64,000 bases of DNA from Neoroseomonas alkaliterrae (lineage in GTDB: Bacteria > Pseudomonadota > Alphaproteobacteria > Acetobacterales > Acetobacteraceae), in NCBI RefSeq assembly GCF_014199195.1, contig NZ_JACIJE010000001.1, forward strand, positions 620,001-684,000, written 5' to 3'. A model generated the notes under the pieces. That model saw only the letters and a list, made by a program, of their open reading frames with translations. It ran no database searches and was not told the DNA's origin. The translations under genes were made by a program, and so were the position numbers. Positions 1 through 64,000 of the stretch are shown here, in pieces. Positions within the stretch are counted from its first letter, which is position 1; every line of letters begins with the position of its first letter.

Positions 1-823
1 CCCCGCCGCGATAGAACACCAGCCGCTGGTTCGGGATGTTCACCCACACGCGCTCGGGCGGCAGGCGGCGCGGCAGCCAGCGCTCCCGCTCCATGTTCAC
101 CTTGAGGCTGCGGATCCGCTCCGCCGCCGCCGCGGCCGCCGCGCGCCCCACCGCTGGGCGGCGCGGGGCGAGCAGCATCGCCCGCAGCGCGAGGTAGGTC
201 GGCGTCTGCGGCGCCAGCGCCTCGATCCCCTCGGCCGGGTCGGGGCGCCAGAGCGCGTCGTGCAGCGCCTCGGCCACGTCCACCGTGCCGGGCTGCAGCG
301 CCTCGAAGGGCTTCCGCCGCCCGGGGGGCACGGCGCCATGCGCCAGCGCGTCGGCATAGGAGAGCGCGGCGCCGGTCAGCAGGATCTCGCGCCGCAAGGG
401 CGAGAAGGTCTCGATCCTGCGGAGCTGCGGGGCGTGGAAGGCCTCGGGGTCGAGCCCGTGGGCGCCGGCGCGCAGCACCGTCTCGACCACGGCCTGGGCC
501 TCCGCCTCGCGGCTGGCCCAGACCGGCCGGTAGCCCCGCCGCCCGTAGAAGCGCCGCAGCGCGTCGAGGTCGAGCGCCTTGCCGCCGACGCGGATCTCCC
601 GCGCGCCTTCCAGGATATGGGCCAGTTCGCCATCGTTGCGCGGCGCCAGCACTGCGGGCGCCGGGCGCGGCGGAGGCGCCCCGGCGCAGGCGCCGAGCCC
701 GAGCGTCGCGCCCAGCGCGGCGGCGCCTTGCAGCAGCGCACGGCGCCGCGGCGCGGGGGATGCGTCCGGCGCGCCCACCCCCCGGCCTTCCGCCCCCGTC
801 GCGTCACCCCGCCCGCTCACCAC
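1..823 (-). CDS. L,D-transpeptidase, YcbB-like, partial (C-terminus beyond window edge)
   Basis: Only the first ~274 residues are present; the gene runs off the left edge. The protein resembles the scaffold region of YcbB/LdtD-type murein L,D-transpeptidases, which make 3-3 crosslinks in peptidoglycan: a helical stretch including FYGRRGYRPVW, HGLDPEAFH and SYADALAHG, then NIPNQRLVFY, which normally opens the catalytic YkuD domain. That domain, with its Cys, is outside the window, so activity cannot be judged. The start is a GTG at 823 (or the next codon, 820) behind AAGGAG. The N-terminus has a twin-arginine-like RRRALLQ followed by a hydrophobic run ending in LGAC, suggesting a Tat-exported lipoprotein. 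A small lipoprotein gene is divergent from it. Confidence 0.8.
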   Translation of the reverse strand, partial: MVSGRGDATGAEGRGVGAPDASPAPRRRALLQGAAALGATLGLGACAGAPPPRPAPAVLAPRNDGELAHILEGAREIRVGGKALDLDALRRFYGRRGYRPVWASREAEAQAVVETVLRAGAHGLDPEAFHAPQLRRIETFSPLRREILLTGAALSYADALAHGAVPPGRRKPFEALQPGTVDVAEALHDALWRPDPAEGIEALAPQTPTYLALRAMLLAPRRPAVGRAAAAAAAERIRSLKVNMERERWLPRRLPPERVWVNIPNQRLVFYRGG

Positions 824-863
824 GTCCTCTCCTTGAAACCCCGCGGCCTTGGCGAAAGGCCGT

Positions 864-893
864 TTGACACACATGTGAGAATCTCGCTTCACT
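864..893 (+). promoter_or_regulatory. candidate sigma70-type promoter with CACATGTG palindrome
   Basis: A perfect -35 hexamer TTGACA (864-869) is followed after 18 bases by a weak -10, TTCACT (888-893). An 8-base palindrome CACATGTG (870-877) sits between them and could be an operator. It would serve the small lipoprotein gene at 960. The -10 is poor, so this is tentative. Confidence 0.35.
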
Positions 894-959
894 TTGCATG
901 TGTCCATGCACGACCGACGTCCCTGTATGGCGATGCAAGACACGATGGAGATGATCAAG

Positions 960-1136
960 ATGCGCGCTGGTTCCAAGATGACCTCCCGCCCCGGGCTGCG
1001 CCGGCCGTCCGCCGTGTTCGCCCTGCTGGCCCCCCTCCTGCTGCTCGCCGCGACGGCCTGCGCGCCGGAGCCGCCGCCGCCGGCGCCCGCCCCGGTCGCG
1101 CCGGCCCCGGCCCCGGTGCCCCCCGCGCGCGGCTGA
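960..1136 (+). CDS. small proline-rich lipoprotein, hypothetical
   Basis: A 58-residue protein: a basic start, a hydrophobic core (VFALLAPLLLLAA), a lipobox ending in Cys (AATAC), then a short tail made almost wholly of Pro, Ala and Val. It is probably a lipid-anchored periplasmic peptide; no family is recognised and the mature part is only about 25 residues. The ATG at 960 has GGAG nine bases upstream; ATG codons at 951 and 978 are alternatives. A promoter candidate lies at 864 and a perfect palindromic hairpin follows the stop, which supports an independent transcript. It could be a lysis-protein-like or entericidin-like small lipoprotein, but nothing proves that. Confidence 0.5.
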   Translation: MRAGSKMTSRPGLRRPSAVFALLAPLLLLAATACAPEPPPPAPAPVAPAPAPVPPARG

Positions 1137-1145
1137 CCCTGATCA

Positions 1146-1169
1146 GGCGGCGGGGCATGCCCCGCCGCC
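1146..1169 (+). terminator. perfect 24-base palindromic hairpin, likely terminator
   Basis: GGCGGCGGGGCA and its exact complement are joined directly, nine bases after the stop of the small lipoprotein gene. There is no T-tract, as is common in such GC-rich genomes. Confidence 0.5.
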
Positions 1170-1323
1170 GCCAGCCCTGCGCGTCGTCCGCGTCGCGGAC
1201 GAGCAGCCCGCCGTCACCGCGCGGGTAACGTCGTCTTGCGCGCCGGGGCGCGCGGACGCCTCGATGCGAGACCGATCCCATCGAGCCGGGCGGCCAAGCG
1301 CCGCACCAACCTTGCTCTGCTTG

Positions 1324-2001
1324 TCAGCCCTGTCTCAGCCGCCGGGCGATGACCTTGCCGGAGACCGGCACGATCAGGTCGTAATGGTCGGCCTGGGTCA
1401 CATCCAGGATCTGCCGGGGCCTGTAGGCGACGACATTGGTCCCGCCGCGATGGCGCAGGCTGTCATAGACGATGCCTGACCGCCCTGAGGCCCGCACCGT
1501 TTCCCCGAAGGCCTGCGAGGCGGCGTAGCTCGCCGGCGCGTAGAGGTCGGGCCGGCTGTCCCGCGCGCCGCGGAGATCGACATGATCCGCCCCGGCCAGG
1601 CGGCAGGTGTAGCAGCGGAAGGTGCGGCGGGCCTCGGTCATGGCGCGCGCCACCGCCTCGCGGCGGAGGTGGTGCGCCACCTCGGCGATCGCCGTGGTCA
1701 GGGCCGCTGCCGCATACCAGGCGCCGAGCCCGGGGCCGTTGAAGCGGCCGCCGCCCGGGGCGGCGTGCAGGAAGGCGGCCATGACCACGCTGGCATTCGG
1801 CCGGCCGAAGACCCAGTCCTCGCGCGGCAGCCGCGCCAGGCGCTCCGCGACCAGGCGGTCATTCGTCCAGCCCTCGAGCTCCATCACCGCCGCGAGGTCC
1901 TCCGCGCTCGCCACGCGCTCGAAGGCGGAGACGGGCGGGAAGCGCGAGGGGATGAGCCGCCAGGCGGGCGACGGCGCCGCGGTGCCGCGCTCCCCGCTCA
2001 C
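1324..2001 (-). CDS. RES-domain toxin of a type II toxin-antitoxin pair
   Basis: A 225-residue protein of the RES family, whose studied members (MbcT, ParT and relatives) degrade NAD+ or ADP-ribosylate a target. Family landmarks are in order: the GGRFNGPG loop (~res 85-92), a TAIAEV segment with the conserved Glu, an Arg-rich stretch (RRTFRCY), and the C-terminal GIVYDSLRHRGGTNVVAYRP block. It starts at a GTG overlapping the TGA of the antitoxin gene by four bases, so the two are translationally coupled with the antitoxin first, the usual order for this family. The invariant Arg, Glu and Ser appear present, so the toxin looks intact. Confidence 0.88.
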   Translation of the reverse strand: MSGERGTAAPSPAWRLIPSRFPPVSAFERVASAEDLAAVMELEGWTNDRLVAERLARLPREDWVFGRPNASVVMAAFLHAAPGGGRFNGPGLGAWYAAAALTTAIAEVAHHLRREAVARAMTEARRTFRCYTCRLAGADHVDLRGARDSRPDLYAPASYAASQAFGETVRASGRSGIVYDSLRHRGGTNVVAYRPRQILDVTQADHYDLIVPVSGKVIARRLRQG

Positions 2002-2519
2002 GCCAGCACGATGTCCTCGTCGGCCAGCGGCGGGATCTCGGCGTCCGCCGGGCCCGGCGGCATGAACAGGCCGCCGCGCGCGGCGTCGAGGAAACGGCGC
2101 ACCAGCATCAGCCCGTCCTGCGTGCCGCCGAGGATCAGCGCGAGCGGCGGCTGGCCGCCGAAGGGCGGGGCGGCATGGGGCTCGCGCAGCCAGCGCACGC
2201 CCTCGGCCTCGGTCGCGAACAGGATGCTCAGCGCCTTGTGGATGCCGAGCACCGCCGAGATGCGCAGCAGCGTGTCGGCGGGCAGGGTGAAGGCGCCGCC
2301 CGCCCGCGCCCCGCGGAGCCAGCCGTAATAGGTGGAGCGGGAGGGCAGGCCGAGAACCAGCAGCCGGTCCTGCTCGCCGAGCCCCCAGAGGTCGGCGATA
2401 GCGGCGAAGCTGCGCATGGCGGGCCCGCTGAGGCGCCGGCGGTTGGCCGGGGCGAAGCGCGCCGCATCGAGCGGCGGCGGGCTGACGGGCACCTGATCCG
2501 GCGACGGGCGAGGGATCAT
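1998..2519 (-). CDS. MbcA/ParS/Xre-type antitoxin with DUF2384 C-terminus
   Basis: A 173-residue protein with an Xre-like helical region (res ~35-100; LPSRSTYYGWLRG is typical) and a DUF2384/MbcA C-terminal region (LRISAVLGIHKALSILF, then RWLREPHAAPPFGGQPPLALI), which in known complexes caps the NAD site of RES toxins. The ATG at 2519 has a strong GGAGGT Shine-Dalgarno six bases upstream. The stop overlaps the toxin start (GTGA). These antitoxins usually repress their own promoter, which here would lie in the ~100 bases shared with divergent tadA. Confidence 0.87.
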   Translation of the reverse strand: MIPRPSPDQVPVSPPPLDAARFAPANRRRLSGPAMRSFAAIADLWGLGEQDRLLVLGLPSRSTYYGWLRGARAGGAFTLPADTLLRISAVLGIHKALSILFATEAEGVRWLREPHAAPPFGGQPPLALILGGTQDGLMLVRRFLDAARGGLFMPPGPADAEIPPLADEDIVLA

Positions 2520-2621
2520 GGAACCACCTCCGCTTCGGAACATGACGTCCGGATCCGGACTTTTCAAGCGCGGCGTGGCGCCATGCTTGCGCCCGCCCCG
2601 CGCGCCTGCGAATCGCTGCGC

Positions 2622-3062
2622 ATGACGCCCATCGAGCGCGCCCTGCGCGAAGCCGAGGCCGCCGCCGCGCGCGGCGAGGTGCCGGTCGGCGCCGTCGTCA
2701 CCGATGCCTCCGGCGCGGTGCTCGCCGCCGCGGGCAACGAGGTCGAGGCCAGGAACGACCCCACCGCCCATGCCGAGATCCTGGCGCTGCGCGAGGCCGC
2801 GCGCCGCCTCGGCTCCCCCCGCCTGCCCGGCTGCACGCTGACCGTCACGCTGGAGCCGTGCCCGATGTGCGCCCAGGCGGCCTCCTTCTTCCGGGTCAAG
2901 CGGATCGTCTTCGGCGCCTATGACCCGAAGGGCGGCGGCATCGAGCACGGGGCGCGGGTGCTTGCCGCCCCCTCCTGCCACCATGCGCCGGAGGTGGTGG
3001 GCGGGCTGCGCGAATCGGAGTGCGCGGCGCTGCTGCGCGCCTTCTTCGCGGCGCGGCGTTGA
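2622..3062 (+). CDS. tadA: tRNA-specific adenosine deaminase TadA
   Basis: A 146-residue cytidine-deaminase-fold enzyme that converts A34 to inosine in tRNA-Arg(ACG). The zinc site is visible: HAE in PTAHAEIL (His ligand, Glu proton shuttle) and PCPMC (two Cys ligands). ASFFRVKRIVFGAYDPKGGG is typical of TadA rather than of guanine deaminases. The usual length is 150-165 residues. ATG 2622 is chosen because MTPIERALREA matches normal TadA N-termini; an upstream in-frame ATG at 2583 would add 13 residues, and neither has a clear Shine-Dalgarno. It is divergent from the toxin-antitoxin pair. Confidence 0.92.
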   Translation: MTPIERALREAEAAAARGEVPVGAVVTDASGAVLAAAGNEVEARNDPTAHAEILALREAARRLGSPRLPGCTLTVTLEPCPMCAQAASFFRVKRIVFGAYDPKGGGIEHGARVLAAPSCHHAPEVVGGLRESECAALLRAFFAARR

Positions 3063-3116
3063 CCGGGCGCGCGCTCTCCCCCTTCATCCCGGCCCGACAC
3101 CAGCCAGGGGCGCCCC

Positions 3117-3530
3117 ATGCGTGAGGTCATCGGCAACGAGCTGCTCGACGGCAGCGACCACGAATTCGTGGTGAATCTCTACACGGTGATCCTGAACCGC
3201 TGGCCGGACGAGGAGGGGTATCGCCACCACCTCGGCAAGCTGGAGAGCCGGCCCGACAGCCGCCGCCAGATCATCGAGGAGATCGCCGGCAGCCCGGAGG
3301 CGCGCAACCTCGGCGTCGTGCTGCGCTGGACGGAGGGCGGCGGCCCGGCGCCCGCACGCGCCTCCGCAGGCGGCGACATCGCCGCCGCCCTCGCGGCGCT
3401 GCGGGAGGCCGCGCCGTCCATGGACCCCGCGGCGCTGGCCGAGGCGCAGCGGCTGCTGGCCGAGACGCTCGCCGCGCTGGCCGCGCAGCAGGCGCGCGCC
3501 ATCGAGGCGCTGGCCACGCGCCAGGGGTAG
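3117..3530 (+). CDS. DUF4214-domain protein
   Basis: A 137-residue protein whose first ~65 residues match the DUF4214 pattern (FVVNLYTVILNRWPDEEGYRHHLGKLE, then RQIIEEIAGSPEA), a short helical module usually found in secreted or surface proteins and in glycosyltransferase-linked proteins. The rest is Ala-rich and predicted helical (AEAQRLLAETLAALAAQQARAIEALA), possibly a coiled coil. No signal peptide is seen. AGGGG lies six bases before the ATG. It stands alone between tadA and a convergent TssC-like gene; the role is unknown. Confidence 0.75.
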   Translation: MREVIGNELLDGSDHEFVVNLYTVILNRWPDEEGYRHHLGKLESRPDSRRQIIEEIAGSPEARNLGVVLRWTEGGGPAPARASAGGDIAAALAALREAAPSMDPAALAEAQRLLAETLAALAAQQARAIEALATRQG

Positions 3531-3609
3531 CGCGGCGCCCGAGGCGCGCGGCCGCCCCGCCAGCCCCGCGCGATGCGGGAAGCGGAGCGGCAGGCCCCCC
3601 GATCGTCCA

Positions 3610-3637
3610 GGCCCGGACCCGCCGCGCGGGCCGGGCC
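3610..3637. terminator. bulged GC-rich hairpin between convergent genes
   Basis: GGCCCGG-A-CCCGC pairs with GCGGG-CCGGGCC around a three-base loop (12 bp with one bulged A). It lies between the DUF4214 and TssC-like stops and could serve both strands. Confidence 0.5.
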
Positions 3638-3642
3638 GTCCC

Positions 3643-4860
3643 TCATGGCAGGTTCAGCATGACGCGGTGCGCCGCGACCGGCGTGCCCTGCGGCAGGCGC
3701 GGCCTGAGCCGGGCCGAGAGCAGATGCACGCCCGGATGGCCCTTGGCCTCGGGCAGGTCCGCAGCGGCTTCGGCCAGCGGCCCGTCCTCGCCGCAGAAGC
3801 CCGCGAGCCAGGCGTTCAGCGCCCGCGCCGCCGCGGCCGCTCCCCGCCCGCGCCGCAATTCCTGCCGCCCGCGCAGGGCGAGCGCATGCAGGAACCGCCC
3901 GGCGCCGAGCACCCAGGGCAGCCGCGCGGCCAGCGCGGCATCCGCCGTCGCGCCGGGCGCGTGGAAGCGCGGCGGGCGGTGCAGGCTCGGCGCCAGCAGC
4001 ACCGCGGCGCGATCCGGCCCGCGCGGCACCAGCAGCGTCAGCCCGAGCGCGGCGAGGCTTACCTCCTGGCCCTCGGCGGGGTCGCATTCGGTCGGCAGGC
4101 TGCCGAGGGGCGGCAGGCCGGTTTCGGTGCCCTCCTCGCCGCCCTCGATACCGGGGGCCCAGCCCTCGCGGCGGAAGGCGGCGGCGATGCGCGCGGCCAG
4201 CACCCAGCCGCCGCCGGCCCAGCGCGGCGCGCCCTCCCCCGCCGAGGCCAGCACCCGCGGCGCGACGAGGCAGAGGAAGCGCGCCTCCTCGCTCTCGCGC
4301 AGGGACCGCCAGGCGATGTGGCGCGGGCCGTCATGCGCGCGGGCGAGGTCCTTGCGCCCCGGCAGCGCGCCCCAGCCGGGCAGGTCGAGCAGCGCCGGCG
4401 CGGCATGGGCGATGACCGGGACGAAGCCCGCCGCACCCGCCGCGGCGAGGCCGCGCAGCGCCTGCACGTCCTCCGCCTCGGCGGCGAAGTCCATGTCGGC
4501 GAGCAGCAGGCCGAAGGGCGTGCCGGAGCCCATCCCCTCGTGCCAGAGCAGGGCGCAGAGGTCCGAATCCTCCGGGTCCTGCACGGCGCGCTGGTCGCGC
4601 ACCAGTTCCCGCTTCGTCAGCGGCAGGATCCTGACGAGGCACGGCGCCTCCCGCTGCTGCCCGACGAGGCGGTGCAGCGAGCGCCAGGCGGCCTCCAGCG
4701 CGACGAAGCGCGGGTGGTTGCGGATCGCCGCGAGGGTCAGCGCGATCATCGCGTCGAGCCTGCGCAGCGCCTCGGCCTCCCCGCCGCGCGCGGGGGCGGG
4801 GCGTGCCGCCTCGGTCGCGGCGAGCACGGCGGCGAGCGGATCCTCGGGCGTCCCGGTCAT
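3643..4860 (-). CDS. tssC: TssC-like type VI secretion sheath large subunit (EvpB family), orphan
   Basis: A 405-residue protein matching TssC/VipB/EvpB, the large subunit of the contractile type VI sheath. Family blocks are seen in order: NHPRFVALEAAWRSLHRLV, ELVRDQ, GTPFGLLLADMDF, AGFVPVIAHAAPALL, HIAWRSLRESEEARFLCLVAPRVLA, GGWVLAARIAAAF. It is shorter than usual (about 490) and the C-terminus is Ala-rich and divergent. ATG 4860 follows GGAGG. No tssB or any other type VI gene lies nearby: the flanks are a DUF4214 gene and an MFS transporter. It may belong to a dispersed or streamlined system, or be a relic still under some constraint. Confidence 0.8.
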   Translation of the reverse strand: MTGTPEDPLAAVLAATEAARPAPARGGEAEALRRLDAMIALTLAAIRNHPRFVALEAAWRSLHRLVGQQREAPCLVRILPLTKRELVRDQRAVQDPEDSDLCALLWHEGMGSGTPFGLLLADMDFAAEAEDVQALRGLAAAGAAGFVPVIAHAAPALLDLPGWGALPGRKDLARAHDGPRHIAWRSLRESEEARFLCLVAPRVLASAGEGAPRWAGGGWVLAARIAAAFRREGWAPGIEGGEEGTETGLPPLGSLPTECDPAEGQEVSLAALGLTLLVPRGPDRAAVLLAPSLHRPPRFHAPGATADAALAARLPWVLGAGRFLHALALRGRQELRRGRGAAAAARALNAWLAGFCGEDGPLAEAAADLPEAKGHPGVHLLSARLRPRLPQGTPVAAHRVMLNLP

Positions 4861-4969
4861 GGCGGCCTCCGATGCGGCGCGGGGCAGGCTAGCCCGTTTC
4901 CCGCGCCCGGCGCAGCCGGGACCGGCGCCGGCTTGACGGCGGCGCGCCGCGGGGCTGCATGGGCGGCAC

Positions 4970-6121
4970 GTGCGCGCCGACCTCACCCTTCTCCCGCTGC
5001 TCGCCCTGGCCGGTTTCGCCGCGGGCGGCGGCATGCGGCTGATGGACCCCCTGCTGCCGCTGCTCGCCGCCGATTTCCGCGTGGGCGTGGCGGCGGTGGC
5101 GCCGGTCGTGGCCGGCTTCAGCCTGGCCTACGGGGCGGGGCAGCTCATTACCGGGCCGCTCGGGGACCGCTACGGCAAGCTGCGCGTCGCGGCGATCGCG
5201 CTGCTGCTCTACGGTCTCGGGCTGGCGGCTTCGGCGGCGGCCTGGGACCTGTCCTCGATGATCGTGCTGCGCACCGCCACCGGCCTTGTGGCGGGGGCGG
5301 TGATTCCGCTCGCCATCGCCTGGATCGGCGACGCCGTGCCCTATGCCGAGCGGCAGGCGACGATCGGGCGGTTCCTCACCGGCATGGTGATGGCGCAGCT
5401 CCTGGTCGGGCCGCTCTCGGGCGTGGTGGCGGAGGTGGCGGGCTGGCGCGCCTCCTTCCTGCTGCTCGCGGCGATGGCGCTGCTGGTCGGGGGGCTGATG
5501 GTCCGCCGCGCGCCGGCGGAGGCGGCGGCGGGACGCGGGCGCGGGCTCGGCCTCGGGCAGTATCTCGTGCTGCTGCGCGCGCCGGCGGGGCGGCGGCTGA
5601 TGGCGGCGGCGGCGCTCGACGGCGCGGCGCTGTTCGGCGGCGCCTTTCCCTTCGTGGGCGCCTTCCTGATCGAACGCTTCGGGCTCTCGCCGGGGAGGGC
5701 GGGGCTGGTGGTGGCGGGATTCGGGCTGGGCGCCTTCCTCTACACGCGCCTCGCGAAGCGGCTGGTGGCGTGGCTCGGGGAGAGGGGGCTTGTCGCCGCG
5801 GGCGGGGCGGGGCTGGCGGTCGCGCTCGCCGGCACGGCCGCCGCGCCGGGCTGGTGGGCGGTGGCGCTGCTGCAGGTGCCGATGGGCTGCGCCTTCTACA
5901 TGTTCCACGGCGTGCTGCAGGCCCGCGCGAGCGAGGCGCTCCCGGAGGCGCGCGCGACCGCCGTCTCGGCCTTCGCGATGGCGCTGTTCCTCGGGCAGAG
6001 CCTCGGGGCGCTCGCCTTCGGCGCGGTGCTGCACGCCGCGGGCTACGGCGCGGTCTTCGCCGGGGCGGCGGTGCTCACGGCCTGGCTCGCGGCCTGGCTG
6101 GCGCGGATGCCGGCGCGCTGA
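4970..6121 (+). CDS. MFS transporter, DHA1-type exporter
   Basis: A 383-residue membrane protein with about 12 hydrophobic segments and the MFS motif A variant GPLGDRYGKLR between segments 2 and 3. RASFLLLAAMALLVGGLM closes the first half, and the second half lacks a strong motif repeat, as in AraJ/YdhP-type drug or sugar exporters. Translation starts at a GTG. It is divergent from the TssC-like gene across ~110 bases. The substrate cannot be told. Confidence 0.82.
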   Translation: MRADLTLLPLLALAGFAAGGGMRLMDPLLPLLAADFRVGVAAVAPVVAGFSLAYGAGQLITGPLGDRYGKLRVAAIALLLYGLGLAASAAAWDLSSMIVLRTATGLVAGAVIPLAIAWIGDAVPYAERQATIGRFLTGMVMAQLLVGPLSGVVAEVAGWRASFLLLAAMALLVGGLMVRRAPAEAAAGRGRGLGLGQYLVLLRAPAGRRLMAAAALDGAALFGGAFPFVGAFLIERFGLSPGRAGLVVAGFGLGAFLYTRLAKRLVAWLGERGLVAAGGAGLAVALAGTAAAPGWWAVALLQVPMGCAFYMFHGVLQARASEALPEARATAVSAFAMALFLGQSLGALAFGAVLHAAGYGAVFAGAAVLTAWLAAWLARMPAR

Positions 6122-6141
6122 GGCGGCGGCCGGGGGCGCGG

Positions 6142-6372
6142 TCAGGCCGCGCCGGGTTCCTCCTCGCCCTCCTCGATGATCGCCGCCTTCAGCTGCTCGG
6201 TGCTGATCAGCAGGATCTTGCGGTGGTCGAGGATCTGCGGCGCCTGGTGCTGGAGTTCCTCCCACCGCTCCTCCACCGCGTCGAGCGCGGCGTCGAGGTC
6301 GGGGAAGGTCTCGATCTCGGGCGCGGCGCCGGAAGCGCGCCAGCGCAGGTGGACGGGGCCCTGGGGGGTCAT
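6142..6372 (-). CDS. small conserved hypothetical protein
   Basis: A 76-residue acidic protein (VHLRWRASGAAPEIETFPDLDAAL, then ALDAVEERWEELQ, DHRKILLISTEQLKAAI). The pattern of short beta strands and one amphipathic helix suggests a compact single-domain cytosolic protein. No family recognised. It converges on the MFS gene and is divergent from the phosphonate transporter operon across ~200 bases. Confidence 0.55.
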   Translation of the reverse strand: MTPQGPVHLRWRASGAAPEIETFPDLDAALDAVEERWEELQHQAPQILDHRKILLISTEQLKAAIIEEGEEEPGAA

Positions 6373-6481
6373 CGGATCGGCTCTGCCCGTTTTGCTGTTG
6401 AACCAAAGGCCGGCTGGCCCGGCGCGGGGGCAGATAGGCGCGAACCGGCCCGATTGGCCAGGGGGTGCCGCAGCGCAGCAT

Positions 6482-6525
6482 GTTTCATCGGGCTGTCACA
6501 GACACAGCCGCCGTGCTTGTCTAAT
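6482..6525 (+). promoter_or_regulatory. candidate PHO box and -10 element of the phn operon
   Basis: GTTTCAT (6482-6488), CGGG, CTGTCAC (6493-6499) form two 7-base half-sites separated by four bases, the layout of the PhoB box CTGTCAT-N4-CTGTCAT, with 5/7 and 6/7 matches. TCTAAT (6520-6525) is a 5/6 match to the -10 consensus. The leader then carries a stem-loop, CCGAGA/TCTCGG (6532-6550), just before the ribosome-binding region. The inference is phosphate-starvation control of the transporter. Confidence 0.55.
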
Positions 6526-6569
6526 CCGCAGCCGAGACCCCCGATCTCGGAACAGGGAGAAAGCCGGAG

Positions 6570-7550
6570 ATGATTCGACGCCTCTTTGGATTGCTGGCGC
6601 TGGCGCTGATGGGCGCGCCCGCCGCGGCGACGGCGCAGCAGGCGCAGGATTGCCCGCGCGGCACGCTCGATGCCCGCTATTGCGACCGCGACGGTGACCT
6701 CGTCGCCGATACCCCGACCGACCCGCGCCAGCAGGTGGACCCTCCGGTGCTGATCTTCGCCTACACGCCGGTCGAGGATCCGGCGGTCTATCGCGCGGTG
6801 TGGCAGGAGTTCCTCGACCATCTCGCGCGGACCACCGGCAAGCGCGTGCAGTTCTTCGCCGTGCAGTCCAATGCCGCGCAGATCGAGGCGATGCGCGCCG
6901 GCCGCCTGCACGTGGCGGGCTTCAACACCGGCTCGACGCCGCTCGCGGTCAACTGCGCGGGCTTCGTGCCCATCACCATGATGGCCAGCCGCACCGGCGA
7001 ATACGGCTACACCATGGACATCATCGTGCAGGCTGACGGCCCGATCCAGCGCATGGAGGATCTGCGCGGGCGGCTCGTCGCCTTCACGGCGCAGACCTCG
7101 AATTCCGGCTTCAAGGCGCCCTCGGCGCTGCTCGAGCGGCAGTTCGGCCTGGTCGCCGACCGCGACTTCCGCGCCGCCTTCTCCGGCCGGCACGACAACT
7201 CGATCATCGGCGTCGCGAACCGCGACTACGACGCCGCGGCCATCGCGAACTCGGTGCTGACCCGCATGGTCGCGCGCAACGCGGTGGACCCTGCTCGGCT
7301 GCGCACGATCTACCGCTCCGAGCCCTTCCCGACCACCGCCTACGGGCATGCGCACAACCTCGCGCCGGCGCTCGCGGCCAATGTCCGCCGCGCCTTCGAG
7401 ACCTTCAACTGGGAAGGCACGGCCCTGCTGCGTGAGTTCGAGAAGAACGTCCCGCCGGCCCAGAGCTTCATGCCCATCACCTACCGCCAGCACTGGAACG
7501 TGGTGCGGCAGATCGATGAGGCCATGAACGTCCGCTACACCTGCCGCTGA
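6570..7550 (+). CDS. phnD: phosphonate/phosphite ABC transporter substrate-binding protein, copy 1 (PhnD family)
   Basis: A 326-residue periplasmic binding protein with a Sec signal peptide (cut near TAQQA). PhnD-family signatures include [68 protein letters not shown] and [23 protein letters not shown]. Between the signal and the first strand sits a segment with two Cys and an acidic DRDGDLVAD motif that looks like a calcium loop. It is first in an operon of two binding proteins, an ATPase and two permeases. The exact ligand (phosphonate, phosphite or phosphate) is not set by the sequence. Confidence 0.9.
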   Translation: MIRRLFGLLALALMGAPAAATAQQAQDCPRGTLDARYCDRDGDLVADTPTDPRQQVDPPVLIFAYTPVEDPAVYRAVWQEFLDHLARTTGKRVQFFAVQSNAAQIEAMRAGRLHVAGFNTGSTPLAVNCAGFVPITMMASRTGEYGYTMDIIVQADGPIQRMEDLRGRLVAFTAQTSNSGFKAPSALLERQFGLVADRDFRAAFSGRHDNSIIGVANRDYDAAAIANSVLTRMVARNAVDPARLRTIYRSEPFPTTAYGHAHNLAPALAANVRRAFETFNWEGTALLREFEKNVPPAQSFMPITYRQHWNVVRQIDEAMNVRYTCR

Positions 7551-7574
7551 ACCGCGAAGTAAGGAACGACAGCG

Positions 7575-8552
7575 ATGCTTCGCCGCCTGATCCTCGCCGC
7601 GGCCTGCGGCCTCGGCCTCTCCGTCCCCGCCTTCGCGCAGGCGCCCCAGGACTGCCCGCGCGGCGCGCTCGATGCGCGCTTCTGCGACCGCGATGGCGAC
7701 CTCGTCGCCGACACGCCGACCGACCCGCGCCAGCAGGTGGACCCCGCCGTGCTGGTCTTCGCCTACACCCCGGTCGAGGACCCGGCGATGTACCGCTCGG
7801 TCTTCGACGGGTTCCTCGCGCATCTCTCGCGCCTGACCGGCAAGCGCACGCAGTTCTTCGCGGTGCAGAACAACGCCGCGCAGATCGAGGCGATGCGCGC
7901 TGGGCGGCTGCACATCGCCGGCTTCAACACCGGCGGCACGCCGCTCGCGGTGAACTGCGCGGGCTTCGTGCCCTTCGCCGTGATGGCGAGCAATGACGGG
8001 CAGTTCGGCTACGAGATGGAAGTGATCGTGCGCGCGGACGGCCCGATCCAGCGCATGGAGGATCTGCGCGGGCGCACGCTCGCCTTCACCTCGCAGACCT
8101 CGAACTCGGGCTTCCGCGCCCCGCAGGTGCTGCTGCGCGACCAGTTCAACATGCTGGCCGACCGCGACTTCCGCACCGCCTTCTCGGGCAGCCACCAGAA
8201 CAGCGTGATCGGTGTCGCCAACCGCGACTACGACGCGGCGGCCATCGCCAACGAGGTGATGGCGCGCATGATCGCGCGCAACGTCGTGCGCGCCGACCAG
8301 TTCCGCACCATCTACAAGAGCGCGACCTTCCCCACCACCGGCTACGGCCTCGCGCACAACCTCACGCCCGCGCTGCAGGAACGCATCCGCGAGGCCTTCT
8401 TCACCTTCCCCTGGGAGGGCTCGGCGCTCGCGCGCGAGTTCGGCAACGCGGTGCCGCCGATGCAGAAGTTCCTGCCCATCACCTACCGCGAGCACTGGGA
8501 GGTGGTGCGCCAGGTGGATGCGGCGCTCGGCGTCCAGTACCGTTGCCAGTGA
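7575..8552 (+). CDS. phnD: phosphonate/phosphite ABC transporter substrate-binding protein, copy 2 (PhnD family)
   Basis: A 325-residue tandem paralogue of the preceding gene, close to it along the whole length, including the unusual [16 protein letters not shown] segment and C-terminal [13 protein letters not shown]. It has its own signal peptide (cut near AFAQA) and Shine-Dalgarno, 24 bases after copy 1. Differences cluster in the loop near residue 130 ([12 protein letters not shown] against SRTGEYGYTMDI) and around the AFSGSHQNS segment, which may tune ligand choice. The pair could widen the ligand range of one permease. Confidence 0.9.
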
Positions 8553-8574
8553 CGTGAAGGGGGCCGCGCGCACG

Positions 8575-9368
<794 letters not shown>

Positions 9369-9372
<4 letters not shown>

Positions 9373-10187
9373 GTGCGACGGCCTTCGACGCCGCCGCCGC
9401 CGCGCGCGCCTGGCGGCCGCCGCCGCTGATCGCCTCGCCGCTGCTGCGCTACGCCATCTATGGCGGGGCGCTGCTCTACGCGCTGCTCGCGGTCGGCACG
9501 CTCGAGGTCAACTGGGCCCGCGCGGCCGAGGGGCTCGAGCGCGGCGCGCGCTTCATCGCCGGCTTCTTCCCGCCCGATTTCGTGACCAAGCGGCACGACA
9601 TCATGGAAGGCCTGATGGAGAGCCTGACCATGACGGTCGTCTCCACCGTCATCGGCGTGGCGCTGTCCATCCCCGTGGCGGTGGGGGCGGCGCGCAACCT
9701 GGCGCCGCTGCCCATCTACCTCTTCTGCCGCGCCATCATCGCCATCAGCCGCACCTTCCAGGAGATCATCATCGCCATCGTCTTCGTGGCGATGGTGGGC
9801 TTCGGGCCGCTCGCGGGGATGCTGACGCTCTCCTTCGCGACCATCGGCTTCATGGCGAAGCTGATCGCCGAGGACATCGAGGACATCGCCGAGGAACAGG
9901 CCGAGGCGGTGCGCGCGACCGGCGCCTCCTGGTTCCAGCTCCTGGCCTGGGGGATCCTGCCGCAGGTCAAGCCGCGGCTGATCGGGCTTTCGGCCTACCG
10001 CCTCGACATCAACTTCCGCGAGAGCGCGGTGCTCGGCCTCGTGGGCGCGGGCGGCATCGGGGACACGCTGAACACCGCCTTCGACCGCTACGAGTTCGAC
10101 ACCGCCGCGGCGATCCTGATCGTCATCATCGCGATCGTGCTCGCGGCCGAATACTCCTCCTCCTGGATCCGGCGGAAGGTGCAGTGA
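9369..10187 (+). CDS. phnE: phosphonate ABC transporter permease PhnE, first subunit
   Basis: A 272-residue inner-membrane protein with six or so hydrophobic segments and the EAA loop [20 protein letters not shown] (~res 182-201) that contacts the ATPase. [20 protein letters not shown] is typical of PhnE. It overlaps phnC by four bases and is followed at once by a second permease, so the channel is probably a heterodimer. Confidence 0.92.
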
Positions 10188-10188
10188 G

Positions 10189-11007
10189 ATGCCGGTGAGC
10201 AGAACCGCCGACGACCTGCCCGAGTGGCGCCGCCGCACCACGGCGGGCGACTTCGCCGTCTGGGGCGCGTGGCTCGCGGGCCTCGCGCTGACCGTCGCCT
10301 GCTTCGAGTTCATCTCGGGCCGCACCATCTGGGCCTTCGTCTGGGATGCGCCCACGCAGGGCGCCGACCTCGTGCAGCGGATGTTCCCGCCGGCCTGGAC
10401 CTACGCGGATGTGCTGTGGAAGCCGATGTGGGACACCATCAACATCGCCACCCTCGGCACGCTGCTCGCCATCGCGATCGGCTTCCCTATGGCCTTCCTC
10501 GCCGCGCACAACACCACGCCGTCGGTGCTGTTCGTGCGGCCGGTGATGCTGTTCCTGATCGTCTCCTCCCGCTCGATCAACTCGCTGATCTGGGCGCTGA
10601 TCCTGGTCATCGTCTTCGGCCCCGGGATGCTGGCGGGGATCCTCGCCATCGGGCTGCGCTCGGTCGGCTTCATCGCCAAGCTGACCTACGAGGCGATCGA
10701 GGAGATCGACCGCACCCAGGTCGAGGCCGTCACCGCCACCGGGGCCTCGAACCCGCAGGTGCTCGCCTGGGCCATCGTGCCGCAGATCATGCCGGCCTTC
10801 GCGGGAATCAGCGTGTTCCGCTGGGACATCAACATCCGCGAGGCGACGGTGCTCGGCCTCGTCGGCGCGGGCGGGATCGGGATGCAGCTGCAGGCCTCGA
10901 TCAACACCCTCGCCTGGCCGCAGGTGACGATGATCTTCATCCTGATCCTCGGCACCGTCGTGGTCAGCGAATGGGTGTCCGCGCGGGTGCGGCATGCGGT
11001 GATCTGA
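10189..11007 (+). CDS. phnE: phosphonate ABC transporter permease PhnE, second subunit
   Basis: A 272-residue paralogue of the first permease, starting one base after its stop. It has the EAA loop EAVTATGASNPQVLAWAIVP and the matching [20 protein letters not shown] block. A 9-bp stem hairpin follows the stop, which ends the operon here. No C-P lyase (phnG-M), phosphonatase or phosphite dehydrogenase gene lies in the window, so breakdown of the ligand must be encoded elsewhere. Confidence 0.92.
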   Translation: MPVSRTADDLPEWRRRTTAGDFAVWGAWLAGLALTVACFEFISGRTIWAFVWDAPTQGADLVQRMFPPAWTYADVLWKPMWDTINIATLGTLLAIAIGFPMAFLAAHNTTPSVLFVRPVMLFLIVSSRSINSLIWALILVIVFGPGMLAGILAIGLRSVGFIAKLTYEAIEEIDRTQVEAVTATGASNPQVLAWAIVPQIMPAFAGISVFRWDINIREATVLGLVGAGGIGMQLQASINTLAWPQVTMIFILILGTVVVSEWVSARVRHAVI

Positions 11008-11012
11008 GCCGC

Positions 11013-11036
11013 CCGCGCCGGACGATGCCGGCGCGG
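11013..11036 (+). terminator. terminator of the phn operon
   Basis: CCGCGCCGG and CCGGCGCGG form a perfect 9-bp stem around loop ACGATG, five bases after the phnE2 stop. No T-tract. Confidence 0.6.
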
Positions 11037-11085
11037 CGAAGGGCGCCCGCGGCCCCTTTCGGCTTTCGCGGGTTGGGAAGCGGAG

Positions 11086-11100
11086 AGGGGCCGCGCCCCT
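11086..11100 (-). terminator. hairpin downstream of the OYE-family gene
   Basis: AGGGGC and GCCCCT form a 6-bp stem with a 3-base loop, 12 bases past the stop of the minus-strand oxidoreductase gene. Confidence 0.35.
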
Positions 11101-11112
11101 CCCCGCCGCGCC

Positions 11113-12228
11113 TTACCCGAGCGCGCGCATCGGCGCGGCGATGGCCGTGTCCATCCGCCACTTCCCGAGCGTGTTCCAGCCGCGCTCGTATTGCGGCGGG
11201 ATCGCCAGCGCCTCGACGCGGCCGAGCGCCGCGGCCGCGCGCATCGGCCAGTAGGGATCGCGCAGCACCGCGCGGGCGAGCAGGATCAGGTCCGCCTGGC
11301 CCGCCGTCAGGATGTCCTGCGCCTGCTGCGGCTCGGTGATCAGGCCGACCGCGGCGACGGGGATGCCGGCGCCGCGCTTCACCGCCTCCGCCCCCGGCAC
11401 CTGGTAGCCCGGGCCGAGCGGGATCTTCTGCCCCGCATCCAGCCCGCCCGAGGAGACATCCACGAGATCCACCCCGAGCGCCTTGAGGCGGCGGGCGAGT
11501 TCCACGCTCTCCTCCGTCGTCCAGCCGCCCTCGACCCAGTCGGTGTGGGAGATGCGGATGGCGAGCGGCAGGTCGGCGGGGATGGCGGCGCGCACCGCGG
11601 CCGTGACCTCGCGAGCGAAGCGGGTGCGGCCCTCGAAGTCGCCGCCCCAGGAATCGTTGCGGCGGTTGGAGAGCGGGCTGAGGAACTGGTGCGTCAGGTA
11701 GCCATGCGCGCCATGGATCTCGATGAAGCGGTAGCCCGCCTGCACCGAGCGCCGCGCGGCATCGGCGAAGGCGGCGATGGTGGCGCCGATCTCGGCCTCG
11801 GTCATGGCGTGGGGGACGGCGAAATCGTCGAAGGCCTCGGCCGAGGGCGCGAGGCAGGTCCAGGAGGGCTCGGCCGGTCCGCGGCCCCAGGGCGGCTGGC
11901 GCGAGGCCTTGCGGCCGGCATGGGCGATCTGGATGCCCGCGACGCCGCCGGTGGCGTGGATGGCCTCCACGATGCGCGCATGGGGCGCGACATGCGCCTC
12001 CGACCAGATGCCCACATCGCCCGGGGTGATGCGGCCCTCGGGCACGACCGCGGAGGCCTCGGTGATGACGAGGCCGGCGCCGCCGACCGAACGCTGCACG
12101 AGATGGGCGAGATGCCAGTCGGTCGGCACCCCGTCGTCGCGGCACGAATACATGCACATGGGCGAGACGCCGATGCGGTTCCTGAAGGTGACGCCGCGCA
12201 GCGTCAGGGGCGAGAAGAGATCGGTCAC
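11113..12228 (-). CDS. namA: NADH:flavin oxidoreductase, old yellow enzyme family (YqjM/NamA-like)
   Basis: A 371-residue FMN-dependent TIM-barrel ene-reductase, probably cytosolic, acting on alpha,beta-unsaturated carbonyls with NAD(P)H. YqjM-class landmarks: LFSPLTLRGVTFRNRIGVSPMCMYSC at the N-terminus (the flavin-modulating Cys), QIAHAGRKAS, GYRFIEIHGAHGYLTHQFLSP (substrate-binding His pair region), RISHTDWVEGG and the FMN-phosphate loop near AVGLIT. The length fits the family. The GTG start overlaps the stop of the DUF2272 gene (GTGA), an odd partner for a redox enzyme. Confidence 0.9.
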   Translation of the reverse strand: MTDLFSPLTLRGVTFRNRIGVSPMCMYSCRDDGVPTDWHLAHLVQRSVGGAGLVITEASAVVPEGRITPGDVGIWSEAHVAPHARIVEAIHATGGVAGIQIAHAGRKASRQPPWGRGPAEPSWTCLAPSAEAFDDFAVPHAMTEAEIGATIAAFADAARRSVQAGYRFIEIHGAHGYLTHQFLSPLSNRRNDSWGGDFEGRTRFAREVTAAVRAAIPADLPLAIRISHTDWVEGGWTTEESVELARRLKALGVDLVDVSSGGLDAGQKIPLGPGYQVPGAEAVKRGAGIPVAAVGLITEPQQAQDILTAGQADLILLARAVLRDPYWPMRAAAALGRVEALAIPPQYERGWNTLGKWRMDTAIAAPMRALG

Positions 12229-13100
12229 GTTGAAGGACCCTCGGTGTTGCAGGATGGAGAGGACCAGGGGGGCAGGCAGCCCAGCCGGTTCTCGAGTACG
12301 GCGAACCATGTGGGCTCGCCGCGGGGGCGGGGAAGCAGCCGGCCGGCGGCGTCCGTCGGAAAGCGCGAGAGCGTCACGGCGTCGAGGACATTGCCGCCGA
12401 TCGCCTCGACGAAGCCGGGGCCCACGCGCACCACGATGTCGCAATGCGTCGGGCGGAAACGCCCGCCATCGGCCGCGCGCTGGCGCCAGGAGCGGATGGG
12501 GCTCGCGGAGCGGTCGGCGCAGACGAGGTCACCCACGCGCGGGGCGCGCGCGCCGGGCTCGTGCGGGATGAAGGGCGCGGTGGCGGGGAAGCGCTCGGCG
12601 TCGGCGATCAGCGCGTCGAGGTAGAAGGCATGCGCGGCCGAGGGCGGGAACTCCCGCGCATCCACCCCGGCCGCGCGCATCACGAAGGAGATGAAGGCGG
12701 CGGACCAGGCGGGCTCGCGCCAGAGATCGGTGCTGCCCGCGGCGTAGCGGGCGCGGTTGCGCGCGATGGCGGCCGCCCCCTCGGCCTCCGGCAGGGCGCG
12801 CCAATAGGCGAGCACGCGGGGGAAGTTGGCGGCATCCGATTCCAGCGTGCCGGGGATGGGCAACCGGTCGCGGGGCATCGCCTCGGCGCGGAGACGGCCC
12901 CAATCCTCCCATTCGGCCTGGGCGATGCGCAGCATCCGCTCGCGCGCCGCGGGCGGGTAGGCGAGCGGCGGCACGGGCGGCGGCGGGGGCGGGGCGACGC
13001 AGGCGGCGAGCAGCAGCGCCGGCAGCAGCAGCGCCAGCGGCCTGATGCCCGCCGCCGGGCGCGCGGCGCGCCGCGCGGGACGGGCAATGCCCCGCATCAC
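12225..13100 (-). CDS. DUF2272-family lipoprotein
   Basis: A 291-residue protein with a lipobox signal (LLLPALLLAAC), a Pro-run linker and then a DUF2272-like domain: AQAEWEDWG, then EPAWSAAFISFVMRAAGVD, FPPSAAHAFYLDALI, RVGDLVCADR, THCDIVVRVG and VEAIGGNVLDAVTLSRFP. The HCD and AIGGN pieces resemble NlpC/P60-like or CHAP-like amidase folds, so a cell-wall role is possible. The GTG at 13100 or ATG at 13097 overlaps the upstream stop; its own stop overlaps the OYE-family start. The family has no assigned function. Confidence 0.72.
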   Translation of the reverse strand: MMRGIARPARRAARPAAGIRPLALLLPALLLAACVAPPPPPPVPPLAYPPAARERMLRIAQAEWEDWGRLRAEAMPRDRLPIPGTLESDAANFPRVLAYWRALPEAEGAAAIARNRARYAAGSTDLWREPAWSAAFISFVMRAAGVDAREFPPSAAHAFYLDALIADAERFPATAPFIPHEPGARAPRVGDLVCADRSASPIRSWRQRAADGGRFRPTHCDIVVRVGPGFVEAIGGNVLDAVTLSRFPTDAAGRLLPRPRGEPTWFAVLENRLGCLPPWSSPSCNTEGPST

Positions 13101-14821
13101 GCGGCGTTCCAGCGCAGCAGGCCCTCGGGCGGGACCAGGGCGGCGAGCGCGGCGGCCTGCGCGGCCGGGCCGCCCGCGGCGAGGATGGCGTCGCCGTCCG
13201 GGCGCAGCCGCGCTTCGAGGAAGCGGCGGGCGAGGTCGGCGAGGAAGCCGAGGCGCCGGCCCTCCTCCGCCGGCAGCGCGAGTGCCCCCGCCGCCTGCGC
13301 CGCCTGGGCGGCGCGCAGGGCGCGGAGCAGCAGGCCGAGATCCTCGGTCGTCTCGGCCGGCCCATGCGGCACCTCGATGCCGTCGCGCGCGCCGGGCAGG
13401 GTGACGAGGCGCAGCGCGGCGAGGCCCGCGCGCAGCGGCGCGGCCACCCGCTGCCCAAGCGCGAGGGCATGGACCAGGGCGAGCAGCGCGGCGGCGTGGT
13501 CGGCCATGCGCGGCGGCGCCTCCCCCGGCTCGCGGAACACCCCGTCGCGGGCGGTGGCGAGCAGGCGGTCCAGGAACGGCCCGGCCGCGGGGCCGCCGGC
13601 CAGCGGCGCGAGGCGGGCGGCGGCGATGACGGCCCAGGCGAGCGGCGCGGGCGCGCTCTCCTCCGCCCCGATGGCGGCGAGCAGGCGGCGCGCCGCGGCG
13701 GCGAGGGCCTCGCGCCCGGCGGGGGGCGCGAGCGCGGCGCGGGCGGCCAGCGCGGCGGCGAGGCGCGCGGGGCAGGCGGGCTGCGCCGCATCGGCGCCGC
13801 GCGGCGCGGCGATGGGGGAATCGAGGCCGCGCAGCAGCAGCCGCCGCTCGCGAGCCACAAGCGGCGCCGCGGCCTCGGCGCGCGGCGCGGCATAGCGCGT
13901 GAGCAGCCAGTGCAGCCGGCCCGGCGCGGGGGCGGTGGAGCGGATGCCCTGCATCGTGGCCGGCCCCTCGGGGCGGACGATCAGGCGCAGGGCGCGGGAG
14001 GGGGTGCGGAGCTGGCAGGCGCGGTAGTAGGGCACCGGCCCCTCCTGCACCGGGACATCGCCGCCCGCGGGGATGGTGACCTCGCGCGGTGCCTCCTCCT
14101 CGCCGAGCACCACGCGGCCATAGGTGACGGTGCCGCCGGGGCTCATGGCATCGCAGGCGGTGGTGATGCGGGCATCCTCCAGCACGATGCCGGGCAGCGG
14201 CGCGAGGGTGACGGTCAGCGTCACCTCCGGCGTGGCGGGATGCACGGCATAGGCGTAGCGCAGCCGCGCGAGGAGGCGGGCGGGATCGTCGGGCGCGGCG
14301 ATGGCGCTCTCGTGCCAGAGCAGCGCGCCGGCGCCGTCGCGCTCGATGCCGGCGTCCACGATCCTCTCCTCGACATCCACGCCGTGCGAGGCGCCGTTCC
14401 AGGCGAACTCGACGATGTTCCCGCTGTGCAGCAGCGCGGGCGGCCCCTCCTCCCCGTGCAGGTGCTGGCGGATCTCGCCGCGGGTGAGGTCGCCGTCGAA
14501 GCGGTGGTGCGGCGTGGACAGGCGGAAGCGGGCGGGGGTCGCGTCCTCGACCACGAGGCGGGCGGGGGCGAGCAGGCGCGGCGGCGGCGCGTCGCCCGCG
14601 GCATGGGCGAGCAGCAGCGCGGCCGCGCCCTCGCCGCCGCCGAGCATGGGCTGGGCCAGGGCCTCGGCCGCGGCGGCATTGGCGGCGAGGTCGAAGTCCC
14701 GCCCGCCGGGGCGCTCGGCGAAGGCGGGAACCAGGTCCTCGCCCGCCCGCGCGGGGGCGACGAAGCGCGCGAGACCGCGCAACAGACCCTCCCGCACCGC
14801 GTCCGCTCCGGCGAATGTCAT
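13097..14821 (-). CDS. hypothetical protein, 574 residues, unrecognised
   Basis: Not recognised. The N-terminal ~100 residues are helical; residues ~110-300 look beta-rich (HHRFDGDLTRGEIRQHLHGEEG, TYGRVVLGEEE, YYRACQLRTPSRALRLIVR); the C-terminal half is a long Ala/Leu-rich helical region that may be an alpha-toroid. There is no clear signal peptide or membrane segment. Upstream is the divergent FAD oxidoreductase; downstream it overlaps the DUF2272 lipoprotein. Toroid-plus-beta organisation recalls polysaccharide lyases of the heparinase type, but no catalytic motif is visible, so that is only a guess. Confidence 0.6.
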   Translation of the reverse strand: MTFAGADAVREGLLRGLARFVAPARAGEDLVPAFAERPGGRDFDLAANAAAAEALAQPMLGGGEGAAALLLAHAAGDAPPPRLLAPARLVVEDATPARFRLSTPHHRFDGDLTRGEIRQHLHGEEGPPALLHSGNIVEFAWNGASHGVDVEERIVDAGIERDGAGALLWHESAIAAPDDPARLLARLRYAYAVHPATPEVTLTVTLAPLPGIVLEDARITTACDAMSPGGTVTYGRVVLGEEEAPREVTIPAGGDVPVQEGPVPYYRACQLRTPSRALRLIVRPEGPATMQGIRSTAPAPGRLHWLLTRYAAPRAEAAAPLVARERRLLLRGLDSPIAAPRGADAAQPACPARLAAALAARAALAPPAGREALAAAARRLLAAIGAEESAPAPLAWAVIAAARLAPLAGGPAAGPFLDRLLATARDGVFREPGEAPPRMADHAAALLALVHALALGQRVAAPLRAGLAALRLVTLPGARDGIEVPHGPAETTEDLGLLLRALRAAQAAQAAGALALPAEEGRRLGFLADLARRFLEARLRPDGDAILAAGGPAAQAAALAALVPPEGLLRWNAA

Positions 14822-14867
14822 GGCGCGCGTTCTAGCCGCCGCATGCGGGGGCGGGATAGGGTGGGGC

Positions 14868-16286
14868 ATGGAAAGCAGGGAAGGCGGGCGCCTCTTCTTC
14901 CAGTCCGAGGTCTTCGCGACCGCGCGCGGGCCGCGGCGGGCGCCGACCGGCAGGACGGTGCGCGAGGCGGCGCGCGAGGTGCCGGTGCACGCGGAATGCG
15001 ACGTGCTGGTGGTGGGTGGCGGCCCCGCCGGCACGGCGGCGGCGGTGGCGGCCGCGCGGCTCGGGGCGCGGACCATCCTGCTCGAGCGTTACAACCATCT
15101 CGGCGGGCTTTCGACCGGCGGCCTGGTGATCTGGATCGACCGCATGACCGACTGGGAGGGCCGCAAGGTCATCCGCGGCTTCGCGGAGGAGTATCTCGAC
15201 CGGCTGCCGAAGGATGCGGTGGCCGGTCCGCCGCCCTCGGCCTGGGGTTCGCGCGATGCCGCGACGGCCGCCTGGTGGGCGGTGCGCTCGGCCGCCTTCC
15301 ACGGCATCGTGACCCATTCGCCCACCTGCGACCCTGAATGGATGAAGGCGACCGCGCTCGAGATGGTGCTCGAGGCCGGGGCGGAGGTGATCTTCCACGC
15401 CTGGGGCGCGGAGCCGGTGCTGCAGGATGGCGCGGTGCGCGGCGCGGTGTTCGAGAGCAAGCAGGGCCGCCGCGCGGTGCTCGCGAAGGTGGTGGTGGAC
15501 GCGACGGGGGATGGCGACCTGTTCCACCGCGCCGGCGCGGCATCCGACAGCGACACCGACGAGCGCGACATCCACCACTGCATCAACACCGCCTGGCTCT
15601 TCGCCCATGTGGACATGCCGCGCTACCTCGCCTGGCGGGCGGAGAAGCCGGCGGAGTTCTCCGACTTCATGGCCCGCGCCAAGGCCGAGATCGGCCTGTT
15701 CGACAAGGCCTTCGCCTCCTGGCGCGACGACGTGGCGCTGTTCATGGGGCCGCGGCTGTCGGGCTACGACGCGACGCAGGTGGACGACCTGACCGAGGTG
15801 GAGATCCGCAGCCACCGCCTGATGCTCGAGCATCTTCGGATCTACCGCCGCGACGCGCCGGGCTTCGAGAACGCGACGCTGATGCTGAGCGCGCCGCAGA
15901 TCGGCGTGCGCCACGCGCGGCGGCTGCGCGGCGTGGCGGCGGTGACCCGCGAAGGCTGGGACGGGCGGGTGCATGCGGACGAGATCGGCGTCTCGCCCTC
16001 GCTCGCGCCGAAATTCGCCAATGTGTCGGTGCCCTATGGCGCGCTGGTGCCCGAGCGGCTGGACGGGCTGCTCGCGCCGGGGCGGCATCTGGCCTGCGAC
16101 GCGACCTCGCATTCCTTCCTGCGCGAGATCCCGCAATGCTGGCTGACCGGCCAGGCCTCGGGCGCGGCGGCGGCGCTCGCCGCCGATGCCGGGGTGGAGC
16201 CGCGCGCGGTGGATGTGGCGGCGCTGCAGGCCGCGCTGCGCCGGCAGGGGGCGCATCTGCGCGAGAGCGCCGATGCGCCTGCCTAG
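14868..16286 (+). CDS. FAD-dependent oxidoreductase (FAD_oxidored-like)
   Basis: A 472-residue flavoprotein. The N-terminal Rossmann motif DVLVVGGGPAGTAAAVAAARLG (~res 45-66) is followed by ERYNHLGGLSTGGLV, a hallmark of the FAD-dependent oxidoreductase group sometimes listed as FixC-like. A second FAD contact is VVVDATGDGDL (~res 207), and SVPYGALVP...LLAPGRHLACD is near the C-terminus. There is no signal peptide. The ATG lies behind GGTGGGG. Its stop lies inside the next gene (overlap ~14 bases), linking it to two exported paralogues. The substrate is unknown. Confidence 0.8.
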   Translation: MESREGGRLFFQSEVFATARGPRRAPTGRTVREAAREVPVHAECDVLVVGGGPAGTAAAVAAARLGARTILLERYNHLGGLSTGGLVIWIDRMTDWEGRKVIRGFAEEYLDRLPKDAVAGPPPSAWGSRDAATAAWWAVRSAAFHGIVTHSPTCDPEWMKATALEMVLEAGAEVIFHAWGAEPVLQDGAVRGAVFESKQGRRAVLAKVVVDATGDGDLFHRAGAASDSDTDERDIHHCINTAWLFAHVDMPRYLAWRAEKPAEFSDFMARAKAEIGLFDKAFASWRDDVALFMGPRLSGYDATQVDDLTEVEIRSHRLMLEHLRIYRRDAPGFENATLMLSAPQIGVRHARRLRGVAAVTREGWDGRVHADEIGVSPSLAPKFANVSVPYGALVPERLDGLLAPGRHLACDATSHSFLREIPQCWLTGQASGAAAALAADAGVEPRAVDVAALQAALRRQGAHLRESADAPA

Positions 16287-17088
16287 GGCCTGGCTGTTCG
16301 GCCTCGGCCTGCTGCTGCCGCTTGCGGATGCGCGCGCGGAGGAGACGGCGGCGCTGGTGCGGCGCGCCCCGGCGCTTGACCTCGGCGGGCCTGTCGCCGC
16401 GATGGATGCGCCGGTGACGCTCGGCGGGGCGGGCTGGGGCCCGTTCCGGCGGATGTGCGTGGACAGGCGCGCCGCGGCGCGGGATGACCGCCCGGGCCCG
16501 CTCACCTCGGCGAGCTGCCTCGATGTGGTGGAGGCGGACGAACAGGCCGGGGGCGTCTGGCGCCTGACGCTGCGGATCGAGCCGCGGGCCGGCCGCCACC
16601 CCGTCAGCTTCACCCTCACGCGCGACGGGCGCGGCCAGGTGGGAGAGGCCGAGCTGCACATCCCGCCGGAGCTCGACCGCCCGCCGCCGGAGGTCGCGGC
16701 GCATCTCGCGCAGGTCCTGCGCACCGCGGTCGCGGCGAATGCGATGGAGCGCACCGAGGTGCGGCCCGCCGCCGTCTTCATCATGCCGCTGCCGCTCGAA
16801 GGGGTGGCGCCGGACATCCGCTACCTGGAAGGCGAGCGGGGCCTCGCCTGCACGCCGCGGGGGCTCGCCACCATCAACGGGCGCGAGGCGCTGGTCGCCT
16901 CCTGCGCCGGCCGCGCGCGGTTCGACCAGGCGCCGGGCACGACGACGGTCGGGCTCGGCGGGCATTTCGCCATCGACACCGGCACCGGGATGGTGGTGCG
17001 CCACAGCTATGCGACGCATATCGTGACCGCCCGGCCGGGACAGGAGCCGCTGGTGCAGCGCGGCTTCTCGGCGCAGAGGCTGGAATGA
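16273..17088 (+). CDS. exported hypothetical protein, first of two paralogues
   Basis: A 271-residue protein with a Sec signal peptide (RAWLFGLGLLLPLADARAEE, cut near ARA-E). The mature protein has a motif shared with its neighbour, LGGAGWGPFRRMC near res 55, and C-terminal GLGGHFAIDTGTGMVVRHSY. Several Cys (RMC, SASC, LACTP, VASC) could form disulphides in the periplasm. No family is recognised. It begins inside the end of the FAD oxidoreductase gene and overlaps the next gene by four bases (ATGA), so the three are probably one operon. Confidence 0.65.
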   Translation: MRLPRAWLFGLGLLLPLADARAEETAALVRRAPALDLGGPVAAMDAPVTLGGAGWGPFRRMCVDRRAAARDDRPGPLTSASCLDVVEADEQAGGVWRLTLRIEPRAGRHPVSFTLTRDGRGQVGEAELHIPPELDRPPPEVAAHLAQVLRTAVAANAMERTEVRPAAVFIMPLPLEGVAPDIRYLEGERGLACTPRGLATINGREALVASCAGRARFDQAPGTTTVGLGGHFAIDTGTGMVVRHSYATHIVTARPGQEPLVQRGFSAQRLE

Positions 17089-17846
17089 GCGGGCGGCGCG
17101 CCGGAGGGGCGGCGGTGGCCCTGCTCGCGCTGCTCGGCCCGGGGGCCCGGGCGCAGGGGGGTGGCGCCGAATGGCGCTCGGCCGCGCCGGCGCTGCCGAT
17201 CGAAGGGCAGGTGAGGCCGTCCGGCGCGCCGGTCGCGATCGGCGGCTCGGCCTGGGGGCCGTGGCGGAACCTCTGCCGCGAACAGGTGACGCAGCCGGGC
17301 CGCCCGCCGCAGCGCGACTGCCTCGCGGTTGGCGAGGCGCGGCCCGAGGGCGCGGGGATGCGCCTGACCCTGGTGCAACCGCGCTCGGGGCTGCGCGTCT
17401 CGGCCTTGCGCACGGTGGACGGCGTGGTCGCGGAGTTCCGCGCGGTGCGTTCGGACGGCTCCGCGCCGCCCCCGGATGCCGGGCGCGACGGGCTGGTGGC
17501 CTATTGGCGCGCGCAGTTCGCCGCGGTCAGCCTGCCGCGCCGGACGGTCGCGCCGCGCGGCACATTCGCCATCCCGATCGAAGGGTCGCCGCGCGGGATG
17601 GACTGCGAGCCGGAGGGGACCGCGCAACTCGCGCAGCGGCCGGTGCTGGTGGCGCGCTGCGGCGTGGCGCTGGCGGGCCGGCTGCGGGAGTCCGAGACGC
17701 GGGTGGCGATCTTCGCGCGCATCGCGGTGGACGTGCCCACGGGGATGGTGGTGGCGCAGTCCTACGTGACGCGGATCGAGACCTTCAACGCCGCCGGGCG
17801 GTCGAACGGCGTGGTGGTGACGCCCACACGGGTGACGCTGGAATAG
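17085..17846 (+). CDS. exported hypothetical protein, second of two paralogues
   Basis: A 253-residue protein with a signal peptide (ALLALLGPGARAQG). It shares with the preceding gene the IGGSAWGPWRNLC motif, a central region of alternating strands, the pre-C-terminal MDCEPEGTAQ/ARCGVAL Cys pair and the VDVPTGMVVAQSYVTRI ending, so it is a diverged tandem duplicate. No family is recognised. It is the last gene of the apparent operon and faces the SYLF gene. Confidence 0.65.
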   Translation: MSGRRAGGAAVALLALLGPGARAQGGGAEWRSAAPALPIEGQVRPSGAPVAIGGSAWGPWRNLCREQVTQPGRPPQRDCLAVGEARPEGAGMRLTLVQPRSGLRVSALRTVDGVVAEFRAVRSDGSAPPPDAGRDGLVAYWRAQFAAVSLPRRTVAPRGTFAIPIEGSPRGMDCEPEGTAQLAQRPVLVARCGVALAGRLRESETRVAIFARIAVDVPTGMVVAQSYVTRIETFNAAGRSNGVVVTPTRVTLE

Positions 17847-18038
17847 CCCGGCCCGGCCGGAGCGGCCCCCTTCGGCATGCGAGGCGGGGCGGCGGAGGGC
17901 GAAACCGGAGGCCATGGCCGGCCTTGATGCACGGGATGCGGCGCTGGCGCGATGTGTGGTGAAGGCGCGCCCTCGCCCTCACCATCCGTGCCGCACGGCG
18001 GGGGAGCGCGGAACGCGCAGGCCGATCACCCGCATGGC

Positions 18039-18050
18039 CGTGCCGGCACG
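18039..18050. terminator. palindrome CGTGCCGGCACG in convergent gap
   Basis: The 230-base gap 17847-18076 between convergent genes holds this perfect 12-base palindrome and other GC-rich pairing, but no supported gene. A termination role is a guess. Confidence 0.25.
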
Positions 18051-18076
18051 CAGGGGCCGGCGCGCGCCGCCCGCCT

Positions 18077-18892
18077 TCAGCGGCTGCGCGGTGGCGCCGG
18101 CAGGCTCTCCTGCTGCACGCGCGGGGCCGTGCCGCCGCCCGGCGCCGGGGTGATCACCTCGCGCGGGGGGGCCGAGCCCTGCGGCTGCGCCGCCGGCGCC
18201 GAGCCGCCATTGCCGGCCGAGAGCCGCATCAGCGCCGCGCGCAGCGGGTCGCTGGCCGGGTTGTGCGCCTCCATCCCCACCACGACCTGGCGCGGGGAGA
18301 CGTCGCGGCCGAAATAGGCGCGCATGGACTGGCTGCGGGCCGAGAGCAGGTTGCCGTCGAGCGAGATGCCCGCGAAAAGCCCCCGCGCGCGCGCGATGGT
18401 CACGATGTCCGCGCCGACCGCCGCCGTGGTCGAGCCCGCGATGCCGCGCCCGAGCGTGCCGAGCGCGACGCCGGCATCCGCGCCGATGCGGAACTGGCTG
18501 TCGAGCACGGCATCGAGCGCCTTGTCGTTCATGATCAGCATGACGACCTGCGCGTCCTGCACGCCGACCTGCAGGCCGATCGAGCCGCCGCCCATGGTGT
18601 AGAAGGCCGGCGAGGACCACGAGCCGCTGCCGTCGCGCGAGACCAGCACGCAGTCCCCGCCCTGGCCCGCGATGACGAAGCCGCCGCGGATGACGCGCGG
18701 GCAGATCATCACCGCGCGCGCGCGGCCGAGCAGGGAGCGCGCATCGGCGCTCATGTCCCCGAGGTCGAAGACCTCGGCCAGCGAGAGGGTGGCGCGGTCC
18801 ACCAGGGCCTGTTCCTCGGCCTGGGCGCGGGCCTTCTGCGGGGCGAGCACCAGGCCAAGGCATGCGAGGGCAAGGATGGCAAGACGGTACAT
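18077..18892 (-). CDS. SYLF-domain (Ysc84-like) lipid-binding protein
   Basis: A 271-residue protein with a cleavable signal peptide (cut near KARAQA). The body is a SYLF/Ysc84 domain: ARAVMICPRVIRGGFVIAGQGGDCVLVSRDG, WSSPAFYTMGGGSIGLQVGVQ, VVMLIMNDKALDAVL, FRIGADAGVALGTLGRG and IVTIARARGLFAGISLDGNLL. The Pro/Ala-rich C-terminal ~60 residues are probably disordered. Eukaryotic members bind phosphoinositides; bacterial ones are periplasmic and little studied. It has its own good promoter and the Shine-Dalgarno GGGGGAAG. Confidence 0.88.
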   Translation of the reverse strand: MYRLAILALACLGLVLAPQKARAQAEEQALVDRATLSLAEVFDLGDMSADARSLLGRARAVMICPRVIRGGFVIAGQGGDCVLVSRDGSGSWSSPAFYTMGGGSIGLQVGVQDAQVVMLIMNDKALDAVLDSQFRIGADAGVALGTLGRGIAGSTTAAVGADIVTIARARGLFAGISLDGNLLSARSQSMRAYFGRDVSPRQVVVGMEAHNPASDPLRAALMRLSAGNGGSAPAAQPQGSAPPREVITPAPGGGTAPRVQQESLPAPPRSR

Positions 18893-18925
18893 GAGACTCT
18901 TCCCCCAAGCCTTTGACTGTGCGCT

Positions 18926-18954
18926 GTTCTAGACCCTTAACCAGGGCATGACAA
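18926..18954 (-). promoter_or_regulatory. sigma70-type promoter of the SYLF gene
   Basis: Reading the minus strand, TTGTCA (18954-18949), a 17-base spacer and TAGAAC (18931-18926) give 5/6 and 4/6 matches with ideal spacing. The start of transcription would fall ~27 bases before the ATG at 18892. Confidence 0.55.
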
Positions 18955-18955
18955 A

Positions 18956-18975
18956 GGTTTCGCCATGGCGAAGCC
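18956..18975 (-). terminator. hairpin after the histidine phosphatase gene
   Basis: On the minus strand GGCTTCGC and GCGAAACC pair around CATG (one G-T pair) and are followed by TTTGT, 25 bases past the phosphatase stop and just before the SYLF promoter. Confidence 0.5.
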
Positions 18976-18999
18976 GTGATCGCCGCCCGCCCCGCGCCG

Positions 19000-19638
19000 T
19001 CAGGCCTCGGCCGGGGGTGGCGTCCAGGGCTCCTCGTTCACCGCGGCCACGCGCCAGTCGGGGCCGTGCTTCTCGATGCGGGTGAGCGAGAGGTTCTTGA
19101 TGGAAAACACCAGCGCCTGGTCGGGGGTGAGGCCCATCGCATGCGCCAGCGCGGCGCGGATGGAGCCGCCATGGGCGACGATCACCACGTCCTGCCCTTC
19201 GAGCAGCGTCGCCATGCGCTCCATCACGGCGGCGACGCGGGCCTGCACCTCGCGGAAGGATTCCCCGCCCGGAGGCTTCTCCTCGCCCGCATGGGGCCAG
19301 AAGGGATGCGGCTTGTGGCGCAGCAGGGCGGGCAGCGCCTCGTGCGGGATGCCCTGCCACTGGCCGAGATGCTGCTCGGCGAGGTCCGGCTCGGCCTCGA
19401 GGTCCGTTTCCGGGTAGCCCGCGGCGAAGATGGCGGCCGCCGTGGCCCGCGTGCGCGAGAGGTGGGTGACGAACCAGCGCGCCGGCTGCGGCAGGCGATG
19501 GGCAAGCCAGCGATAGGCCGCCGCCTCCTGCCGCAGCGCGAGGTCGCACAGCGCGACATCCATGGAACCGTAGAGCACGGCGCGGGCGGAGGGCTCCACC
19601 AGCGCATGGCGGACGAGGAAGAAGCGGGTCGGGCTCAC
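19000..19638 (-). CDS. histidine phosphatase (phosphoglycerate-mutase-like) family protein
   Basis: A 212-residue protein of the histidine phosphatase superfamily. The phospho-acceptor motif is FLVRHALVEP (RHA where most have RHG), the second Arg is in LSRTRATAAAIF, the Glu-rich loop is ESFREVQARV and the second His is in VIVAHGGSIRAAL. DLAEQHLGQWQG is the usual middle signature. Starts at a GTG at 19638. The substrate is unknown (alpha-ribazole phosphatase and sugar phosphatases share the fold). It stands alone, downstream of the ABC-2 exporter genes. Confidence 0.85.
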   Translation of the reverse strand: MSPTRFFLVRHALVEPSARAVLYGSMDVALCDLALRQEAAAYRWLAHRLPQPARWFVTHLSRTRATAAAIFAAGYPETDLEAEPDLAEQHLGQWQGIPHEALPALLRHKPHPFWPHAGEEKPPGGESFREVQARVAAVMERMATLLEGQDVVIVAHGGSIRAALAHAMGLTPDQALVFSIKNLSLTRIEKHGPDWRVAAVNEEPWTPPPAEA

Positions 19639-19694
19639 GCGCGCTGCTGTAGGGCGGAACGGGGGCGCTGGCCAGCGGGCGGCGCGCCGGCGCG

Positions 19695-20522
19695 TCACTC
19701 CCCGATGTTCAGCAGCGCCCCGCGCTCCCGCGCCACCTGGAACTGCGCGAGGAAGATCCACGCCGCCCCCGCGAGCCACACGCCGTTCAGCAGCACCGCC
19801 CAGGCCAGGTGGTCCCAGGCCACCACGCCGTGCAGCAGGGCCGCTCGCATCCCCTCGAACACATGCGCCGCGGGGATGGCGAGCGCGACCGGCTGCAGCC
19901 AGCCGGGCAGCACCGCGACCGGGTAGAACACCGCGGCGAAGGGAGCGATGCCGAACATCACGCCCCAGGCCAGCGCCTCCGCCCCCGCGCCGTGGCGCAG
20001 GATCAGCGCCGTCACGCCGAGCGCCACCGCCCAGCCCATCGCCATCAGCGCCGCGAGATGGAGCACCAGCACCGGCCCCAGCCGCCAGATGCCGAAGCCG
20101 TAGAGCAGGAAGGCGAGCAGCATCGCCGCGCCCACGCCGACCAGCGTGCGCAGCACGCTCATCGCGGCGAACCCCGCGAGCAGTTCCCACGGCCGGAGCG
20201 GGGAGACGAAGAGATGGCCGAGATTGCGCGACCACACCTCCTCGAGGAAGGACAGCGCGAAGCCCATCTGCGCGCGCAGCGTCACCTCCCACAGCAGCAC
20301 GCCGCCGAGCAGCACGCCGGCCGCGATGCTCGCCGGGCCGGACTGCAGCCCCGCGAGATAGGCGGTGACGAAGCCCCAGACGACCATCTGCAGCACCGGC
20401 CAGTACATCAGCTCGAACAGCCGCGGCCAGGAGCGGCGGTAGAGCGCGAGGTGGCGATACATCAGCCCCCAGATGCGCCGCGCCGCGGAACCCTGCGGCG
20501 CGGCCTCGCGGCCCGCGCTCAT
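19695..20522 (-). CDS. ABC-2 type transporter permease
   Basis: A 275-residue inner-membrane protein with about six hydrophobic segments; FVSPLRPWELLAGF and VFYPVAVLPGWLQPVALAIPAAHVFEGMR are typical of ABC-2 permeases of the polysaccharide or NodJ-like drug-export class. Its ATG overlaps the stop of the ATPase gene (ATGA), so it forms a two-gene exporter. The substrate is unknown. Confidence 0.87.
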   Translation of the reverse strand: MSAGREAAPQGSAARRIWGLMYRHLALYRRSWPRLFELMYWPVLQMVVWGFVTAYLAGLQSGPASIAAGVLLGGVLLWEVTLRAQMGFALSFLEEVWSRNLGHLFVSPLRPWELLAGFAAMSVLRTLVGVGAAMLLAFLLYGFGIWRLGPVLVLHLAALMAMGWAVALGVTALILRHGAGAEALAWGVMFGIAPFAAVFYPVAVLPGWLQPVALAIPAAHVFEGMRAALLHGVVAWDHLAWAVLLNGVWLAGAAWIFLAQFQVARERGALLNIGE

Positions 20523-21277
20523 GCCGGCACCCGTTCGCGCCCGCGGGCGATGTCGAGGAACACCTCCTCGAGGTCGTCGCGCCCGTATCTGGCGAGCAGC
20601 GCGGCGGGGCTGCCCTCGTCCACGACGCGCCCGCCCTTGAGCATCAGGACATGGGCGCAGAGGCGCTCGACCTCGCCCATGTTGTGGCTGGCGAGCAGGA
20701 TCGCCGCGCCGGTCTCGGCCCGGTAGCGTTCGAGCGCGCCGCGCACCCAATCCCCGGTGTCGGGGTCGAGGCTCGCGGTCGGTTCGTCGAGCAGCAGCAG
20801 CGCGGGGCGGTTGATCAGCGCCTTGGCGAGCGCGACGCGCGTCTTCTGCCCCGCGCTCAACTGCCCGGCGGGGCGGCTGGCGAAGTCGCCCAGGGCGAAT
20901 TCCTCGACCAGCGCGGCGATGCGCCGCTCGGCCTGCGGCACGCCGTAGAGATGGGCGTAGACGCGCAGGTTCTCGACCGTGGTCAGCCGGTGCGGCAGCG
21001 CGATGTAGGGGGAGGAGAAGTTCATCCGCGCCAGCGCCGCGAAGCGGTCGGTCGCCATGTCGTGGCCGAGGGCGATGACGCGCCCCGCGCTCGGCGTCAG
21101 CAGGCCGAGCAGCATGGCGATGGTGGTGGACTTGCCCGCGCCGTTGCCCCCGAGCAGCCCCCAGGTCGCGCCGCGCGGCAGGGTGAAGGTGAGGCCGTCC
21201 ACCGCCGGGCGGTCGCCGGGGCGGTAGGCCTTGCTGAGGCCCTCGACGCGCAGTGCCGGGATGTCCATGGCATCCAT
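20519..21277 (-). CDS. ABC transporter ATP-binding protein (ABC-2 exporter)
   Basis: A 252-residue ABC ATPase: Walker A GGNGAGKST (~res 44), Q-loop region NFSSPYIALPHRLTTVENL, signature LSAGQ (LSGGQ variant usual for ABC-2 exporters), Walker B LLLLDEP and H-loop SHN. It pairs with the overlapping permease. ATG 21277 is used; a second ATG three codons on is equally possible. A gap of ~85 bases separates it from the upstream EAL-like pair. Confidence 0.9.
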   Translation of the reverse strand: MDAMDIPALRVEGLSKAYRPGDRPAVDGLTFTLPRGATWGLLGGNGAGKSTTIAMLLGLLTPSAGRVIALGHDMATDRFAALARMNFSSPYIALPHRLTTVENLRVYAHLYGVPQAERRIAALVEEFALGDFASRPAGQLSAGQKTRVALAKALINRPALLLLDEPTASLDPDTGDWVRGALERYRAETGAAILLASHNMGEVERLCAHVLMLKGGRVVDEGSPAALLARYGRDDLEEVFLDIARGRERVPA

Positions 21278-21361
21278 ATCGGCCGGCGGCGCGGCCGCGC
21301 CAAGTCGTGCCGGCCGGGGGCGCGGCCCTTCGCGCGCGGGGCCGGCGGGGCGGCACGGCCC

Positions 21362-22543
21362 TCAGCCGGGCGGCCGCCGGCTCTCGATCAGGCGGCCCTG
21401 GAACAGGGTGATGCCCATCTCCCAGCCCCAGGCGATGGCGGCGGGGCGGTCCACGCCCGCGAGCACCACCGCCTCCGGCGCCGCGGGCAGCGCCGCGCGA
21501 AGCGCCTCGGCCGCCGGCGAGCCGAGCGGCGGCAGCGCGCCCGACCAGCGCAGCCGCGCGAGCCCCGCCCCCGCGCGCGATGCGGGTATCGCGAGCACCG
21601 CGGCGGGGCCCTCGGCATCCAGCATCAGCCGGTGCCCCCGCGCGGCGAGGAAGGCGCGCGCGAAGGCGAAGCCCGCGGGATCGGCCGCCGCCTCCTGCGG
21701 CGCGATGGCGACCGTCAGCGCGCCGCGCAGCGCCGCCGGCCACAGCGCATCGAGCCGCAGGAACTCGGGCGAGGTCACCGAATCGAGGGCCAGCGCGACC
21801 GAAAGCGGCCCGCGCCCGCGCATCGCCTCCGCCCGCGCGAGGCCCGCGAGCAGCCGGCGGTCGAGGGTGCGGCGGAGCCGCCGCCACAGCGCGGGCGCGG
21901 CGGCGAGGTCGCAGCCCGGCAGCAGCGCATCGCGCAGATCGGGCAGGGACAGGCGCAGATCCTCCCACAGCGGCTCCGGCGCGCCGCCGCCCGGCACCAG
22001 GCGGCAGACGCGGCGGTGGCGGAGGAAGGCGCCGAGATCGGCGGCGGCCAGCGCGCGCTCGGCCGCGGCGATCGCCTCGCCATCCGGGGCGCGGCCCGCC
22101 GGCGCGGGGGCGGCGGCGCGCGCGGCGGCGGTCAGGCCGAGCGCGTCCTCGACCGCGGCGAGAACGGCGGCGGCTTCCTCGGGCAGGCGCAGCAGCGCCA
22201 CCGCCGCCCCCGCCTCGGCCGGGTCGAGCATGGCGGCGAGCGTTTCGCGCGCCTCCGCGAGGTGGTGGCCGGGCGGCGCCTCCAGCGCGACCAGCGCGCC
22301 GCGCGGCAGGTCGAAGACGCGCGTGCGGGAGGAACGGCGCAGCCCCTCCCACGCGTCGCGCAGCATCGCCGCCTGGGGCGCGCGGCGGCGCGCGGGGGAG
22401 AGGCGGGCGGGCTGGAACAGCAGCACGCGCCGTTCCACGCCGGCCGCGACCGCCTCCCGCACCAGCCCGGCCAGGGCCACGGCGGCGCCGCCGCCGACCG
22501 GCGGGCCGAGGGCGCCAAGGACCGGAACCTCCGCGAGGTTCAC
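21362..22543 (-). CDS. degenerate EAL-domain-like protein, lacks EAL motif
   Basis: A 393-residue Ala-rich cytosolic protein. The C-terminal ~200 residues look like a worn EAL fold: SVALALDSVTSPEFLRLDALWP in the place of the lPvd..KiD strands, and IAWGWEMGITLFQGRLIESR, which matches the ending of EAL domains (G...QGyl...P). The E-A-L, D-D-F-G-T-G and metal residues are not visible, so no cyclic-di-GMP hydrolysis is expected. The GTG start overlaps the stop of the upstream paralogue. It may act as a c-di-GMP sensor or protein-binding module. Assignment is tentative. Confidence 0.5.
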   Translation of the reverse strand: MNLAEVPVLGALGPPVGGGAAVALAGLVREAVAAGVERRVLLFQPARLSPARRRAPQAAMLRDAWEGLRRSSRTRVFDLPRGALVALEAPPGHHLAEARETLAAMLDPAEAGAAVALLRLPEEAAAVLAAVEDALGLTAAARAAAPAPAGRAPDGEAIAAAERALAAADLGAFLRHRRVCRLVPGGGAPEPLWEDLRLSLPDLRDALLPGCDLAAAPALWRRLRRTLDRRLLAGLARAEAMRGRGPLSVALALDSVTSPEFLRLDALWPAALRGALTVAIAPQEAAADPAGFAFARAFLAARGHRLMLDAEGPAAVLAIPASRAGAGLARLRWSGALPPLGSPAAEALRAALPAAPEAVVLAGVDRPAAIAWGWEMGITLFQGRLIESRRPPG

Positions 22544-23739
22544 GGCGCCTCGACAGGCGAGAAGCCGGCCAGCAGCGCCGGCGAGAGGCAGCCCGCCCGG
22601 CCCGCCGGGGCGGCGGCGGCGGCGCGGGCGATGCACTCGGCGCGGCGGCAGCCGGCCGCGTGGTCGCAGGCTGCCATGCGCGTCGCGGCCATCAGCGCGG
22701 CGATCCAGGGGCCCGCGAAGCGCGAGAGGCCGAGCGAGAGCCCCCATTCCAGCGCCGCTTCCCCATCGCAGCGGGTCAGCACCAGCCGCGCGGGGTCGAG
22801 GCGGCGCAGCGCGGCCATGGCGGCGCGCTCGGCAAGGGCGGGGGACCAGCGCAGCAGCAGCAGGTCGGCGGGCAGGGCCGCAGGCGCCAACAGGCCGAGG
22901 GCGGCGGCATCGAGCCCGCGCACCGCGAGGCCCCAGCCGGCGCCGCGCAGCGCCGCCGCGCGCGCGGAAAGGCCCTCGGCCAGCGCCTCGGCCAGGGTGA
23001 GCGCGGCGTAGAGCACGGGCGCGGGGGGCGCGTCCTCGGCGGCGGCGGGTGCGGGCTCCGGCAGCAGGGCGGCCGGCAGGTCGAGCAGCAGCGGCACCGC
23101 CGGCGGGCCGCCGAGCAGCGCGTCGCGCGTGGCGGGCTCGGCCACCGCGCGGAGCGTGCGGGCGGCGAGCCGGGCCTCGGCATGGCGCAGCAGATCCGCA
23201 TCGGATGCCGCGGCGCCGAGGGCGGCGGCGAGCGCCGCGCGATCGGGGGCGAGACGCAGCAGCGCGAGGCGGCGCGGGGCGCCGGGGGCGAGATGCAGCA
23301 CGCCGTCGCGGCGCAGCAGCGAGCCGAGCGGCGGCGCATCGGCCGCGGCCTCGATCCCCGCGGCGGTGGGCGGGTGGAGCGGCGCGGCGGCCGGAGCCGC
23401 GGCCGGCAGGGCGAGCAGCGCCGCCGCCTCGGCCGGCAGGTCGTAGCGGTCGGGGCGGGCGCCGAGCAGGCCGGCGAGGATGGCGGCGATGCGGTCGGCC
23501 TCCGCCGCCTCGGCCTCGGTGAGCAGGAGGTCGCCCCCGGCCGATTCGAGCACGGCGCCGCCGCGGCTGCGCCCGGCTTCCTCGAGCAGGGCGATGGCGA
23601 CGCGGCGCGGCCCGCCGGCGGGCGGGCAGGGCAGGCGCAGCGCGGCACGTCCGGGGGGGCCGCGCAGGGCGCGGCGGATCGCCTCCGCGCCCGGGCCGGG
23701 CGTGGCGCCGATCTCGGCGGCGGTCTCCTGCTGCGGCAT
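22540..23739 (-). CDS. degenerate EAL-domain-like protein with C-terminal cysteine cluster
   Basis: A 399-residue Ala/Leu-rich protein, partner of the next gene. Near the C-terminus LPADLLLLRWSPAL, RLVLTRCDGEAALEWGLSLGLSRFAGPW echoes the last strands of an EAL domain, but catalytic motifs are absent. It then adds a Cys cluster (ACDHAAGCRRAEC, ~12 residues, plus GC further on) that could bind zinc or an iron-sulphur cluster. ATG 23739 is chosen; ATG 23748 is possible. It is divergent from the Tim44-like gene. Function unknown. Confidence 0.5.
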   Translation of the reverse strand: MPQQETAAEIGATPGPGAEAIRRALRGPPGRAALRLPCPPAGGPRRVAIALLEEAGRSRGGAVLESAGGDLLLTEAEAAEADRIAAILAGLLGARPDRYDLPAEAAALLALPAAAPAAAPLHPPTAAGIEAAADAPPLGSLLRRDGVLHLAPGAPRRLALLRLAPDRAALAAALGAAASDADLLRHAEARLAARTLRAVAEPATRDALLGGPPAVPLLLDLPAALLPEPAPAAAEDAPPAPVLYAALTLAEALAEGLSARAAALRGAGWGLAVRGLDAAALGLLAPAALPADLLLLRWSPALAERAAMAALRRLDPARLVLTRCDGEAALEWGLSLGLSRFAGPWIAALMAATRMAACDHAAGCRRAECIARAAAAAPAGRAGCLSPALLAGFSPVEAP

Positions 23740-23828
23740 CCCCTGCATCCTGCGGAGCGGCGGCCTGGCGCCGCGGGCAAGGCGGGAGGATGCGCGGGGC
23801 TGGTGAAGGAAGCGTGTGCGCGGGGGAA

Positions 23829-23857
23829 TCGAAATCGGCGCGCCCCGCCCGTATATT
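23829..23857 (+). promoter_or_regulatory. candidate promoter of the Tim44-like gene
   Basis: TCGAAA (23829-23834), 17 bases, then TATATT (23852-23857): 4/6 and 5/6 matches with ideal spacing, 33 bases before the ATG. Confidence 0.45.
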
Positions 23858-23889
23858 GAACGCAACAACCCGCAGGAGAAGCCGGACCC

Positions 23890-24855
23890 ATGCGACGCCA
23901 GGCCACCATCCTTTCCGCACTCGCCGTCGTGCTGCTCGCGCTGGCGCCAGCGCTGGCCGAAGCGCGCGCCGGCGGGCGCGCATCCTCGGGCAGCCGGGGC
24001 GAGCGCACCTACCAGGCGCCCCCGCCCACCAACACCGCGCCCGGCGCGGCCCAGCGCTTCGATCGCACGGCGACCCAGCCCGGCACCGCCGCGGCGCGGC
24101 CCGGCGCCATGGCGCCGGGCGCGGCGGCGGCGGGGCAGAGCCGCGGCTTCCTCGGCTCCTTCGGCGGGGCGCTGCTGGCCGGCGGGCTGATCGGCGCGCT
24201 GCTCGGCTACGGGCTGTTCGGCGGCGGCGCGGGGCTCGGCGCCTTCCTCGGCATGCTGCTGCAGATCGGGCTCATCGTGCTCGCGGTGATGTTCGTCATG
24301 CGCCTGATCCGCGGGCGGCGCCCCGCGGTCGCCGAGGGGCCGCAGCAGGGCCTCGCCTTCCAGGCCCCGCCACAGGCGCCGCCCCAGGGGCTCAAGCCGA
24401 TGGGCGCGGGCGGCGGGCTGAAGGCCGCCGCGCCCGCAGGCGGCACGGTCGAGATCGGCCCCTCCGACTACAAGGCCTTCGAGCGGCTGCTGGTGGAGGT
24501 GAACGAGGCGTGGTCGCGCCGCGACCTCGCGGCGCTGCGCCAGATGGCGACGCCGGAGATGGTCTCCTACTTCGCGCAGGACCTGCGCGACCTCGAGGCG
24601 CGCAACTGGCGCAACGAGGTGCGTGACCTGCGCTTCGAGCAGGGCGACCTCGCCGAGGCCTGGCGCGAGGGCGACGAGGAATACGCCACCGTCGCGATGC
24701 GGTTCTCGCTGCTCGACGCGACCTTCGACAACGCCACCGGCCAGGTGGTGGAAGGCAGCACGACCGAGCGCGAGACGGCGACCGAGCTCTGGACCTTCGT
24801 GCGCAAGGCGCCGGCCGGGCGCTGGATGCTCTCGGCCATCCAGCAGACGGGCTGA
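23890..24855 (+). CDS. Tim44-like domain protein
   Basis: A 321-residue protein with a signal peptide or N-terminal anchor (ILSALAVVLLALAPALAEARA), a low-complexity Pro/Ala/Gly linker, a Gly-rich hydrophobic stretch (LLAGGLIGALLGYGLF...LIVLAVMFVMRLIRG, ~res 93-140) and a C-terminal Tim44/Mba1-like domain: YKAFERLLVEVNEAWSRRDLAALRQMATPEMVSYFAQDL, then ATELWTFVRKAPAGRWMLSAIQQ. Alphaproteobacterial members are thought to help membrane-protein biogenesis or stability. AGGAG precedes the ATG. Confidence 0.88.
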   Translation: MRRQATILSALAVVLLALAPALAEARAGGRASSGSRGERTYQAPPPTNTAPGAAQRFDRTATQPGTAAARPGAMAPGAAAAGQSRGFLGSFGGALLAGGLIGALLGYGLFGGGAGLGAFLGMLLQIGLIVLAVMFVMRLIRGRRPAVAEGPQQGLAFQAPPQAPPQGLKPMGAGGGLKAAAPAGGTVEIGPSDYKAFERLLVEVNEAWSRRDLAALRQMATPEMVSYFAQDLRDLEARNWRNEVRDLRFEQGDLAEAWREGDEEYATVAMRFSLLDATFDNATGQVVEGSTTERETATELWTFVRKAPAGRWMLSAIQQTG

Positions 24856-24865
24856 CCGGCCTGCC

Positions 24866-24893
24866 GGCGCGCCGCCCGCGCGGGCGGCGCGCC
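24866..24893. terminator. perfect 28-base palindrome between convergent genes
   Basis: GGCGCGCCGCCCGC is followed directly by its exact complement. It sits 10 bases after the Tim44-like stop and 1 base from the stop of the convergent lipid-kinase gene, so it probably ends transcription from both sides. Confidence 0.65.
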
Positions 24894-24894
24894 T

Positions 24895-25776
24895 TCAGGG
24901 CACAACGATGCGCAGCGGCCGCGGCGCGGGGCCGATGAAGGAGGGCAGCATGCCCGCCGCGTCGCCATCGGCCTGGACCGGCACGCCCTCGCCCGCGAGG
25001 CGCACCTCGCGCACCCGGCGCAGGCTGACCGAGGGCAGGCGCGGCAGCAGGCCGAGCGGCAGCGCCGCGCCGTAGCGCAGCGCCGCCAGCGCGCCGCCGT
25101 CGCGGAAAAGGGCGAGGTGGAAGCCCGGCTCGCGCGGATCAGCCCCGGGGGCCAGCAGGAAGCGCCCGGCATAGAGGCGCCCCTTGGTCACGATCACGCT
25201 GGCCGCCTCCAGCCCCTCGCCGTCGGCCTCCACGCGGATGGGCGGGAAGCGGTAGCGCGGCATCTCGCGCAGCGTCTGCAGCACATAGGCGCCCTTGCCG
25301 ATGGCGCGCTTGAGGCCGCCGGGCAGGTGATGCACCACCGCCGCGTCGAAGCCCGCACCGAGCATCTGCACGAACAGCAGCGCGCGCCCGTCCGGCCAGC
25401 GCGCGAGGCCCGGATGCAGCAGCGCGGTGCGGCCCATGGCGAGCACGGCGGCGGCACGCTCCGGCGCACGCGGCAGGCCGAGTTCGAGCGCCAGCACATT
25501 CGCCGTGCCGAGCGGCAGCACGCCGAGCGCCGAATCGGACCCCGCCATGCCGGCCGCGACCTCGGCGATGGTGCCGTCCCCGCCGGCGGCGACGATGATG
25601 CGCATGCCGCTCGCCGCCGCCTCCCGCGCCAGCGCCGAGGCATGGCCGCGATGGGCGGTCTCGGCGATCTCGGGCCGCATGCCGAGGCCGCGCAGCAGGT
25701 CGAGCGCGGCCAGCAGCCGGCGGCGGCGGCGCGCGCCCGCGGCGGGGTTGAAGACGATCAGCATGCGCGTCGGCAT
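24895..25776 (-). CDS. diacylglycerol kinase family lipid kinase (YegS/BmrU-like)
   Basis: A 293-residue kinase with NPAAG (res ~10), the nucleotide motif GGDGTIAEV (~res 64-72), LPLGTANVLALELGLP and LGAGFDAAVVH. These place it in the DAGK-catalytic/YegS family, which phosphorylates diacylglycerol or related lipids at the membrane face. The C-terminal PVQADGDAAGMLP strand is also typical. Divergent from the LpxH-like gene and next to a glycosyltransferase, it fits a small lipid-metabolism neighbourhood. Confidence 0.88.
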   Translation of the reverse strand: MPTRMLIVFNPAAGARRRRRLLAALDLLRGLGMRPEIAETAHRGHASALAREAAASGMRIIVAAGGDGTIAEVAAGMAGSDSALGVLPLGTANVLALELGLPRAPERAAAVLAMGRTALLHPGLARWPDGRALLFVQMLGAGFDAAVVHHLPGGLKRAIGKGAYVLQTLREMPRYRFPPIRVEADGEGLEAASVIVTKGRLYAGRFLLAPGADPREPGFHLALFRDGGALAALRYGAALPLGLLPRLPSVSLRRVREVRLAGEGVPVQADGDAAGMLPSFIGPAPRPLRIVVP

Positions 25777-25851
25777 GGGGCAGGGCTTCTGGCAGCGCGG
25801 CGATGACGATGCCGCGACGGCCCTGCGACGTCACGATGACAAGGGCCGCAT

Positions 25852-25863
25852 GCAAGGCCTTGC
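25852..25863. promoter_or_regulatory. palindrome GCAAGGCCTTGC in divergent gap
   Basis: The 216-base gap 25777-25992 between the divergent kinase and phosphoesterase genes contains this perfect 12-base palindrome, which could be an operator. No clear promoter hexamers or further gene are seen. Confidence 0.2.
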
Positions 25864-25992
25864 GCCGCATCCTTCATCCAAGATTCACGCGCGGGCCGCC
25901 CCGCCCGCGCTATCGCCCGCGCACCTGCAGCACGCCGCCGGGCCCGCGCGGGGCAAACCGCGCAGGCCGGCCGCGCACGGAGACCGCGCCGC

Positions 25993-26802
25993 ATGCACGA
26001 GGCCAGCCCGCGCCGCCGCTACCGCAGCATCTTCCTCTCGGACGTCCATCTCGGCACCCGGGGGGCGCGCTGCGACTTCCTGGCGGACTTCCTGCGGAAG
26101 GTGGAGTGCGAGCGCCTCTACCTCGTGGGCGACATCGTGGATGGCTGGCGGCTCAGGAAGTCCTGGTACTGGGATCCCGACCACGACGAGGTGATCCGCC
26201 TCGTGCTGCGCATGGCGCGCCACGGCACCGAGGTGACCTACATCCCCGGCAATCACGACGAGATCTTCCGCGACTGGCTCGGGCTCGAGATGGCGGGGGT
26301 GAGGCTGCAGCGCGAGGCGGTGCACCTCGCCGCCGACGGCCGCCGCTTCCTGGTGATCCATGGCGACGAGTTCGACGGGGTGATCCGCTACGCCAAGCTG
26401 CTCGCGCATCTCGGCGACTGGGCCTACGACTGGGCGCTGACGCTGAACCGCTGGTTCAACGCGGCGCGGCGGCGGCTCGGCTACCCCTACTGGTCGCTCA
26501 GCCAGTGGCTCAAGCGCCAGGTGAAGGAGGCGGTGAAGGCGATCGACCGCTTCGAGACCGCGCTCGCCGGCGAGGCGCGGCGCCGCGGCCTCGACGGCGT
26601 GATCTGCGGCCACATCCACCATGCCGAGATGCGCAGCGTGCAGGGCGTGCTCTACATGAACGACGGCGACTGGGTGGAATCCTGCACGGCGCTGGTCGAG
26701 CACGCGGACGGGCGGTTCGAGCTGGTGGACTGGGTGGCCGAGAACCGCCTCTCCTTCGCGCGGCCGCCGCGCCGCGCGGCGCAGGCGCTGCCGGCCGCCT
26801 GA
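25993..26802 (+). CDS. UDP-2,3-diacylglucosamine diphosphatase-like metallophosphoesterase (LpxH family)
   Basis: A 269-residue calcineurin-like phosphoesterase with all metal motifs: FLSDVHLG, VGDIVDGW, PGNHDE, IHGDEFD and CGHIHHAE. The spacing and the YDWALTLNRWFN insertion fit the LpxH-like subfamily that often sits beside a glycosyltransferase in alphaproteobacteria. Since LpxI rather than LpxH usually serves lipid A here, the true substrate may be another nucleotide-lipid. The next gene follows after 6 bases, so the two are co-transcribed. Confidence 0.87.
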   Translation: MHEASPRRRYRSIFLSDVHLGTRGARCDFLADFLRKVECERLYLVGDIVDGWRLRKSWYWDPDHDEVIRLVLRMARHGTEVTYIPGNHDEIFRDWLGLEMAGVRLQREAVHLAADGRRFLVIHGDEFDGVIRYAKLLAHLGDWAYDWALTLNRWFNAARRRLGYPYWSLSQWLKRQVKEAVKAIDRFETALAGEARRRGLDGVICGHIHHAEMRSVQGVLYMNDGDWVESCTALVEHADGRFELVDWVAENRLSFARPPRRAAQALPAA

Positions 26803-26808
26803 CGCGCC

Positions 26809-27873
26809 ATGGACGACGGCATGGCGGCGCTCGCCGCGGATTGCATCGGCGCGCGGCGCGGGCCCCTGCGCATCCTGATCGTCTCCGACGCCTGGTTCCC
26901 GCAGGTGAACGGCGTGGTGCGGACGCTCTCGATGGTGGTGGAGCATCTGCGCGCGGGCGGCGACACGGTCGAGGTGATCGGGCCGGACCGCTTCGCGAGC
27001 CTGCCGATGCCGGGCTATCCCGAGATCCGCCTCGCGCTCGCGCCGCGCCGCAGGCTTGCCCGGCTGGTCGAGGCCTTCGCGCCGGAGGTCGTGCACATCG
27101 CGACCGAAGGCCCGCTCGGCTGGGCGATGCGCGCGATCTGCCTCAGGCGCGGCTGGCCCTTCACCACCGCCTTCCACACGCGCTTCCCCGAATACCTGCA
27201 CGCGCGCACGCGCATCCCGCTCGGCTGGTCCTGGGCGGTGATGCGGCGTTTCCACGAGGCGGGCGCGGGCACCTTCGCGGCCACGCGCTCGCTGCGCGAG
27301 GAACTGGCGGCGCGGGGATTCACCAAGGTCAGGGCCTGGACCCGCGGCGTCGATCTCTCGCGCTTCCGCCCCGAGCCGCGCGAGGCGTGGGAGGGCCTGC
27401 CGCGGCCCGTGTTCCTCTATGCCGGCCGGGTGGCGGTGGAGAAGAACATCGCCGCCTTCCTCTCGCTCGACCTGCCGGGGACCAAGGTGGTGGTTGGCGA
27501 CGGGCCGGCGCGGGCGGGGCTGCAGGCGCGATTCCCCGAGGCGCATTTCACCGGCTACCGCGACAACGGGCTGCTCGCGCGCTCCTATGCCGGGGCGGAT
27601 GTCTTCGTCTTCCCCTCGCGCACCGACACCTTCGGGCTGGTGCTGCTGGAGGCGCTCGCCTCGGGCACGCCGGTCGCGGCCTTTCCGGTGACCGGGCCGC
27701 TCGATGTCATCACCGACCCGCGCGTCGGCGCGCTGGACGAGGACCTGCGCGCGGCCTGCCTGCGGGCGCTCGACTGCGACCGGGCGGCCTGCCGGGCGCA
27801 TGCGGAAGCCTGGTCGTGGGAGGCCTGCGCGGCACAGTTCCGCGCGACTCTGGTGCCTGTCGGCGCCGGGTGA
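26809..27873 (+). CDS. glycosyltransferase family 4 (mannosyl/glucosyl lipid type)
   Basis: A 354-residue GT-B glycosyltransferase. LRILIVSDAWFPQVNGVVRTL opens the N-terminal domain, HIATEGPLGWAMR and TTAFHTRFPEY are typical of the MgtA/PimB-like branch, FLYAGRVAVEKN starts the donor domain and FPSRTDTFGLVLLEALASG is the E-x7-E donor motif. It probably adds a sugar to a membrane lipid. Tandem with the LpxH-like gene; a shared convergent terminator with trxA follows. Confidence 0.9.
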   Translation: MDDGMAALAADCIGARRGPLRILIVSDAWFPQVNGVVRTLSMVVEHLRAGGDTVEVIGPDRFASLPMPGYPEIRLALAPRRRLARLVEAFAPEVVHIATEGPLGWAMRAICLRRGWPFTTAFHTRFPEYLHARTRIPLGWSWAVMRRFHEAGAGTFAATRSLREELAARGFTKVRAWTRGVDLSRFRPEPREAWEGLPRPVFLYAGRVAVEKNIAAFLSLDLPGTKVVVGDGPARAGLQARFPEAHFTGYRDNGLLARSYAGADVFVFPSRTDTFGLVLLEALASGTPVAAFPVTGPLDVITDPRVGALDEDLRAACLRALDCDRAACRAHAEAWSWEACAAQFRATLVPVGAG

Positions 27874-27877
27874 GAGA

Positions 27878-27894
27878 GGGCGGCGGCGCCGCCC
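27878..27894. terminator. convergent hairpin between glycosyltransferase and trxA
   Basis: GGGCGGC and GCCGCCC form a 7-bp stem with a 3-base loop, four bases after the glycosyltransferase stop and ten from the trxA stop. Confidence 0.5.
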
Positions 27895-27904
27895 CCCGCC
27901 AGGA

Positions 27905-28237
27905 TCACTCGCCGATGGCGCCGGAGATCCAGGCCTTCAGCGCCCCCTTGGGCAGGGCGCCGACCTTCGTCTCGATCGGCTTGCCGTCCTTGAACAGGAT
28001 CAGCGTGGGGATGCCGCGCACCGCGTATTCGTTCGGCGTCATCGGGTTGTCGTCCACGTTCACCTTCGCCACCGTCAGCTTGCCGGCGTATTCGCTGGCG
28101 ATCTCGTCGAGGATCGGAGCGACCATGCGGCAGGGGCCGCACCATTCGGCCCAGAAATCCACGAGCACCGGGCCGGGGGCTTCCAGCACGTCCTGGCGGA
28201 AGGTGTCGTCGGACACGGATTTGGTCAGCTCACCCAT
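27905..28237 (-). CDS. trxA: thioredoxin TrxA
   Basis: A 110-residue thioredoxin with active site [10 protein letters not shown] (~res 29-38), the cis-Pro loop [12 protein letters not shown] and the C-terminal helix. It is a cytosolic disulphide reductase recycled by thioredoxin reductase. GGAG lies ten bases before the ATG. It sits downstream of the RND pump genes but a hairpin (28261-28281) separates them. Confidence 0.95.
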
Positions 28238-28260
28238 CGGGGGGGGTCTCCATTACGCGG

Positions 28261-28281
28261 GCGGGGGCGGAAGGCCCCCGC
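28261..28281 (-). terminator. hairpin after the RND permease gene
   Basis: GCGGGGGC and GCCCCCGC form a perfect 8-bp stem with a 5-base loop, between the RND permease stop and trxA. Confidence 0.5.
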
Positions 28282-28316
28282 GGTTGCATCAGACATCGGG
28301 CGGCGGCGCGCACGGG

Positions 28317-31300
28317 TCAAGCATGGGGGGCGGCGGCCTCGCCCGCCCCGGCGGGGCGGCGCCCGAAGAGGGTCGCCTTGATCCGCTCGCGCAGGGTCTG
28401 GAACACCACGTAGAGCATCGGGATCATGAAGACGCCGAGGGTCGCGGCCGCGATCATGCCCCAGAAGACCGGCGTGCCGACGGCGCGGCGGCTGATCTCG
28501 GAGGCGCCTTCGGCGACCACCAGCGGGAGCAGCCCGAGGATGAAGGCGAAGGAGGTCATCATCACCGCGCGGAAACGCAGCCTGGCGCCCAGCGCCGCGG
28601 CCTCCCGGATGGACTTGCCGTGGCGCTCGCGCTGTTCCTTGGCGAATTCGATGATCAGGATGCCGTTCTTCGCCGCGAGCGCGATCAGCACCACGATGCC
28701 GACCTGGGCGTAGAGGTCGAGCGCCAGCCCCGCCGGCCCGATCGAGACCATCGCCCCCAGCACGCCGACCGTGACGGAGAGCAGCACCGGCACCGGGATG
28801 GTCCAGGATTCGTAGAGGCCGACGAGGAACAGGAAGGCGAAGAGCACGGCCAGCGCGAGGATGGTGCCGGTCTGCCCTGCCGCCGCCTTCTCCTGGAAGG
28901 CGGTGCCGGTCCATTCGAAGGCGTAGCCGGCCGGCAGCGTGGCGTTGGCGACGCGCTCCATCGCCGCCAGCGCATCGCCCGAGGAGCGGCCCGGCGCGGG
29001 CTCGCCGTTGATCGTCAGGCTGCGGACATTGTTGTAGCGGATGATGGATTGCGGGCCGAACTCGATGCGCGCCTCGGCCAGCGCGCGCAGCGGCACCATC
29101 TCCCCGTCGCGGTTGCGCACATGCACGCGGTAGATGTCGGGGATGCCGGCGCGGTCGCCCTGCTCGGCCTGCAGGCTGACCTTCCAGGTGCGACCGAACA
29201 GGTTGAAGTCGTTGACATAGGCGCCGCCCATGGCGGCCGAGAGCGCCTGGAAGATGTCGTTCAGCGAGACGCCGAGCACCTGCGCCCGGTCGCGGTCGAT
29301 CTCGAGGAAGACCGAGGGCGTGTTCGCCGCGAAGGTCGAGAAGACGCGCGTCAGCGCCGGGTCCTGGTTGGCCGCGAGCACGAGGGCGCGCATCACCGCC
29401 GCCATTTCCGGGATCGGCCGGCCCTCGAGGTTCTGCAGCTGGAACTCGAAGCCTCCGGCGGTGCCGAGGCCCGCGATCGGCGGCAGGTTGAAGGGGATGA
29501 CGCGGGCCGGCACGTCGTTGGTGCGGGCGATGGTCTGCGCGATCAGCGCATTGACGCCGAGTTCGGGCGTGGTGCGCTCGGCGAAGGGCTTCAGCGTCGC
29601 GATGATGATGGCGGCGTTGGACTGCGCGAGGCCGCCGAGCAGCGAATAGCCGCTGATCACCATCACGTCCTGGACGCCGGGGATGCCGCGGATGGTGGCA
29701 CCCACCTGCTCGGCGATCTCGCGCGTGCGGTTGAGCGAGGCGCCGTCGGGCAGCGCCACCTCCCCGAAGAAGGCGCCCTGGTCCTCCTGCGGCAGGAAGC
29801 CGGTGGGCGTGCGGGAGCCGACGCCGACGATGCCGGCCATGAACACGGCAAGCAGCAGGATCGAGACGAAGGCCTTGCGCACCAGCCGCGCGACCACCGC
29901 CGCGTAGCCGTCCCGCACCCGGTCTATGCCGCGCGAGATGCGGCCCATGATGCCCCTGCGCGGCCCGTGATGGGCCGAGAGCAGCACGGCGCAGAGCGCG
30001 GGCGAGAGCGTCAGCGCATTGACCGCGGAGAAGAACATCCCCACCGAGACGACGACGGCGAACTGGCGGAACAGCTCGCCCGAGATGCCGGGGATGAAGG
30101 CGAGCGGCACGAAGACCGAGAGCAGCACGAGCGTGATGGCGATGATCGGCGCCGTGATGCCCTCCATCGCCGCCTTGGTGGCCTCGGCGACCGAGAGCGA
30201 ATGGTCCTCCTCCATCTTCGCCTCGACCGCCTCGACCACAACGATGGCGTCGTCCACAACGATGCCGATGGCGAGCACCATGGCCAGCAGCGAGACGGTG
30301 TTGGCCGAATAGCCCATCGCGTTCATCACCACGAAGGTCGCGATCAGGCTGACCGGCACGGCGATGAGCGGGATCAGCGTGGCGCGGACCGAGCCGAGGA
30401 ACAGGAAGACCACCAGCACGACGAGGACGAAGGCCTCGATCAGCGTGTGGATCACCACCTCGATCGTCAGCTTGACGAAGGTGGTGGTGTCGTAGGTGAC
30501 GCCGTATTCCATCCCCGGCGGGAAGCGGGAGGCGAGGTCGCGCATGGTGCGCGCCACCGCATCCGCCGTGCCGACCGCATTGGCGCCGGGCGCGAGGTAG
30601 ATCTGGATGCCCACCGCCGGCTGGCCGTTCAACGTCATCGCCTGGTCCTGGTTCCAGGCGCCGAGCTCGATCCGCGCGACGTCGCGCACGCGCAGCACCG
30701 ACCCGTCGGCATTGGCGCGCACCAGGATCGCGCCGAACTCCTCCACGCTCTGGAGCCGGCCGGTGGTGCGGATGTTGAGCTGGTAGGAGGTGTCGTCGCT
30801 CGCCGGCTGCGCGCCGATGCGCCCCAATGGCGCGACCTGGTTCTGCGCGCGGATCGCGCCCACGATGTCCGCCGGCGTGAGGCCCAGCGCGGTGAGGCGG
30901 TCCGTCTCGAACCAGATGCGCATGGCGTAGTCGCGCGTGCCGAACATCGCCACATCGCCAACGCCCGGCACGCGCTTGAGCACGTCGAGGATGTTGATCG
31001 TCGCGTAGTTCGACAGGAACAGCGTGTCCAGCGCTCCGGCCGGCGAGCGCAGCGTGATCACCTGCAGCATGGCCGAGGAGCGCTTGCGCACCGTCAGGCC
31101 CTGGCGCTGCACCTCCTCGGGCAGTTGCGCCAGCGCCAGCTGCACGCGGTTGTTCACGTTGGTGGTGTTCTGGTCCGGGTCCGTGCCCACGCGGAAGGAG
31201 ACGGTGAGGTTGTAGGACCCGTCATTGCCCGAGGTGGACCGCATGTAGATCATGTTGTCCACGCCGTTGACCTGGCTCTCGATCGGCTGGGCGATGGTCG

Positions 31301-31478
31301 CTTCCACCACCTCGGCCGAGGCGCCGGGGAAATAGGCCGTGACCGAGACCTGCGGCGGCACGATGTCGGGGAACTGCGCCACCGGGATCTGCCGCAGGGA
31401 GACCAGCCCCGCGATGGTCATGACGATGGCGATGACGACCGCAAGGCGCGGCCGGTCCACGAAGACCTTGCTGATCAT
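28317..31478 (-). CDS. RND multidrug efflux permease (HAE1 family, AcrB/MexF-like)
   Basis: A 1,053-residue inner-membrane proton/drug antiporter of the HAE1 type. The N-terminus [20 protein letters not shown] is the usual first segment; [18 protein letters not shown] (~res 405-422) carries the paired Asp of the proton relay in TM4; GTGTAG-like and [20 protein letters not shown] match the porter domain; [13 protein letters not shown] and the final [12 protein letters not shown] end the second TM bundle. The length is normal. It follows its fusion protein by four bases. No TolC-like gene and no adjacent TetR-type regulator are in the window. Confidence 0.94.
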
Positions 31479-31482
31479 GGGC

Positions 31483-32661
31483 TCAGCCGCCGCGCGCGGG
31501 GTTCGCCGGCGCGGCGCCGGGCGGCGGCGCCTCGCGCGGGCGCGGTGTCACGGGCTGGCCGGGGCGGGCGCGCTGGGATCCCTCGACGATGATCAGCTGC
31601 CCGGGTTCGAGCCCCTCGCTCACCACATTCTGCCCCGCCGGCCCCTGGGCGAGCCGCACGCGCCTGATCTCGACGCGGTTCCCCTCCCCCACCACCAGGA
31701 CGAAGGGTCCCTGCTGGTCGATCTGCACCGCCGCCTGCGGGATGACGATGGCCTGCTGCGGCCGGGCCTCGCGCAGCACCACCGTGACCGCCTGGCCGTC
31801 GGTCAGCAGCCGCTGCGGGTTCGGCACCGAGGCGACGACGGTGACCGAATCGGTCGAGCGGTTCGCCGCCACGTCCACGAATTCGAGCCGCCCGGCGGTC
31901 TCCAGCAGCGAGCCGTCCGGCAGGCGCACCAGCACTTCGGTGGTGGCGGCCGCGGATGGTCCGCCCTCGGCCGCGGCGCGGCGCACGCGCAGCAGCTCGC
32001 GCTGCGTGACCGGGAAGCTGACGCGGATCGGGTCGTCGCGCACCACGGTCACGAGCACGCCGGAATCCGGCCCCACCACATTGCCCGGGCTGAGCGGCGA
32101 GCGCCCGGCGCGGCCGTCGAAGACCGCCCGGATCTCGGTGTAGCCGTACTGGATGCGCGCCTGCTCGAGCTGCGCGCGGGCGGCGGCGAGCGCGCCCTGC
32201 GCCTCGCCCTCGGCGGCGATGCGCGCGTCGAGTTCGGCCTGCGGGATGTTGTTTGTGCGCACCAGCTCCCGCCCGCGCTCGACCTGCAGGGAGGCGTTGC
32301 GCAGCTCGGCCTCGGCGCGCTGGACATTGGCCTGCCGCAGCGCGACCTCGGCGGCGAAGGGGGGCTGCTCGATGGTGAAGAGCAGATCCCCGGCCTTCAC
32401 CCGGTCGCCCTCGTTGAAATGGCGGGCGTAGAGGAAGCCGGTGACGCGGGCGCGGACCTCGAGCTTGTCGATCGCCTCGGCCCGGCCGATGAACTCGGCG
32501 GTGGGCGCGATGGGCTGGCGCTCGACGCGGGCGACGATGACCGCGGGCGGCGCCCCGGCCGGCTGCTGCGCCGGCGCCTGGTCCTTGCAGGAGGCCAGCA
32601 CGCCGAGCGCCGCCGCCAGCACCAGCGGCGCCCCGCGCCGCCTCCTCACGCCGCGCATCAT
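31483..32661 (-). CDS. RND efflux periplasmic adaptor (membrane fusion protein)
   Basis: A 392-residue adaptor of the AcrA/MexE type, with a lipobox signal ([11 protein letters not shown]). The lipoyl half-motifs are [31 protein letters not shown] and [21 protein letters not shown] around a helical hairpin (res ~100-155); a beta-barrel and a Pro-rich, probably disordered C-terminus follow. ATG 32661 (with a second ATG next) is preceded by GGGGGTGG. It forms a two-gene operon with the permease. Confidence 0.92.
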
Positions 32662-32801
32662 GCGATCACCACCCCCACAAGGCGGGGAAGGGTTGCATGG
32701 CGGCAGGGGGCGCCACAATGCCCGAGCGGGGCGGCGGGTTTGGGCGCCGCGCGGGCCCGTGCTAGGGCGCGGGCCGTGACACTCCGCCGCCGCATGCGCC
32801 C

Positions 32802-33479
32802 ATGGCGAAGCGCCTGATCCGCCACCCCGTCGTGCAGGGCGCGCTGGCGCGCCTGATCGCGCTCTATCTCAGCCTGGTCTGGGCCACGACGCGCTGGACC
32901 CTGGTGGGGGAGGAGCATGCGCGCGCCCATGCCGACCGGCCGATGATCCTCGCCTTCTGGCACGAGCGGCTGCCGCTCGCGGCGCTGGGCTGGCGGCTGC
33001 TGGCGCGGCGGGTGCCGCAGCGGGCGGGGCGGCGGGCGCAGGTGCTGATATCGCGCCACCGCGACGGGCGGCTGATCGCAACCGCCGTCCGGCCCTTCGG
33101 GATCGAGGTGGTCCATGCCTCTACATCGAAGGGCGGTGCCGCGGGGTTGCGGGGGCTCCTGCGGATCCTGGCCGGCGGCGGGGTCGCGGTGATCACGCCG
33201 GACGGGCCGCGCGGGCCGGCGCGCGTCGCCGCGCCGGGTGTCGCGCAGCTCGCCGCCCTGTCCGGGGTGCCGGTGCTGCCCTGCGGCATTGCCTCGTCGC
33301 GGATGCGGCTGGCCGGCTCGTGGGACCGGATGCGCTTCCCGCTGCCCTTCGCGCGAGGCGTGGCGGTGATGGGCGCGCCCGTGCCGGTGCCGCGGGACGG
33401 GGCCGAGGCGGCGCTGCCGGCCATCGCCGCCGCGCTGACCGAGGCCTGCGAGCGCGCCGACGCGCTGGTTCGCGCATGA
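32802..33479 (+). CDS. lysophospholipid acyltransferase family protein (DUF374)
   Basis: A 225-residue membrane-bound acyltransferase of the DUF374 group: ILAFWHERLPLAAL holds the conserved His, ISRHRDGRLIATAVRPFGI and TSKGGAAGLRGLL follow, and GGVAVITPDGPRGPARV is the second hallmark. In alphaproteobacteria this gene regularly precedes waaA and is thought to acylate lipid A. It overlaps waaA by four bases, forming a lipid A/core operon. Confidence 0.87.
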   Translation: MAKRLIRHPVVQGALARLIALYLSLVWATTRWTLVGEEHARAHADRPMILAFWHERLPLAALGWRLLARRVPQRAGRRAQVLISRHRDGRLIATAVRPFGIEVVHASTSKGGAAGLRGLLRILAGGGVAVITPDGPRGPARVAAPGVAQLAALSGVPVLPCGIASSRMRLAGSWDRMRFPLPFARGVAVMGAPVPVPRDGAEAALPAIAAALTEACERADALVRA

Positions 33480-34846
33480 GCCTGCTCGCCGCCGTCTGGC
33501 GCCTCGCGGCATCGGCCGCCGCGCCGGCCCTGCCGGCCTATCTCCGCCGCCGCGCCCGGCGCGGCAAGGAGGTGCCGGGGCGCATCGCCGAACGCTTCGG
33601 GGAGGGCGCGGCGCGGCCCGGCGGCACGCTGCTCTGGCTGCATGCGGCGAGCGTGGGGGAGATGCTCTCCCTCCTGCCGCTGCTCGAGGCGCTGGGCCGC
33701 GCCGCGCCGGGGCTGCACTTCCTGATGACGACCGGCACGCGGACCTCGGCCGAGCTGCTGGAGCGCCGGCTGCCGGAGGCGCTGGCGCCGCGCGTGGCGC
33801 ATCGCTTCGTGCCGCTCGACGTGCCGGCCTGGGTGGCGCGCTTCCTCGATGGCTGGCGGCCCGATGCGGCGGTCTTCGCGGAATCGGAGCTGTGGCCCAA
33901 CCTGATCGCCGCGACGGCGGCGCGCGGCGTGCCGCTGGCGCTGGTGAATGCGCGCATGTCCGACCGCTCCCTGCGCTGGTGGCGCCGCGCGCCCGGCCTT
34001 GCGCGGGAGGTGCTCGCGCCCTTCGCGCTGGTGCTGGCGCAGACCGAGGCCGACGCGGCGCGCTTCCGCGCCCTCGGCGCCCCGGCGCGGTGCCTCGGCA
34101 ACCTGAAATACGCCGCGCCGCCGCTGCCGGCCGATGCGGCGGAAATGGAGCGGCTGCGGGGCGTGTTCGGCGGCCGGCCGGCCTGGGTCGCGGCGAGCAC
34201 GCATCCGGGCGAGGAGGCGGTCGTGCTCGCGGCGCATCGCCGCCTTGCCGCCGCCCATCCCGGGCTGCTGAGCGTGATCGTGCCCCGCCACCCCGAGCGC
34301 GGGCCGGAGGTCGCCGCGCTGGCGCAGGGCCTCGGCGTGGCGCGGCGCGCGGCGGGCGAGGATCCGGGGCCGGACACGGCGGTCCTGGTGGCCGACACGC
34401 TGGGGGAGCTCGGGCTGTTCTATCGCCTGGCGGCCTGCGCCTTCGTCGGCGGGTCGCTCGTCGCGCATGGCGGCCAGAATCCGCTGGAGCCCGCGCGGCT
34501 GCGCTGCCCGGTGCTGCTCGGCCCGCATGTGTGGAACTTCGCCGAGATCGTGGAGCGCATGGCGGCGGCGGGCGGGCTCACCCGGATCGTGCCCGGAACG
34601 GACCCGGCCGCCGCGCTGGCCGAGGCGGTTTCGGCCATGCTATCGACTCCCGAGCGGGGGCGGGCTCAGGCCGAGGCCGCCTTCGCGGTGGCGGCCGAGG
34701 AGGCCGGCCTGCCGGAGCGGATCGCCGCGGCGCTGCTGCCGCTGCTTCCGCCGACCGATGCGACGGCCCTGCCGGAGGGCCGGAACCTGGCGGGGCCGGC
34801 GCTGGCCGGCCCGCCGGCAACGAGGATTGTTGACGAAGGGAATTGA
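33476..34846 (+). CDS. waaA: 3-deoxy-D-manno-octulosonic acid transferase (Kdo transferase)
   Basis: A 456-residue GT30 enzyme that adds Kdo from CMP-Kdo to lipid IVA at the inner membrane. It shows LLWLHAASVGEMLSLLPLL (with the catalytic Glu), PLDVPAWVARFLDGWRPDAAVFAESELWPNLI, ARMSDRSLRWW, GNLKYAAPPLP and FVGGSLVAHGGQNPLEPA. Slightly longer than usual because of a Pro/Ala-rich tail. Overlaps both neighbours, so it is co-translated with the acyltransferase and lpxK. Confidence 0.94.
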   Translation: MSLLAAVWRLAASAAAPALPAYLRRRARRGKEVPGRIAERFGEGAARPGGTLLWLHAASVGEMLSLLPLLEALGRAAPGLHFLMTTGTRTSAELLERRLPEALAPRVAHRFVPLDVPAWVARFLDGWRPDAAVFAESELWPNLIAATAARGVPLALVNARMSDRSLRWWRRAPGLAREVLAPFALVLAQTEADAARFRALGAPARCLGNLKYAAPPLPADAAEMERLRGVFGGRPAWVAASTHPGEEAVVLAAHRRLAAAHPGLLSVIVPRHPERGPEVAALAQGLGVARRAAGEDPGPDTAVLVADTLGELGLFYRLAACAFVGGSLVAHGGQNPLEPARLRCPVLLGPHVWNFAEIVERMAAAGGLTRIVPGTDPAAALAEAVSAMLSTPERGRAQAEAAFAVAAEEAGLPERIAAALLPLLPPTDATALPEGRNLAGPALAGPPATRIVDEGN

Positions 34847-35835
34847 TGCGCGCTCCCGAGTTCTGGAGCGGCGGCAGCGGGGGCATCGCGCCCATCCTGC
34901 TCTCGCCCGTCTCCGCCATCTACGCGGCCGCGACGGCGCGGCGCATGGCGCGCCCGGGCTGGCAGGCGCCCGTCCCGGTCATCTGCTGCGGCAATGCGAC
35001 CGCGGGCGGGGCGGGCAAGACGACGGTCGCGCTCGATATCGGCCGGCGGCTCGGCAACCGGGGCATCGGGGCGCATTTCCTGCTGCGCGGCTATGGCGGG
35101 AAACTCAAGGGCCCGGTGCGGGTGGACACCGCGAGGCACGACAGCACCGCGGTCGGCGACGAGGCGCTGCTGCTCGCCGCAGAGCGGCCGACCTGGGTCG
35201 CCGCGGACCGCGCCGCCGGCGCGCGGGAGGCGATCGCCGCCGGGGCCCAGGCCATCGTCATGGATGACGGGCTGCAGAACCCGACCCTGGCGAAGGACCT
35301 CTCGCTGCTGGTGATCGACGGGTCCTACGGCTTCGGCAACGGGCGCATCATCCCGGCGGGCCCGCTGCGCGAGCCGGTCGCCAACGCCGCCGCGCGTTGC
35401 CGCGCCGCCGTGCTGATCGGCGAGGACGAGACCGGCGCGCTCGCGCAACTGCCGCCGGAGCTGCCGGTGCTGCGGGCGAGCCTCAAGCCGGGGCCCGAGG
35501 CGGAGCTGCTGGCCGGCCAGCCGGTCTTCGCCTTCTGCGGCATCGCCAATCCGCGCAAGTTCTTCACCACGCTGCAGGAAGCGGGCGCCTTCCTCGCCGG
35601 GCGGCAGGCCTATGCCGACCACTACCCCTATGACGAGGGCGACCTGCGCGACCTGCTGGCCGAGGCCGAGAGCCTGCGCGCCACGCCGGTGACCACGCGC
35701 AAGGATTTCGTCCGCATCCCCCCCGCCTTCCGCAACCGCGTGACGGTGGTGACCATCCGCCTCGAATGGGAGGAGCCGGTGGCGATCGAGACGCTGCTCG
35801 AGCCGCTGGCCCTGCGGGTGCCCGTCCCCGCGTGA
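34846..35835 (+). CDS. lpxK: tetraacyldisaccharide 4'-kinase LpxK
   Basis: A 329-residue kinase that phosphorylates lipid A disaccharide at 4'. The P-loop is GNATAGGAGKTTVAL (~res 47-61), followed by LLRGYGG, VGDEALLLA, MDDGLQNPTLAKD and GRIIPAGPLREP, then FCGIANPRKFF. The ATG shares one base with the waaA stop (TGATG); the end overlaps the next gene (GTGA). Confidence 0.94.
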   Translation: MRAPEFWSGGSGGIAPILLSPVSAIYAAATARRMARPGWQAPVPVICCGNATAGGAGKTTVALDIGRRLGNRGIGAHFLLRGYGGKLKGPVRVDTARHDSTAVGDEALLLAAERPTWVAADRAAGAREAIAAGAQAIVMDDGLQNPTLAKDLSLLVIDGSYGFGNGRIIPAGPLREPVANAAARCRAAVLIGEDETGALAQLPPELPVLRASLKPGPEAELLAGQPVFAFCGIANPRKFFTTLQEAGAFLAGRQAYADHYPYDEGDLRDLLAEAESLRATPVTTRKDFVRIPPAFRNRVTVVTIRLEWEEPVAIETLLEPLALRVPVPA

Positions 35836-36608
35836 CCGATCCGGAGCTGCGCGCCGCCATCGCGGCCTTTCCCTGGTTCCACACGATCGAGCTGCGCCCG
35901 GGCATCGCCACGCCGGGGGCGAAATCGGCGGCGGTGATCGCGGCCGAGGCCGAGGCGCTGCTGGGCCCGCTCGACCTTTCCGGGCGCAGTGTGCTCGACA
36001 TCGGGGCGTGGAACGGCGCCTTCTCCTTCGAGGCGAAGCGCCGCGGCGCGGCGCGCGTGGTGGCGAGCGATTCCTACACCTGGCGGCATCCCGACTACCG
36101 CGGGCGGGAGACGATCGAGCTGGCGCGGCGCGAACTGGGCCTTGCGATCGAGCTGCTGGACGAGGACGTGATGCGCCTGAACCGCAAGGAGCACGGCGCC
36201 CATGACGTGATCCTGCTGCTCGGCGTCTTCTACCACCTGATCAACCCGATCGCGCCGCTGATGCGCATCCGCGCCATGGCGAGCGAGGTGCTGGTGATCG
36301 AGACGCATCTCGATGCGGCCGAGCTCGACCGCCCGGCGATGATCTTCTACCCCGGCGCGACGCTCGCCAACGACCCGACCAACTGGTGGGGGCCGAACCC
36401 TCTCCTGCTGCACGAGCTGCTGCGCGAGATCGGCTTCGCGCGGGTGCTCTACCGCGACCATCCGCTCTATGGCCGCAGGCGCGGGATGGTGCATGCGTTC
36501 AGGACGGAGGCGCCGGCCATCGCGCGCCCCGGCGGGCACCAGGGGTGGTACGACCTCGCGCGGCCGGAGGAGCGGGCGCGTCTCGCCGCGGCGGCGAAGG
36601 GGACGTAA
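35832..36608 (+). CDS. SAM-dependent methyltransferase, CmoB-like (DUF1698)
   Basis: A 258-residue class I methyltransferase. WFHTIELRPGIATPG at the start, LSGRSVLDIGAWNGAFSFEAKRRGAARVVASD for SAM binding, LLGVFYHLINPIAPLMRI and FYPGATLANDPTNWWGPNPLLLHELLREIGF are all like CmoB, which makes the 5-carboxymethoxy-uridine of tRNA. It lacks the longer N-terminal region of CmoB (323 residues in E. coli), so it may modify another molecule. Coupled by GTGA overlap to lpxK, it could instead act on a sugar or lipid. Confidence 0.8.
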   Translation: MTDPELRAAIAAFPWFHTIELRPGIATPGAKSAAVIAAEAEALLGPLDLSGRSVLDIGAWNGAFSFEAKRRGAARVVASDSYTWRHPDYRGRETIELARRELGLAIELLDEDVMRLNRKEHGAHDVILLLGVFYHLINPIAPLMRIRAMASEVLVIETHLDAAELDRPAMIFYPGATLANDPTNWWGPNPLLLHELLREIGFARVLYRDHPLYGRRRGMVHAFRTEAPAIARPGGHQGWYDLARPEERARLAAAAKGT

Positions 36609-36643
36609 CCTCGCGCGCGGAACAGAGGACGGGGGGAGCGTGG

Positions 36644-37771
36644 ATGCTGCCGCTTGAAGGGGTGCGCGTGATCGAGGTCGGCCAGGCGCTGGCCGGGCCG
36701 CTCGCGGGCGCGATCATGGCCGACATGGGTGCCGATGTGATCAAGGTCGAGAAGCCCGATGGCGGCGACGACGCGCGCGGCTGGGGGCCGCCCTTCGGCC
36801 CCGACGGCGTGACCTCGCTCTATTTCCATGGGCAGAACCGCAACAAGCGCAGCGTGACGCTCGACCTCAAGGATGCGCGCGACATCGAGGCGCTGCACCG
36901 GCTCTGCGAGAGCGCCGACATCCTGATCCAGAACCTCCGCCCCGGCGTGGTGGAGGAGATCGGCATCGGGCCCGCGGCGATGACGGCGCGGCATCCGCGC
37001 CTCGTCTATTGTTCGATCTGGGCCTTCGGCGACCGCGGCCCGATGAGGATGAAGCCCGGCTTCGACCCGCTGCTGCAGGCCTTTGGCGGCATGATGAGCG
37101 TGACGGGCCGGCCGGAGGATCCGCCGACCTTCTGCGGCGCCTCCATCAACGACAAGGCGACGGGGATGTTCACCGTGATCGGGGCGCTGGGCCTGCTGCG
37201 GCGGCGCGAGATCACGGGCCGCGGCGGGGTGGTGGACACGTCCCTGTTCGAGACCGCGGTGCACTGGGTCGAAGGCCAGGTGAACAACCATGTCGCGACC
37301 GGCGAGGTGCCGAAGCGGCACGGCACGGGCGGGGCTGTGATCGTGCCCTACCAGGTGTTCGAGACGGCCGACCGTCCGCTCTGCCTCGCCGCCGGCAACG
37401 ATCGGCTCTGGGCGCGCTGCGCGCAGGTGCTGGGGCATCCGGAATGGGCCTCCGACGAGCGCTTCGCGAAGGGGGCGCAGCGCGTGCGCAACAAGGCGGT
37501 GCTGCTGCCGCTGATCGCCGCGGTGCTGCGGACGCGGCCGCGCGATGCCTGGATCGCGGCGCTGGAGGAGGCGGGCGTGCCCTGCGCGCCGGTGAACGAC
37601 ATCGGCGAGGTGGTGGCGAGCGAGCAGTTCGCCGCCGTCGGCATCCTGCAGCAACTGCCGGGCGGACCGAAGGTGGTGGGGCTGCCGATCAGCTTCGACG
37701 GGGTGCGGCCGCGCTCCGCCCGCGGGGCGCCGCGACTGGGCGAACACAACAAGGAGGTGCTGGGCCGATGA
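36644..37771 (+). CDS. family III CoA-transferase (CaiB/BaiF)
   Basis: A 375-residue CoA-transferase: LEGVRVIEVGQALAGPLAGAIMADMGADVIKVE opens the protein, RNKRSVTLDLKD and NLRPGVVEEIG follow, and GASINDKATGM carries the Asp (in INDKATG) that forms the acyl-anhydride. Acts in the cytosol, moving CoA between carboxylic acids. GGAG lies eight bases before the ATG. The four-base overlap with an enoyl-CoA hydratase suggests a carnitine-like or aromatic-acid route: activate, then hydrate. Confidence 0.9.
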   Translation: MLPLEGVRVIEVGQALAGPLAGAIMADMGADVIKVEKPDGGDDARGWGPPFGPDGVTSLYFHGQNRNKRSVTLDLKDARDIEALHRLCESADILIQNLRPGVVEEIGIGPAAMTARHPRLVYCSIWAFGDRGPMRMKPGFDPLLQAFGGMMSVTGRPEDPPTFCGASINDKATGMFTVIGALGLLRRREITGRGGVVDTSLFETAVHWVEGQVNNHVATGEVPKRHGTGGAVIVPYQVFETADRPLCLAAGNDRLWARCAQVLGHPEWASDERFAKGAQRVRNKAVLLPLIAAVLRTRPRDAWIAALEEAGVPCAPVNDIGEVVASEQFAAVGILQQLPGGPKVVGLPISFDGVRPRSARGAPRLGEHNKEVLGR

Positions 37772-38547
37772 CCGACCTGAAATACTGCCGCGTCGAGGAC
37801 GAGGGCCGGCTGCGCATCGTCACGCTGAACCGGCCGGAGGTGATGAACGCCCTGCACAGCGAGGCGCATTTCGAGCTCGAGAAGGTGTGGGACGATTTCG
37901 CGGCGAATCCCGAGCTGTGGGTGGCGATCGTCACCGGGGCGGGGGACCGCGCCTTCTCGGCGGGCAACGACCTCAAGGTGCAGGCCGCGGGCAAGCGGGG
38001 GCCGACGCCGCCCTCGGGCTTCGCGGGGCTGACTTCGCGCTTCGACCTCGACAAGCCGCTGATCGCGGCGGTCAACGGCGTCGCGATGGGCGGCGGCTTC
38101 GAGATCGCGCTCGCCTGCGACCTGATCATCGCGGCGGAGAACGCCGTCTTCGCGCTGCCCGAGCCTCGCGTCGGCCTCGTCGCGGGGGCGGGCGGGGTGC
38201 ACCGGCTGCCGCGCATGATCGGGCAGAAGCAGGCGCTTGGCATGATCCTGACCGGCCGGCGCGTGAGCGCGGCGGAGGGCAAGGCGCTCGGCTTCGTCAA
38301 CGAGGTGGTGCCGGAAGGGCAGGCGCTGGAGGGGGCGAAGCGCTGGGCGGCGATGATCCTGGAATGCTCGCCGCTCGCGGTGCGGGCGTCGAAGCAATGC
38401 GTCTATGCCGGGCTCGACGAGCCGACGCTGCAGAAGGCGATCGGCACCATGTATCCGGCGCAGCAGCGCAACCGCGACAGCCAGGATTTCATCGAAGGCC
38501 CCAGGGCCTTCGCGGAGAAGCGCAAGCCGAACTGGCAGAATCGCTAG
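37768..38547 (+). CDS. enoyl-CoA hydratase/isomerase family protein
   Basis: A 259-residue crotonase. The oxyanion hole and both catalytic Glu are present: FSAGNDLK, AMGGGFEIALACDLI (first Glu) and LPEPRVGLVAGAGGVHRLPR (second Glu). The general look is close to crotonobetainyl-CoA hydratase-like proteins. Paired with the CoA-transferase by ATGA overlap. Confidence 0.9.
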   Translation: MTDLKYCRVEDEGRLRIVTLNRPEVMNALHSEAHFELEKVWDDFAANPELWVAIVTGAGDRAFSAGNDLKVQAAGKRGPTPPSGFAGLTSRFDLDKPLIAAVNGVAMGGGFEIALACDLIIAAENAVFALPEPRVGLVAGAGGVHRLPRMIGQKQALGMILTGRRVSAAEGKALGFVNEVVPEGQALEGAKRWAAMILECSPLAVRASKQCVYAGLDEPTLQKAIGTMYPAQQRNRDSQDFIEGPRAFAEKRKPNWQNR

Positions 38548-38672
38548 GGATGCGGTAGCAGCATCGGATGTCAGGGCGGTCCGCGGACCCCCTGCACCAT
38601 CCGGCGGCGGAAGCGGCCGGTCCAGGCGGTCGGGCGCAGCATCGCTGCGCCGCCGCAGCGCACCGAGGTTCG

Positions 38673-39182
38673 ATGTCCGAGATCGACCGTGTCTTCGCCA
38701 GGCTTGGCGCGAAGAAGCCCACACCCGAGGAACGGCGCGAGACGGTGAACGTGCCGCGCCGCGGCACGGCTGGCAGCCGCGTTGTCGAGGTGGTGCATGT
38801 CCGCTCGGGCGCCGAGCGCGCCGATGCGGGGCGGTCCGGCGGCCGAGTGCGCGCCGCGACCTGGTCCGAAGGTTTCCCCGCCCGCGCGGCGGCCGCGCCC
38901 CCGGAGCCGCCCGCGCCGCCCGCCGCGCCCGCGCCGACGGCGCATGTCATGCCGGGATGGCAGCCCGCCCCTGCCAAGGCCGTGCACCCGGCGACGAAGA
39001 CACGGCCGCGCGGCAACGGCCCGCGCCAGGCGCGCGACGCGGCGCGCCGCGTCGCCGACCCCTTCGACACCGCCGATGACGGCGCGAACTGCCTGCGCTG
39101 CGGCTATGCCGTCGAGCCGGAGCGCGAGGCGCGCGGCCTTCTCACCTGCGCCGCCTGCGAAGCGCGCGGCGGCAAGGGCTGA
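38673..39182 (+). CDS. hypothetical protein with C-terminal zinc ribbon
   Basis: A 169-residue protein: MSEIDRVFARLGAKKPTPEERRETVNVP at the start, then ~100 residues rich in Ala, Pro and Arg that look disordered, then CLRCGY...CAACEARGG, a two-CxxC zinc-ribbon near the end. ATG 38673 follows GAGG; an upstream ATG at 38568 opens a less likely extension. No known family. A DNA-, RNA- or protein-binding adaptor is possible. Confidence 0.55.
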   Translation: MSEIDRVFARLGAKKPTPEERRETVNVPRRGTAGSRVVEVVHVRSGAERADAGRSGGRVRAATWSEGFPARAAAAPPEPPAPPAAPAPTAHVMPGWQPAPAKAVHPATKTRPRGNGPRQARDAARRVADPFDTADDGANCLRCGYAVEPEREARGLLTCAACEARGGKG

Positions 39183-39322
39183 GCGGCGACGCGCCTCATG
39201 CCAGCGTGGGACAGGTACGGCGTTTCGCCCGCCGGTATGGCGCGCGGGGCTGCTGGGGCGGCCGCGCGCGGAACCAGGCCCTGACGTCCTGCGGACGAAG
39301 GATCAACCTCTGCCGCAGGACA

Positions 39323-40660
39323 TCAGATCCCCGCCGGCGCGCGGATCGGCGAGCCGTCGTGGAAGCGCGAGAGGCGGAAGGGTTCGGGGTCCACGATCGG
39401 CGGGCTGCCGGTGGCGAGATCCGCCGCGAGCCGCCCCGCCGCCGGCCCGATGCCGAAGCCGTGCCCGCTGAAGCCCGCCGCGACCACGAGGCCCGGCAGC
39501 GCATCGAGCCGCGCGATCACCGGCACCGCGTCCGGCGTCGAGTCGATCCAGCCCGCCCAGATCCGCGCCGCCGTGATGCCCGCGAGTTCGGGATAGGCGG
39601 CGACGATCTCGCGCAGCGCGGGCTCGACGATGCTGGTCTTGGGTTTGGGGTCGAGCACGCGCATCCGTTCGAAGACGGTCGGGCGGTCGAAGGACCAGCG
39701 GCCGTGCCACGCATCGGGCCCTTCGAAGAAGGAGCGGCCGAGGCGGAGTTCGACGATGTTCCAGTTCTTCCTCAGGCTCGGCAGGAACTGGCGGGCGTAG
39801 CGGATGCCCGCCGGCGTGAGTTCGAGGCGGCCGCGGGCGCGCGCGGCGACGAGGTATCCGCCGTCGAGCAGCGGCGTGAGGATGAAGTCCGGCGTGCGCA
39901 GCGGCCCCGGTGAGACCTGCTTCGCGGGCGTGGTCGCGAAGACCGTCGAGTGCACCGAGGATTGCGGCATGTCGATGCCGTGGCGGCGCAGGAACATCGA
40001 GGCCCAGGCCCCGGCGGCGAGGATCACCGCCTGGGTGCGGATGCGCCCCTTCTCGGTGATGACGCCGCTCACGCGCCCGCCCGTGGTGTCGAGGCCGCGC
40101 ACAGCGCAGCCCTGGTGCAGCGTCGCGCCGTGCGCGCGCGCCGCCTTCGCCAGCGCGGGCGCGGCCATGGCGGGCTCGGCGCGGCCGTCGCGCGGGGAGT
40201 GGATGCCGCCGATCCAGTCCTGCTCGTTGCCCGGGGTGCGGCGCTTCGCCTCCGCCGCGTCGATCACGCGCATCGGCACCTGGTAGGGCGCCGCCATGTC
40301 GAGCCAGGCCTGCCAGGAAGCGAGTTCCTTCGCGTCCTTGGTGACATAGGTCAGGCCGCTGCGGCGGAAGCCCATGTCGGCGCCGATCTCCTCCGGCAGC
40401 CGCCCCCAGAGTTCGAGGCTTGCCTGCATCAGCGGGATCTCGCGCTCGTCGCGGTTGAACAGGCGGCACCAGCCCCAGTTGCGACTCGACTGCTCGCCGG
40501 CGACGACGCCCTTCTCGAGCAGCGCGACGGAATGCCCGGCCTTCGCCAGATGATAGGCGGCGGAGACGCCGATGATGCCCGCGCCGACCACCACGACATC
40601 GGCGGAATCGGGCAGGCCGGGGTCGCTCTCGACGGGGTCGAGCAGGCGCGTGCCCGCCAT
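39323..40660 (-). CDS. FAD-dependent amine/amino-acid oxidoreductase (DadA/glycine-oxidase-like)
   Basis: A 445-residue flavoenzyme of the DAO fold: DVVVVGAGIIGVSAAYHLAKAGHSVALLEKG (FAD), SSRNWGWCR, IIHSPRDGRAEPAMAA-like substrate region, VILAAGAWAS, and the C-terminal IWAGWIDSTPDAVPVI and GFSGHGFGIGPAAGRLAADL. It oxidises an amine or amino acid. The ATG overlaps the stop of the upstream crotonase gene (TGATG), joining amine oxidation to an acyl-CoA step. Confidence 0.86.
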   Translation of the reverse strand: MAGTRLLDPVESDPGLPDSADVVVVGAGIIGVSAAYHLAKAGHSVALLEKGVVAGEQSSRNWGWCRLFNRDEREIPLMQASLELWGRLPEEIGADMGFRRSGLTYVTKDAKELASWQAWLDMAAPYQVPMRVIDAAEAKRRTPGNEQDWIGGIHSPRDGRAEPAMAAPALAKAARAHGATLHQGCAVRGLDTTGGRVSGVITEKGRIRTQAVILAAGAWASMFLRRHGIDMPQSSVHSTVFATTPAKQVSPGPLRTPDFILTPLLDGGYLVAARARGRLELTPAGIRYARQFLPSLRKNWNIVELRLGRSFFEGPDAWHGRWSFDRPTVFERMRVLDPKPKTSIVEPALREIVAAYPELAGITAARIWAGWIDSTPDAVPVIARLDALPGLVVAAGFSGHGFGIGPAAGRLAADLATGSPPIVDPEPFRLSRFHDGSPIRAPAGI

Positions 40661-41439
40661 CACCGGCCCCGGAACACCGGCTTGCGCTTCTCGGCGAAGG
40701 CGCGCCAGGCCTCCTGCGTGTCCTCGGTGCGGGAAAGGGCGGCGGTCTGGCCCTGCTCGAAGACATAGCCCTCGTGCAGCGGCAAGTATTCCGTCACCTG
40801 GAAGCTGCGCTTGGCGGCCTGCACCGCGAGCGGCACCTTGCCCGCGATCTCGCGGCCGATGCGCTGCGCCTCGGCCAGCAGGGCGTCGCGCGGCAGGCAC
40901 AGGGAGGCGACGTTCATGCGCAGCAGCTCCGGCCCCGGGATGCGGCGCGCGGTGTAGATCATCAGCCGCGCGTCGGATTCGCCGAAATGGCGCCGCACAT
41001 GGCGCACGCCGCCGGCGAGGCCGACATCCACCTCGGTCATGGAGAGGAACGCGTCCTCGGCCACCAGGATGATGTCGGCCGAGAGGGCGAGCACGGCGCC
41101 CGCGCCGATCGCCGCGCCGTTCACCGCCGCGATCACCGGCTTGCCGCAGTCCATGATCGCCTCGAACACCGCGCGGGTGAGGCGGTTGTGCCGCGGATAG
41201 GCGCCCGGCTCGCCCGCGATGCCGGGGCGTTCCTTGAGGTCGGCCCCGGCGCTGAAGGCGCGGCCCGCGCCGGTCAGGACGATCGCGCGGACATCCTCGC
41301 GGTCGTGCAGCGCGTCGAAGGCGGCGATGACCTCCTCCTTCATCGCGCGGTCGATGGCGTTGACCGGCGGGCGGTCGAGGGTGAGTGTCGCGACCATCTC
41401 CGCCACCTCGAGGCGGAGCGTTGCGGGCGGCGGGCTCAT
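40660..41439 (-). CDS. enoyl-CoA hydratase/isomerase family protein, one catalytic Glu missing
   Basis: A 259-residue crotonase-fold protein with FSAGADLKERP and NGAAIGAGAVLALSADI. Where active hydratases have GGGxE the sequence reads GAGAVL, so the first catalytic Glu is replaced by Val; the second, in LSMTEVDVGL, remains. It may be an isomerase or another crotonase. Upstream is a NIPSNAP gene (12-base gap), downstream an FAD enzyme. Confidence 0.85.
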   Translation of the reverse strand: MSPPPATLRLEVAEMVATLTLDRPPVNAIDRAMKEEVIAAFDALHDREDVRAIVLTGAGRAFSAGADLKERPGIAGEPGAYPRHNRLTRAVFEAIMDCGKPVIAAVNGAAIGAGAVLALSADIILVAEDAFLSMTEVDVGLAGGVRHVRRHFGESDARLMIYTARRIPGPELLRMNVASLCLPRDALLAEAQRIGREIAGKVPLAVQAAKRSFQVTEYLPLHEGYVFEQGQTAALSRTEDTQEAWRAFAEKRKPVFRGR

Positions 41440-41451
41440 CGCGGCAGGCGG

Positions 41452-41778
41452 CTACTTCACGGCCGAGAAGGCGGTGGGCTGCAGGATCATGTTGGCGACC
41501 TGCGCGACGATGGGCCCGTCCTTCTCGGTCTCGGCGCGGGCGGCGATCCATTCGGGGTCGGCCAGGAAGGCGGCCCATTTCCTCTCGCGCTCGGCGAGCG
41601 ATTCCCAGGCGAGCAGGTAGTGCAGGTCCTGGTTGTTCTCGCCGATCACGGTGGTCCAGAAGCCGGCCTGGCGGATGCCGTGCCTCTCCCAGATCCGCAG
41701 CGTCGTCGTCTCGAACCGCCGCAGCAGCGCGGGCAGCCTGCCGGGCACGCAGCGGTAGTGGCGCAGTTCGTGGATCAT
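41452..41778 (-). CDS. NIPSNAP family protein
   Basis: A 108-residue dimeric alpha/beta-barrel (ferredoxin-like) protein: MIHELRHYRCVPGRLPALLRRFETTTLRIWERHGIRQAGFW, then LHYLLAWESLAERERKWAAFLADPEW, the classic NIPSNAP/EthD-like pattern. Starts at ATG 41778 behind GGGGGATT. Such proteins often lie in catabolic operons without a fixed reaction. Confidence 0.88.
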   Translation of the reverse strand: MIHELRHYRCVPGRLPALLRRFETTTLRIWERHGIRQAGFWTTVIGENNQDLHYLLAWESLAERERKWAAFLADPEWIAARAETEKDGPIVAQVANMILQPTAFSAVK

Positions 41779-41860
41779 GGGCGAATCCCCCTGGTTCTCG
41801 CTTCGGGTGCGTCGGCGGCCAGCATGGCGCGCGGTCATCCCGCGCGCCAGGGGGCGGCGG

Positions 41861-43669
41861 TCAGAGCGAGAGGCCGCGCGCCTGCAGCGCCTTGAGGAAG
41901 TTCGGCTCCGGATTGGGCAGCGGCGGCAGATCCCACGACCCGGTGCCGATCGGGCGGATGTCCCGGTCCACCGGCACTTCCACGAGGTAGGGGCGGTTCG
42001 CCCTGATCGCCGTCTGGATGGCGTCCTCGACCTCGCCGGGATGCGTCACGCGGTGGGACGGCACGCCATAGGACTTCGCCATCATCGCGAAATCGGGGCT
42101 GTAGAGTTCGCCGCTGCGCTGGATCTCGAAGGCGGTGGCGAGTTCCCGCCCGCCGAACATGCCGTGCTGGATGTCGCGGATCGAGCAGAAGCCGTTGTTG
42201 TTCCACACCACCCAGACCACGGGGATGTCGTATTCCACCGCGGTGGCGAGCGCATGCGGCGTCATCAGGAAGGAGCCGTCGCCCACCACCGCGACGCAGG
42301 GGCGATCGGGTGCGGCGAGTTTCGCGCCGAGGATGCCCGAGGTCGCGAAGCCCATCGCCGCGAATCCCCAGGAATGGATGAGCTGGCGCGGGCGCATCAC
42401 GTCCATGAGCTGGATGATCCAGTTGTGGTGCACGCCGACATCGGAGGCGACCACCGCATCCTCCGGTATGGCGCGCGAGAGGGCGCGCATCAGCCGCTCG
42501 GGGCGCAGCGGCATCTGGTCGGACTCCGCGAGGCCGGCCTGGTATTCGCGCCAGACCTGCCGGCCCTTCTCGAGCCGCGCGAGCCAGGGCGCGATGCTGC
42601 GCGCAGGCGAGAGCCGCGGGCGCGCGGCCTCGGCCAGGAAGCGCAGGCTCGCCCCCGCATCGCCGAGGATGCCGAACTCGGCCGGGTAGTTGCGGCCGAT
42701 CTCGGCGGGGTCGAGGTCGATCTGGATCAGCCGCGTGGGCGGGATGGAGAGCGTGTAGCCGTCGAGCCAGGCGGAGGTCGCGCGGTCGTCGAAGGAGAAG
42801 CCGATGGCGAGGATGACATCGGCGTTGCGCGTCGCGTCGTTCGCCGCATAGGCGCCGTTGCGGCCGATGGCGCCGAAGGCGAGGGGATGGCGGTCGGGGA
42901 TGGCCCCCTTGCCGTTGGGGCTGGTGACCACGGGAATGCCGGTCAGTTCCGCGAAGGCGACGAGCGCCTCCGAGGCCTGGCCGAGCAGCACGCCCTGCCC
43001 CGCGATGATCACGGGCTGCCGCGCGGCGAGCAGCACCTCGAGCGCGGCCGAGAGCATGGCGGGATCGCCCGGCGTGGCATTGGCGATGCGGCTTTCCGCG
43101 CCGCCATGGGCGCGCACCGCCGTCTCCTCGACGAAGACGTTGAGCGGCACGTCGAGATTGACCGGGCCGGGCCTGCCCGCGGTCAGCATGTCCCAGGCCT
43201 GCGTGACGGCGAGCGGCACCATCTCCGCGCGCGTCGGCTGGAAGGAACGCTTCACATAGGGCCGCACCACGGAGGGGAAGTCGCCCTGGAAGTGCCGCCC
43301 CGTCTCCTGGAACGGCCCGCGGTTGAACTGGCTTGTCGGGACATTGCCGGTGATGGCCAGGAAGGCCGAGGAATCCATCATCGCCGCGGCCAGCGCGACG
43401 ACGAGGTTGGCCGAGCCCGGCCCGCAGGAGGTGAAGGTCGCCACCGGCTCCCCGCGCACCTTGAAATAGGCGTCGGCCATGTGGCCGGCGGTCTGCTCGT
43501 GATGCGTGGAGACGGTGCGGATGCGGTTCTGCGCCTTGAAGGCCGCATCCATGAAGCCCGTGATCCCGTGGCCGCACAGGCCGAAGAGGTAGGGCACCTT
43601 CTTCTTCACGAGATGCTCGACGATGATGTCCGCGCCGTTCATCAGCGCGGCCTTGGCGGTGCCGTCCAT
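41861..43669 (-). CDS. thiamine-pyrophosphate-dependent enzyme (acetolactate-synthase-like)
   Basis: A 602-residue ThDP enzyme with the three usual domains: the N-terminal PYR domain with catalytic Glu in HHEQTAGHMADAYFK, the central Rossmann-like domain (QPVIIAGQGVLLG...NGKGAIPDRHPLAFG) and the C-terminal PP domain with GDGSFLMTPHALATAVEYDIPVVWVVWNNN (ThDP/Mg site). QETGRHFQGDFPSVVRPYVKRS follows the oxo-acid decarboxylase-ligase pattern. There is no small-subunit gene nearby, so it is unlikely to be the biosynthetic IlvB. Probably a carboligase or decarboxylase in the local catabolic set, controlled by the IclR gene directly upstream. Confidence 0.88.
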   Translation of the reverse strand: MDGTAKAALMNGADIIVEHLVKKKVPYLFGLCGHGITGFMDAAFKAQNRIRTVSTHHEQTAGHMADAYFKVRGEPVATFTSCGPGSANLVVALAAAMMDSSAFLAITGNVPTSQFNRGPFQETGRHFQGDFPSVVRPYVKRSFQPTRAEMVPLAVTQAWDMLTAGRPGPVNLDVPLNVFVEETAVRAHGGAESRIANATPGDPAMLSAALEVLLAARQPVIIAGQGVLLGQASEALVAFAELTGIPVVTSPNGKGAIPDRHPLAFGAIGRNGAYAANDATRNADVILAIGFSFDDRATSAWLDGYTLSIPPTRLIQIDLDPAEIGRNYPAEFGILGDAGASLRFLAEAARPRLSPARSIAPWLARLEKGRQVWREYQAGLAESDQMPLRPERLMRALSRAIPEDAVVASDVGVHHNWIIQLMDVMRPRQLIHSWGFAAMGFATSGILGAKLAAPDRPCVAVVGDGSFLMTPHALATAVEYDIPVVWVVWNNNGFCSIRDIQHGMFGGRELATAFEIQRSGELYSPDFAMMAKSYGVPSHRVTHPGEVEDAIQTAIRANRPYLVEVPVDRDIRPIGTGSWDLPPLPNPEPNFLKALQARGLSL

Positions 43670-43695
43670 GGCCGTTTCCCCGTTCGTGTCGTGCG

Positions 43696-44499
43696 TCAGG
43701 CGGCGGCCGCGGACGGGCTGCCGATCATGCGGGAGATGCGTGCCGCGGCGGATTTCACGCGCGGCAGGAGTGCCTCGGCATGCGCGGCGTCGAGTCGCGC
43801 GGCGGGCGCGGAGATGGCCAGCGCCGCCGTCGGGCGGCCGGTGCTGTCGGTGATCGGCGCGGCGAGGCAGCGCAGGCCGATCTCGATCTCCTCCTCGTCA
43901 CGCGCGAAGCCGTCCAGGCGGACGCGGTGCAGCGCCTCCCGCAGGGCGCGCGCATCGGTGATGGTGTTGGCGGTGTAGCGGGCGAGGCCTCGCTCGCGCA
44001 CGATGGCGTCCACCTCCGCATCCGGGAGGTAGGCGAGCAGCACCTTGCCGAGCGCGCTGGCATGGGCCGGGCTGCGCTTGCCCACCGCCGAATGCATCCG
44101 CACGGCGTGCGTGCCCTCGACGATCTGCACGGTGACGACCACGCCGTCGTGCAGGATGCCGACATGCACCGTCTCCCCGGTGCTGTGCGCGAGATCCTGC
44201 AGCGGCGGCAGCGCCTGCCAGCGGAGCTGCTCGTGGCGCATGGCCGAGGAGCCGAGCGCGTGCAGCCGCAGCCCGAGCGCGTAGCGCCCCGTCGCCGGAT
44301 CCTTCGCGAGGTAGCCGAACTGCTCGAGCGTGTGCAGCACGCGGAACACGGTCGCCTTGCTCTGGCCGAGATGCGCGGCGAGGTCCGACAGCGACCACGC
44401 CTCGCGCTCGGCGAAGCAGTCCAGGACCTCGAGGCCGCGATGCAGGGAGGCGAGCAGATAGGGGTCCCTGCCCCCGCGCGGCGCCGAATCCTCCTCCAT
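43696..44499 (-). CDS. IclR family transcriptional regulator
   Basis: A 267-residue regulator: winged HTH WSLSDLAAHLGQSKATVFRVLHTLEQFGYL (~res 36-66) and IclR effector domain with GKVLLAYLPDAEVD, LALHRVRLDGFARDEEEIEIGLRCLAAPITDSTG. The GGAAGGG Shine-Dalgarno precedes ATG 44499. It is followed by the ThDP enzyme gene and is divergent from a Bug receptor gene, with repeats between them; it probably controls both in response to a small acid. Confidence 0.92.
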   Translation of the reverse strand: MEEDSAPRGGRDPYLLASLHRGLEVLDCFAEREAWSLSDLAAHLGQSKATVFRVLHTLEQFGYLAKDPATGRYALGLRLHALGSSAMRHEQLRWQALPPLQDLAHSTGETVHVGILHDGVVVTVQIVEGTHAVRMHSAVGKRSPAHASALGKVLLAYLPDAEVDAIVRERGLARYTANTITDARALREALHRVRLDGFARDEEEIEIGLRCLAAPITDSTGRPTAALAISAPAARLDAAHAEALLPRVKSAAARISRMIGSPSAAAA

Positions 44500-44530
44500 G
44501 CCCTTCCCTTCCTTCGCCCCGGCGATCCGT

Positions 44531-44589
44531 CATGCGAAACTTGGTGCCTCATCTATACGCTTGACGTCGCCATGCGAAAAGGGTTTCGC
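44531..44589. promoter_or_regulatory. repeats in the iclR/Bug divergent region, candidate IclR operator
   Basis: The 9-base direct repeat CATGCGAAA occurs at 44531-44539 and 44571-44579, 40 bases apart (about four helical turns). The second copy is also part of an inverted repeat GCGAAA-AGGG-TTTCGC (44574-44589). A TTGACG (-35-like, plus strand, 44561) and TATAGA (-10-like, minus strand, near 44553-44558) lie between. Confidence 0.45.
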
Positions 44590-44639
44590 TGCACGCAACG
44601 CAGAAGGGCCACGAGGCCCGATCCTGGGAGGAAGCGAAG

Positions 44640-45611
44640 GTGAAACGGATTCTCGCCGCCGCGGCGGCGTTGCTGCTGGCCTGCGGCCTGCCCGCCCGCG
44701 CGCAGGACTTCCCCAGCCGCAGCGTCACCATGATCGTGGTCTTCGCGCCGGGCGGCGCGACCGACGTGCTCGCGCGCATCGTCGCCGAGCACATGACGCG
44801 CACCCTCGGGCGCTCGGTGCTGGTCGAGAACGTCTCCGGCGCGGGCGGAACCATCGGCGGGGCGCGCGGCGCGCAGGCCGCGCCGGACGGCCACACGCTG
44901 ACCGTCGGCAGCCTCGGCAGCCATTCCGCCGCGCCCTCGATCTACCGCAACATCGCCTACGACCCGCGCGAACTGCAGCCGATCGGGCTGATCGCCGGCA
45001 CGCCGCTCTTCTTCGTGGTGCGGCGCGACCATCCGGCGCAGACCATGCAGGAATTCCTCGCCATGGCGCGCGCCAATCCGGGGCGGATCACCAACGGCCA
45101 TGCCGGCATCGGCTCGACCAACCACCTCGCCTGCGCGCTGTTCCAGCACCTGACGGGCGTGCAGTTCAACAACATCCCCTATCGCGGCGAGGGGCCGGCG
45201 GTGAACGACGTGGTGGCGCAGCAGGTGGACAGCGCCTGCGTGCTCGCGCCCGCCGCCGTGCCGCAGGTCACCGCGGGCACCATGCGCGGGCTGCTGACCG
45301 CCGCTGCGGCCCGCAACCCGAATGCGCCCGGCGTGCCTTCGGCCGTCGAGGCCGGGGTGCCCGACTACATCTTCCAGGGCTGGAACGCGGTCTTCGCGCC
45401 GCGCGGGACGCCGGCGCCGGTGGTCGCGCGGCTCGACCAGGCGCTGCGCGCCGCGATCAACGACCCCGCCATCCGCCAGCGCATCGAGGGTCTCGGCTCC
45501 ATCCCCGCCGCGCCCGAGGCGCAGGGGCCCGAGGCGCTGGCCCGCCTCGTGCGCAGCGAGGTGGACCGCTGGGCGACCGTCATCCGCGCCGCGGGCATCG
45601 AGCCGCAGTAG
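44640..45611 (+). CDS. Bug/TctC family tripartite tricarboxylate-type solute receptor
   Basis: A 323-residue periplasmic receptor with signal peptide (AAAAALLLACGLPARAQD). Bug family features: VTMIVVFAPGGATDVLARIVAEHM, VLVENVSGAGGTIGGARG, YDPRELQPIGLI, HAGIGSTNHLACALF, VQFNNIPYRGEGPAVND and GVPDYIFQGWNAVFAPRGTP. It starts with a GTG behind GGAGGAAG. These receptors bind carboxylated compounds; no TctA/TctB membrane genes are adjacent, as is common for Bug proteins. Likely controlled by the divergent IclR protein. Confidence 0.92.
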   Translation: MKRILAAAAALLLACGLPARAQDFPSRSVTMIVVFAPGGATDVLARIVAEHMTRTLGRSVLVENVSGAGGTIGGARGAQAAPDGHTLTVGSLGSHSAAPSIYRNIAYDPRELQPIGLIAGTPLFFVVRRDHPAQTMQEFLAMARANPGRITNGHAGIGSTNHLACALFQHLTGVQFNNIPYRGEGPAVNDVVAQQVDSACVLAPAAVPQVTAGTMRGLLTAAAARNPNAPGVPSAVEAGVPDYIFQGWNAVFAPRGTPAPVVARLDQALRAAINDPAIRQRIEGLGSIPAAPEAQGPEALARLVRSEVDRWATVIRAAGIEPQ

Positions 45612-45679
45612 CGCGCCGCCTTGCCGCCCCCGGCGCGCGCCGGCATCCTCGCCGGCCATCGCACGGGGGCGGGCCTTCC

Positions 45680-46405
45680 ATGACCAGCGACATCATCGCC
45701 GAGATCGCGCCGCACGGCGTGCTGCGCGCCGGCATCAACCTGTCGAACTTCCTGCTCGTCACCGGGCGCGACGAGCATGGCAGCCCCGTGGGCGTGGCGC
45801 CCGACATGGCGCGTGCGGTGGCCGAAAGGCTCGGCGTGCCGCTGCGCCTCGTGCCCTATGCGCGGCCGGGCATCCTGGCCGATGCCTGCGGCACGGATGC
45901 CTGGGACATCGGGCTGATCGGCGCCGAGCCGCAGCGAGCCGAGACCATCGCCTTCACCGCCGCCTATGCGGAGATCGAGGCCACCTTCCTGGTGCCCGCG
46001 GGCTCGCCCATCACCGCGCTCGATCAGGTGGACCGGCCGGGCGTGCGGATCGCGAGCACCGCGCGCGCGGCCTATGACCTTTGGCTCGAACGCAACATCC
46101 GCCACGCGGCGCTGGTGCACGCGCAAAGCATAGACGGCGCCTTCGCGCTGTTCCGCGAGCAGGGGCTCGAGGCGCTGGCGGGGCTGCGGCCGCGGCTGAT
46201 CGCCGACCACGCGGCGCTGCCGGGCTCGCGCATCCTGGAGGGGTCCTTCATGACCGTGCAGCAGGCGATCGGGACGGCGAAGCGCAACACCCGCGCGGCG
46301 GCCTTCCTGCGCGACTTCGTGGAGGAGGCCAAGCGCACGGGGCTCGTCGCGCGGCTGATCGGGAAGCACGGCGTGAAGGGGCTTTCGGTCGCGCCGGCGG
46401 CATGA
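45680..46405 (+). CDS. family 3 solute-binding-type protein without signal peptide
   Basis: A 241-residue protein of the amino-acid solute-binding family (PF00497-like): GVLRAGINLSNFLLV, GVAPDMARAVAERLGVPLRLVPYARPG, WDIGLIGAEPQRAETIAFTAAYAEIEATFLVPAG, LDQVDRPGVRIAST. The N-terminus MTSDIIAEIAPHGVL is directly the start of the domain and lacks any hydrophobic signal. So it may be cytosolic, be wrongly started, or belong to a moonlighting group. Follows the Bug gene by 68 bases in the same direction; no permease is nearby. Confidence 0.78.
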   Translation: MTSDIIAEIAPHGVLRAGINLSNFLLVTGRDEHGSPVGVAPDMARAVAERLGVPLRLVPYARPGILADACGTDAWDIGLIGAEPQRAETIAFTAAYAEIEATFLVPAGSPITALDQVDRPGVRIASTARAAYDLWLERNIRHAALVHAQSIDGAFALFREQGLEALAGLRPRLIADHAALPGSRILEGSFMTVQQAIGTAKRNTRAAAFLRDFVEEAKRTGLVARLIGKHGVKGLSVAPAA

Positions 46406-46430
46406 GGCCGGCGCGGCCGCGCCCGCCGGC

Positions 46431-47030
46431 TCAGGGGCCGGGCGGGACGGTGCGCGACATGGGCGGCAGTTGCGCGACGCGCGCGTACCACGCCTCGAGC
46501 TTCGGATGGCCGGGGCGCCAGGGCTCGTGCGGATAGCGGAAGTCGAGATAGCCGAGCGCGCAGGCAATCGCGATCTCGCCGATCGTGCCGAGATCCCCGA
46601 GGCTGTCGGCATCGGCCTCCAGCGCGTCGAGCGCGCGCGCCACCTTGCCCTGCTGGAGCTTGATGTAGGTGATGCGCCCCTCGTCCTGCGGCAGCGCGAC
46701 CTCGCGCCGCCGCGGCTGGGTGGCGTCGAGGATGCCGTCGGCCAGCGCGGCCTGGGTCAGCGCCTTCCAGCGCGCCGGGCCGCTCTCGGGGAACAGGCGC
46801 GGGCCGGAGCCGATGCTGTCGAGGTATTCGCAGATCACCGGGCTGTCGTAGATGGCCTGGCCCTCGTCGGTGATCAGCGTCGGCACCTTGGAAAGCGGGT
46901 TCACCGCGGCGAGCGCCGGGTCCGTCGTCGGCACCGTCCACAGCTCGATGCGGTCCTCGATGCCGCGCTGGATGGCGAGCGCCCAGCACTTCCGCACATA
47001 CGGGCTGTTGGGCGAATAGGCGAGCTTCAT
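46431..47030 (-). CDS. glutathione S-transferase family protein
   Basis: A 199-residue GST: thioredoxin-like N-domain MKLAYSPNSPYVRKCWALAIQRG, cis-Pro NPLSKVPTLI, DSPVICEYLDSIG, then the helical C-domain (DLGTIGEIAIACALGYLDFRYP). SPNSP places a Ser in the catalytic position of the Ser/beta-type group. ATG 47030 behind GGAGGGAA. Divergent from the dienelactone hydrolase gene. Confidence 0.92.
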   Translation of the reverse strand: MKLAYSPNSPYVRKCWALAIQRGIEDRIELWTVPTTDPALAAVNPLSKVPTLITDEGQAIYDSPVICEYLDSIGSGPRLFPESGPARWKALTQAALADGILDATQPRRREVALPQDEGRITYIKLQQGKVARALDALEADADSLGDLGTIGEIAIACALGYLDFRYPHEPWRPGHPKLEAWYARVAQLPPMSRTVPPGP

Positions 47031-47124
47031 GCCGCGTTCCCTCCGGGTCTGCTGCGCGCAGTCTCCACCGCCCATCGTCATCCGTCCATCCGGCGTCTAG
47101 CCTGGGCGGCGGAGGACGCGCCGC

Positions 47125-47871
47125 ATGATCGAGACCACCGAGGACATCCCCACCCGCGCCGGCGCGATGGAGACCTTCATCGTCCGGCCCGAGCGCGGCG
47201 CGCCCGCGCCCGCCGTGCTGATGCTGATGGACGCGCCCGGCATCCGCGAGGAGCTGCGCAACATGGCGCGCCGCCTCGCCGCCACGGGCTACTGCGTGCT
47301 GCTGCCGAACCTCTACTATCGCGCCGGGCGCGACACGCTGTTCGGCCCCGGCGTGATGATCGAGGGCGACCCCGAACGCGCCCGCATGCGCGCCATCCGC
47401 ACGAAGATGACCATCCCGCCGGTGATGGAGGATGTCGCGGACATGATCGGCTTCCTCGACCGCGCGGGCATCGCGGCGCAGGGGCCGATCGGCGTGCATG
47501 GCTACTGCATGTCGGGGCCCTATGCGCTTGCGGCGGCGGCACGGTATCCGGGCCGCATCGCGGCGGCGGCGTCCTTCTACGGCACCTGGCTGGTCTCCGA
47601 TGCGGAGGAGAGCCCGCACCTCACCTTCGCCCGCGGCCGCGCCGAACTCTACATCGCCTGCGCCGAGCACGACGACCTCGCGCCGCTGCCGATGGTCGAG
47701 GAGCTGCGCCGGCATTTCGAGGCCGCGGGCGCGCCGGGGGAGATCGAGATCCATGCGGGCGTGCATCACGGCTTCGCCTTCCCCTCGCGCTGGTGCTACG
47801 ACCGCGATGCGGCGGAGCGGCATTGGGAGAGGCTGATCGCGCTCTACCGCCGCAGGCTCTCCGCCGCGTGA
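47125..47871 (+). CDS. dienelactone hydrolase family protein
   Basis: A 248-residue alpha/beta hydrolase. The nucleophile motif is GYCMSGP (Cys, as in true dienelactone hydrolases), the acid is in CAEHDDLAPL and the His in VHHGFAFPSRWCYD. It hydrolyses lactones or short esters in the cytosol. Overlaps by four bases (GTGA) an MFS transporter, so substrate uptake and ring opening may be linked. Confidence 0.9.
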   Translation: MIETTEDIPTRAGAMETFIVRPERGAPAPAVLMLMDAPGIREELRNMARRLAATGYCVLLPNLYYRAGRDTLFGPGVMIEGDPERARMRAIRTKMTIPPVMEDVADMIGFLDRAGIAAQGPIGVHGYCMSGPYALAAAARYPGRIAAAASFYGTWLVSDAEESPHLTFARGRAELYIACAEHDDLAPLPMVEELRRHFEAAGAPGEIEIHAGVHHGFAFPSRWCYDRDAAERHWERLIALYRRRLSAA

Positions 47872-49028
47872 CGCCGCGCCTGCCGCCCATGCCCTGGGCG
47901 ATGCTGGCGGCAGGCTGCCTCGCGATGTTCGCGGCCTCCTCCTCCGGCACGACGCGCGCGCCCTTCCTGCTCGACATGGCGCGCGACCTCTCGGTCAGCC
48001 TGCCGCTGGTGGCGAACCTGATGGCCGCGACCTCGATCGCCTGGGGCGTGTCCTCGCTCGCGGCCGGTGCGGGCTCGGACCGCTTCGGGCGCAGGCCCTT
48101 CCTGGTCGGGGCGCCGCTCGGGCTCGCCGCCTGCCTGGTGCTGCTCTCGCTGGCGGGCAGCTATCCCGGCGCGGCGCTCTGGGCGACCGCGGCGGGCGCC
48201 TGCGCGGGCGCCTTCACAGGCGTGATCATGGCCGAGGCCTCGGCGCGCACGGTCAACCAGCAGCGCGGGCGCGCCCTGGGCTGGATCATGGCGGGGCAGT
48301 CGCTCGCGCTGCTCGTCGGCGTGCCGCTGGCGGCCTGGATGGGCACCTGGCTGTCCTGGCGCGGCGTGCACCAGGTGGTGGCCGGCGTCGCCGTGCTGGC
48401 GGCGCTCGGGCTGTTCGCCACCACGCTGAGGCCGGCGCCCGATGCCGGCGGCGGCGGTCCGCGCGCCAGCCTGCGCGGCGCCATGACGCCGCCGGTGCTG
48501 CGCCTGCTCGCGATGGGTGTGGCCGAGCGCATCTGCTACGGGCTGACGGTCGTGTATTTCGCGACCTTCCTGCAGGTGACCTACGGGCTGAGCCCGGCTG
48601 GCGTGGCATTGCCGCTCGCGGTCTTCGCCATCGGCAACATCCTCGGCACCGTGCTCGGCGGCCAGGTGGCGGACCGGCTGCCCGACCGCTCGCGCAGCTT
48701 CGCCTGGGCGATGCTGGCGGCAGGCGCGGCGGCGATCCTGCTGTTCGGCTGGACGCCGGGGCTCCTCGGGACGGTGGCCTTCGGCTTCCTCTACGCGCTG
48801 GTGAGCGCGGTGGCGCGGCCGCCGCTGATGGCGGCGCTCGCCAATGTGCCGGACCATGTGCGGGGAACCGTGCTGGGGCTGAACGTGACCTCGGCGAGCA
48901 TCGGCTGGCTCGGCGCGGCATCGCTCGGCGGCTGGATCATGGCGGGCGTCGGGTTCTGGGGCTTCGGCCCCTTCGCGGCGGCGATGGCGTTGATGGGCGC
49001 GGTGCTGGCGCTCACCGGGCGCCGGTAG
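47868..49028 (+). CDS. MFS transporter
   Basis: A 386-residue, 12-segment MFS protein: SLAAGAGSDRFGRRPFLVG is motif A, and GNILGTVLGGQVADRLPDRSRSFAWA is its second-half copy. The GTG start overlaps the dienelactone hydrolase stop. Probably imports or exports the substrate of that enzyme; specificity cannot be read. Confidence 0.88.
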   Translation: MTPRLPPMPWAMLAAGCLAMFAASSSGTTRAPFLLDMARDLSVSLPLVANLMAATSIAWGVSSLAAGAGSDRFGRRPFLVGAPLGLAACLVLLSLAGSYPGAALWATAAGACAGAFTGVIMAEASARTVNQQRGRALGWIMAGQSLALLVGVPLAAWMGTWLSWRGVHQVVAGVAVLAALGLFATTLRPAPDAGGGGPRASLRGAMTPPVLRLLAMGVAERICYGLTVVYFATFLQVTYGLSPAGVALPLAVFAIGNILGTVLGGQVADRLPDRSRSFAWAMLAAGAAAILLFGWTPGLLGTVAFGFLYALVSAVARPPLMAALANVPDHVRGTVLGLNVTSASIGWLGAASLGGWIMAGVGFWGFGPFAAAMALMGAVLALTGRR

Positions 49029-49062
49029 CGGCGCCGCTTCGGCCATGCGCGTCGGCGCCGCC

Positions 49063-49488
49063 TCATTCCTCTTCCGGCCGGCTCGCGCGCAGGCGCTTGG
49101 TGGCGCCGCGGCGGGTCTTGGACTCCAGGCGGCGCTTCCGCGAACCCGCCGTCGGTGTCGTCGCCTTGCGCGGCGGCGGCGGCGGCGCGGCGGCCTCGCG
49201 GATCAGCGCCAGCAGGCGTTCGAGCGCGTCCTCGCGGTTGCGCTCGCGCGTGCGGTGGCGCTGGGCGGTGATGACCAGCACCCCGTCCTTCGTCATGCGC
49301 CGCCCGGCGAGCGCGGCCAGCCGCGCCTTCACCGCATCGGGCAGGCGGGGCGAGGCTATGGCGGCGAAGCGCAGCTGCACCGCGGTCTCGAGCTTGTTGA
49401 CGTTCTGCCCGCCGGGGCCGGAGGCGCGGAGGAAATCCTCCGTGATCTCGGACTCGTCGAGCAGGATGCGGGGCGTGACGCGGATCAT
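49063..49488 (-). CDS. arfB: alternative ribosome-rescue factor ArfB (peptidyl-tRNA hydrolase)
   Basis: A 141-residue class I release-factor-like protein. The GGQ hydrolysis motif is ASGPGGQNVNKLETAVQLRF (~res 24-43) and the basic C-terminal tail KSRKRRLESKTRRGATKR-type sequence enters the empty mRNA channel of stalled ribosomes. ATG 49488 or GTG 49497; no good Shine-Dalgarno. Stands alone. Confidence 0.9.
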   Translation of the reverse strand: MIRVTPRILLDESEITEDFLRASGPGGQNVNKLETAVQLRFAAIASPRLPDAVKARLAALAGRRMTKDGVLVITAQRHRTRERNREDALERLLALIREAAAPPPPPRKATTPTAGSRKRRLESKTRRGATKRLRASRPEEE

Positions 49489-49634
49489 CGCGCGCACCGG
49501 CCGCGTGCGAGGCGCCTGCGGAGGATGGTCTGCGCGAAGGGCATGGCCGCACCATCATGGCGCGGGGCGGCCCCGGCTTGCCAGCCTCCCGCCCCGGCCT
49601 AGGATGCGCGGGAAGCCGAGTTTCGAGGAAACGG

Positions 49635-50186
49635 ATGGATCCCAACGCGATCGACAAGGCGCCGGACGCGGCCGCCGACTGGCCAGACCAGATCTACGAC
49701 CTGCTGAAGAAGCATGAGATCCGCCAGGTGGCGCTGGTGCCCGATGCGGGCCATTCCCGCCTGATCCGCCGCTGCCTCGCGGACAACGCGATCGCGGTGA
49801 CCACGCTGACCACCGAGGAGGAGGGCCTCGCGCTGCTGCAGGGCGCCTGGCTGGGCGGACAGAAGGGCGTGCTGCTGATGCAGTCCTCGGGCGTGGGCAA
49901 TTGCATCAACATGCTCTCGCTCTCGCACATCCATCGCTGCCCGATGCCGATGCTGGTGACGATGCGCGGCGATTTCGGGGAGTTCAACCCGGCCCAGGTG
50001 CCGATGGGCGAGGCGACGCAGGCGGTGCTGGAGGCGATGGGCACCATCGTGCGCCGCGCCGACCGCCCCGAGGACATCGCACCCACCGTGGATGCGACGA
50101 TCCGCATGGCCTTCAACACCTTCCGCCCGACCGCGACGCTGATCGGCCAGCGCGTGATCGGGGCGAAGACCTTCGGCAAGGACTGA
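49635..50186 (+). CDS. ThDP-dependent decarboxylase, alpha subunit (sulfopyruvate/phosphonopyruvate decarboxylase-like)
   Basis: A 183-residue PYR-domain subunit: ALVPDAGHSRLIRRCL, TTEEEGLALLQGAWLGGQKGVLLMQSSGVGNCINMLSLSHIHRCPMPMLVTMRGDF. The catalytic Glu is in TTEEEG. This split arrangement is known for ComD/ComE sulfopyruvate decarboxylase and Ppd-type enzymes. ATG 49635 behind GAGGAAACGG. The PP-domain subunit follows after four bases. Confidence 0.88.
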   Translation: MDPNAIDKAPDAAADWPDQIYDLLKKHEIRQVALVPDAGHSRLIRRCLADNAIAVTTLTTEEEGLALLQGAWLGGQKGVLLMQSSGVGNCINMLSLSHIHRCPMPMLVTMRGDFGEFNPAQVPMGEATQAVLEAMGTIVRRADRPEDIAPTVDATIRMAFNTFRPTATLIGQRVIGAKTFGKD

Positions 50187-50190
50187 GACG

Positions 50191-50793
50191 ATGCTCGCGG
50201 AATCCGGAAAGCTCGACCGTCGCGAGCTGACGCGCGCCCTGCTCGAGGACCGCGGCGAGATGGCGGTGATCGCGGGCCTCGGCGCGCCGGCCTGGGACAT
50301 CACCGCCGTCGGCGACCACCCGCTCAACCTGCCGCTGTGGGGCGGCATGGGGGCGGCGGCGATGATCGGCCTCGGCCTCGCGCTCGCGCAGCCCGCGCGC
50401 AAGGTGCTCGTCATCACCGGCGACGGGGAGATGCTGATGGGCCTCGGCGCGCTCGCGACCATCGCGGTGAAGAAGCCGCGCAACCTCTCGATCGTGGTGC
50501 AGGACAACGAGCATTACGGCGAGACCGGCATGCAGGAGACCGCCACGAAATACGGCGTGGACCTGGTGGCGATGGCGCGGGGCGCGGGCTTCCCGCACAC
50601 CATGCTGGTGACGAAGCCCGAGGAGGTGCCGGCGCTCAAGGCGGCGATCCATGCCGGCAACGGCCCGTTCTTCGCGGTGGCGAAGATCGACGCCGCCAGC
50701 AAGAAGCTGGTGCTGCCGCCGCGCGACGGCTCGATCATCCAGAACCGCATGCGGGAAGCCATCCTCGGCCCCGCGGCGCACCACCAGCTCTGA
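50191..50793 (+). CDS. ThDP-dependent decarboxylase, beta subunit (sulfopyruvate/phosphonopyruvate decarboxylase-like)
   Basis: A 200-residue PP-domain subunit with the ThDP/Mg motif GDGEMLMGLGALATIAVKKP...VVQDNEHYGETGMQ. Together with the alpha subunit it would form a two-chain 2-oxo-acid decarboxylase. The next genes are a hydroxyacid dehydrogenase and an MmgE/PrpD protein, so the set may turn a 2-hydroxy acid into an aldehyde. The substrate is not known. Confidence 0.88.
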   Translation: MLAESGKLDRRELTRALLEDRGEMAVIAGLGAPAWDITAVGDHPLNLPLWGGMGAAAMIGLGLALAQPARKVLVITGDGEMLMGLGALATIAVKKPRNLSIVVQDNEHYGETGMQETATKYGVDLVAMARGAGFPHTMLVTKPEEVPALKAAIHAGNGPFFAVAKIDAASKKLVLPPRDGSIIQNRMREAILGPAAHHQL

Positions 50794-50803
50794 GGGGCGC
50801 GCC

Positions 50804-51778
50804 ATGCCGCATGTCGTCTGCCTCCGCCCGCTGCACCCGGACGCCATGGCGCGGCTGCGCGCCGAGCCGGGCTACACCATCACCATGCTCGATCCCGTCA
50901 CGCCGGAGACGCTGGCCGAGCCGATGAAGACCGCGGATGCCATCATCGTCCGCGCCACGCGCATCGACCGCGACTTCCTCGCCAGGGCGCCGCGGCTGTC
51001 CATCTGCTGCCGCCATGGTGTGGGCTACGACGCGGTGGACGTGGAGGCGCTGACCGAGCGCGGCATCCCGCTGACCGTGACGCCGGACGCCAATGCCGTC
51101 TCGGTCGCCGAGCACGCGCTGATGCTGATGCTGACGACGGCGCGGCGCACGCTGGACTACGACCGCAACACCAAGGCGCTCGACTGGGGGCCGAAGCCGT
51201 CCTTGAAGACCTTCGACCTCGCGGGCCAGACCGTGCTGGTGGTGGGATTCGGGCGGATCGGCGGGCGGGTGGCGCGGCTCTGCGCGGCCTTCGGCATGGA
51301 CGTGCTGGTGCACGATCCCTACATCCCGCAGAACACCATCAAGGGCGCGGGATTCAAGCCGGTGAAGGTGCTGCACGAGGGCCTGGCGCAGGCCGACATC
51401 GTGACCACGCATTGCCCCTCCAACCCCGAGACGCGGGGCATGGTCAACGCCGCCTTCTTCGCCGCCATGAAGCCCGGCGCGGCGTTCATCAACACCGCGC
51501 GCGGCACGCTGGTGGACGAGGCGGCGCTGACCAATGCGCTGAAGACCGGACATCTGGGCGCGGCGGGCCTCGACGTGTTCCAGGAGGAGCCGGTCACGAC
51601 GAGGCTGCCCTTCCTCGACTTCCCCAATGTCGTCGTCTCGCCCCATTCGGCGGCCGCGACCGAGCAATCCACACGCCGCATGGGCCTGTCCTGCGCCGAG
51701 AGCATCTTCGCCCATTTCAGGGGCCAGCTCGATCCCGACGTCGTCATCAACAAGGAGGTGCTCCGCGGCAACGCGTGA
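50804..51778 (+). CDS. D-isomer specific 2-hydroxyacid dehydrogenase
   Basis: A 324-residue NAD(P)-dependent dehydrogenase: VVGFGRIGGRVARLC (Rossmann), Arg in NTARGTLVD, Glu in DVFQEEPV, His in SPHSAAAT, the full catalytic triad of the D-2-hydroxyacid dehydrogenase family. GAGGGG precedes the ATG. Third gene in the operon with the split decarboxylase; probably supplies or removes its 2-oxo acid. Confidence 0.92.
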   Translation: MPHVVCLRPLHPDAMARLRAEPGYTITMLDPVTPETLAEPMKTADAIIVRATRIDRDFLARAPRLSICCRHGVGYDAVDVEALTERGIPLTVTPDANAVSVAEHALMLMLTTARRTLDYDRNTKALDWGPKPSLKTFDLAGQTVLVVGFGRIGGRVARLCAAFGMDVLVHDPYIPQNTIKGAGFKPVKVLHEGLAQADIVTTHCPSNPETRGMVNAAFFAAMKPGAAFINTARGTLVDEAALTNALKTGHLGAAGLDVFQEEPVTTRLPFLDFPNVVVSPHSAAATEQSTRRMGLSCAESIFAHFRGQLDPDVVINKEVLRGNA

Positions 51779-51788
51779 GCAGCACGCC

Positions 51789-53159
51789 ATGACGAACCCG
51801 CTTCTGGTGCTCGCCGACCACGCGGCCTCCTGGCGCGCGCGGGAGATGCCGGCGGACGTGGCGCATCACGCGCGCCGCGTGCTGGTGGACTGGTTCGCGG
51901 CCACGCTGCCCGGCTGCTCGCGCCCGCCCGCGACGCTGATCGCCGCCGCGCTGGAGGACGAGACGCGCGGCGGCGGCGGCGCCGTCTGCTACGTGACCGG
52001 GCGGCGCGTGCCGCTGCGCCATGCGGCGCTGGTGAACGGCACGGCCTCCCACACGGTCGAGTTCGACGACATCTACCGCTATGCCGTCTATCACCCGGGC
52101 TGCCCGACCATTGCCGCCGCGCTTGCCGCCGCGCAGTCGCGCGGGGCGACGATGGAGCAGCTCCTGCGCGCCATCGTCGCGGGCTACGAGGTGTCCTGCC
52201 GCATCGGCGTGGCGGTGCAGCCCTCGCACTACGATTTCTGGCACACCACCGGCACGGTCGGCACCTTCGGCGCCGCCGCCGCCGTCGCCGTGCTGCTCGA
52301 CTGCGACGCCGAGCGCACCGCGCACGCCATCGCCACCGCCGCCACCATGGCGAGCGGACTGCAGCAGGCCTTCCGCGGCGAGGGCATGTCGAAGCCGCTG
52401 CATCCGGGCCACGCGGCGGAAGCGGGCGCACTCGCGGCCATGGCGGCGGCGCGGGGGATGACGGGCGCGCTCGACGTGCTGCACGGGCCTGCCGGCTTCG
52501 CGGCTGCCACCAGCGAGGACACCGGCAAGTGGGACAAGGCCCTGGCCGGCATCGGCAAGCCTTACGCCGTCACCGACATGACGGTGAAGAACCACGGCTG
52601 CTGCGGGCACATCTTCGCCGCGCTCGACGCCGTGCGCGACCTGCAGCTCGAACACGGCTTCAAGGCCGATGACGTCGTCTCGGTCGCGGTCGGCGGCTAC
52701 AAGGCGACGAAGGATGTCTGCGACCGGCCCGATGCGCGGACCGAGCAGGAATGCCGCTTCTCCACCCAGTTCACGGTGGCGACGATGCTGCTCCACGGCG
52801 GCGTGCGCCTCGCGGCCTTCGCGCCCGAGCGCCTGACCGATCCCGCGATCCGCGCGCTGATGGGCAAGGTCACGGTCGCGCTCGACCCGGAATGCGCCGC
52901 GGCCTTCCCGTCCAAGCGCTCGGCCAAGGTGGAGATCCGGCTGAAGGATGGCCGCGTGCTCTTCCGCCACCAGCACACGCGCAAGGGCGACCCCGATGCG
53001 CCGCTGACCGACCAGGACCTGTCGGACAAGTTCCTCGAGCTCACCTCGGACATGATCGGCCCGGCCCAGGCCAAGGCGCTGCTGGCGCAGCTCTGGGAAG
53101 GCCAGGCGCTGCCGGGCGTGGTGCCGCTGGTCGTCAACCAGGCGCGCGCGGCGGAGTGA
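51789..53159 (+). CDS. MmgE/PrpD family protein
   Basis: A 456-residue protein of the MmgE/PrpD family, which includes 2-methylcitrate dehydratase and cis-aconitate decarboxylase-like enzymes. It shows HAALVNGTASHTVEFDDIYRYAVYHPGCPTIAAALA, GTVGTFGAAAAVAVLL, LHPGHAAEAGALAA, and VKNHGCCGHIFAALDAV. Starts 10 bases after the dehydrogenase. Likely acts on a dicarboxylic or related acid in the same pathway. A hairpin follows the stop. Confidence 0.9.
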   Translation: MTNPLLVLADHAASWRAREMPADVAHHARRVLVDWFAATLPGCSRPPATLIAAALEDETRGGGGAVCYVTGRRVPLRHAALVNGTASHTVEFDDIYRYAVYHPGCPTIAAALAAAQSRGATMEQLLRAIVAGYEVSCRIGVAVQPSHYDFWHTTGTVGTFGAAAAVAVLLDCDAERTAHAIATAATMASGLQQAFRGEGMSKPLHPGHAAEAGALAAMAAARGMTGALDVLHGPAGFAAATSEDTGKWDKALAGIGKPYAVTDMTVKNHGCCGHIFAALDAVRDLQLEHGFKADDVVSVAVGGYKATKDVCDRPDARTEQECRFSTQFTVATMLLHGGVRLAAFAPERLTDPAIRALMGKVTVALDPECAAAFPSKRSAKVEIRLKDGRVLFRHQHTRKGDPDAPLTDQDLSDKFLELTSDMIGPAQAKALLAQLWEGQALPGVVPLVVNQARAAE

Positions 53160-53160
53160 T

Positions 53161-53175
53161 ACCGGCTCGGCCGGT
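53161..53175 (+). terminator. hairpin after the MmgE/PrpD gene
   Basis: ACCGGC-TCG-GCCGGT, a perfect 6-bp stem, one base after the stop. The remaining gap to 53316 also holds ATGCCGGC (53201-53208) and GCCGGCAT (53234-53241), a wider inverted repeat, but no gene. Confidence 0.5.
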
Positions 53176-53316
53176 GGGGCGGCCGCCTCTCCGGCGCGTC
53201 ATGCCGGCCGGCGAGCGCTTCGACCTGCGGCGAGCCGGCATCGCGTGCGGGGCGCCCGCGCGGCACAACGGGCCTGAAGCCGGGCGGAGGAAGGGTCAGC
53301 CTCTGCGCGCCGCTCG

Positions 53317-54330
53317 TCAGGCCCATTCCAGCCGCGCGCGCGCCAGCGCGCCGGTGCCCGGCGTGCCGACCAGCGGGCAGGCGAGCAGGATCGGCAACGC
53401 CTGCACGGCGATCCGCAGCCCCGCCTCGCTGTCCGAGGGGTAGTGCACGCCGATCACCTCGCGCAGCCGCGCCACACGCTCGGCCATGCGCCACAGCGGA
53501 GTGTGGCGGATCCGGCCCTCGACATTGCCCACCGTCCGCACCTTGGTCGTGATGCTGCCCGCGACCTGCGCGATGTCGGCCGCGGTGACGGGCATCTTCG
53601 CGCCACCCTTGCCCTCGCCCCAGGCGATGCCGGGCATGATCTCGGCCAGCACCATCGCGAGCAGATAGGCCTGGGTGGCGTGCCCGCTCGGGTAGGCGGG
53701 GTGGCCGGGCGGGTCGATCGGCGGCATCAGCGCCGGCGCGACGACCGAGGGCCGCGCCCGCCCGTGCAGCCGCTTGTGGTGCATGACGAGGAACTGCCCC
53801 ACCCGCACCGCGGCATGGCAGAGCCGGAAGGTCCAGGGATGCGAGCTCGCCTTGAAGGTGAGCACGCCGCGGAAATAGCCGATGATGTCGTCGCGCTGGA
53901 GCATCGCCTCGGCCATCGCGGCGGCCCGGAATTCCGCGATCTCCATCAGCTCGGCGAGCTCGACGGCGGTCTGCGCCGCGTCCGGCGGCGGCGGGATGGC
54001 GATGCTGGTCCAGGAGGCGGGCACGGTCTGCGTGGCGAACTCCGTCATCACCGCCACGGCGAAATGCGGCGGGCTCCATTCGGCCATGCGGAAGGCAGGC
54101 AGCGGCGGCGGGACGATCCAGCCCTTCATCGCCTGCAGGTCCTGCGGCGGCCAGCGGTTGCCGCGGAACCAGCTCTCGCCGGTCTCCTTGAAGATCTCCG
54201 GCGTGATGCCGATCGGGCGCGCGCTCGAGCGGCTGCGGAAGCCCGCGCTCGAGGAGGAGCTGTCGGAGCTGTCGCTGCTGTCCGACGAATCGGAGCTGTC
54301 GGAGGAATCCGCCGTGCCGATGCCGCTCAT
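53317..54330 (-). CDS. vanadium-dependent haloperoxidase/PAP2-like phosphatase with Ser-Asp repeat
   Basis: A 337-residue protein. After seven residues comes a 21-residue Ser-Ser-Asp repeat, then a helical body with the vanadate/phosphate pocket of the VHPO/PAP2 superfamily: K186-x6-RP (KRLHGRARP), PSGH (214-217) and R290-x5-H296-x3-D300. No signal peptide or obvious TM segments, so it resembles soluble haloperoxidase-like phosphatases. The Shine-Dalgarno is GGAGAGG. It lies 25 bases after the cyclase gene on the same strand, so the two are probably one operon. Confidence 0.82.
   Translation of the reverse strand: MSGIGTADSSDSSDSSDSSDSSDSSSSSAGFRSRSSARPIGITPEIFKETGESWFRGNRWPPQDLQAMKGWIVPPPLPAFRMAEWSPPHFAVAVMTEFATQTVPASWTSIAIPPPPDAAQTAVELAELMEIAEFRAAAMAEAMLQRDDIIGYFRGVLTFKASSHPWTFRLCHAAVRVGQFLVMHHKRLHGRARPSVVAPALMPPIDPPGHPAYPSGHATQAYLLAMVLAEIMPGIAWGEGKGGAKMPVTAADIAQVAGSITTKVRTVGNVEGRIRHTPLWRMAERVARLREVIGVHYPSDSEAGLRIAVQALPILLACPLVGTPGTGALARARLEWA
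54247..54309 (-). repeat. Ser-Asp (SSD) coding repeat
   Basis: Twenty-one codons encode six DSS units plus SSS. Serine uses TCC, TCG and AGC and aspartate uses GAC and GAT in mixed order, so the DNA is not a pure tandem repeat. That favours selection on the peptide over recent slippage. The segment is likely a disordered acidic linker. Confidence 0.8.
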
Positions 54331-54355
54331 GATCCTCTCCCTGTCGTCCTCGATG

Positions 54356-56152
54356 TCACTCGGGCAGCCCGGCCGCGCGCAGGTCCGCCAGCATGCGGGC
54401 GCGGATGGCCGGGTCGCGGTATGGCATGCGCGTCGCGGCATACTCCGCAAGGCTGAATCCGGGCTCGAGGCGCATCAGCCTCGCCGCGGCGTGACCTGCC
54501 TCACTCGCCATGCCGGCGGCCGAGAGCGCGGCGATCATCACCCTCAGGTTCGAGGTGAAGTGCGGCGTCTCGGCATCCGAGAGGCGGCACCAGCGCAGCG
54601 CCTCGGCGAGGTTGCCGTGGCAGTAATGCGCGATGGCGAGCAGGTTGTAGTAGGAGAAGAGATTCTGGTCGAAGGGCGAGAGCCTGAGCCCGTGCTCGGC
54701 GTTGCGGATCGCCTCCTCGGTGCGGCCGACATAGGAGAGCGTGGCGGAGGAGAGCAGCCAGGCCAGCGCGCTGTTCGGGCAGGCCGAGAGCGCGCGCTCG
54801 AAGAACACCAGGGCGGTGTCGTAGTCGTGGAACAGGTAGGACCGGACATGCCCGTGCGTGGCGAGCGCGAGGCTGTTCTGCCGGTCGAGCTCGATGGCCC
54901 GGGCCGAGAGCGCGGCGGCGCGCTCCATGTCGGCGCGCGGCTCGGGCGACCAGCCCTGCCCGACATTGATGCTGTGCCAGCGCGCCGCCCAGGCGACCGG
55001 CAGTGAGAAGCCGGGGTCGTGCGCCATGGCGCGCTCGAACAGCGCCCGCGCCTCGGCGAAGCGGTCGCGTTCGAGATCCTGGATCAGCGCGAGGCCGCGC
55101 AGCGTCAGGTCGTAGGCGGTGAAGCTCTCGGGCCGCTTGCGCATCGCCCGCTGCAGCTCCGCCGCGCGCACATGCGGCGCGACGCCGGCGACGATGCGTT
55201 CCACGATGCGGTCCTGCAGGGTGAAGAGCCCGCCGCCCGTCGCCTCGGCGCGGTCGCCCCACAGGCGCGATCCGGTCTGCGCGTCGGAGAGTTCCACCTG
55301 CACCCGCATCTCGCGCCCGGCGCGCCGCACGCTGCCCGAGACGACGTAGCGCACGCCGAGGGCGCGCGAGACCTCGCGCGGGTCGGCGTCGCGCCCGCGC
55401 CAGGACAGCGTGGAGGAGCGCGCGACCACCATCAGTTCGCGCAGGTTGCCGAGCGAGACGACGATGTCCTCCACCACGCCGTCGGCGAAGTAGTCGTCCT
55501 GCGGGTCGCCGCCGAGGTTGCGGAAGGGCAGCACCGCGAGCGAGGGCAGCGGCGAGACGTCGGGCGGGCTCGGCAGGCGCGCGGGCGGCGTCTCGGGGTC
55601 GAGGATGAAGGCGCGCTCGGGCTCCGGCAGGTGCTTGAGGGTGATCAGGCCGAGGTCGCGCGGCGGGCGCGGGAGGGCGGGACCGAGCGCCTCCACCATC
55701 GCGGCGGAGAGCAGCAGCCCGCCGGCCGGGGCGTGCTCCTGCAGGCGGGCGGCGACATTCACCCCCTGGCCGTAGATGTCGTGCGGGGTCGCCGTCACCT
55801 CGCCCATATGCGCGGCGATCCGCAGCGCGAGCGTGGGGGCCTCGGGATCGGCGGCATCGGCCTCGGCGAGGCGCCGCTGGACCTGCAGGGCCCAGCCGAG
55901 CGCGCCCTGGGGGGTGCGGAACTCGGCAAGCACGCCGTCGCCGGTGGACTTCACGATGCGCCCGCCATGCGATCCGGCCAGCGGACGCAGCACGCCGTCG
56001 AGCACGGCCATCCAGCGGCGGTGCGTCCGCGCCTCCTCGGTGGCCATGAGGATCGTGTAGCCGACCACATCGGCGAAGGCGAAGGCGGCGAAGCGACGTT
56101 CGCCCACATCGCCCTCCGCGTTCATGGCCCAAGCGAGATTGTCGGCGGACAT
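54356..56152 (-). CDS. class III adenylate/guanylate cyclase with TolB-like and TPR regions
   Basis: A 598-residue signalling protein. Residues ~20-175 are a class III cyclase: FADVVGYT with metal Asp28, KSTGDGVLAEF with metal Asp72 and Lys68, then DIYGQGVNVAARLQ with Asn132 and Arg136 for the transition state. So it looks active. Residues ~205-320 resemble the TolB-like domain of CadC-type regulators (LPSLAVLPFRNLGGDPQDDYFADGVVEDIVVSL). The C-terminal ~240 residues are TPR-like helices. No membrane segment. Divergent from the subtilase; a CRP-like palindrome lies 25 bases upstream of its start. Confidence 0.9.
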   Translation of the reverse strand: MSADNLAWAMNAEGDVGERRFAAFAFADVVGYTILMATEEARTHRRWMAVLDGVLRPLAGSHGGRIVKSTGDGVLAEFRTPQGALGWALQVQRRLAEADAADPEAPTLALRIAAHMGEVTATPHDIYGQGVNVAARLQEHAPAGGLLLSAAMVEALGPALPRPPRDLGLITLKHLPEPERAFILDPETPPARLPSPPDVSPLPSLAVLPFRNLGGDPQDDYFADGVVEDIVVSLGNLRELMVVARSSTLSWRGRDADPREVSRALGVRYVVSGSVRRAGREMRVQVELSDAQTGSRLWGDRAEATGGGLFTLQDRIVERIVAGVAPHVRAAELQRAMRKRPESFTAYDLTLRGLALIQDLERDRFAEARALFERAMAHDPGFSLPVAWAARWHSINVGQGWSPEPRADMERAAALSARAIELDRQNSLALATHGHVRSYLFHDYDTALVFFERALSACPNSALAWLLSSATLSYVGRTEEAIRNAEHGLRLSPFDQNLFSYYNLLAIAHYCHGNLAEALRWCRLSDAETPHFTSNLRVMIAALSAAGMASEAGHAAARLMRLEPGFSLAEYAATRMPYRDPAIRARMLADLRAAGLPE

Positions 56153-56176
56153 CGCCCCAGGGTTCCGGCTGCGCGC

Positions 56177-56190
56177 GTGAGTTGTCTCAC
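56177..56190. promoter_or_regulatory. CRP-like palindrome GTGA-N6-TCAC between cyclase and subtilase genes
   Basis: GTGA (56177-56180), GTTGTC, TCAC (56187-56190) is the core of the CRP consensus TGTGA-N6-TCACA. The wider inverted repeat is CGTGAG-TTGT-CTCACG. It is 25 bases before the cyclase start and 66 before the subtilase start. Confidence 0.5.
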
Positions 56191-56255
56191 GGAGATTTCA
56201 CGAAACCTGCGGCAAGTGCAAGGATACGGGTGCAGCACGACCGGAGCGCCGCCGC

Positions 56256-57761
56256 ATGCCAGCAGATCCGCCCCCCGAAAAGCCCGCGCCGCAGCCGGTC
56301 CGCCGCGCCTTCGTGGTGCGCAAGGGGCTGGAGCGCGCCAGCCCCGAGCTGCAGGAGGCCTATGCCAAGGGCGATCTCGGCGCCGTCACGCGGGCGATAG
56401 GGCGGCTCGCGGGCCTCGCCGAGCCCAGGGAGGGGGGGCGGCTGCCTTTTGCGGTCACCCGGCTGCCGCTGCGCGACTGGGGGCTCGACCTCGAGGGCGA
56501 CTTCCCCGAGGAGAAGAAGGCGCTGGCGCAGCCCGCCCCGAGGGATGCCGATGCGGCCTTCGGCATCCTCTGCGACGAGGAGGGCATCGCGCGCCGGCTG
56601 AGCGAGGCGCTGCGCAAGACCTTCGGCACGAGCGAACGCCCCGGCGCGCCCGGCGTGGAGGTGGCCGAGGGGGACATCCCGCTCGGCGCGGCGCTGCACT
56701 GGTGCCCCGGGCGGGGCGAGGGCGAGGATTTCGGCACCGAGCCCGACGCCCACCGGCTGATCCGGGCCGACGCGATCGCCGGGGCGGAGTACGACGGCTC
56801 CGGCGTGAAGGTGGTGATCATCGACCAGGGCGTGAGCGCGTCGCGCCTGCCCCCGGGCACCGCCTTCATGGGCGGGTGGTGGACCCCCGGCCTGCCGCTG
56901 CCGGGCCAGGCCGCGCCGGACAACACCCACGGCACGATGATCGCCCGGCGCGTGCTCGCTCTGGCGCCGCGCGCGATGATCTTCGACTGCCCCATCATCC
57001 CGCCGCGCATCGGCTCGAACCTGCCGACCTTCCTGTCGGACATGTTCGGCCTGATCCTGCGCATGCGCATCGAGATCGGCATCCTCGCCGCGATCAACCC
57101 CGCGCGCTGGCGCGGGCGCTGGGTGCTGGTGAACGCCTGGTCCATCTACGACCCGCGAGGCGAGGCGGTGGAGGGCGAGTATTCGCACAACCGCTACCAC
57201 TGGCTCGCCCTCGCGCTCGACACCATGACGCCCTTCGCCGACATCGTCTTCGCGGCGGGCAATTGCGGCGCATTCTGCCCCGACCGGCGCTGCGCCGAGA
57301 GCGTGATCGGCCCCGGCCGCGGCATCCGCGGCGTGCACCTGCTCGAGGATGTGCTGACGGTCGGCGGCGTGCGGGCGGACGGGATGTGGGTCGGCTATTC
57401 CTCGCAGGGGCCGGGCCGCTTCGGCCACGATCCGCAGCCGCGGCTGAAGCCCGACGTGGCGGCGCCGGCGCAGTTCCGCGTGCTCGACAGCCCGGGGCTG
57501 ATCGCGGGCGGCTCCTCCTCGGCCTGCGGCGTCGCCGCGGGCGTCGTCGCCGCGCTGCGGACGCGATGGAACTCCACCGTCGTCGCGCCGCGGGCGCTGT
57601 TCGACAGGCTGCGCGCGACGGCCTGGCAGCTCGACGGCAGCACCACCTGGTCCGACCGCACTGGCGAAGGGATCCTCGATTGCCGGGCGGTCGTGAAGAG
57701 CCTCGCGCAGACCCACGCCGCGCCGGCCCCGGCCCGCGCGACGGAGGCGCGCGCCGGGTGA
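56256..57761 (+). CDS. subtilisin-like serine protease (S8), cytosolic
   Basis: A 501-residue protease with a complete S8 triad: Asp190 (VVIIDQGV), His225 (NTHGTMIAR) and Ser421 (GGSSSACGVAAG); the oxyanion Asn336 is in FAAGN. A ~180-residue N-terminal region of unknown type precedes the catalytic domain. There is no signal peptide, so it probably works inside the cell. The catalytic domain has a Cys pair (NCGAFCPDRRC). Its stop codon overlaps the CRP-like site of the next gene. It is divergent from the cyclase-TPR gene. Confidence 0.88.
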   Translation: MPADPPPEKPAPQPVRRAFVVRKGLERASPELQEAYAKGDLGAVTRAIGRLAGLAEPREGGRLPFAVTRLPLRDWGLDLEGDFPEEKKALAQPAPRDADAAFGILCDEEGIARRLSEALRKTFGTSERPGAPGVEVAEGDIPLGAALHWCPGRGEGEDFGTEPDAHRLIRADAIAGAEYDGSGVKVVIIDQGVSASRLPPGTAFMGGWWTPGLPLPGQAAPDNTHGTMIARRVLALAPRAMIFDCPIIPPRIGSNLPTFLSDMFGLILRMRIEIGILAAINPARWRGRWVLVNAWSIYDPRGEAVEGEYSHNRYHWLALALDTMTPFADIVFAAGNCGAFCPDRRCAESVIGPGRGIRGVHLLEDVLTVGGVRADGMWVGYSSQGPGRFGHDPQPRLKPDVAAPAQFRVLDSPGLIAGGSSSACGVAAGVVAALRTRWNSTVVAPRALFDRLRATAWQLDGSTTWSDRTGEGILDCRAVVKSLAQTHAAPAPARATEARAG

Positions 57762-57771
57762 TGCGGGTCAC
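57758..57771. promoter_or_regulatory. CRP-like palindrome GTGA-N6-TCAC upstream of the Crp/Fnr gene
   Basis: GTGA (57758-57761), TGCGGG, TCAC (57768-57771) is a second exact copy of the CRP core, 70 bases before the regulator start and overlapping the subtilase stop. It suggests autoregulation. Confidence 0.5.
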
Positions 57772-57840
57772 TCCCTTGGCGCTGCGTCTCGTCGCAGGCT
57801 TCGCCGGAAGGCGCCATCAGGGTGCCGGCGGAGGCTTGCG

Positions 57841-58605
57841 ATGCGTGCGATCCCGGATCCCGTCCATCCGCACCTTGTCTGGCTGCGCCCGGCCATGACC
57901 GAGAACGGACGCGCGCCGTCGCTGACCGACCTGCCCTTCTTCCGCGGCGCCGCCCCGGCCGCGCTGGAGAGGCTCGCCGCCGCAGCGCGCTGGCGGGTGG
58001 TCGAGCCCGGGCAGGTGGTGGTGGACGAGGACGAGCCCTCCACCGACATCTTCTTCGTCGCCGCGGGCGCGGTTCGGGTGCAGCTCCGCGCCGCCTCGGG
58101 GCGGGAGGTGCTGCTCAACGAGTTCGGCGCGGGCGAGTTCTTCGGCGAGCTCTCCGCGATCGACGGCATGCCGCGCGCGGCCAATGTCACGGCGGTGGCG
58201 CGGTCGCGGCTCTGCATCATCCCGGCGCGGGCCTTCCTCGACTTCGTCTTCGCCACGCCCGCGGCCTGCCATGCGCTGCTGCGCACGCTCGCCGCCAAGC
58301 TGCGGCTGCAGACCGAACGCACGCTGGAACGCGAGGCGCTGCCGGTGCGGCTGCGCCTCTTCTCCGAGCTGCTGCGCCTCTCCCGCCCGCGCGCCGGCGC
58401 ACCGGGGGAGCGGGTGGTCTCGCCGCCGCCGCCCCACCACGAGCTCGCGGCGCGCATCGGCGCAAGGCGCGAGGTGGTCTCGCGCGAGTTGTCCGACATG
58501 ACGCGCGAAGGCTGGCTCTCGCGGGACCGCCGCGCCATCCGCATCCTGCGCGCCGACGAGATGCAGCGCGCGGTCGCGGCGGAGCTGCGCGCCCCGGCCG
58601 CCTGA
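57841..58605 (+). CDS. Crp/Fnr family transcriptional regulator
   Basis: A 254-residue regulator. A cyclic-nucleotide-binding domain runs over res ~35-150 with GEFFGELSAIDGMPRAANVTAV, which keeps the Glu and Arg of the phosphate-binding cassette, so cNMP binding is plausible. A long helix and a winged HTH follow (HHELAARIGARREVVSRELSDMTREGWL, ~res 200-228). No Cys of the Fnr iron-sulphur type is seen. ATG 57841 follows GGAGG; an internal ATG at 57895 is possible. Next to a class III cyclase, it is a good candidate for that signal's receptor. Confidence 0.92.
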   Translation: MRAIPDPVHPHLVWLRPAMTENGRAPSLTDLPFFRGAAPAALERLAAAARWRVVEPGQVVVDEDEPSTDIFFVAAGAVRVQLRAASGREVLLNEFGAGEFFGELSAIDGMPRAANVTAVARSRLCIIPARAFLDFVFATPAACHALLRTLAAKLRLQTERTLEREALPVRLRLFSELLRLSRPRAGAPGERVVSPPPPHHELAARIGARREVVSRELSDMTREGWLSRDRRAIRILRADEMQRAVAAELRAPAA

Positions 58606-58659
58606 TCTGGACGCGCATCCCCGCCTGCCGCAGGCTCGCGGCAGGATGGAGGGATGCCG

Positions 58660-59616
58660 ATGAGCAAGCCGCTGCTGCTGCTGTGGACCGACGGGGCCGA
58701 GCCCTATGCGCGCGCGATCGAGGAGGCGGGCCTCGCCGCGCGCCTGCGCGTCGAGACCGTGCCGCGCGCCGTGACGCCGGATGACGCGCTGCTGGCCGAG
58801 GCGGAAGCGCTGCTCTCCTGGGGCCCGCCGCCGGGGATCCTCGCGCGCATGCCGAAGCTGCGCTTCGTGCAGGCGCTGACGGCGGGCGTCGAGCACTGGC
58901 TGTCGCGGCCCGATCTCGCGCCCGATGTCGCGCTGGCCTGCGCGCGCGGCACGCACCGCGTGCAGATGCCGGAGAACATCCTCGGCGCGCTGTTCCACAT
59001 CACCAAGCCCTATGCCGCCATCGCCGCCGACAATGCCGCGCGGCGCTGGACGCGGCGCGTCTCGGCCACGCTCGCGGGCAGCACGCTCGGCATCCTCGGC
59101 CTCGGCGCGATCGGCGCCGAGCTCGCGCGCAAGGCGCAGGCGCTGGAGATGCGGGTGATCGGCACGAAGCGCAGCCCGGGCGCGGTGCCGCATGTCGAGC
59201 GCGTCTTCGCGCCCGCCGAGACCGATGCGGTGCTGGCGGAGAGCGACTTCGTGGTGCTGCTGCTGCCAGCCACGCCGGAGACCGAGAACTTCATCGACGC
59301 CGCGCGGCTGGCGCGGATGAAGAAGTCCGCCTGGCTGCTGAATTTCGGGCGCGGCGCGCTGATCAGGGACGAGGATCTGGTCGCGGCGGTGCGCGCGGGC
59401 ACCATCGCCGGCGCGATCATCGACGTGTTCCGCACCGAGCCGCTGCCCGCCGGGCATCCCTTCTGGGAGGAGGAGAGGATCATGGTGCTGCCGCATATCG
59501 GCGGGCTGCATCCGCAGCGCGATTCCATGGTCGCGGCGCTGCTGGTCGAGAACCTGCGCCGCTTCGTCGAGGGCGCGCCGCTGACCCAGCTCGTGGACCG
59601 GAAGGCGGGCTACTGA
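58660..59616 (+). CDS. D-2-hydroxyacid dehydrogenase family protein
   Basis: A 318-residue NAD(P)-dependent dehydrogenase: GILGLGAIGAELARKAQ (Rossmann), Arg in FGRGALI, Glu in DVFRTEPLP, His in LPHIGG. The ATG at 58660 is used since GGAGGG lies six bases before it; ATG 58654 would sit directly on that site. Overlaps the next SDR gene by one base (TGATG), so the two oxidoreductases work in one operon. Confidence 0.9.
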   Translation: MSKPLLLLWTDGAEPYARAIEEAGLAARLRVETVPRAVTPDDALLAEAEALLSWGPPPGILARMPKLRFVQALTAGVEHWLSRPDLAPDVALACARGTHRVQMPENILGALFHITKPYAAIAADNAARRWTRRVSATLAGSTLGILGLGAIGAELARKAQALEMRVIGTKRSPGAVPHVERVFAPAETDAVLAESDFVVLLLPATPETENFIDAARLARMKKSAWLLNFGRGALIRDEDLVAAVRAGTIAGAIIDVFRTEPLPAGHPFWEEERIMVLPHIGGLHPQRDSMVAALLVENLRRFVEGAPLTQLVDRKAGY

Positions 59617-60386
59617 TGGCCTACAGACCCTTCGACCTGACCGGCAAGGTCGCGCTGGTGACCGGCGGCAATTCCGGCATCGGCCTCGGTATGGCGCGGG
59701 CGCTGGCGGAGGCGGGCGCGGATGTCGCGATCTGGGGCACCAACGCGGCGAAGAACGCCGAGGCCCTGGCGGCGCTCTCGGCCACCGGCGTGCGCGCGCA
59801 TGCCGAGATCTGCGACGTGGGCGATGAGGCCGCTGTGGAGGCGGCCTTCGCCGGCACGCTCGCCACGCTGGGGCGCGTGGATGCCTGCTTCGCCAATGCC
59901 GGCACCTATGGGCGCAAGATGCGCTTCACCGAGCTCGACAGCGCCGAATGGCACCGCGTGACGCGGGTCAACCTGGACGGCGCCTTCCACACGCTGCGCG
60001 CGGCGGCGCGGCACATGGTCGAGCGCGGCGGCGGCGGCGTGCTGGTGGGCACGGCGTCCCTCGCCGCGATCGAGGGCGCCGCGCGCAACGCGCAGTATGC
60101 CGCGACCAAGGGCGCGATGGTGGCGATGATCCGCGCGCTGGCGGTGGAACTCGCACGCCACGGCATCCGCGCGAACGCCGTCCTGCCCGGCTGGATCGAG
60201 ACGGCAATGACCGCCGGCAGCGTGGCCGATGAGCGTTTCGCCGCTGCCGTGCTGCCGCGCATCCCGGCGCGGCGCTGGGGGACCGGGGCGGATTTCGGCG
60301 GGATCGCGGTGTATCTCGCGAGCGACGCCTCGGCCTACCATTCGGGCGATTGCCTCGTGATCGACGGCGGGTATTCGCTGTTCTAG
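59616..60386 (+). CDS. short-chain dehydrogenase/reductase (SDR)
   Basis: A 256-residue classical SDR: TGGNSGIGLGMA, NAG in FANAGTYG, Ser in GTASLAA, YAATKGAM (Tyr and Lys) and PGWIETAM. NAD(P)-dependent oxidation of a secondary alcohol. Translationally coupled to the hydroxyacid dehydrogenase. The substrate is unknown. Confidence 0.9.
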   Translation: MAYRPFDLTGKVALVTGGNSGIGLGMARALAEAGADVAIWGTNAAKNAEALAALSATGVRAHAEICDVGDEAAVEAAFAGTLATLGRVDACFANAGTYGRKMRFTELDSAEWHRVTRVNLDGAFHTLRAAARHMVERGGGGVLVGTASLAAIEGAARNAQYAATKGAMVAMIRALAVELARHGIRANAVLPGWIETAMTAGSVADERFAAAVLPRIPARRWGTGADFGGIAVYLASDASAYHSGDCLVIDGGYSLF

Positions 60387-60477
60387 GGATGCCGCTTCGG
60401 AACCGGTCCATGCCGCGCCGCCGAGGAGGCGCCGATGTGGATCACGCTGTCCGGCGCGGTGGGTCGCCACTGCACAC

Positions 60478-60493
60478 GGTCCACACTTGGACC
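60478..60493 (+). terminator. hairpin after the SDR gene
   Basis: GGTCCA-CACT-TGGACC, a perfect 6-bp stem followed by TTG, in the 200-base convergent gap 60387-60587. No gene is seen in that gap. Confidence 0.45.
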
Positions 60494-60587
60494 TTGCGTC
60501 TGCCGGCGTCGCGCGTGGGGCTCGCGGGGTGTCCGCGACCTACCGGCCCTTCTCTGCAGCGCGCCTGCCTCAGCCTCGCGGCGCGGC

Positions 60588-61226
60588 TCATCCCGCGCCC
60601 GGCAGCGCGCGATAGGGCAGCGGCGCGAAGCGCGTGCCGTGCAGCGTGACCTCCTGCCAGACGCCGCCGGTCACATACGGGTCCTCGGCCATCCAGGCGC
60701 GCGCCGCGTCGTCGGTCGCGTGGCGCGTCACGGCGATCGAGCCGCGCATCGTGCCGGATTCGTCCAGCACGGCCCCGCCCATCGCCAGCGTGCCGTCCGC
60801 CGCCGCCGGGCGGGCGCGCGCCAGATGCGCCTCACGCACGGCCATGCGGCGGGCGGGCGCTCCCGCATCCGTGCCGTCGCGCGCGATGATGACGGTGTGG
60901 GTGCGGGTCGGCGAAACCGCCTCGCCGGGCTGCGGCAGCGGGCGGTAGGGCAGTGGCGCGAGGCGGAAGGGGTGGGCCTCCCACCGCGCCCAGACGCCCT
61001 CGGTGGCGAAGGGCTCCTCGGCGAGGTAGGCATCGAGCCCCGCCCGGTCCGGCACCTCGAGGACCATCAGCGAGCCTGCGGGCCGCCAGTCCGGGGTGAA
61101 GAGCGGCACGCCGAGCGCGAGCCGCCCCTCCTCGGCCCAGCGCGTGATGACGGCGAGGTGCCGCTCGCGCGAGGCCGCACGGCGCGCCGGATCCGGCCCG
61201 TCCCAGGCGATGACGGCGTAGCCCAT
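60588..61226 (-). CDS. tandem YCII-domain protein
   Basis: A 212-residue protein made of two YCII-like (ferredoxin-like) domains: the first, res ~1-100, with AVIAWDGPDPARRAASRERHLAVI and GSLMVLEVPDRAGLDAYLAEEPFATEGVW; the second, res ~110-212, with HTVIIARDGTDAGAPARRMAVREAHL and SIAVTRHATDDAARAWMAEDPYVTGGVW. Each half ends with the same FxLAPLPYRPLP tail. YCII proteins are small enzymes or binders of unknown chemistry. ATG 61226 behind GGGGGGAA. Next to phaB. Confidence 0.85.
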   Translation of the reverse strand: MGYAVIAWDGPDPARRAASRERHLAVITRWAEEGRLALGVPLFTPDWRPAGSLMVLEVPDRAGLDAYLAEEPFATEGVWARWEAHPFRLAPLPYRPLPQPGEAVSPTRTHTVIIARDGTDAGAPARRMAVREAHLARARPAAADGTLAMGGAVLDESGTMRGSIAVTRHATDDAARAWMAEDPYVTGGVWQEVTLHGTRFAPLPYRALPGAG

Positions 61227-61276
61227 GCGGTTCCCCCCCCCGATGGCGGCGCCGGCCGCGTCAGCCGGCCGGCGCC

Positions 61277-61999
61277 TCAATACATATGCTGCCCACCATT
61301 GATGGAGAGCGTCGAGCCGGTGATGAAGTCGGCGTCATCGGCGGTCAGGAACACCACGCCGCGCGCGATGTCCTGCGCGCGGCCGAGCCGCCCCACGGGA
61401 ATGCGCGCGATGATCTTCTCGAGCACGTCGGGCGGAACGGCGCGCACCATCTCGGTGTCCACATAGCCGGGCGCGATGGCGTTGACGGTGACCTGGCTGC
61501 GCGCGCCTTCCAGCGCCAGCGCCTTGGTGAAGCCATGGATGCCAGACTTCGCGGCGGCGTAGTTCACTTGGCCGTACTGCCCCGCCTGCCCGTTGATCGA
61601 GCCGATGTTGACGATGCGGCCGAACTTGCGCGCCGTCATGCCGTCCCATGTCAGCTTGCACATGTTGTAGCAGGAGCCGAGGTTGGTATCGATCACCGCA
61701 TCCCACATCTCGCGCGTCAGGCGCTTCATCGTGGCGTCGCGGGTGATGCCGGCGTTGTTGACCAGGATCTCGATCGGCCCGACCTCGGCCTCGATGCGCT
61801 TCACGGCCTCGGCGCAGGCGTCGAAGTCGGCCACGTCGAACTTGTAGCAGGGGATGCCGGTGCGGTCGGTGAAGGCCTTGGCCGCCTGGTCGTTGCCGGC
61901 ATAGGAGGCGACGACCTTGCGCCCCGCGGCCTGCAGCGCCTCGCTGATCGCCGCGCCGATGCCGCGCTGGCCCCCGGTGACAAGTGCGACGCGTGCCAT
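61277..61999 (-). CDS. phaB: acetoacetyl-CoA reductase PhaB
   Basis: A 240-residue SDR of the PhaB type, making (R)-3-hydroxybutyryl-CoA with NADPH for polyhydroxybutyrate. TGGQRGIGAAI, NNAGITRDATMKRLTREMWDAVIDTNLGSCYNM, NIGSINGQAGQYGQVNYAAAKSGIHGFTKALALEGA and LSINGGQHMY are diagnostic. A strong GGAGG precedes the ATG. No phaA or phaC lies in the window. Confidence 0.93.
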   Translation of the reverse strand: MARVALVTGGQRGIGAAISEALQAAGRKVVASYAGNDQAAKAFTDRTGIPCYKFDVADFDACAEAVKRIEAEVGPIEILVNNAGITRDATMKRLTREMWDAVIDTNLGSCYNMCKLTWDGMTARKFGRIVNIGSINGQAGQYGQVNYAAAKSGIHGFTKALALEGARSQVTVNAIAPGYVDTEMVRAVPPDVLEKIIARIPVGRLGRAQDIARGVVFLTADDADFITGSTLSINGGQHMY

Positions 62000-62191
62000 G
62001 CCTGCTCTCCTCCCGTTTGCGGATGCGCGGTCCCTCGCATGCCTGCGGACCGGCGATCCTTGCGGATGATCAAAACCCGTCGCGGCGCGGCGCGCCAGCG
62101 GAAATCCATGCGGGGCGAAAGAAGCGCGTCGGCGGCCGCTCTCGCCGCGGTGCCGCCGCGCGCGGCGCGCCGCCCCGCCTTCCGCGGCGTG

Positions 62192-63151
62192 TCAGCCCGG
62201 CGTCGCCCCCGAGGCGCGGACCACCGGCGCACAGGCGGCGATCTCGCTGCGCACGAAGGCCTGCGCATCGTCGAGGAAGCGCGTGCCGGGCAGCGTCGAG
62301 GTCTCGGCATAGCGGCGCGCCACGGCGGGCGCGGCGATCGCCTCGCGGATCGCGCCCGCGAGGCGTTCCTGCAGCGGGCGCGGCGTGCCGGCCGGCGCGG
62401 CGATGCCGGCCCAGCCATCGGCGACGATGTCGGGGAAGCCGGATTCGACGAAGGTCGGCACCTCGGGGAAGTCGGGCACGCGCTCGCGCGTCGTGAAGGC
62501 GATGACGCGCAGCGAGCCGGCGCGGATATAGGCCGAGGCCGCGGTCAGGCTGTCCATCACCGAGGGCACCACGCCGGCGATCGCGTCGGTCGCCGCCTGC
62601 GCGCCGCCGCGATAGGGGATGTGCTGCAGCTCGAACCCGGCGGCCTGGGCGAGGCGCAGGCCGATCAGATGCGGCACCGAGCCGATGCCGCTGGTGGCGT
62701 AAGCGAGGCCGGGCGGGCGCTTCGCCGCGGCGATGAAGTCGGCCACCGTGCGGATCGGCTGCGCCGGATGCACCAGCAGCAGGTAGGGCGTGCCGAGCAT
62801 GATGGCGATGTGCGCGAAGTCGCGGTCGGCATCCCACTGGATGCGGTCGCGATAGAGCGTGTGCCCGACCGCCATGCCCGAGATGGTGGAGACGAGCAGC
62901 GTCTGCCCGTCCGGCGCGGCGCGCGCGACGAGGCCCGTGCCGAGAGTCGCGCCCGCGCCGGGCCGGTTCTCGACCACGATGGTGGTGGAAAGGCGCCGGG
63001 CCATCTCGTCGGCGATCAGCCGGGTGATGATGTCGGTGGTGCCGCCGGGAGCGAAGGGCACGATGATGCGCACCGGCCCCGGATAAGGCTGCGCGAGCGC
63101 AGGTGTTGCGAGCAGCGCGGGGCTGGCGAGGACGGCGCGGCGGCGCAGCAT
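62192..63151 (-). CDS. Bug/TctC family tripartite tricarboxylate-type solute receptor
   Basis: A 319-residue periplasmic receptor with an RRR-containing signal peptide (cut near ALAQP). VRIIVPFAPGGTTDIITRLIADEMARRL, VVENRPGAGATLGTGLVA, YATSGIGSVPHLIGLRL, LQHIPYRGGAQAATD and GWAGIAAPAGTP are Bug features. GGAG lies eight bases before the ATG. No TctA/TctB genes adjoin. Only moderately close in sequence to the other Bug protein, so likely a different ligand. Confidence 0.92.
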   Translation of the reverse strand: MLRRRAVLASPALLATPALAQPYPGPVRIIVPFAPGGTTDIITRLIADEMARRLSTTIVVENRPGAGATLGTGLVARAAPDGQTLLVSTISGMAVGHTLYRDRIQWDADRDFAHIAIMLGTPYLLLVHPAQPIRTVADFIAAAKRPPGLAYATSGIGSVPHLIGLRLAQAAGFELQHIPYRGGAQAATDAIAGVVPSVMDSLTAASAYIRAGSLRVIAFTTRERVPDFPEVPTFVESGFPDIVADGWAGIAAPAGTPRPLQERLAGAIREAIAAPAVARRYAETSTLPGTRFLDDAQAFVRSEIAACAPVVRASGATPG

Positions 63152-63231
63152 GTGCGGGGCTCCGGGGCGGGGAACGATTGCGCGACAGTATCGCGGCGCC
63201 GCCGGCGCGGGGAAGCGCTCCGCCTGCGGCG

Positions 63232-63251
63232 GGCCGGCCCGAAGGCCGGCC
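63232..63251 (-). terminator. UUCG-tetraloop terminator of the lipoprotein gene
   Basis: On the minus strand GGCCGGCC-TTCG-GGCCGGCC gives an 8-bp stem closed by C(UUCG)G, a very stable tetraloop, ten bases past the stop at 63261. Confidence 0.6.
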
Positions 63252-63260
63252 TCCGCGGCA

Positions 63261-63926
63261 TCAGCGGCGGCGGGCGGACGGCGCGACGACCGCGGCGGCG
63301 CGCTGGCGATCGAGCGCGGCGAGGTCCTCGGCCTCGTAGCCGCGCAGCGTGGCGGCGGAGTCGATCATCGCCTCCTGCGAGCGCGTCGCGCGGGCGATCG
63401 GCTCGGCCCATCCGGCGCGGATCGCCTGCGCGCGCTGGGCGAACCAGGCGTCGCGCTCGGCGGCGGAGGCGAAGCTCGCCGGTGGCAGCGCGACGGTCAC
63501 GTTCTCGAAGCGGCGGACGCGGCCGGTGGCGATGTCCTCGCGGTGGTTGATCGCGCCGAAGGGCCCGGTGGGCTGGTGGTGATGCAGGCCGAAGTCGCGC
63601 AGCGGGCGCAGGGTGACGGTGGTGTCCATGCGGCCCGGCGCCGAGCAAGTGACCTGCGCCGGGCTGTTGCCGCGGGCGAGCTGCACATTGCCGGGGGTGG
63701 CGGCGATGCGGGCGACCTCGGTCCCGTCGCGCGTCACGATGCAGCGCGCGCCGGCCGGATCGGAGGAGACGGTGATGGTGCCGTTCCACGCCGCCGGCTT
63801 GGGCTGCCCATCCAGGGCGCGGTTGTCCACCTCGATATGGCGCGTGCCGCAGGCGCCGAGCAGCAGCAGGCCAAAGAGGGCGGGCGCGGCCGCGAAGCGG
63901 CGCATGGCGGTGGCATGGGGCGTCAT
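63261..63926 (-). CDS. PEGA-like lipoprotein, hypothetical
   Basis: A 221-residue protein with a lipobox signal (ALFGLLLLGAC). Residues ~45-105 (ITVSSDPAGARCIVTRDGTEVARIAATPGNVQLARGNSPAQVTCSAPGRM) resemble a PEGA-type surface beta domain. The C-terminal ~100 residues are helical (PASFASAAERDAWFAQRAQAIRAGW). Conserved hypothetical lipoprotein, likely in the periplasm or outer membrane. AGGAG precedes the ATG; a second ATG lies seven codons on. A promoter candidate lies upstream near the window end. Confidence 0.7.
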   Translation of the reverse strand: MTPHATAMRRFAAAPALFGLLLLGACGTRHIEVDNRALDGQPKPAAWNGTITVSSDPAGARCIVTRDGTEVARIAATPGNVQLARGNSPAQVTCSAPGRMDTTVTLRPLRDFGLHHHQPTGPFGAINHREDIATGRVRRFENVTVALPPASFASAAERDAWFAQRAQAIRAGWAEPIARATRSQEAMIDSAATLRGYEAEDLAALDRQRAAAVVAPSARRR

Positions 63927-63969
63927 GGGCGGGCGTTCTCCTGGGCTCCGGGCGGACTGGCCCGGAACG

Positions 63970-63998
63970 AATGTGTTGCCCGACCGTTAATGTGTAAA
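63970..63998 (-). promoter_or_regulatory. candidate promoter of the terminal lipoprotein gene
   Basis: On the minus strand TTTACA (63998-63993), a 17-base spacer and CACATT (63975-63970): 5/6 and 3/6 matches with ideal spacing, 44 bases before the ATG at 63926. Confidence 0.35.
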
Positions 63999-64000
63999 GA

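What the first reader, a model, noticed from the sequence alone, without database searches (positions are those of the whole stretch)
53317..58605. Self-contained cyclic-nucleotide module: cyclase-TolB-TPR, VHPO/PAP2-like protein, cytosolic subtilase, CRP-family regulator
Seen: a class III cyclase with both metal Asp and the Asn/Arg pair, fused to TolB-like and TPR regions and 25 bases before a PAP2/haloperoxidase-like gene; divergent from an intact but signal-less S8 protease followed by a CRP-family gene with a cNMP cassette. Known: class III cyclases make cAMP or cGMP and CRP proteins read them. Inference: the four genes form one signalling unit in which the cyclase output acts through the local CRP and controls an internal protease and a phosphatase/peroxidase. 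I know of no described system with this set.
Basis: partly seen in the sequence, partly recalled or inferred. Interest (0 to 1): 0.75.

Follow-up and report, generated by a model that had tools for sequence, protein, structure and literature searches.

The report
Cyclase–phosphatase–protease module with tripeptide-repeat tail
A recurring bacterial gene set pairs a signalling enzyme with a phosphatase-like protein whose front end repeats three amino acids perfectly, using different letters in different lineages; my searches found no description of it, and what the repeat does is unknown.

Summary
In 79 related loci the constant core is two genes: an X-TolB-like-TPR protein (75/79) beside a PAP2 protein resembling class A acid phosphatases more than haloperoxidases. 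X is usually a class III cyclase (67/79), sometimes a winged helix (4) or TIR (1). The subtilase joins in 43/79, a CRP-family gene in 19/79.

CRP genes and CRP-type operators are enriched around the core. Yet this CRP belongs to an older CRP-dehydrogenase block: 16 of 59 genomes have it, 7 of these without the other three genes there. Its operator is conserved before CRP (16/16); a perfect copy reaches the cyclase/subtilase promoter in 1 of 9.

The strangest feature was not in the finding. The PAP2 protein begins with a tripeptide repeat (64/80; control genes 1/1030). The unit differs by lineage (33 kinds in 55 arrays); adjacent units differ in codons more than chance (616/915; permuted 552, sd 11.6). 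I propose that TPR and PAP2 form the input, the swappable N-terminus the output; this is untested.

The parts
53317..54330 (-). PAP2 (class A acid-phosphatase-like) protein, 337 aa; motif K186 x6 R193-P, S215-G-H217, R290 x5 H296
   Evidence: Pfam PAP2; the six motif residues invariant in 72 rows; AlphaFold model pLDDT 88.4, nearest fold 7f17/7f18 acid phosphatase, TMt 0.76-0.77
54256..54309 (-). N-terminal tripeptide array (Asp-Ser-Ser)x6 with varied synonymous codons
   Evidence: the only place in the own genome matching the three-unit DSS pattern
54356..56152 (-). Class III nucleotide cyclase - TolB-like - TPR protein, 598 aa; cyclase domain about 55589-56104, TolB-like/TPR about 54359-55555
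56177..56190 (.). GTGA-N6-TCAC palindrome (CRP-type operator) in the divergent cyclase/subtilase promoter; no perfect copy in the 8 orthologous type-A loci
56256..57761 (+). S8 subtilase, 501 aa: N-terminal propeptide-like region (about residues 15-138), low-confidence link, catalytic domain with intact triad
57758..57771 (.). GTGA-N6-TCAC operator before the CRP gene, conserved in 16 of 16 genomes with this CRP
57841..58605 (+). CRP-family regulator, GEL...PRAA cyclic-nucleotide signature (from residue 102)
58654..60386 (+). 2-hydroxyacid dehydrogenase and SDR genes (names by resemblance, no family scan): the older block to which this CRP belongs; neighbours, not module members

Best explanation
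The window holds one version of a widespread signalling module whose core is an X-TolB-like-TPR protein and a probably cytosolic PAP2 acid-phosphatase-like protein with a repetitive N-terminal tail. Shown: the pairing, the swappable X (cyclase, winged helix, TIR), the intact catalytic residues, the tail, and optional addition of a subtilase with a propeptide-like region and of a CRP-family gene. Inferred: the constant part (TPR plus PAP2) is the sensor, with the extended tripeptide tail docking in the TPR groove; occupancy or the phosphatase state changes X; here X makes cAMP, which a CRP-family protein reads; the subtilase processes a module protein. In this locus the local CRP is an older neighbour beside which the other three genes lie, so the wiring from cyclase to this CRP is possible but not shown.
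For: TolB-TPR in 75 of 79 PAP2 loci; three of the four exceptions lie at contig ends or in a very short contig, the fourth has a TIR-TolB-TPR gene 4.5 kb away. In a separate phylum draw, the best 20 of 34 non-window places all have a TolB-TPR match nearby (three of them weak) and a short-repeat tail, 15 by the period-3 test and 5 by eye. Output-domain swap: 67 cyclase, 4 winged helix, 1 TIR of 79, with Pfam confirmation of one TIR and one winged helix. Catalytic residues invariant in PAP2 (72 rows), S8 (42 rows) and cyclase metal sites (67/67 rows). CRP adjacency and operator enrichment. The tail occurs with cyclase or winged-helix outputs and with or without S8, so its partner is most simply the shared TPR part.
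Against: No interaction or activity is shown. TPR-tail docking is inference only. Four Bosea/Microvirga members have no tail, and S8-less loci have tails less often (24 of 36 against 39 of 43). S8 is missing in 36 of 79 and CRP in 60 of 79. The adenylyl pair K/D is absent in 30 of 67 cyclase rows, so the product may not be cAMP everywhere. In the window's genus 7 of 16 genomes keep the CRP without the other three genes at that site.
Confidence: 0.5

Rival explanations
1. One reading: all four genes are one local cAMP circuit; the cyclase feeds the adjacent CRP, which controls the subtilase and the PAP2 gene.
For: Adenylyl-type K68/D125; CRP with cyclic-nucleotide signature; perfect GTGA-N6-TCAC at 56177 between cyclase and subtilase; a second same-genus locus type with CRP after PAP2 (L039-L041); CRP plus operator in the Rhodobacterales/Rhizobiaceae-type loci L086, L089, L092, L093.
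Against: The CRP block exists without the other three genes in 7 of 16 genomes; no perfect operator in the promoters of 8 orthologous loci; the second CRP type also occurs without the module (L135-L138).
Confidence: 0.25
2. An antiphage or inter-bacterial conflict system: swappable cyclase/TIR output with protease and phosphatase effectors.
For: TIR and cyclase alternatives, presence or absence at a fixed site, diversity at the cyclase base-selecting sites.
Against: PADLOC: PycC only 14.6 bits, nothing for PAP2 or S8; same CRP-dehydrogenase neighbours in 9 related genomes; only one plasmid hit, and that gene is split. Links with mobile genes were not tested systematically.
Confidence: 0.12
3. 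The PAP2 tail is a self-assembling low-complexity segment (condensate or fibre) or a subtilase substrate, not a TPR ligand.
For: Low confidence in the model (residues 1-37 almost all below pLDDT 50), as expected of disorder; elastin-, silk- and FG-like units GGV, GGA, GGF (likeness recalled). Tails are commoner with S8 (39 of 43) than without (24 of 36).
Against: Subtilase substrate: tails also occur in 24 of 36 S8-less loci. Self-assembly: acidic units such as DSS and DGV are not typical (recalled knowledge).
Confidence: 0.3
4. The neighbours are chance or simple vertical co-inheritance.
For: Same-genus loci are partly conserved vertically.
Against: Recurrence with rearranged order in several orders and of the core in two loci from genomes outside the class.
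Confidence: 0.02

Closest known systems
Class III adenylyl cyclases with CRP-like receptors (rhizobial cyclase/Clr systems, recalled)
   Same: Class III cyclase, CRP-family receptor with cyclic-nucleotide signature
   Different: Here tied to a tailed PAP2 protein and often a subtilase; cyclase replaceable by TIR or winged helix
Class A non-specific acid phosphatases (PhoN, PhoC, 7f17)
   Same: PAP2 fold and the K-R-SGH-R-H motif
   Different: No signal peptide apparent by eye, longer N-terminal region, tripeptide-repeat tail, recurrent partner gene
Vanadium haloperoxidases (NapH3, bacterial iodoperoxidase)
   Same: Shared vanadate/phosphate-site motif; profile matches at E 3e-9 and weaker
   Different: Weaker match than acid phosphatases: best Foldseek E 8.5e-3 against 4.5e-6, TMq at most 0.44 against 0.50 (50 rows shown); profile E 3e-9 against 4e-19
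Subtilisin E precursor (3whi) and mycosins
   Same: S8 catalytic domain with N-terminal propeptide-like region
   Different: No secretion signal apparent by eye; gene divergent to a cyclase
HilA/CadC-like winged helix-TPR regulators (recalled); NCBIfam HilA/EilA model
   Same: TolB-like/TPR half with a different N-terminal output (32.9 bits)
   Different: Below the model's cut-off (589); N-terminus here is a cyclase
Pycsar
   Same: Cyclase plus cyclic-nucleotide-binding protein
   Different: No fused TIR or membrane effector; weak PADLOC match

Membership tests
Class III nucleotide cyclase | Two metal Asp and the Asn/Arg pair | tested here: met
   D28, D72, N132, R136; 67/67 and 65/67 rows (window plus 66 loci)
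Class III nucleotide cyclase | Adenylyl-type Lys/Asp pair | tested here: met
   K68/D125 in the window; 37 of 67 rows
Class III nucleotide cyclase | Cyclase activity | not testable with these tools
   needs enzyme assay
Class A acid phosphatase / PAP2 | KxxxxxxRP, SGH, RxxxxxH motif | tested here: met
   K186, R193, S215, H217, R290, H296 invariant in 72 rows; P194 and G216 at 90% or more
Class A acid phosphatase / PAP2 | Closest solved fold is an acid phosphatase | tested here: met
   7f17/7f18, TMt 0.76-0.77; profile E 4e-19
Class A acid phosphatase / PAP2 | Phosphatase activity | not testable with these tools
   assay needed
Vanadium haloperoxidase | Closest solved fold and profile match is a haloperoxidase | tested here: not met
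   first haloperoxidase ranks 28th, E 8.5e-3; TMt values are not comparable because these chains are longer
Vanadium haloperoxidase | Halide oxidation | not testable with these tools
   assay needed
S8 subtilase | Asp/His/Ser triad and oxyanion Asn | tested here: met
   D190, H225, S421, N336, invariant in 42 rows
CRP family with cyclic-nucleotide binding | cNMP domain, HTH, GE...R signature | tested here: met
CRP family with cyclic-nucleotide binding | Binding of cAMP | not testable with these tools
   binding assay needed
Pycsar | Strong PycC cyclase match | tested here: not met
   14.6 bits, E 0.003
Pycsar | Effector with cNMP domain fused to TIR or membrane helices | tested here: not met
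   CRP carries an HTH instead; its matches to Pycsar effector models cover the cNMP region only
TIGR04510 peptide-modification cyclase | Score above model cut-off 400 | tested here: not met
   37.9 bits
Pfam TolB_N | Score above gathering cut-off 22.4 | tested here: not met
   12.4 bits

The most novel reading that the evidence does not exclude
The PAP2 protein's tail is a lineage-specific peptide key: one tripeptide repeated perfectly, in most cases 4-16 times, read by the co-encoded TPR protein, with the unit changed as a whole between lineages to keep signalling private, and codons varied between units to stop DNA slippage. The attached cyclase, TIR or winged helix turns the reading into different outputs, and cyclases with altered base-site pairs (such as D/R instead of K/D) may make non-cAMP cyclic nucleotides.
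Probability: 0.25. Interest if true: 0.88.

Novelty: new variant of a known kind. Interest (0 to 1): 0.72.

Why it matters
It defines a recurrent signalling unit, found mostly in Alphaproteobacteria, in which the output domain (cyclic nucleotide, TIR or DNA binding) is exchanged while the TPR part and a PAP2 enzyme stay. That points to an unknown input read by the constant part. The perfect but lineage-specific tripeptide tail, kept at protein level while its codons vary, is an unusual evolutionary pattern that can be tested directly by peptide binding and tail swaps. If the tail is the TPR ligand, it would be a natural set of matched peptide-receptor pairs.

Tried and rejected
Haloperoxidase reading: set aside in favour of acid-phosphatase-like PAP2.

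Pycsar: rejected.

CRP operator at the divergent promoter as proof of local wiring: rejected; perfect in the window only among 9 type-A loci. The other eight have 1-2 mismatches; the one-mismatch case (L032) is reached by 4.5% of shuffles, the rest by more than half.

DNA slippage as the source of the tail: adjacent 9-base units are identical in only 15 of 298 comparisons and 7 of 135 in the second set. Alternation with lag two in the first set (z -3.4), not in the second (z 0.25), leaves past 18-base duplications possible. That the repeats are perfect inside a run is by construction of the run; the informative part is the codon difference.

Parallel change of the unit in every copy (DSA to DSS): only suggestive, 9/12 shared codons against about 6 expected, P 0.047 and 0.056 for two pairs; the other pairs with different units are not significant.

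Gain or loss of the three genes beside CRP: the rpoB tree (20 genomes; G030 lacked a full gene) needs 2 changes and is too weakly supported to decide.

Shadow artefact: long period-3 runs outside PAP2 ORFs are mostly antisense shadows of the tails by my reading. One called gene (duplicate loci L043/L073) carries such a run of its own; a second called ORF (L060) is by my reading a shadow.

Bias of the CRP profile (made from module CRPs): lowering the threshold to 20 bits gives 20 near and 2 far.

Literature: ten searches, listings only, except passages of PMC7159879. None shows this gene set or tail. The library lacks most subscription papers.
Full report
Observation. The four genes are present, intact and placed as stated. 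The PAP2 gene most likely starts at the ATG at 54330, 25 bases after the cyclase stop. The cyclase has D28, D72, N132 and R136, and the adenylyl-type pair K68/D125. It aligns with the solved cyclase 3mr7 through these residues. The subtilase triad and oxyanion Asn are intact. The CRP has both domains and the GEL...PRAA signature.

Same-genus context. Among 59 genomes (own included) the subtilase was found in 11 and the PAP2 protein in 22 at E 1e-5. Of the 15 further subtilase places, 14 have a PAP2 gene within about 4 kb; the exception is a weak second place in the own genome. Loci L031-L038 plus the window (9) have PAP2 and cyclase divergent from subtilase and CRP, followed by the dehydrogenase and, by tblastn, the SDR gene, while the left flank varies. 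L039-L041 have subtilase divergent from cyclase, PAP2, CRP, so the CRP stands elsewhere (in L041 it is cut by the contig end); L042 lacks it in the stretch fetched; L043/L044 have PAP2 and subtilase side by side, L044 with a TIR-TolB-TPR gene; L046/L047 have winged helix-TolB-TPR before PAP2 (Pfam for L044 and L046).

The CRP is not tied to the other three genes in this genus. The same CRP (83-91% identity) is found in 16 of the 59 genomes including the own one, beside the dehydrogenase in all 16. Seven of these (G001, G003, G011, G013, G020, G021, G032) have no other module genes there. In L128, L132 and L131 the 711-aa-type flank gene is followed directly by CRP: an empty site; the other four have other left flanks. 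In L139 and L140 the same flank gene is followed directly by the dehydrogenase, without CRP. The second CRP type also exists without the module (L135-L138). The rpoB tree of 20 genomes cannot say which came first.

Operators. A GTGA-N6-TCAC palindrome precedes CRP in 16 of 16 genomes, suggesting autoregulation. A perfect copy at 56177-56190 lies between cyclase and subtilase in the window, but the other eight type-A loci have none.

Wider context. A scan with the PAP2 alignment kept 79 distinct named loci from 128 confirmed stretches; the 71 with an assigned class are all Alphaproteobacteria. With profiles from the first loci: TolB-TPR in 75 of 79; cyclase in 67, winged helix in 4, TIR in 1; subtilase in 43. 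CRP-family genes (40 bits or more) lie within 2 kb of the core in 19 loci and farther in 2, over 288 kb and 815 kb searched; at 20 bits the numbers are 20 and 2 matches. Seven of the 19 are one locus type and three another; with 9 near and 1 far after such thinning, P is 4e-5 (the thinning is my judgement). Scores of 9 or 10 out of 10 to TGTGA-N6-TCACA occur upstream of the regulator gene in 8 of 73 loci (79 less those without a regulator gene or enough upstream sequence) and 3 of 374 control genes, P 4e-5; with three Bosea loci counted once, P 8e-4. In loci L086, L089, L092 and L093 (Rhodobacterales/Rhizobiaceae type) both an adjacent CRP and an operator scoring 8-9 are present, so local wiring is plausible there. 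The type-A and type-B Roseomonas-group loci among the 79 do not reach 8; the window does (8 of 10).

Distribution. 37 of 250 genomes of the order and 31 of 398 of the phylum match the PAP2 profile (own included), five of the latter outside the class. I fetched the best 20 of 34 non-window places of the phylum draw (two from outside the class). All 20 have a TolB-TPR match nearby, three of them weak (53-59 bits). All 20 have a short-repeat tail: 15 by the period-3 test, and five by eye with other units (two NK, one SGGA, one GGNWF, one irregular GL/GS). The other 14 places were not examined.

The tail. In 64 of 80 PAP2 proteins (79 loci plus window) the first 80 residues hold a period-3 run of at least 9 residues; 55 have at least 12. 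Of 1030 other called genes in the same loci, 1 has at least 9 and 0 have at least 12; beyond residue 80 the PAP2 proteins have 1 of 80. Starts were chosen by script, as the first ATG/GTG after the TolB-TPR match where there is one. Of the 16 without it, six have a 4-residue unit, one a 2-residue unit, two are cut or in short contigs, four Bosea/Microvirga members have no tail, and three are unclear. The 55 longer arrays use 33 different units, mostly of G, N, S, A, D and T. Adjacent units use different codons in 616 of 915 comparisons; permuting codons within arrays gives 552 with sd 11.6. In the second set the value is 306 of 409 against 275 with sd 7.9. So the repeats are kept as protein while their DNA is more varied than chance. 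In the window the array is (DSS)6, and no other place in the own genome matches the three-unit DSS pattern. Between two near relatives the codons are inherited (G016 and G028, 20 of 21 shared), so arrays are not rebuilt often. How the unit changes as a whole is unexplained.

Enzymes. PAP2 active-site residues K186, R193, S215, H217, R290 and H296 are invariant in 72 rows (window plus 71 of the 79 loci). The model (pLDDT 88.4, residues 1-37 almost all below 50) matches acid phosphatases best. The subtilase model (pLDDT 86.9) shows a propeptide-like region, a low-confidence link at 138-157, and the catalytic domain; the best match is unprocessed pro-subtilisin E, TMq 0.49. The cyclases keep both metal Asp in 67 of 67 rows (window plus 66 of 67 cyclase loci; L057's match was too short), but the base-selecting pair is K/D in only 37; others are D/R, S/R, R/D, R/E and more. 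Some members may therefore make another nucleotide.

Mechanism. The swap of the N-terminal domain while TPR and PAP2 stay constant argues that the latter are the input. The tail occurs with cyclase or winged-helix outputs and with or without subtilase (39 of 43 with, 24 of 36 without), so its partner is most simply the TPR part. Three-residue periodicity fits an extended helix lying in a TPR groove (inference from general knowledge). Self-assembly is the main alternative. None of this is tested.

Novelty. Ten paper searches found no description. NCBIfam and PADLOC have no model for the PAP2 protein above cut-off, and the one plasmid copy is annotated as hypothetical protein. Cyclase signalling is a known kind, so I file it as a new variant; the tail may be something new.

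Noticed in passing
window 57758-57771 and 15 related genomes (A8): GTGA-N6-TCAC operator fully conserved before the CRP gene, with or without the module: probable autoregulation.
   Followed up: yes
L141-L144 (G020, G021, G015, G010): A different cyclase-TolB-TPR gene (33-36% identical) lies about 3-6 kb from another CRP-family gene, with some shared neighbours and no PAP2 match in the stretch.
   Followed up: partly
G000:C9:51150-52172 (L045): A second, diverged S8 protease of the own genome with a proline-rich linker and Cys/Gly-rich end, without a PAP2 match in 20 kb.
   Followed up: no
L179 (Bosea plasmid pNBC550): PAP2 homologue appears split into two overlapping ORFs annotated as hypothetical; no TolB-TPR gene is annotated beside it.
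   Followed up: no
L061, L086 and other cyclase rows: Cyclase base-selecting pair changed to D/R, R/E and other combinations while metal sites stay: possible change of product.
   Followed up: partly
L031-L035, L128, L131, L132, L139, L140: A conserved 711-aa-type gene upstream of the dehydrogenase marks a site with three states: nothing, CRP, or CRP plus three module genes.
   Followed up: partly
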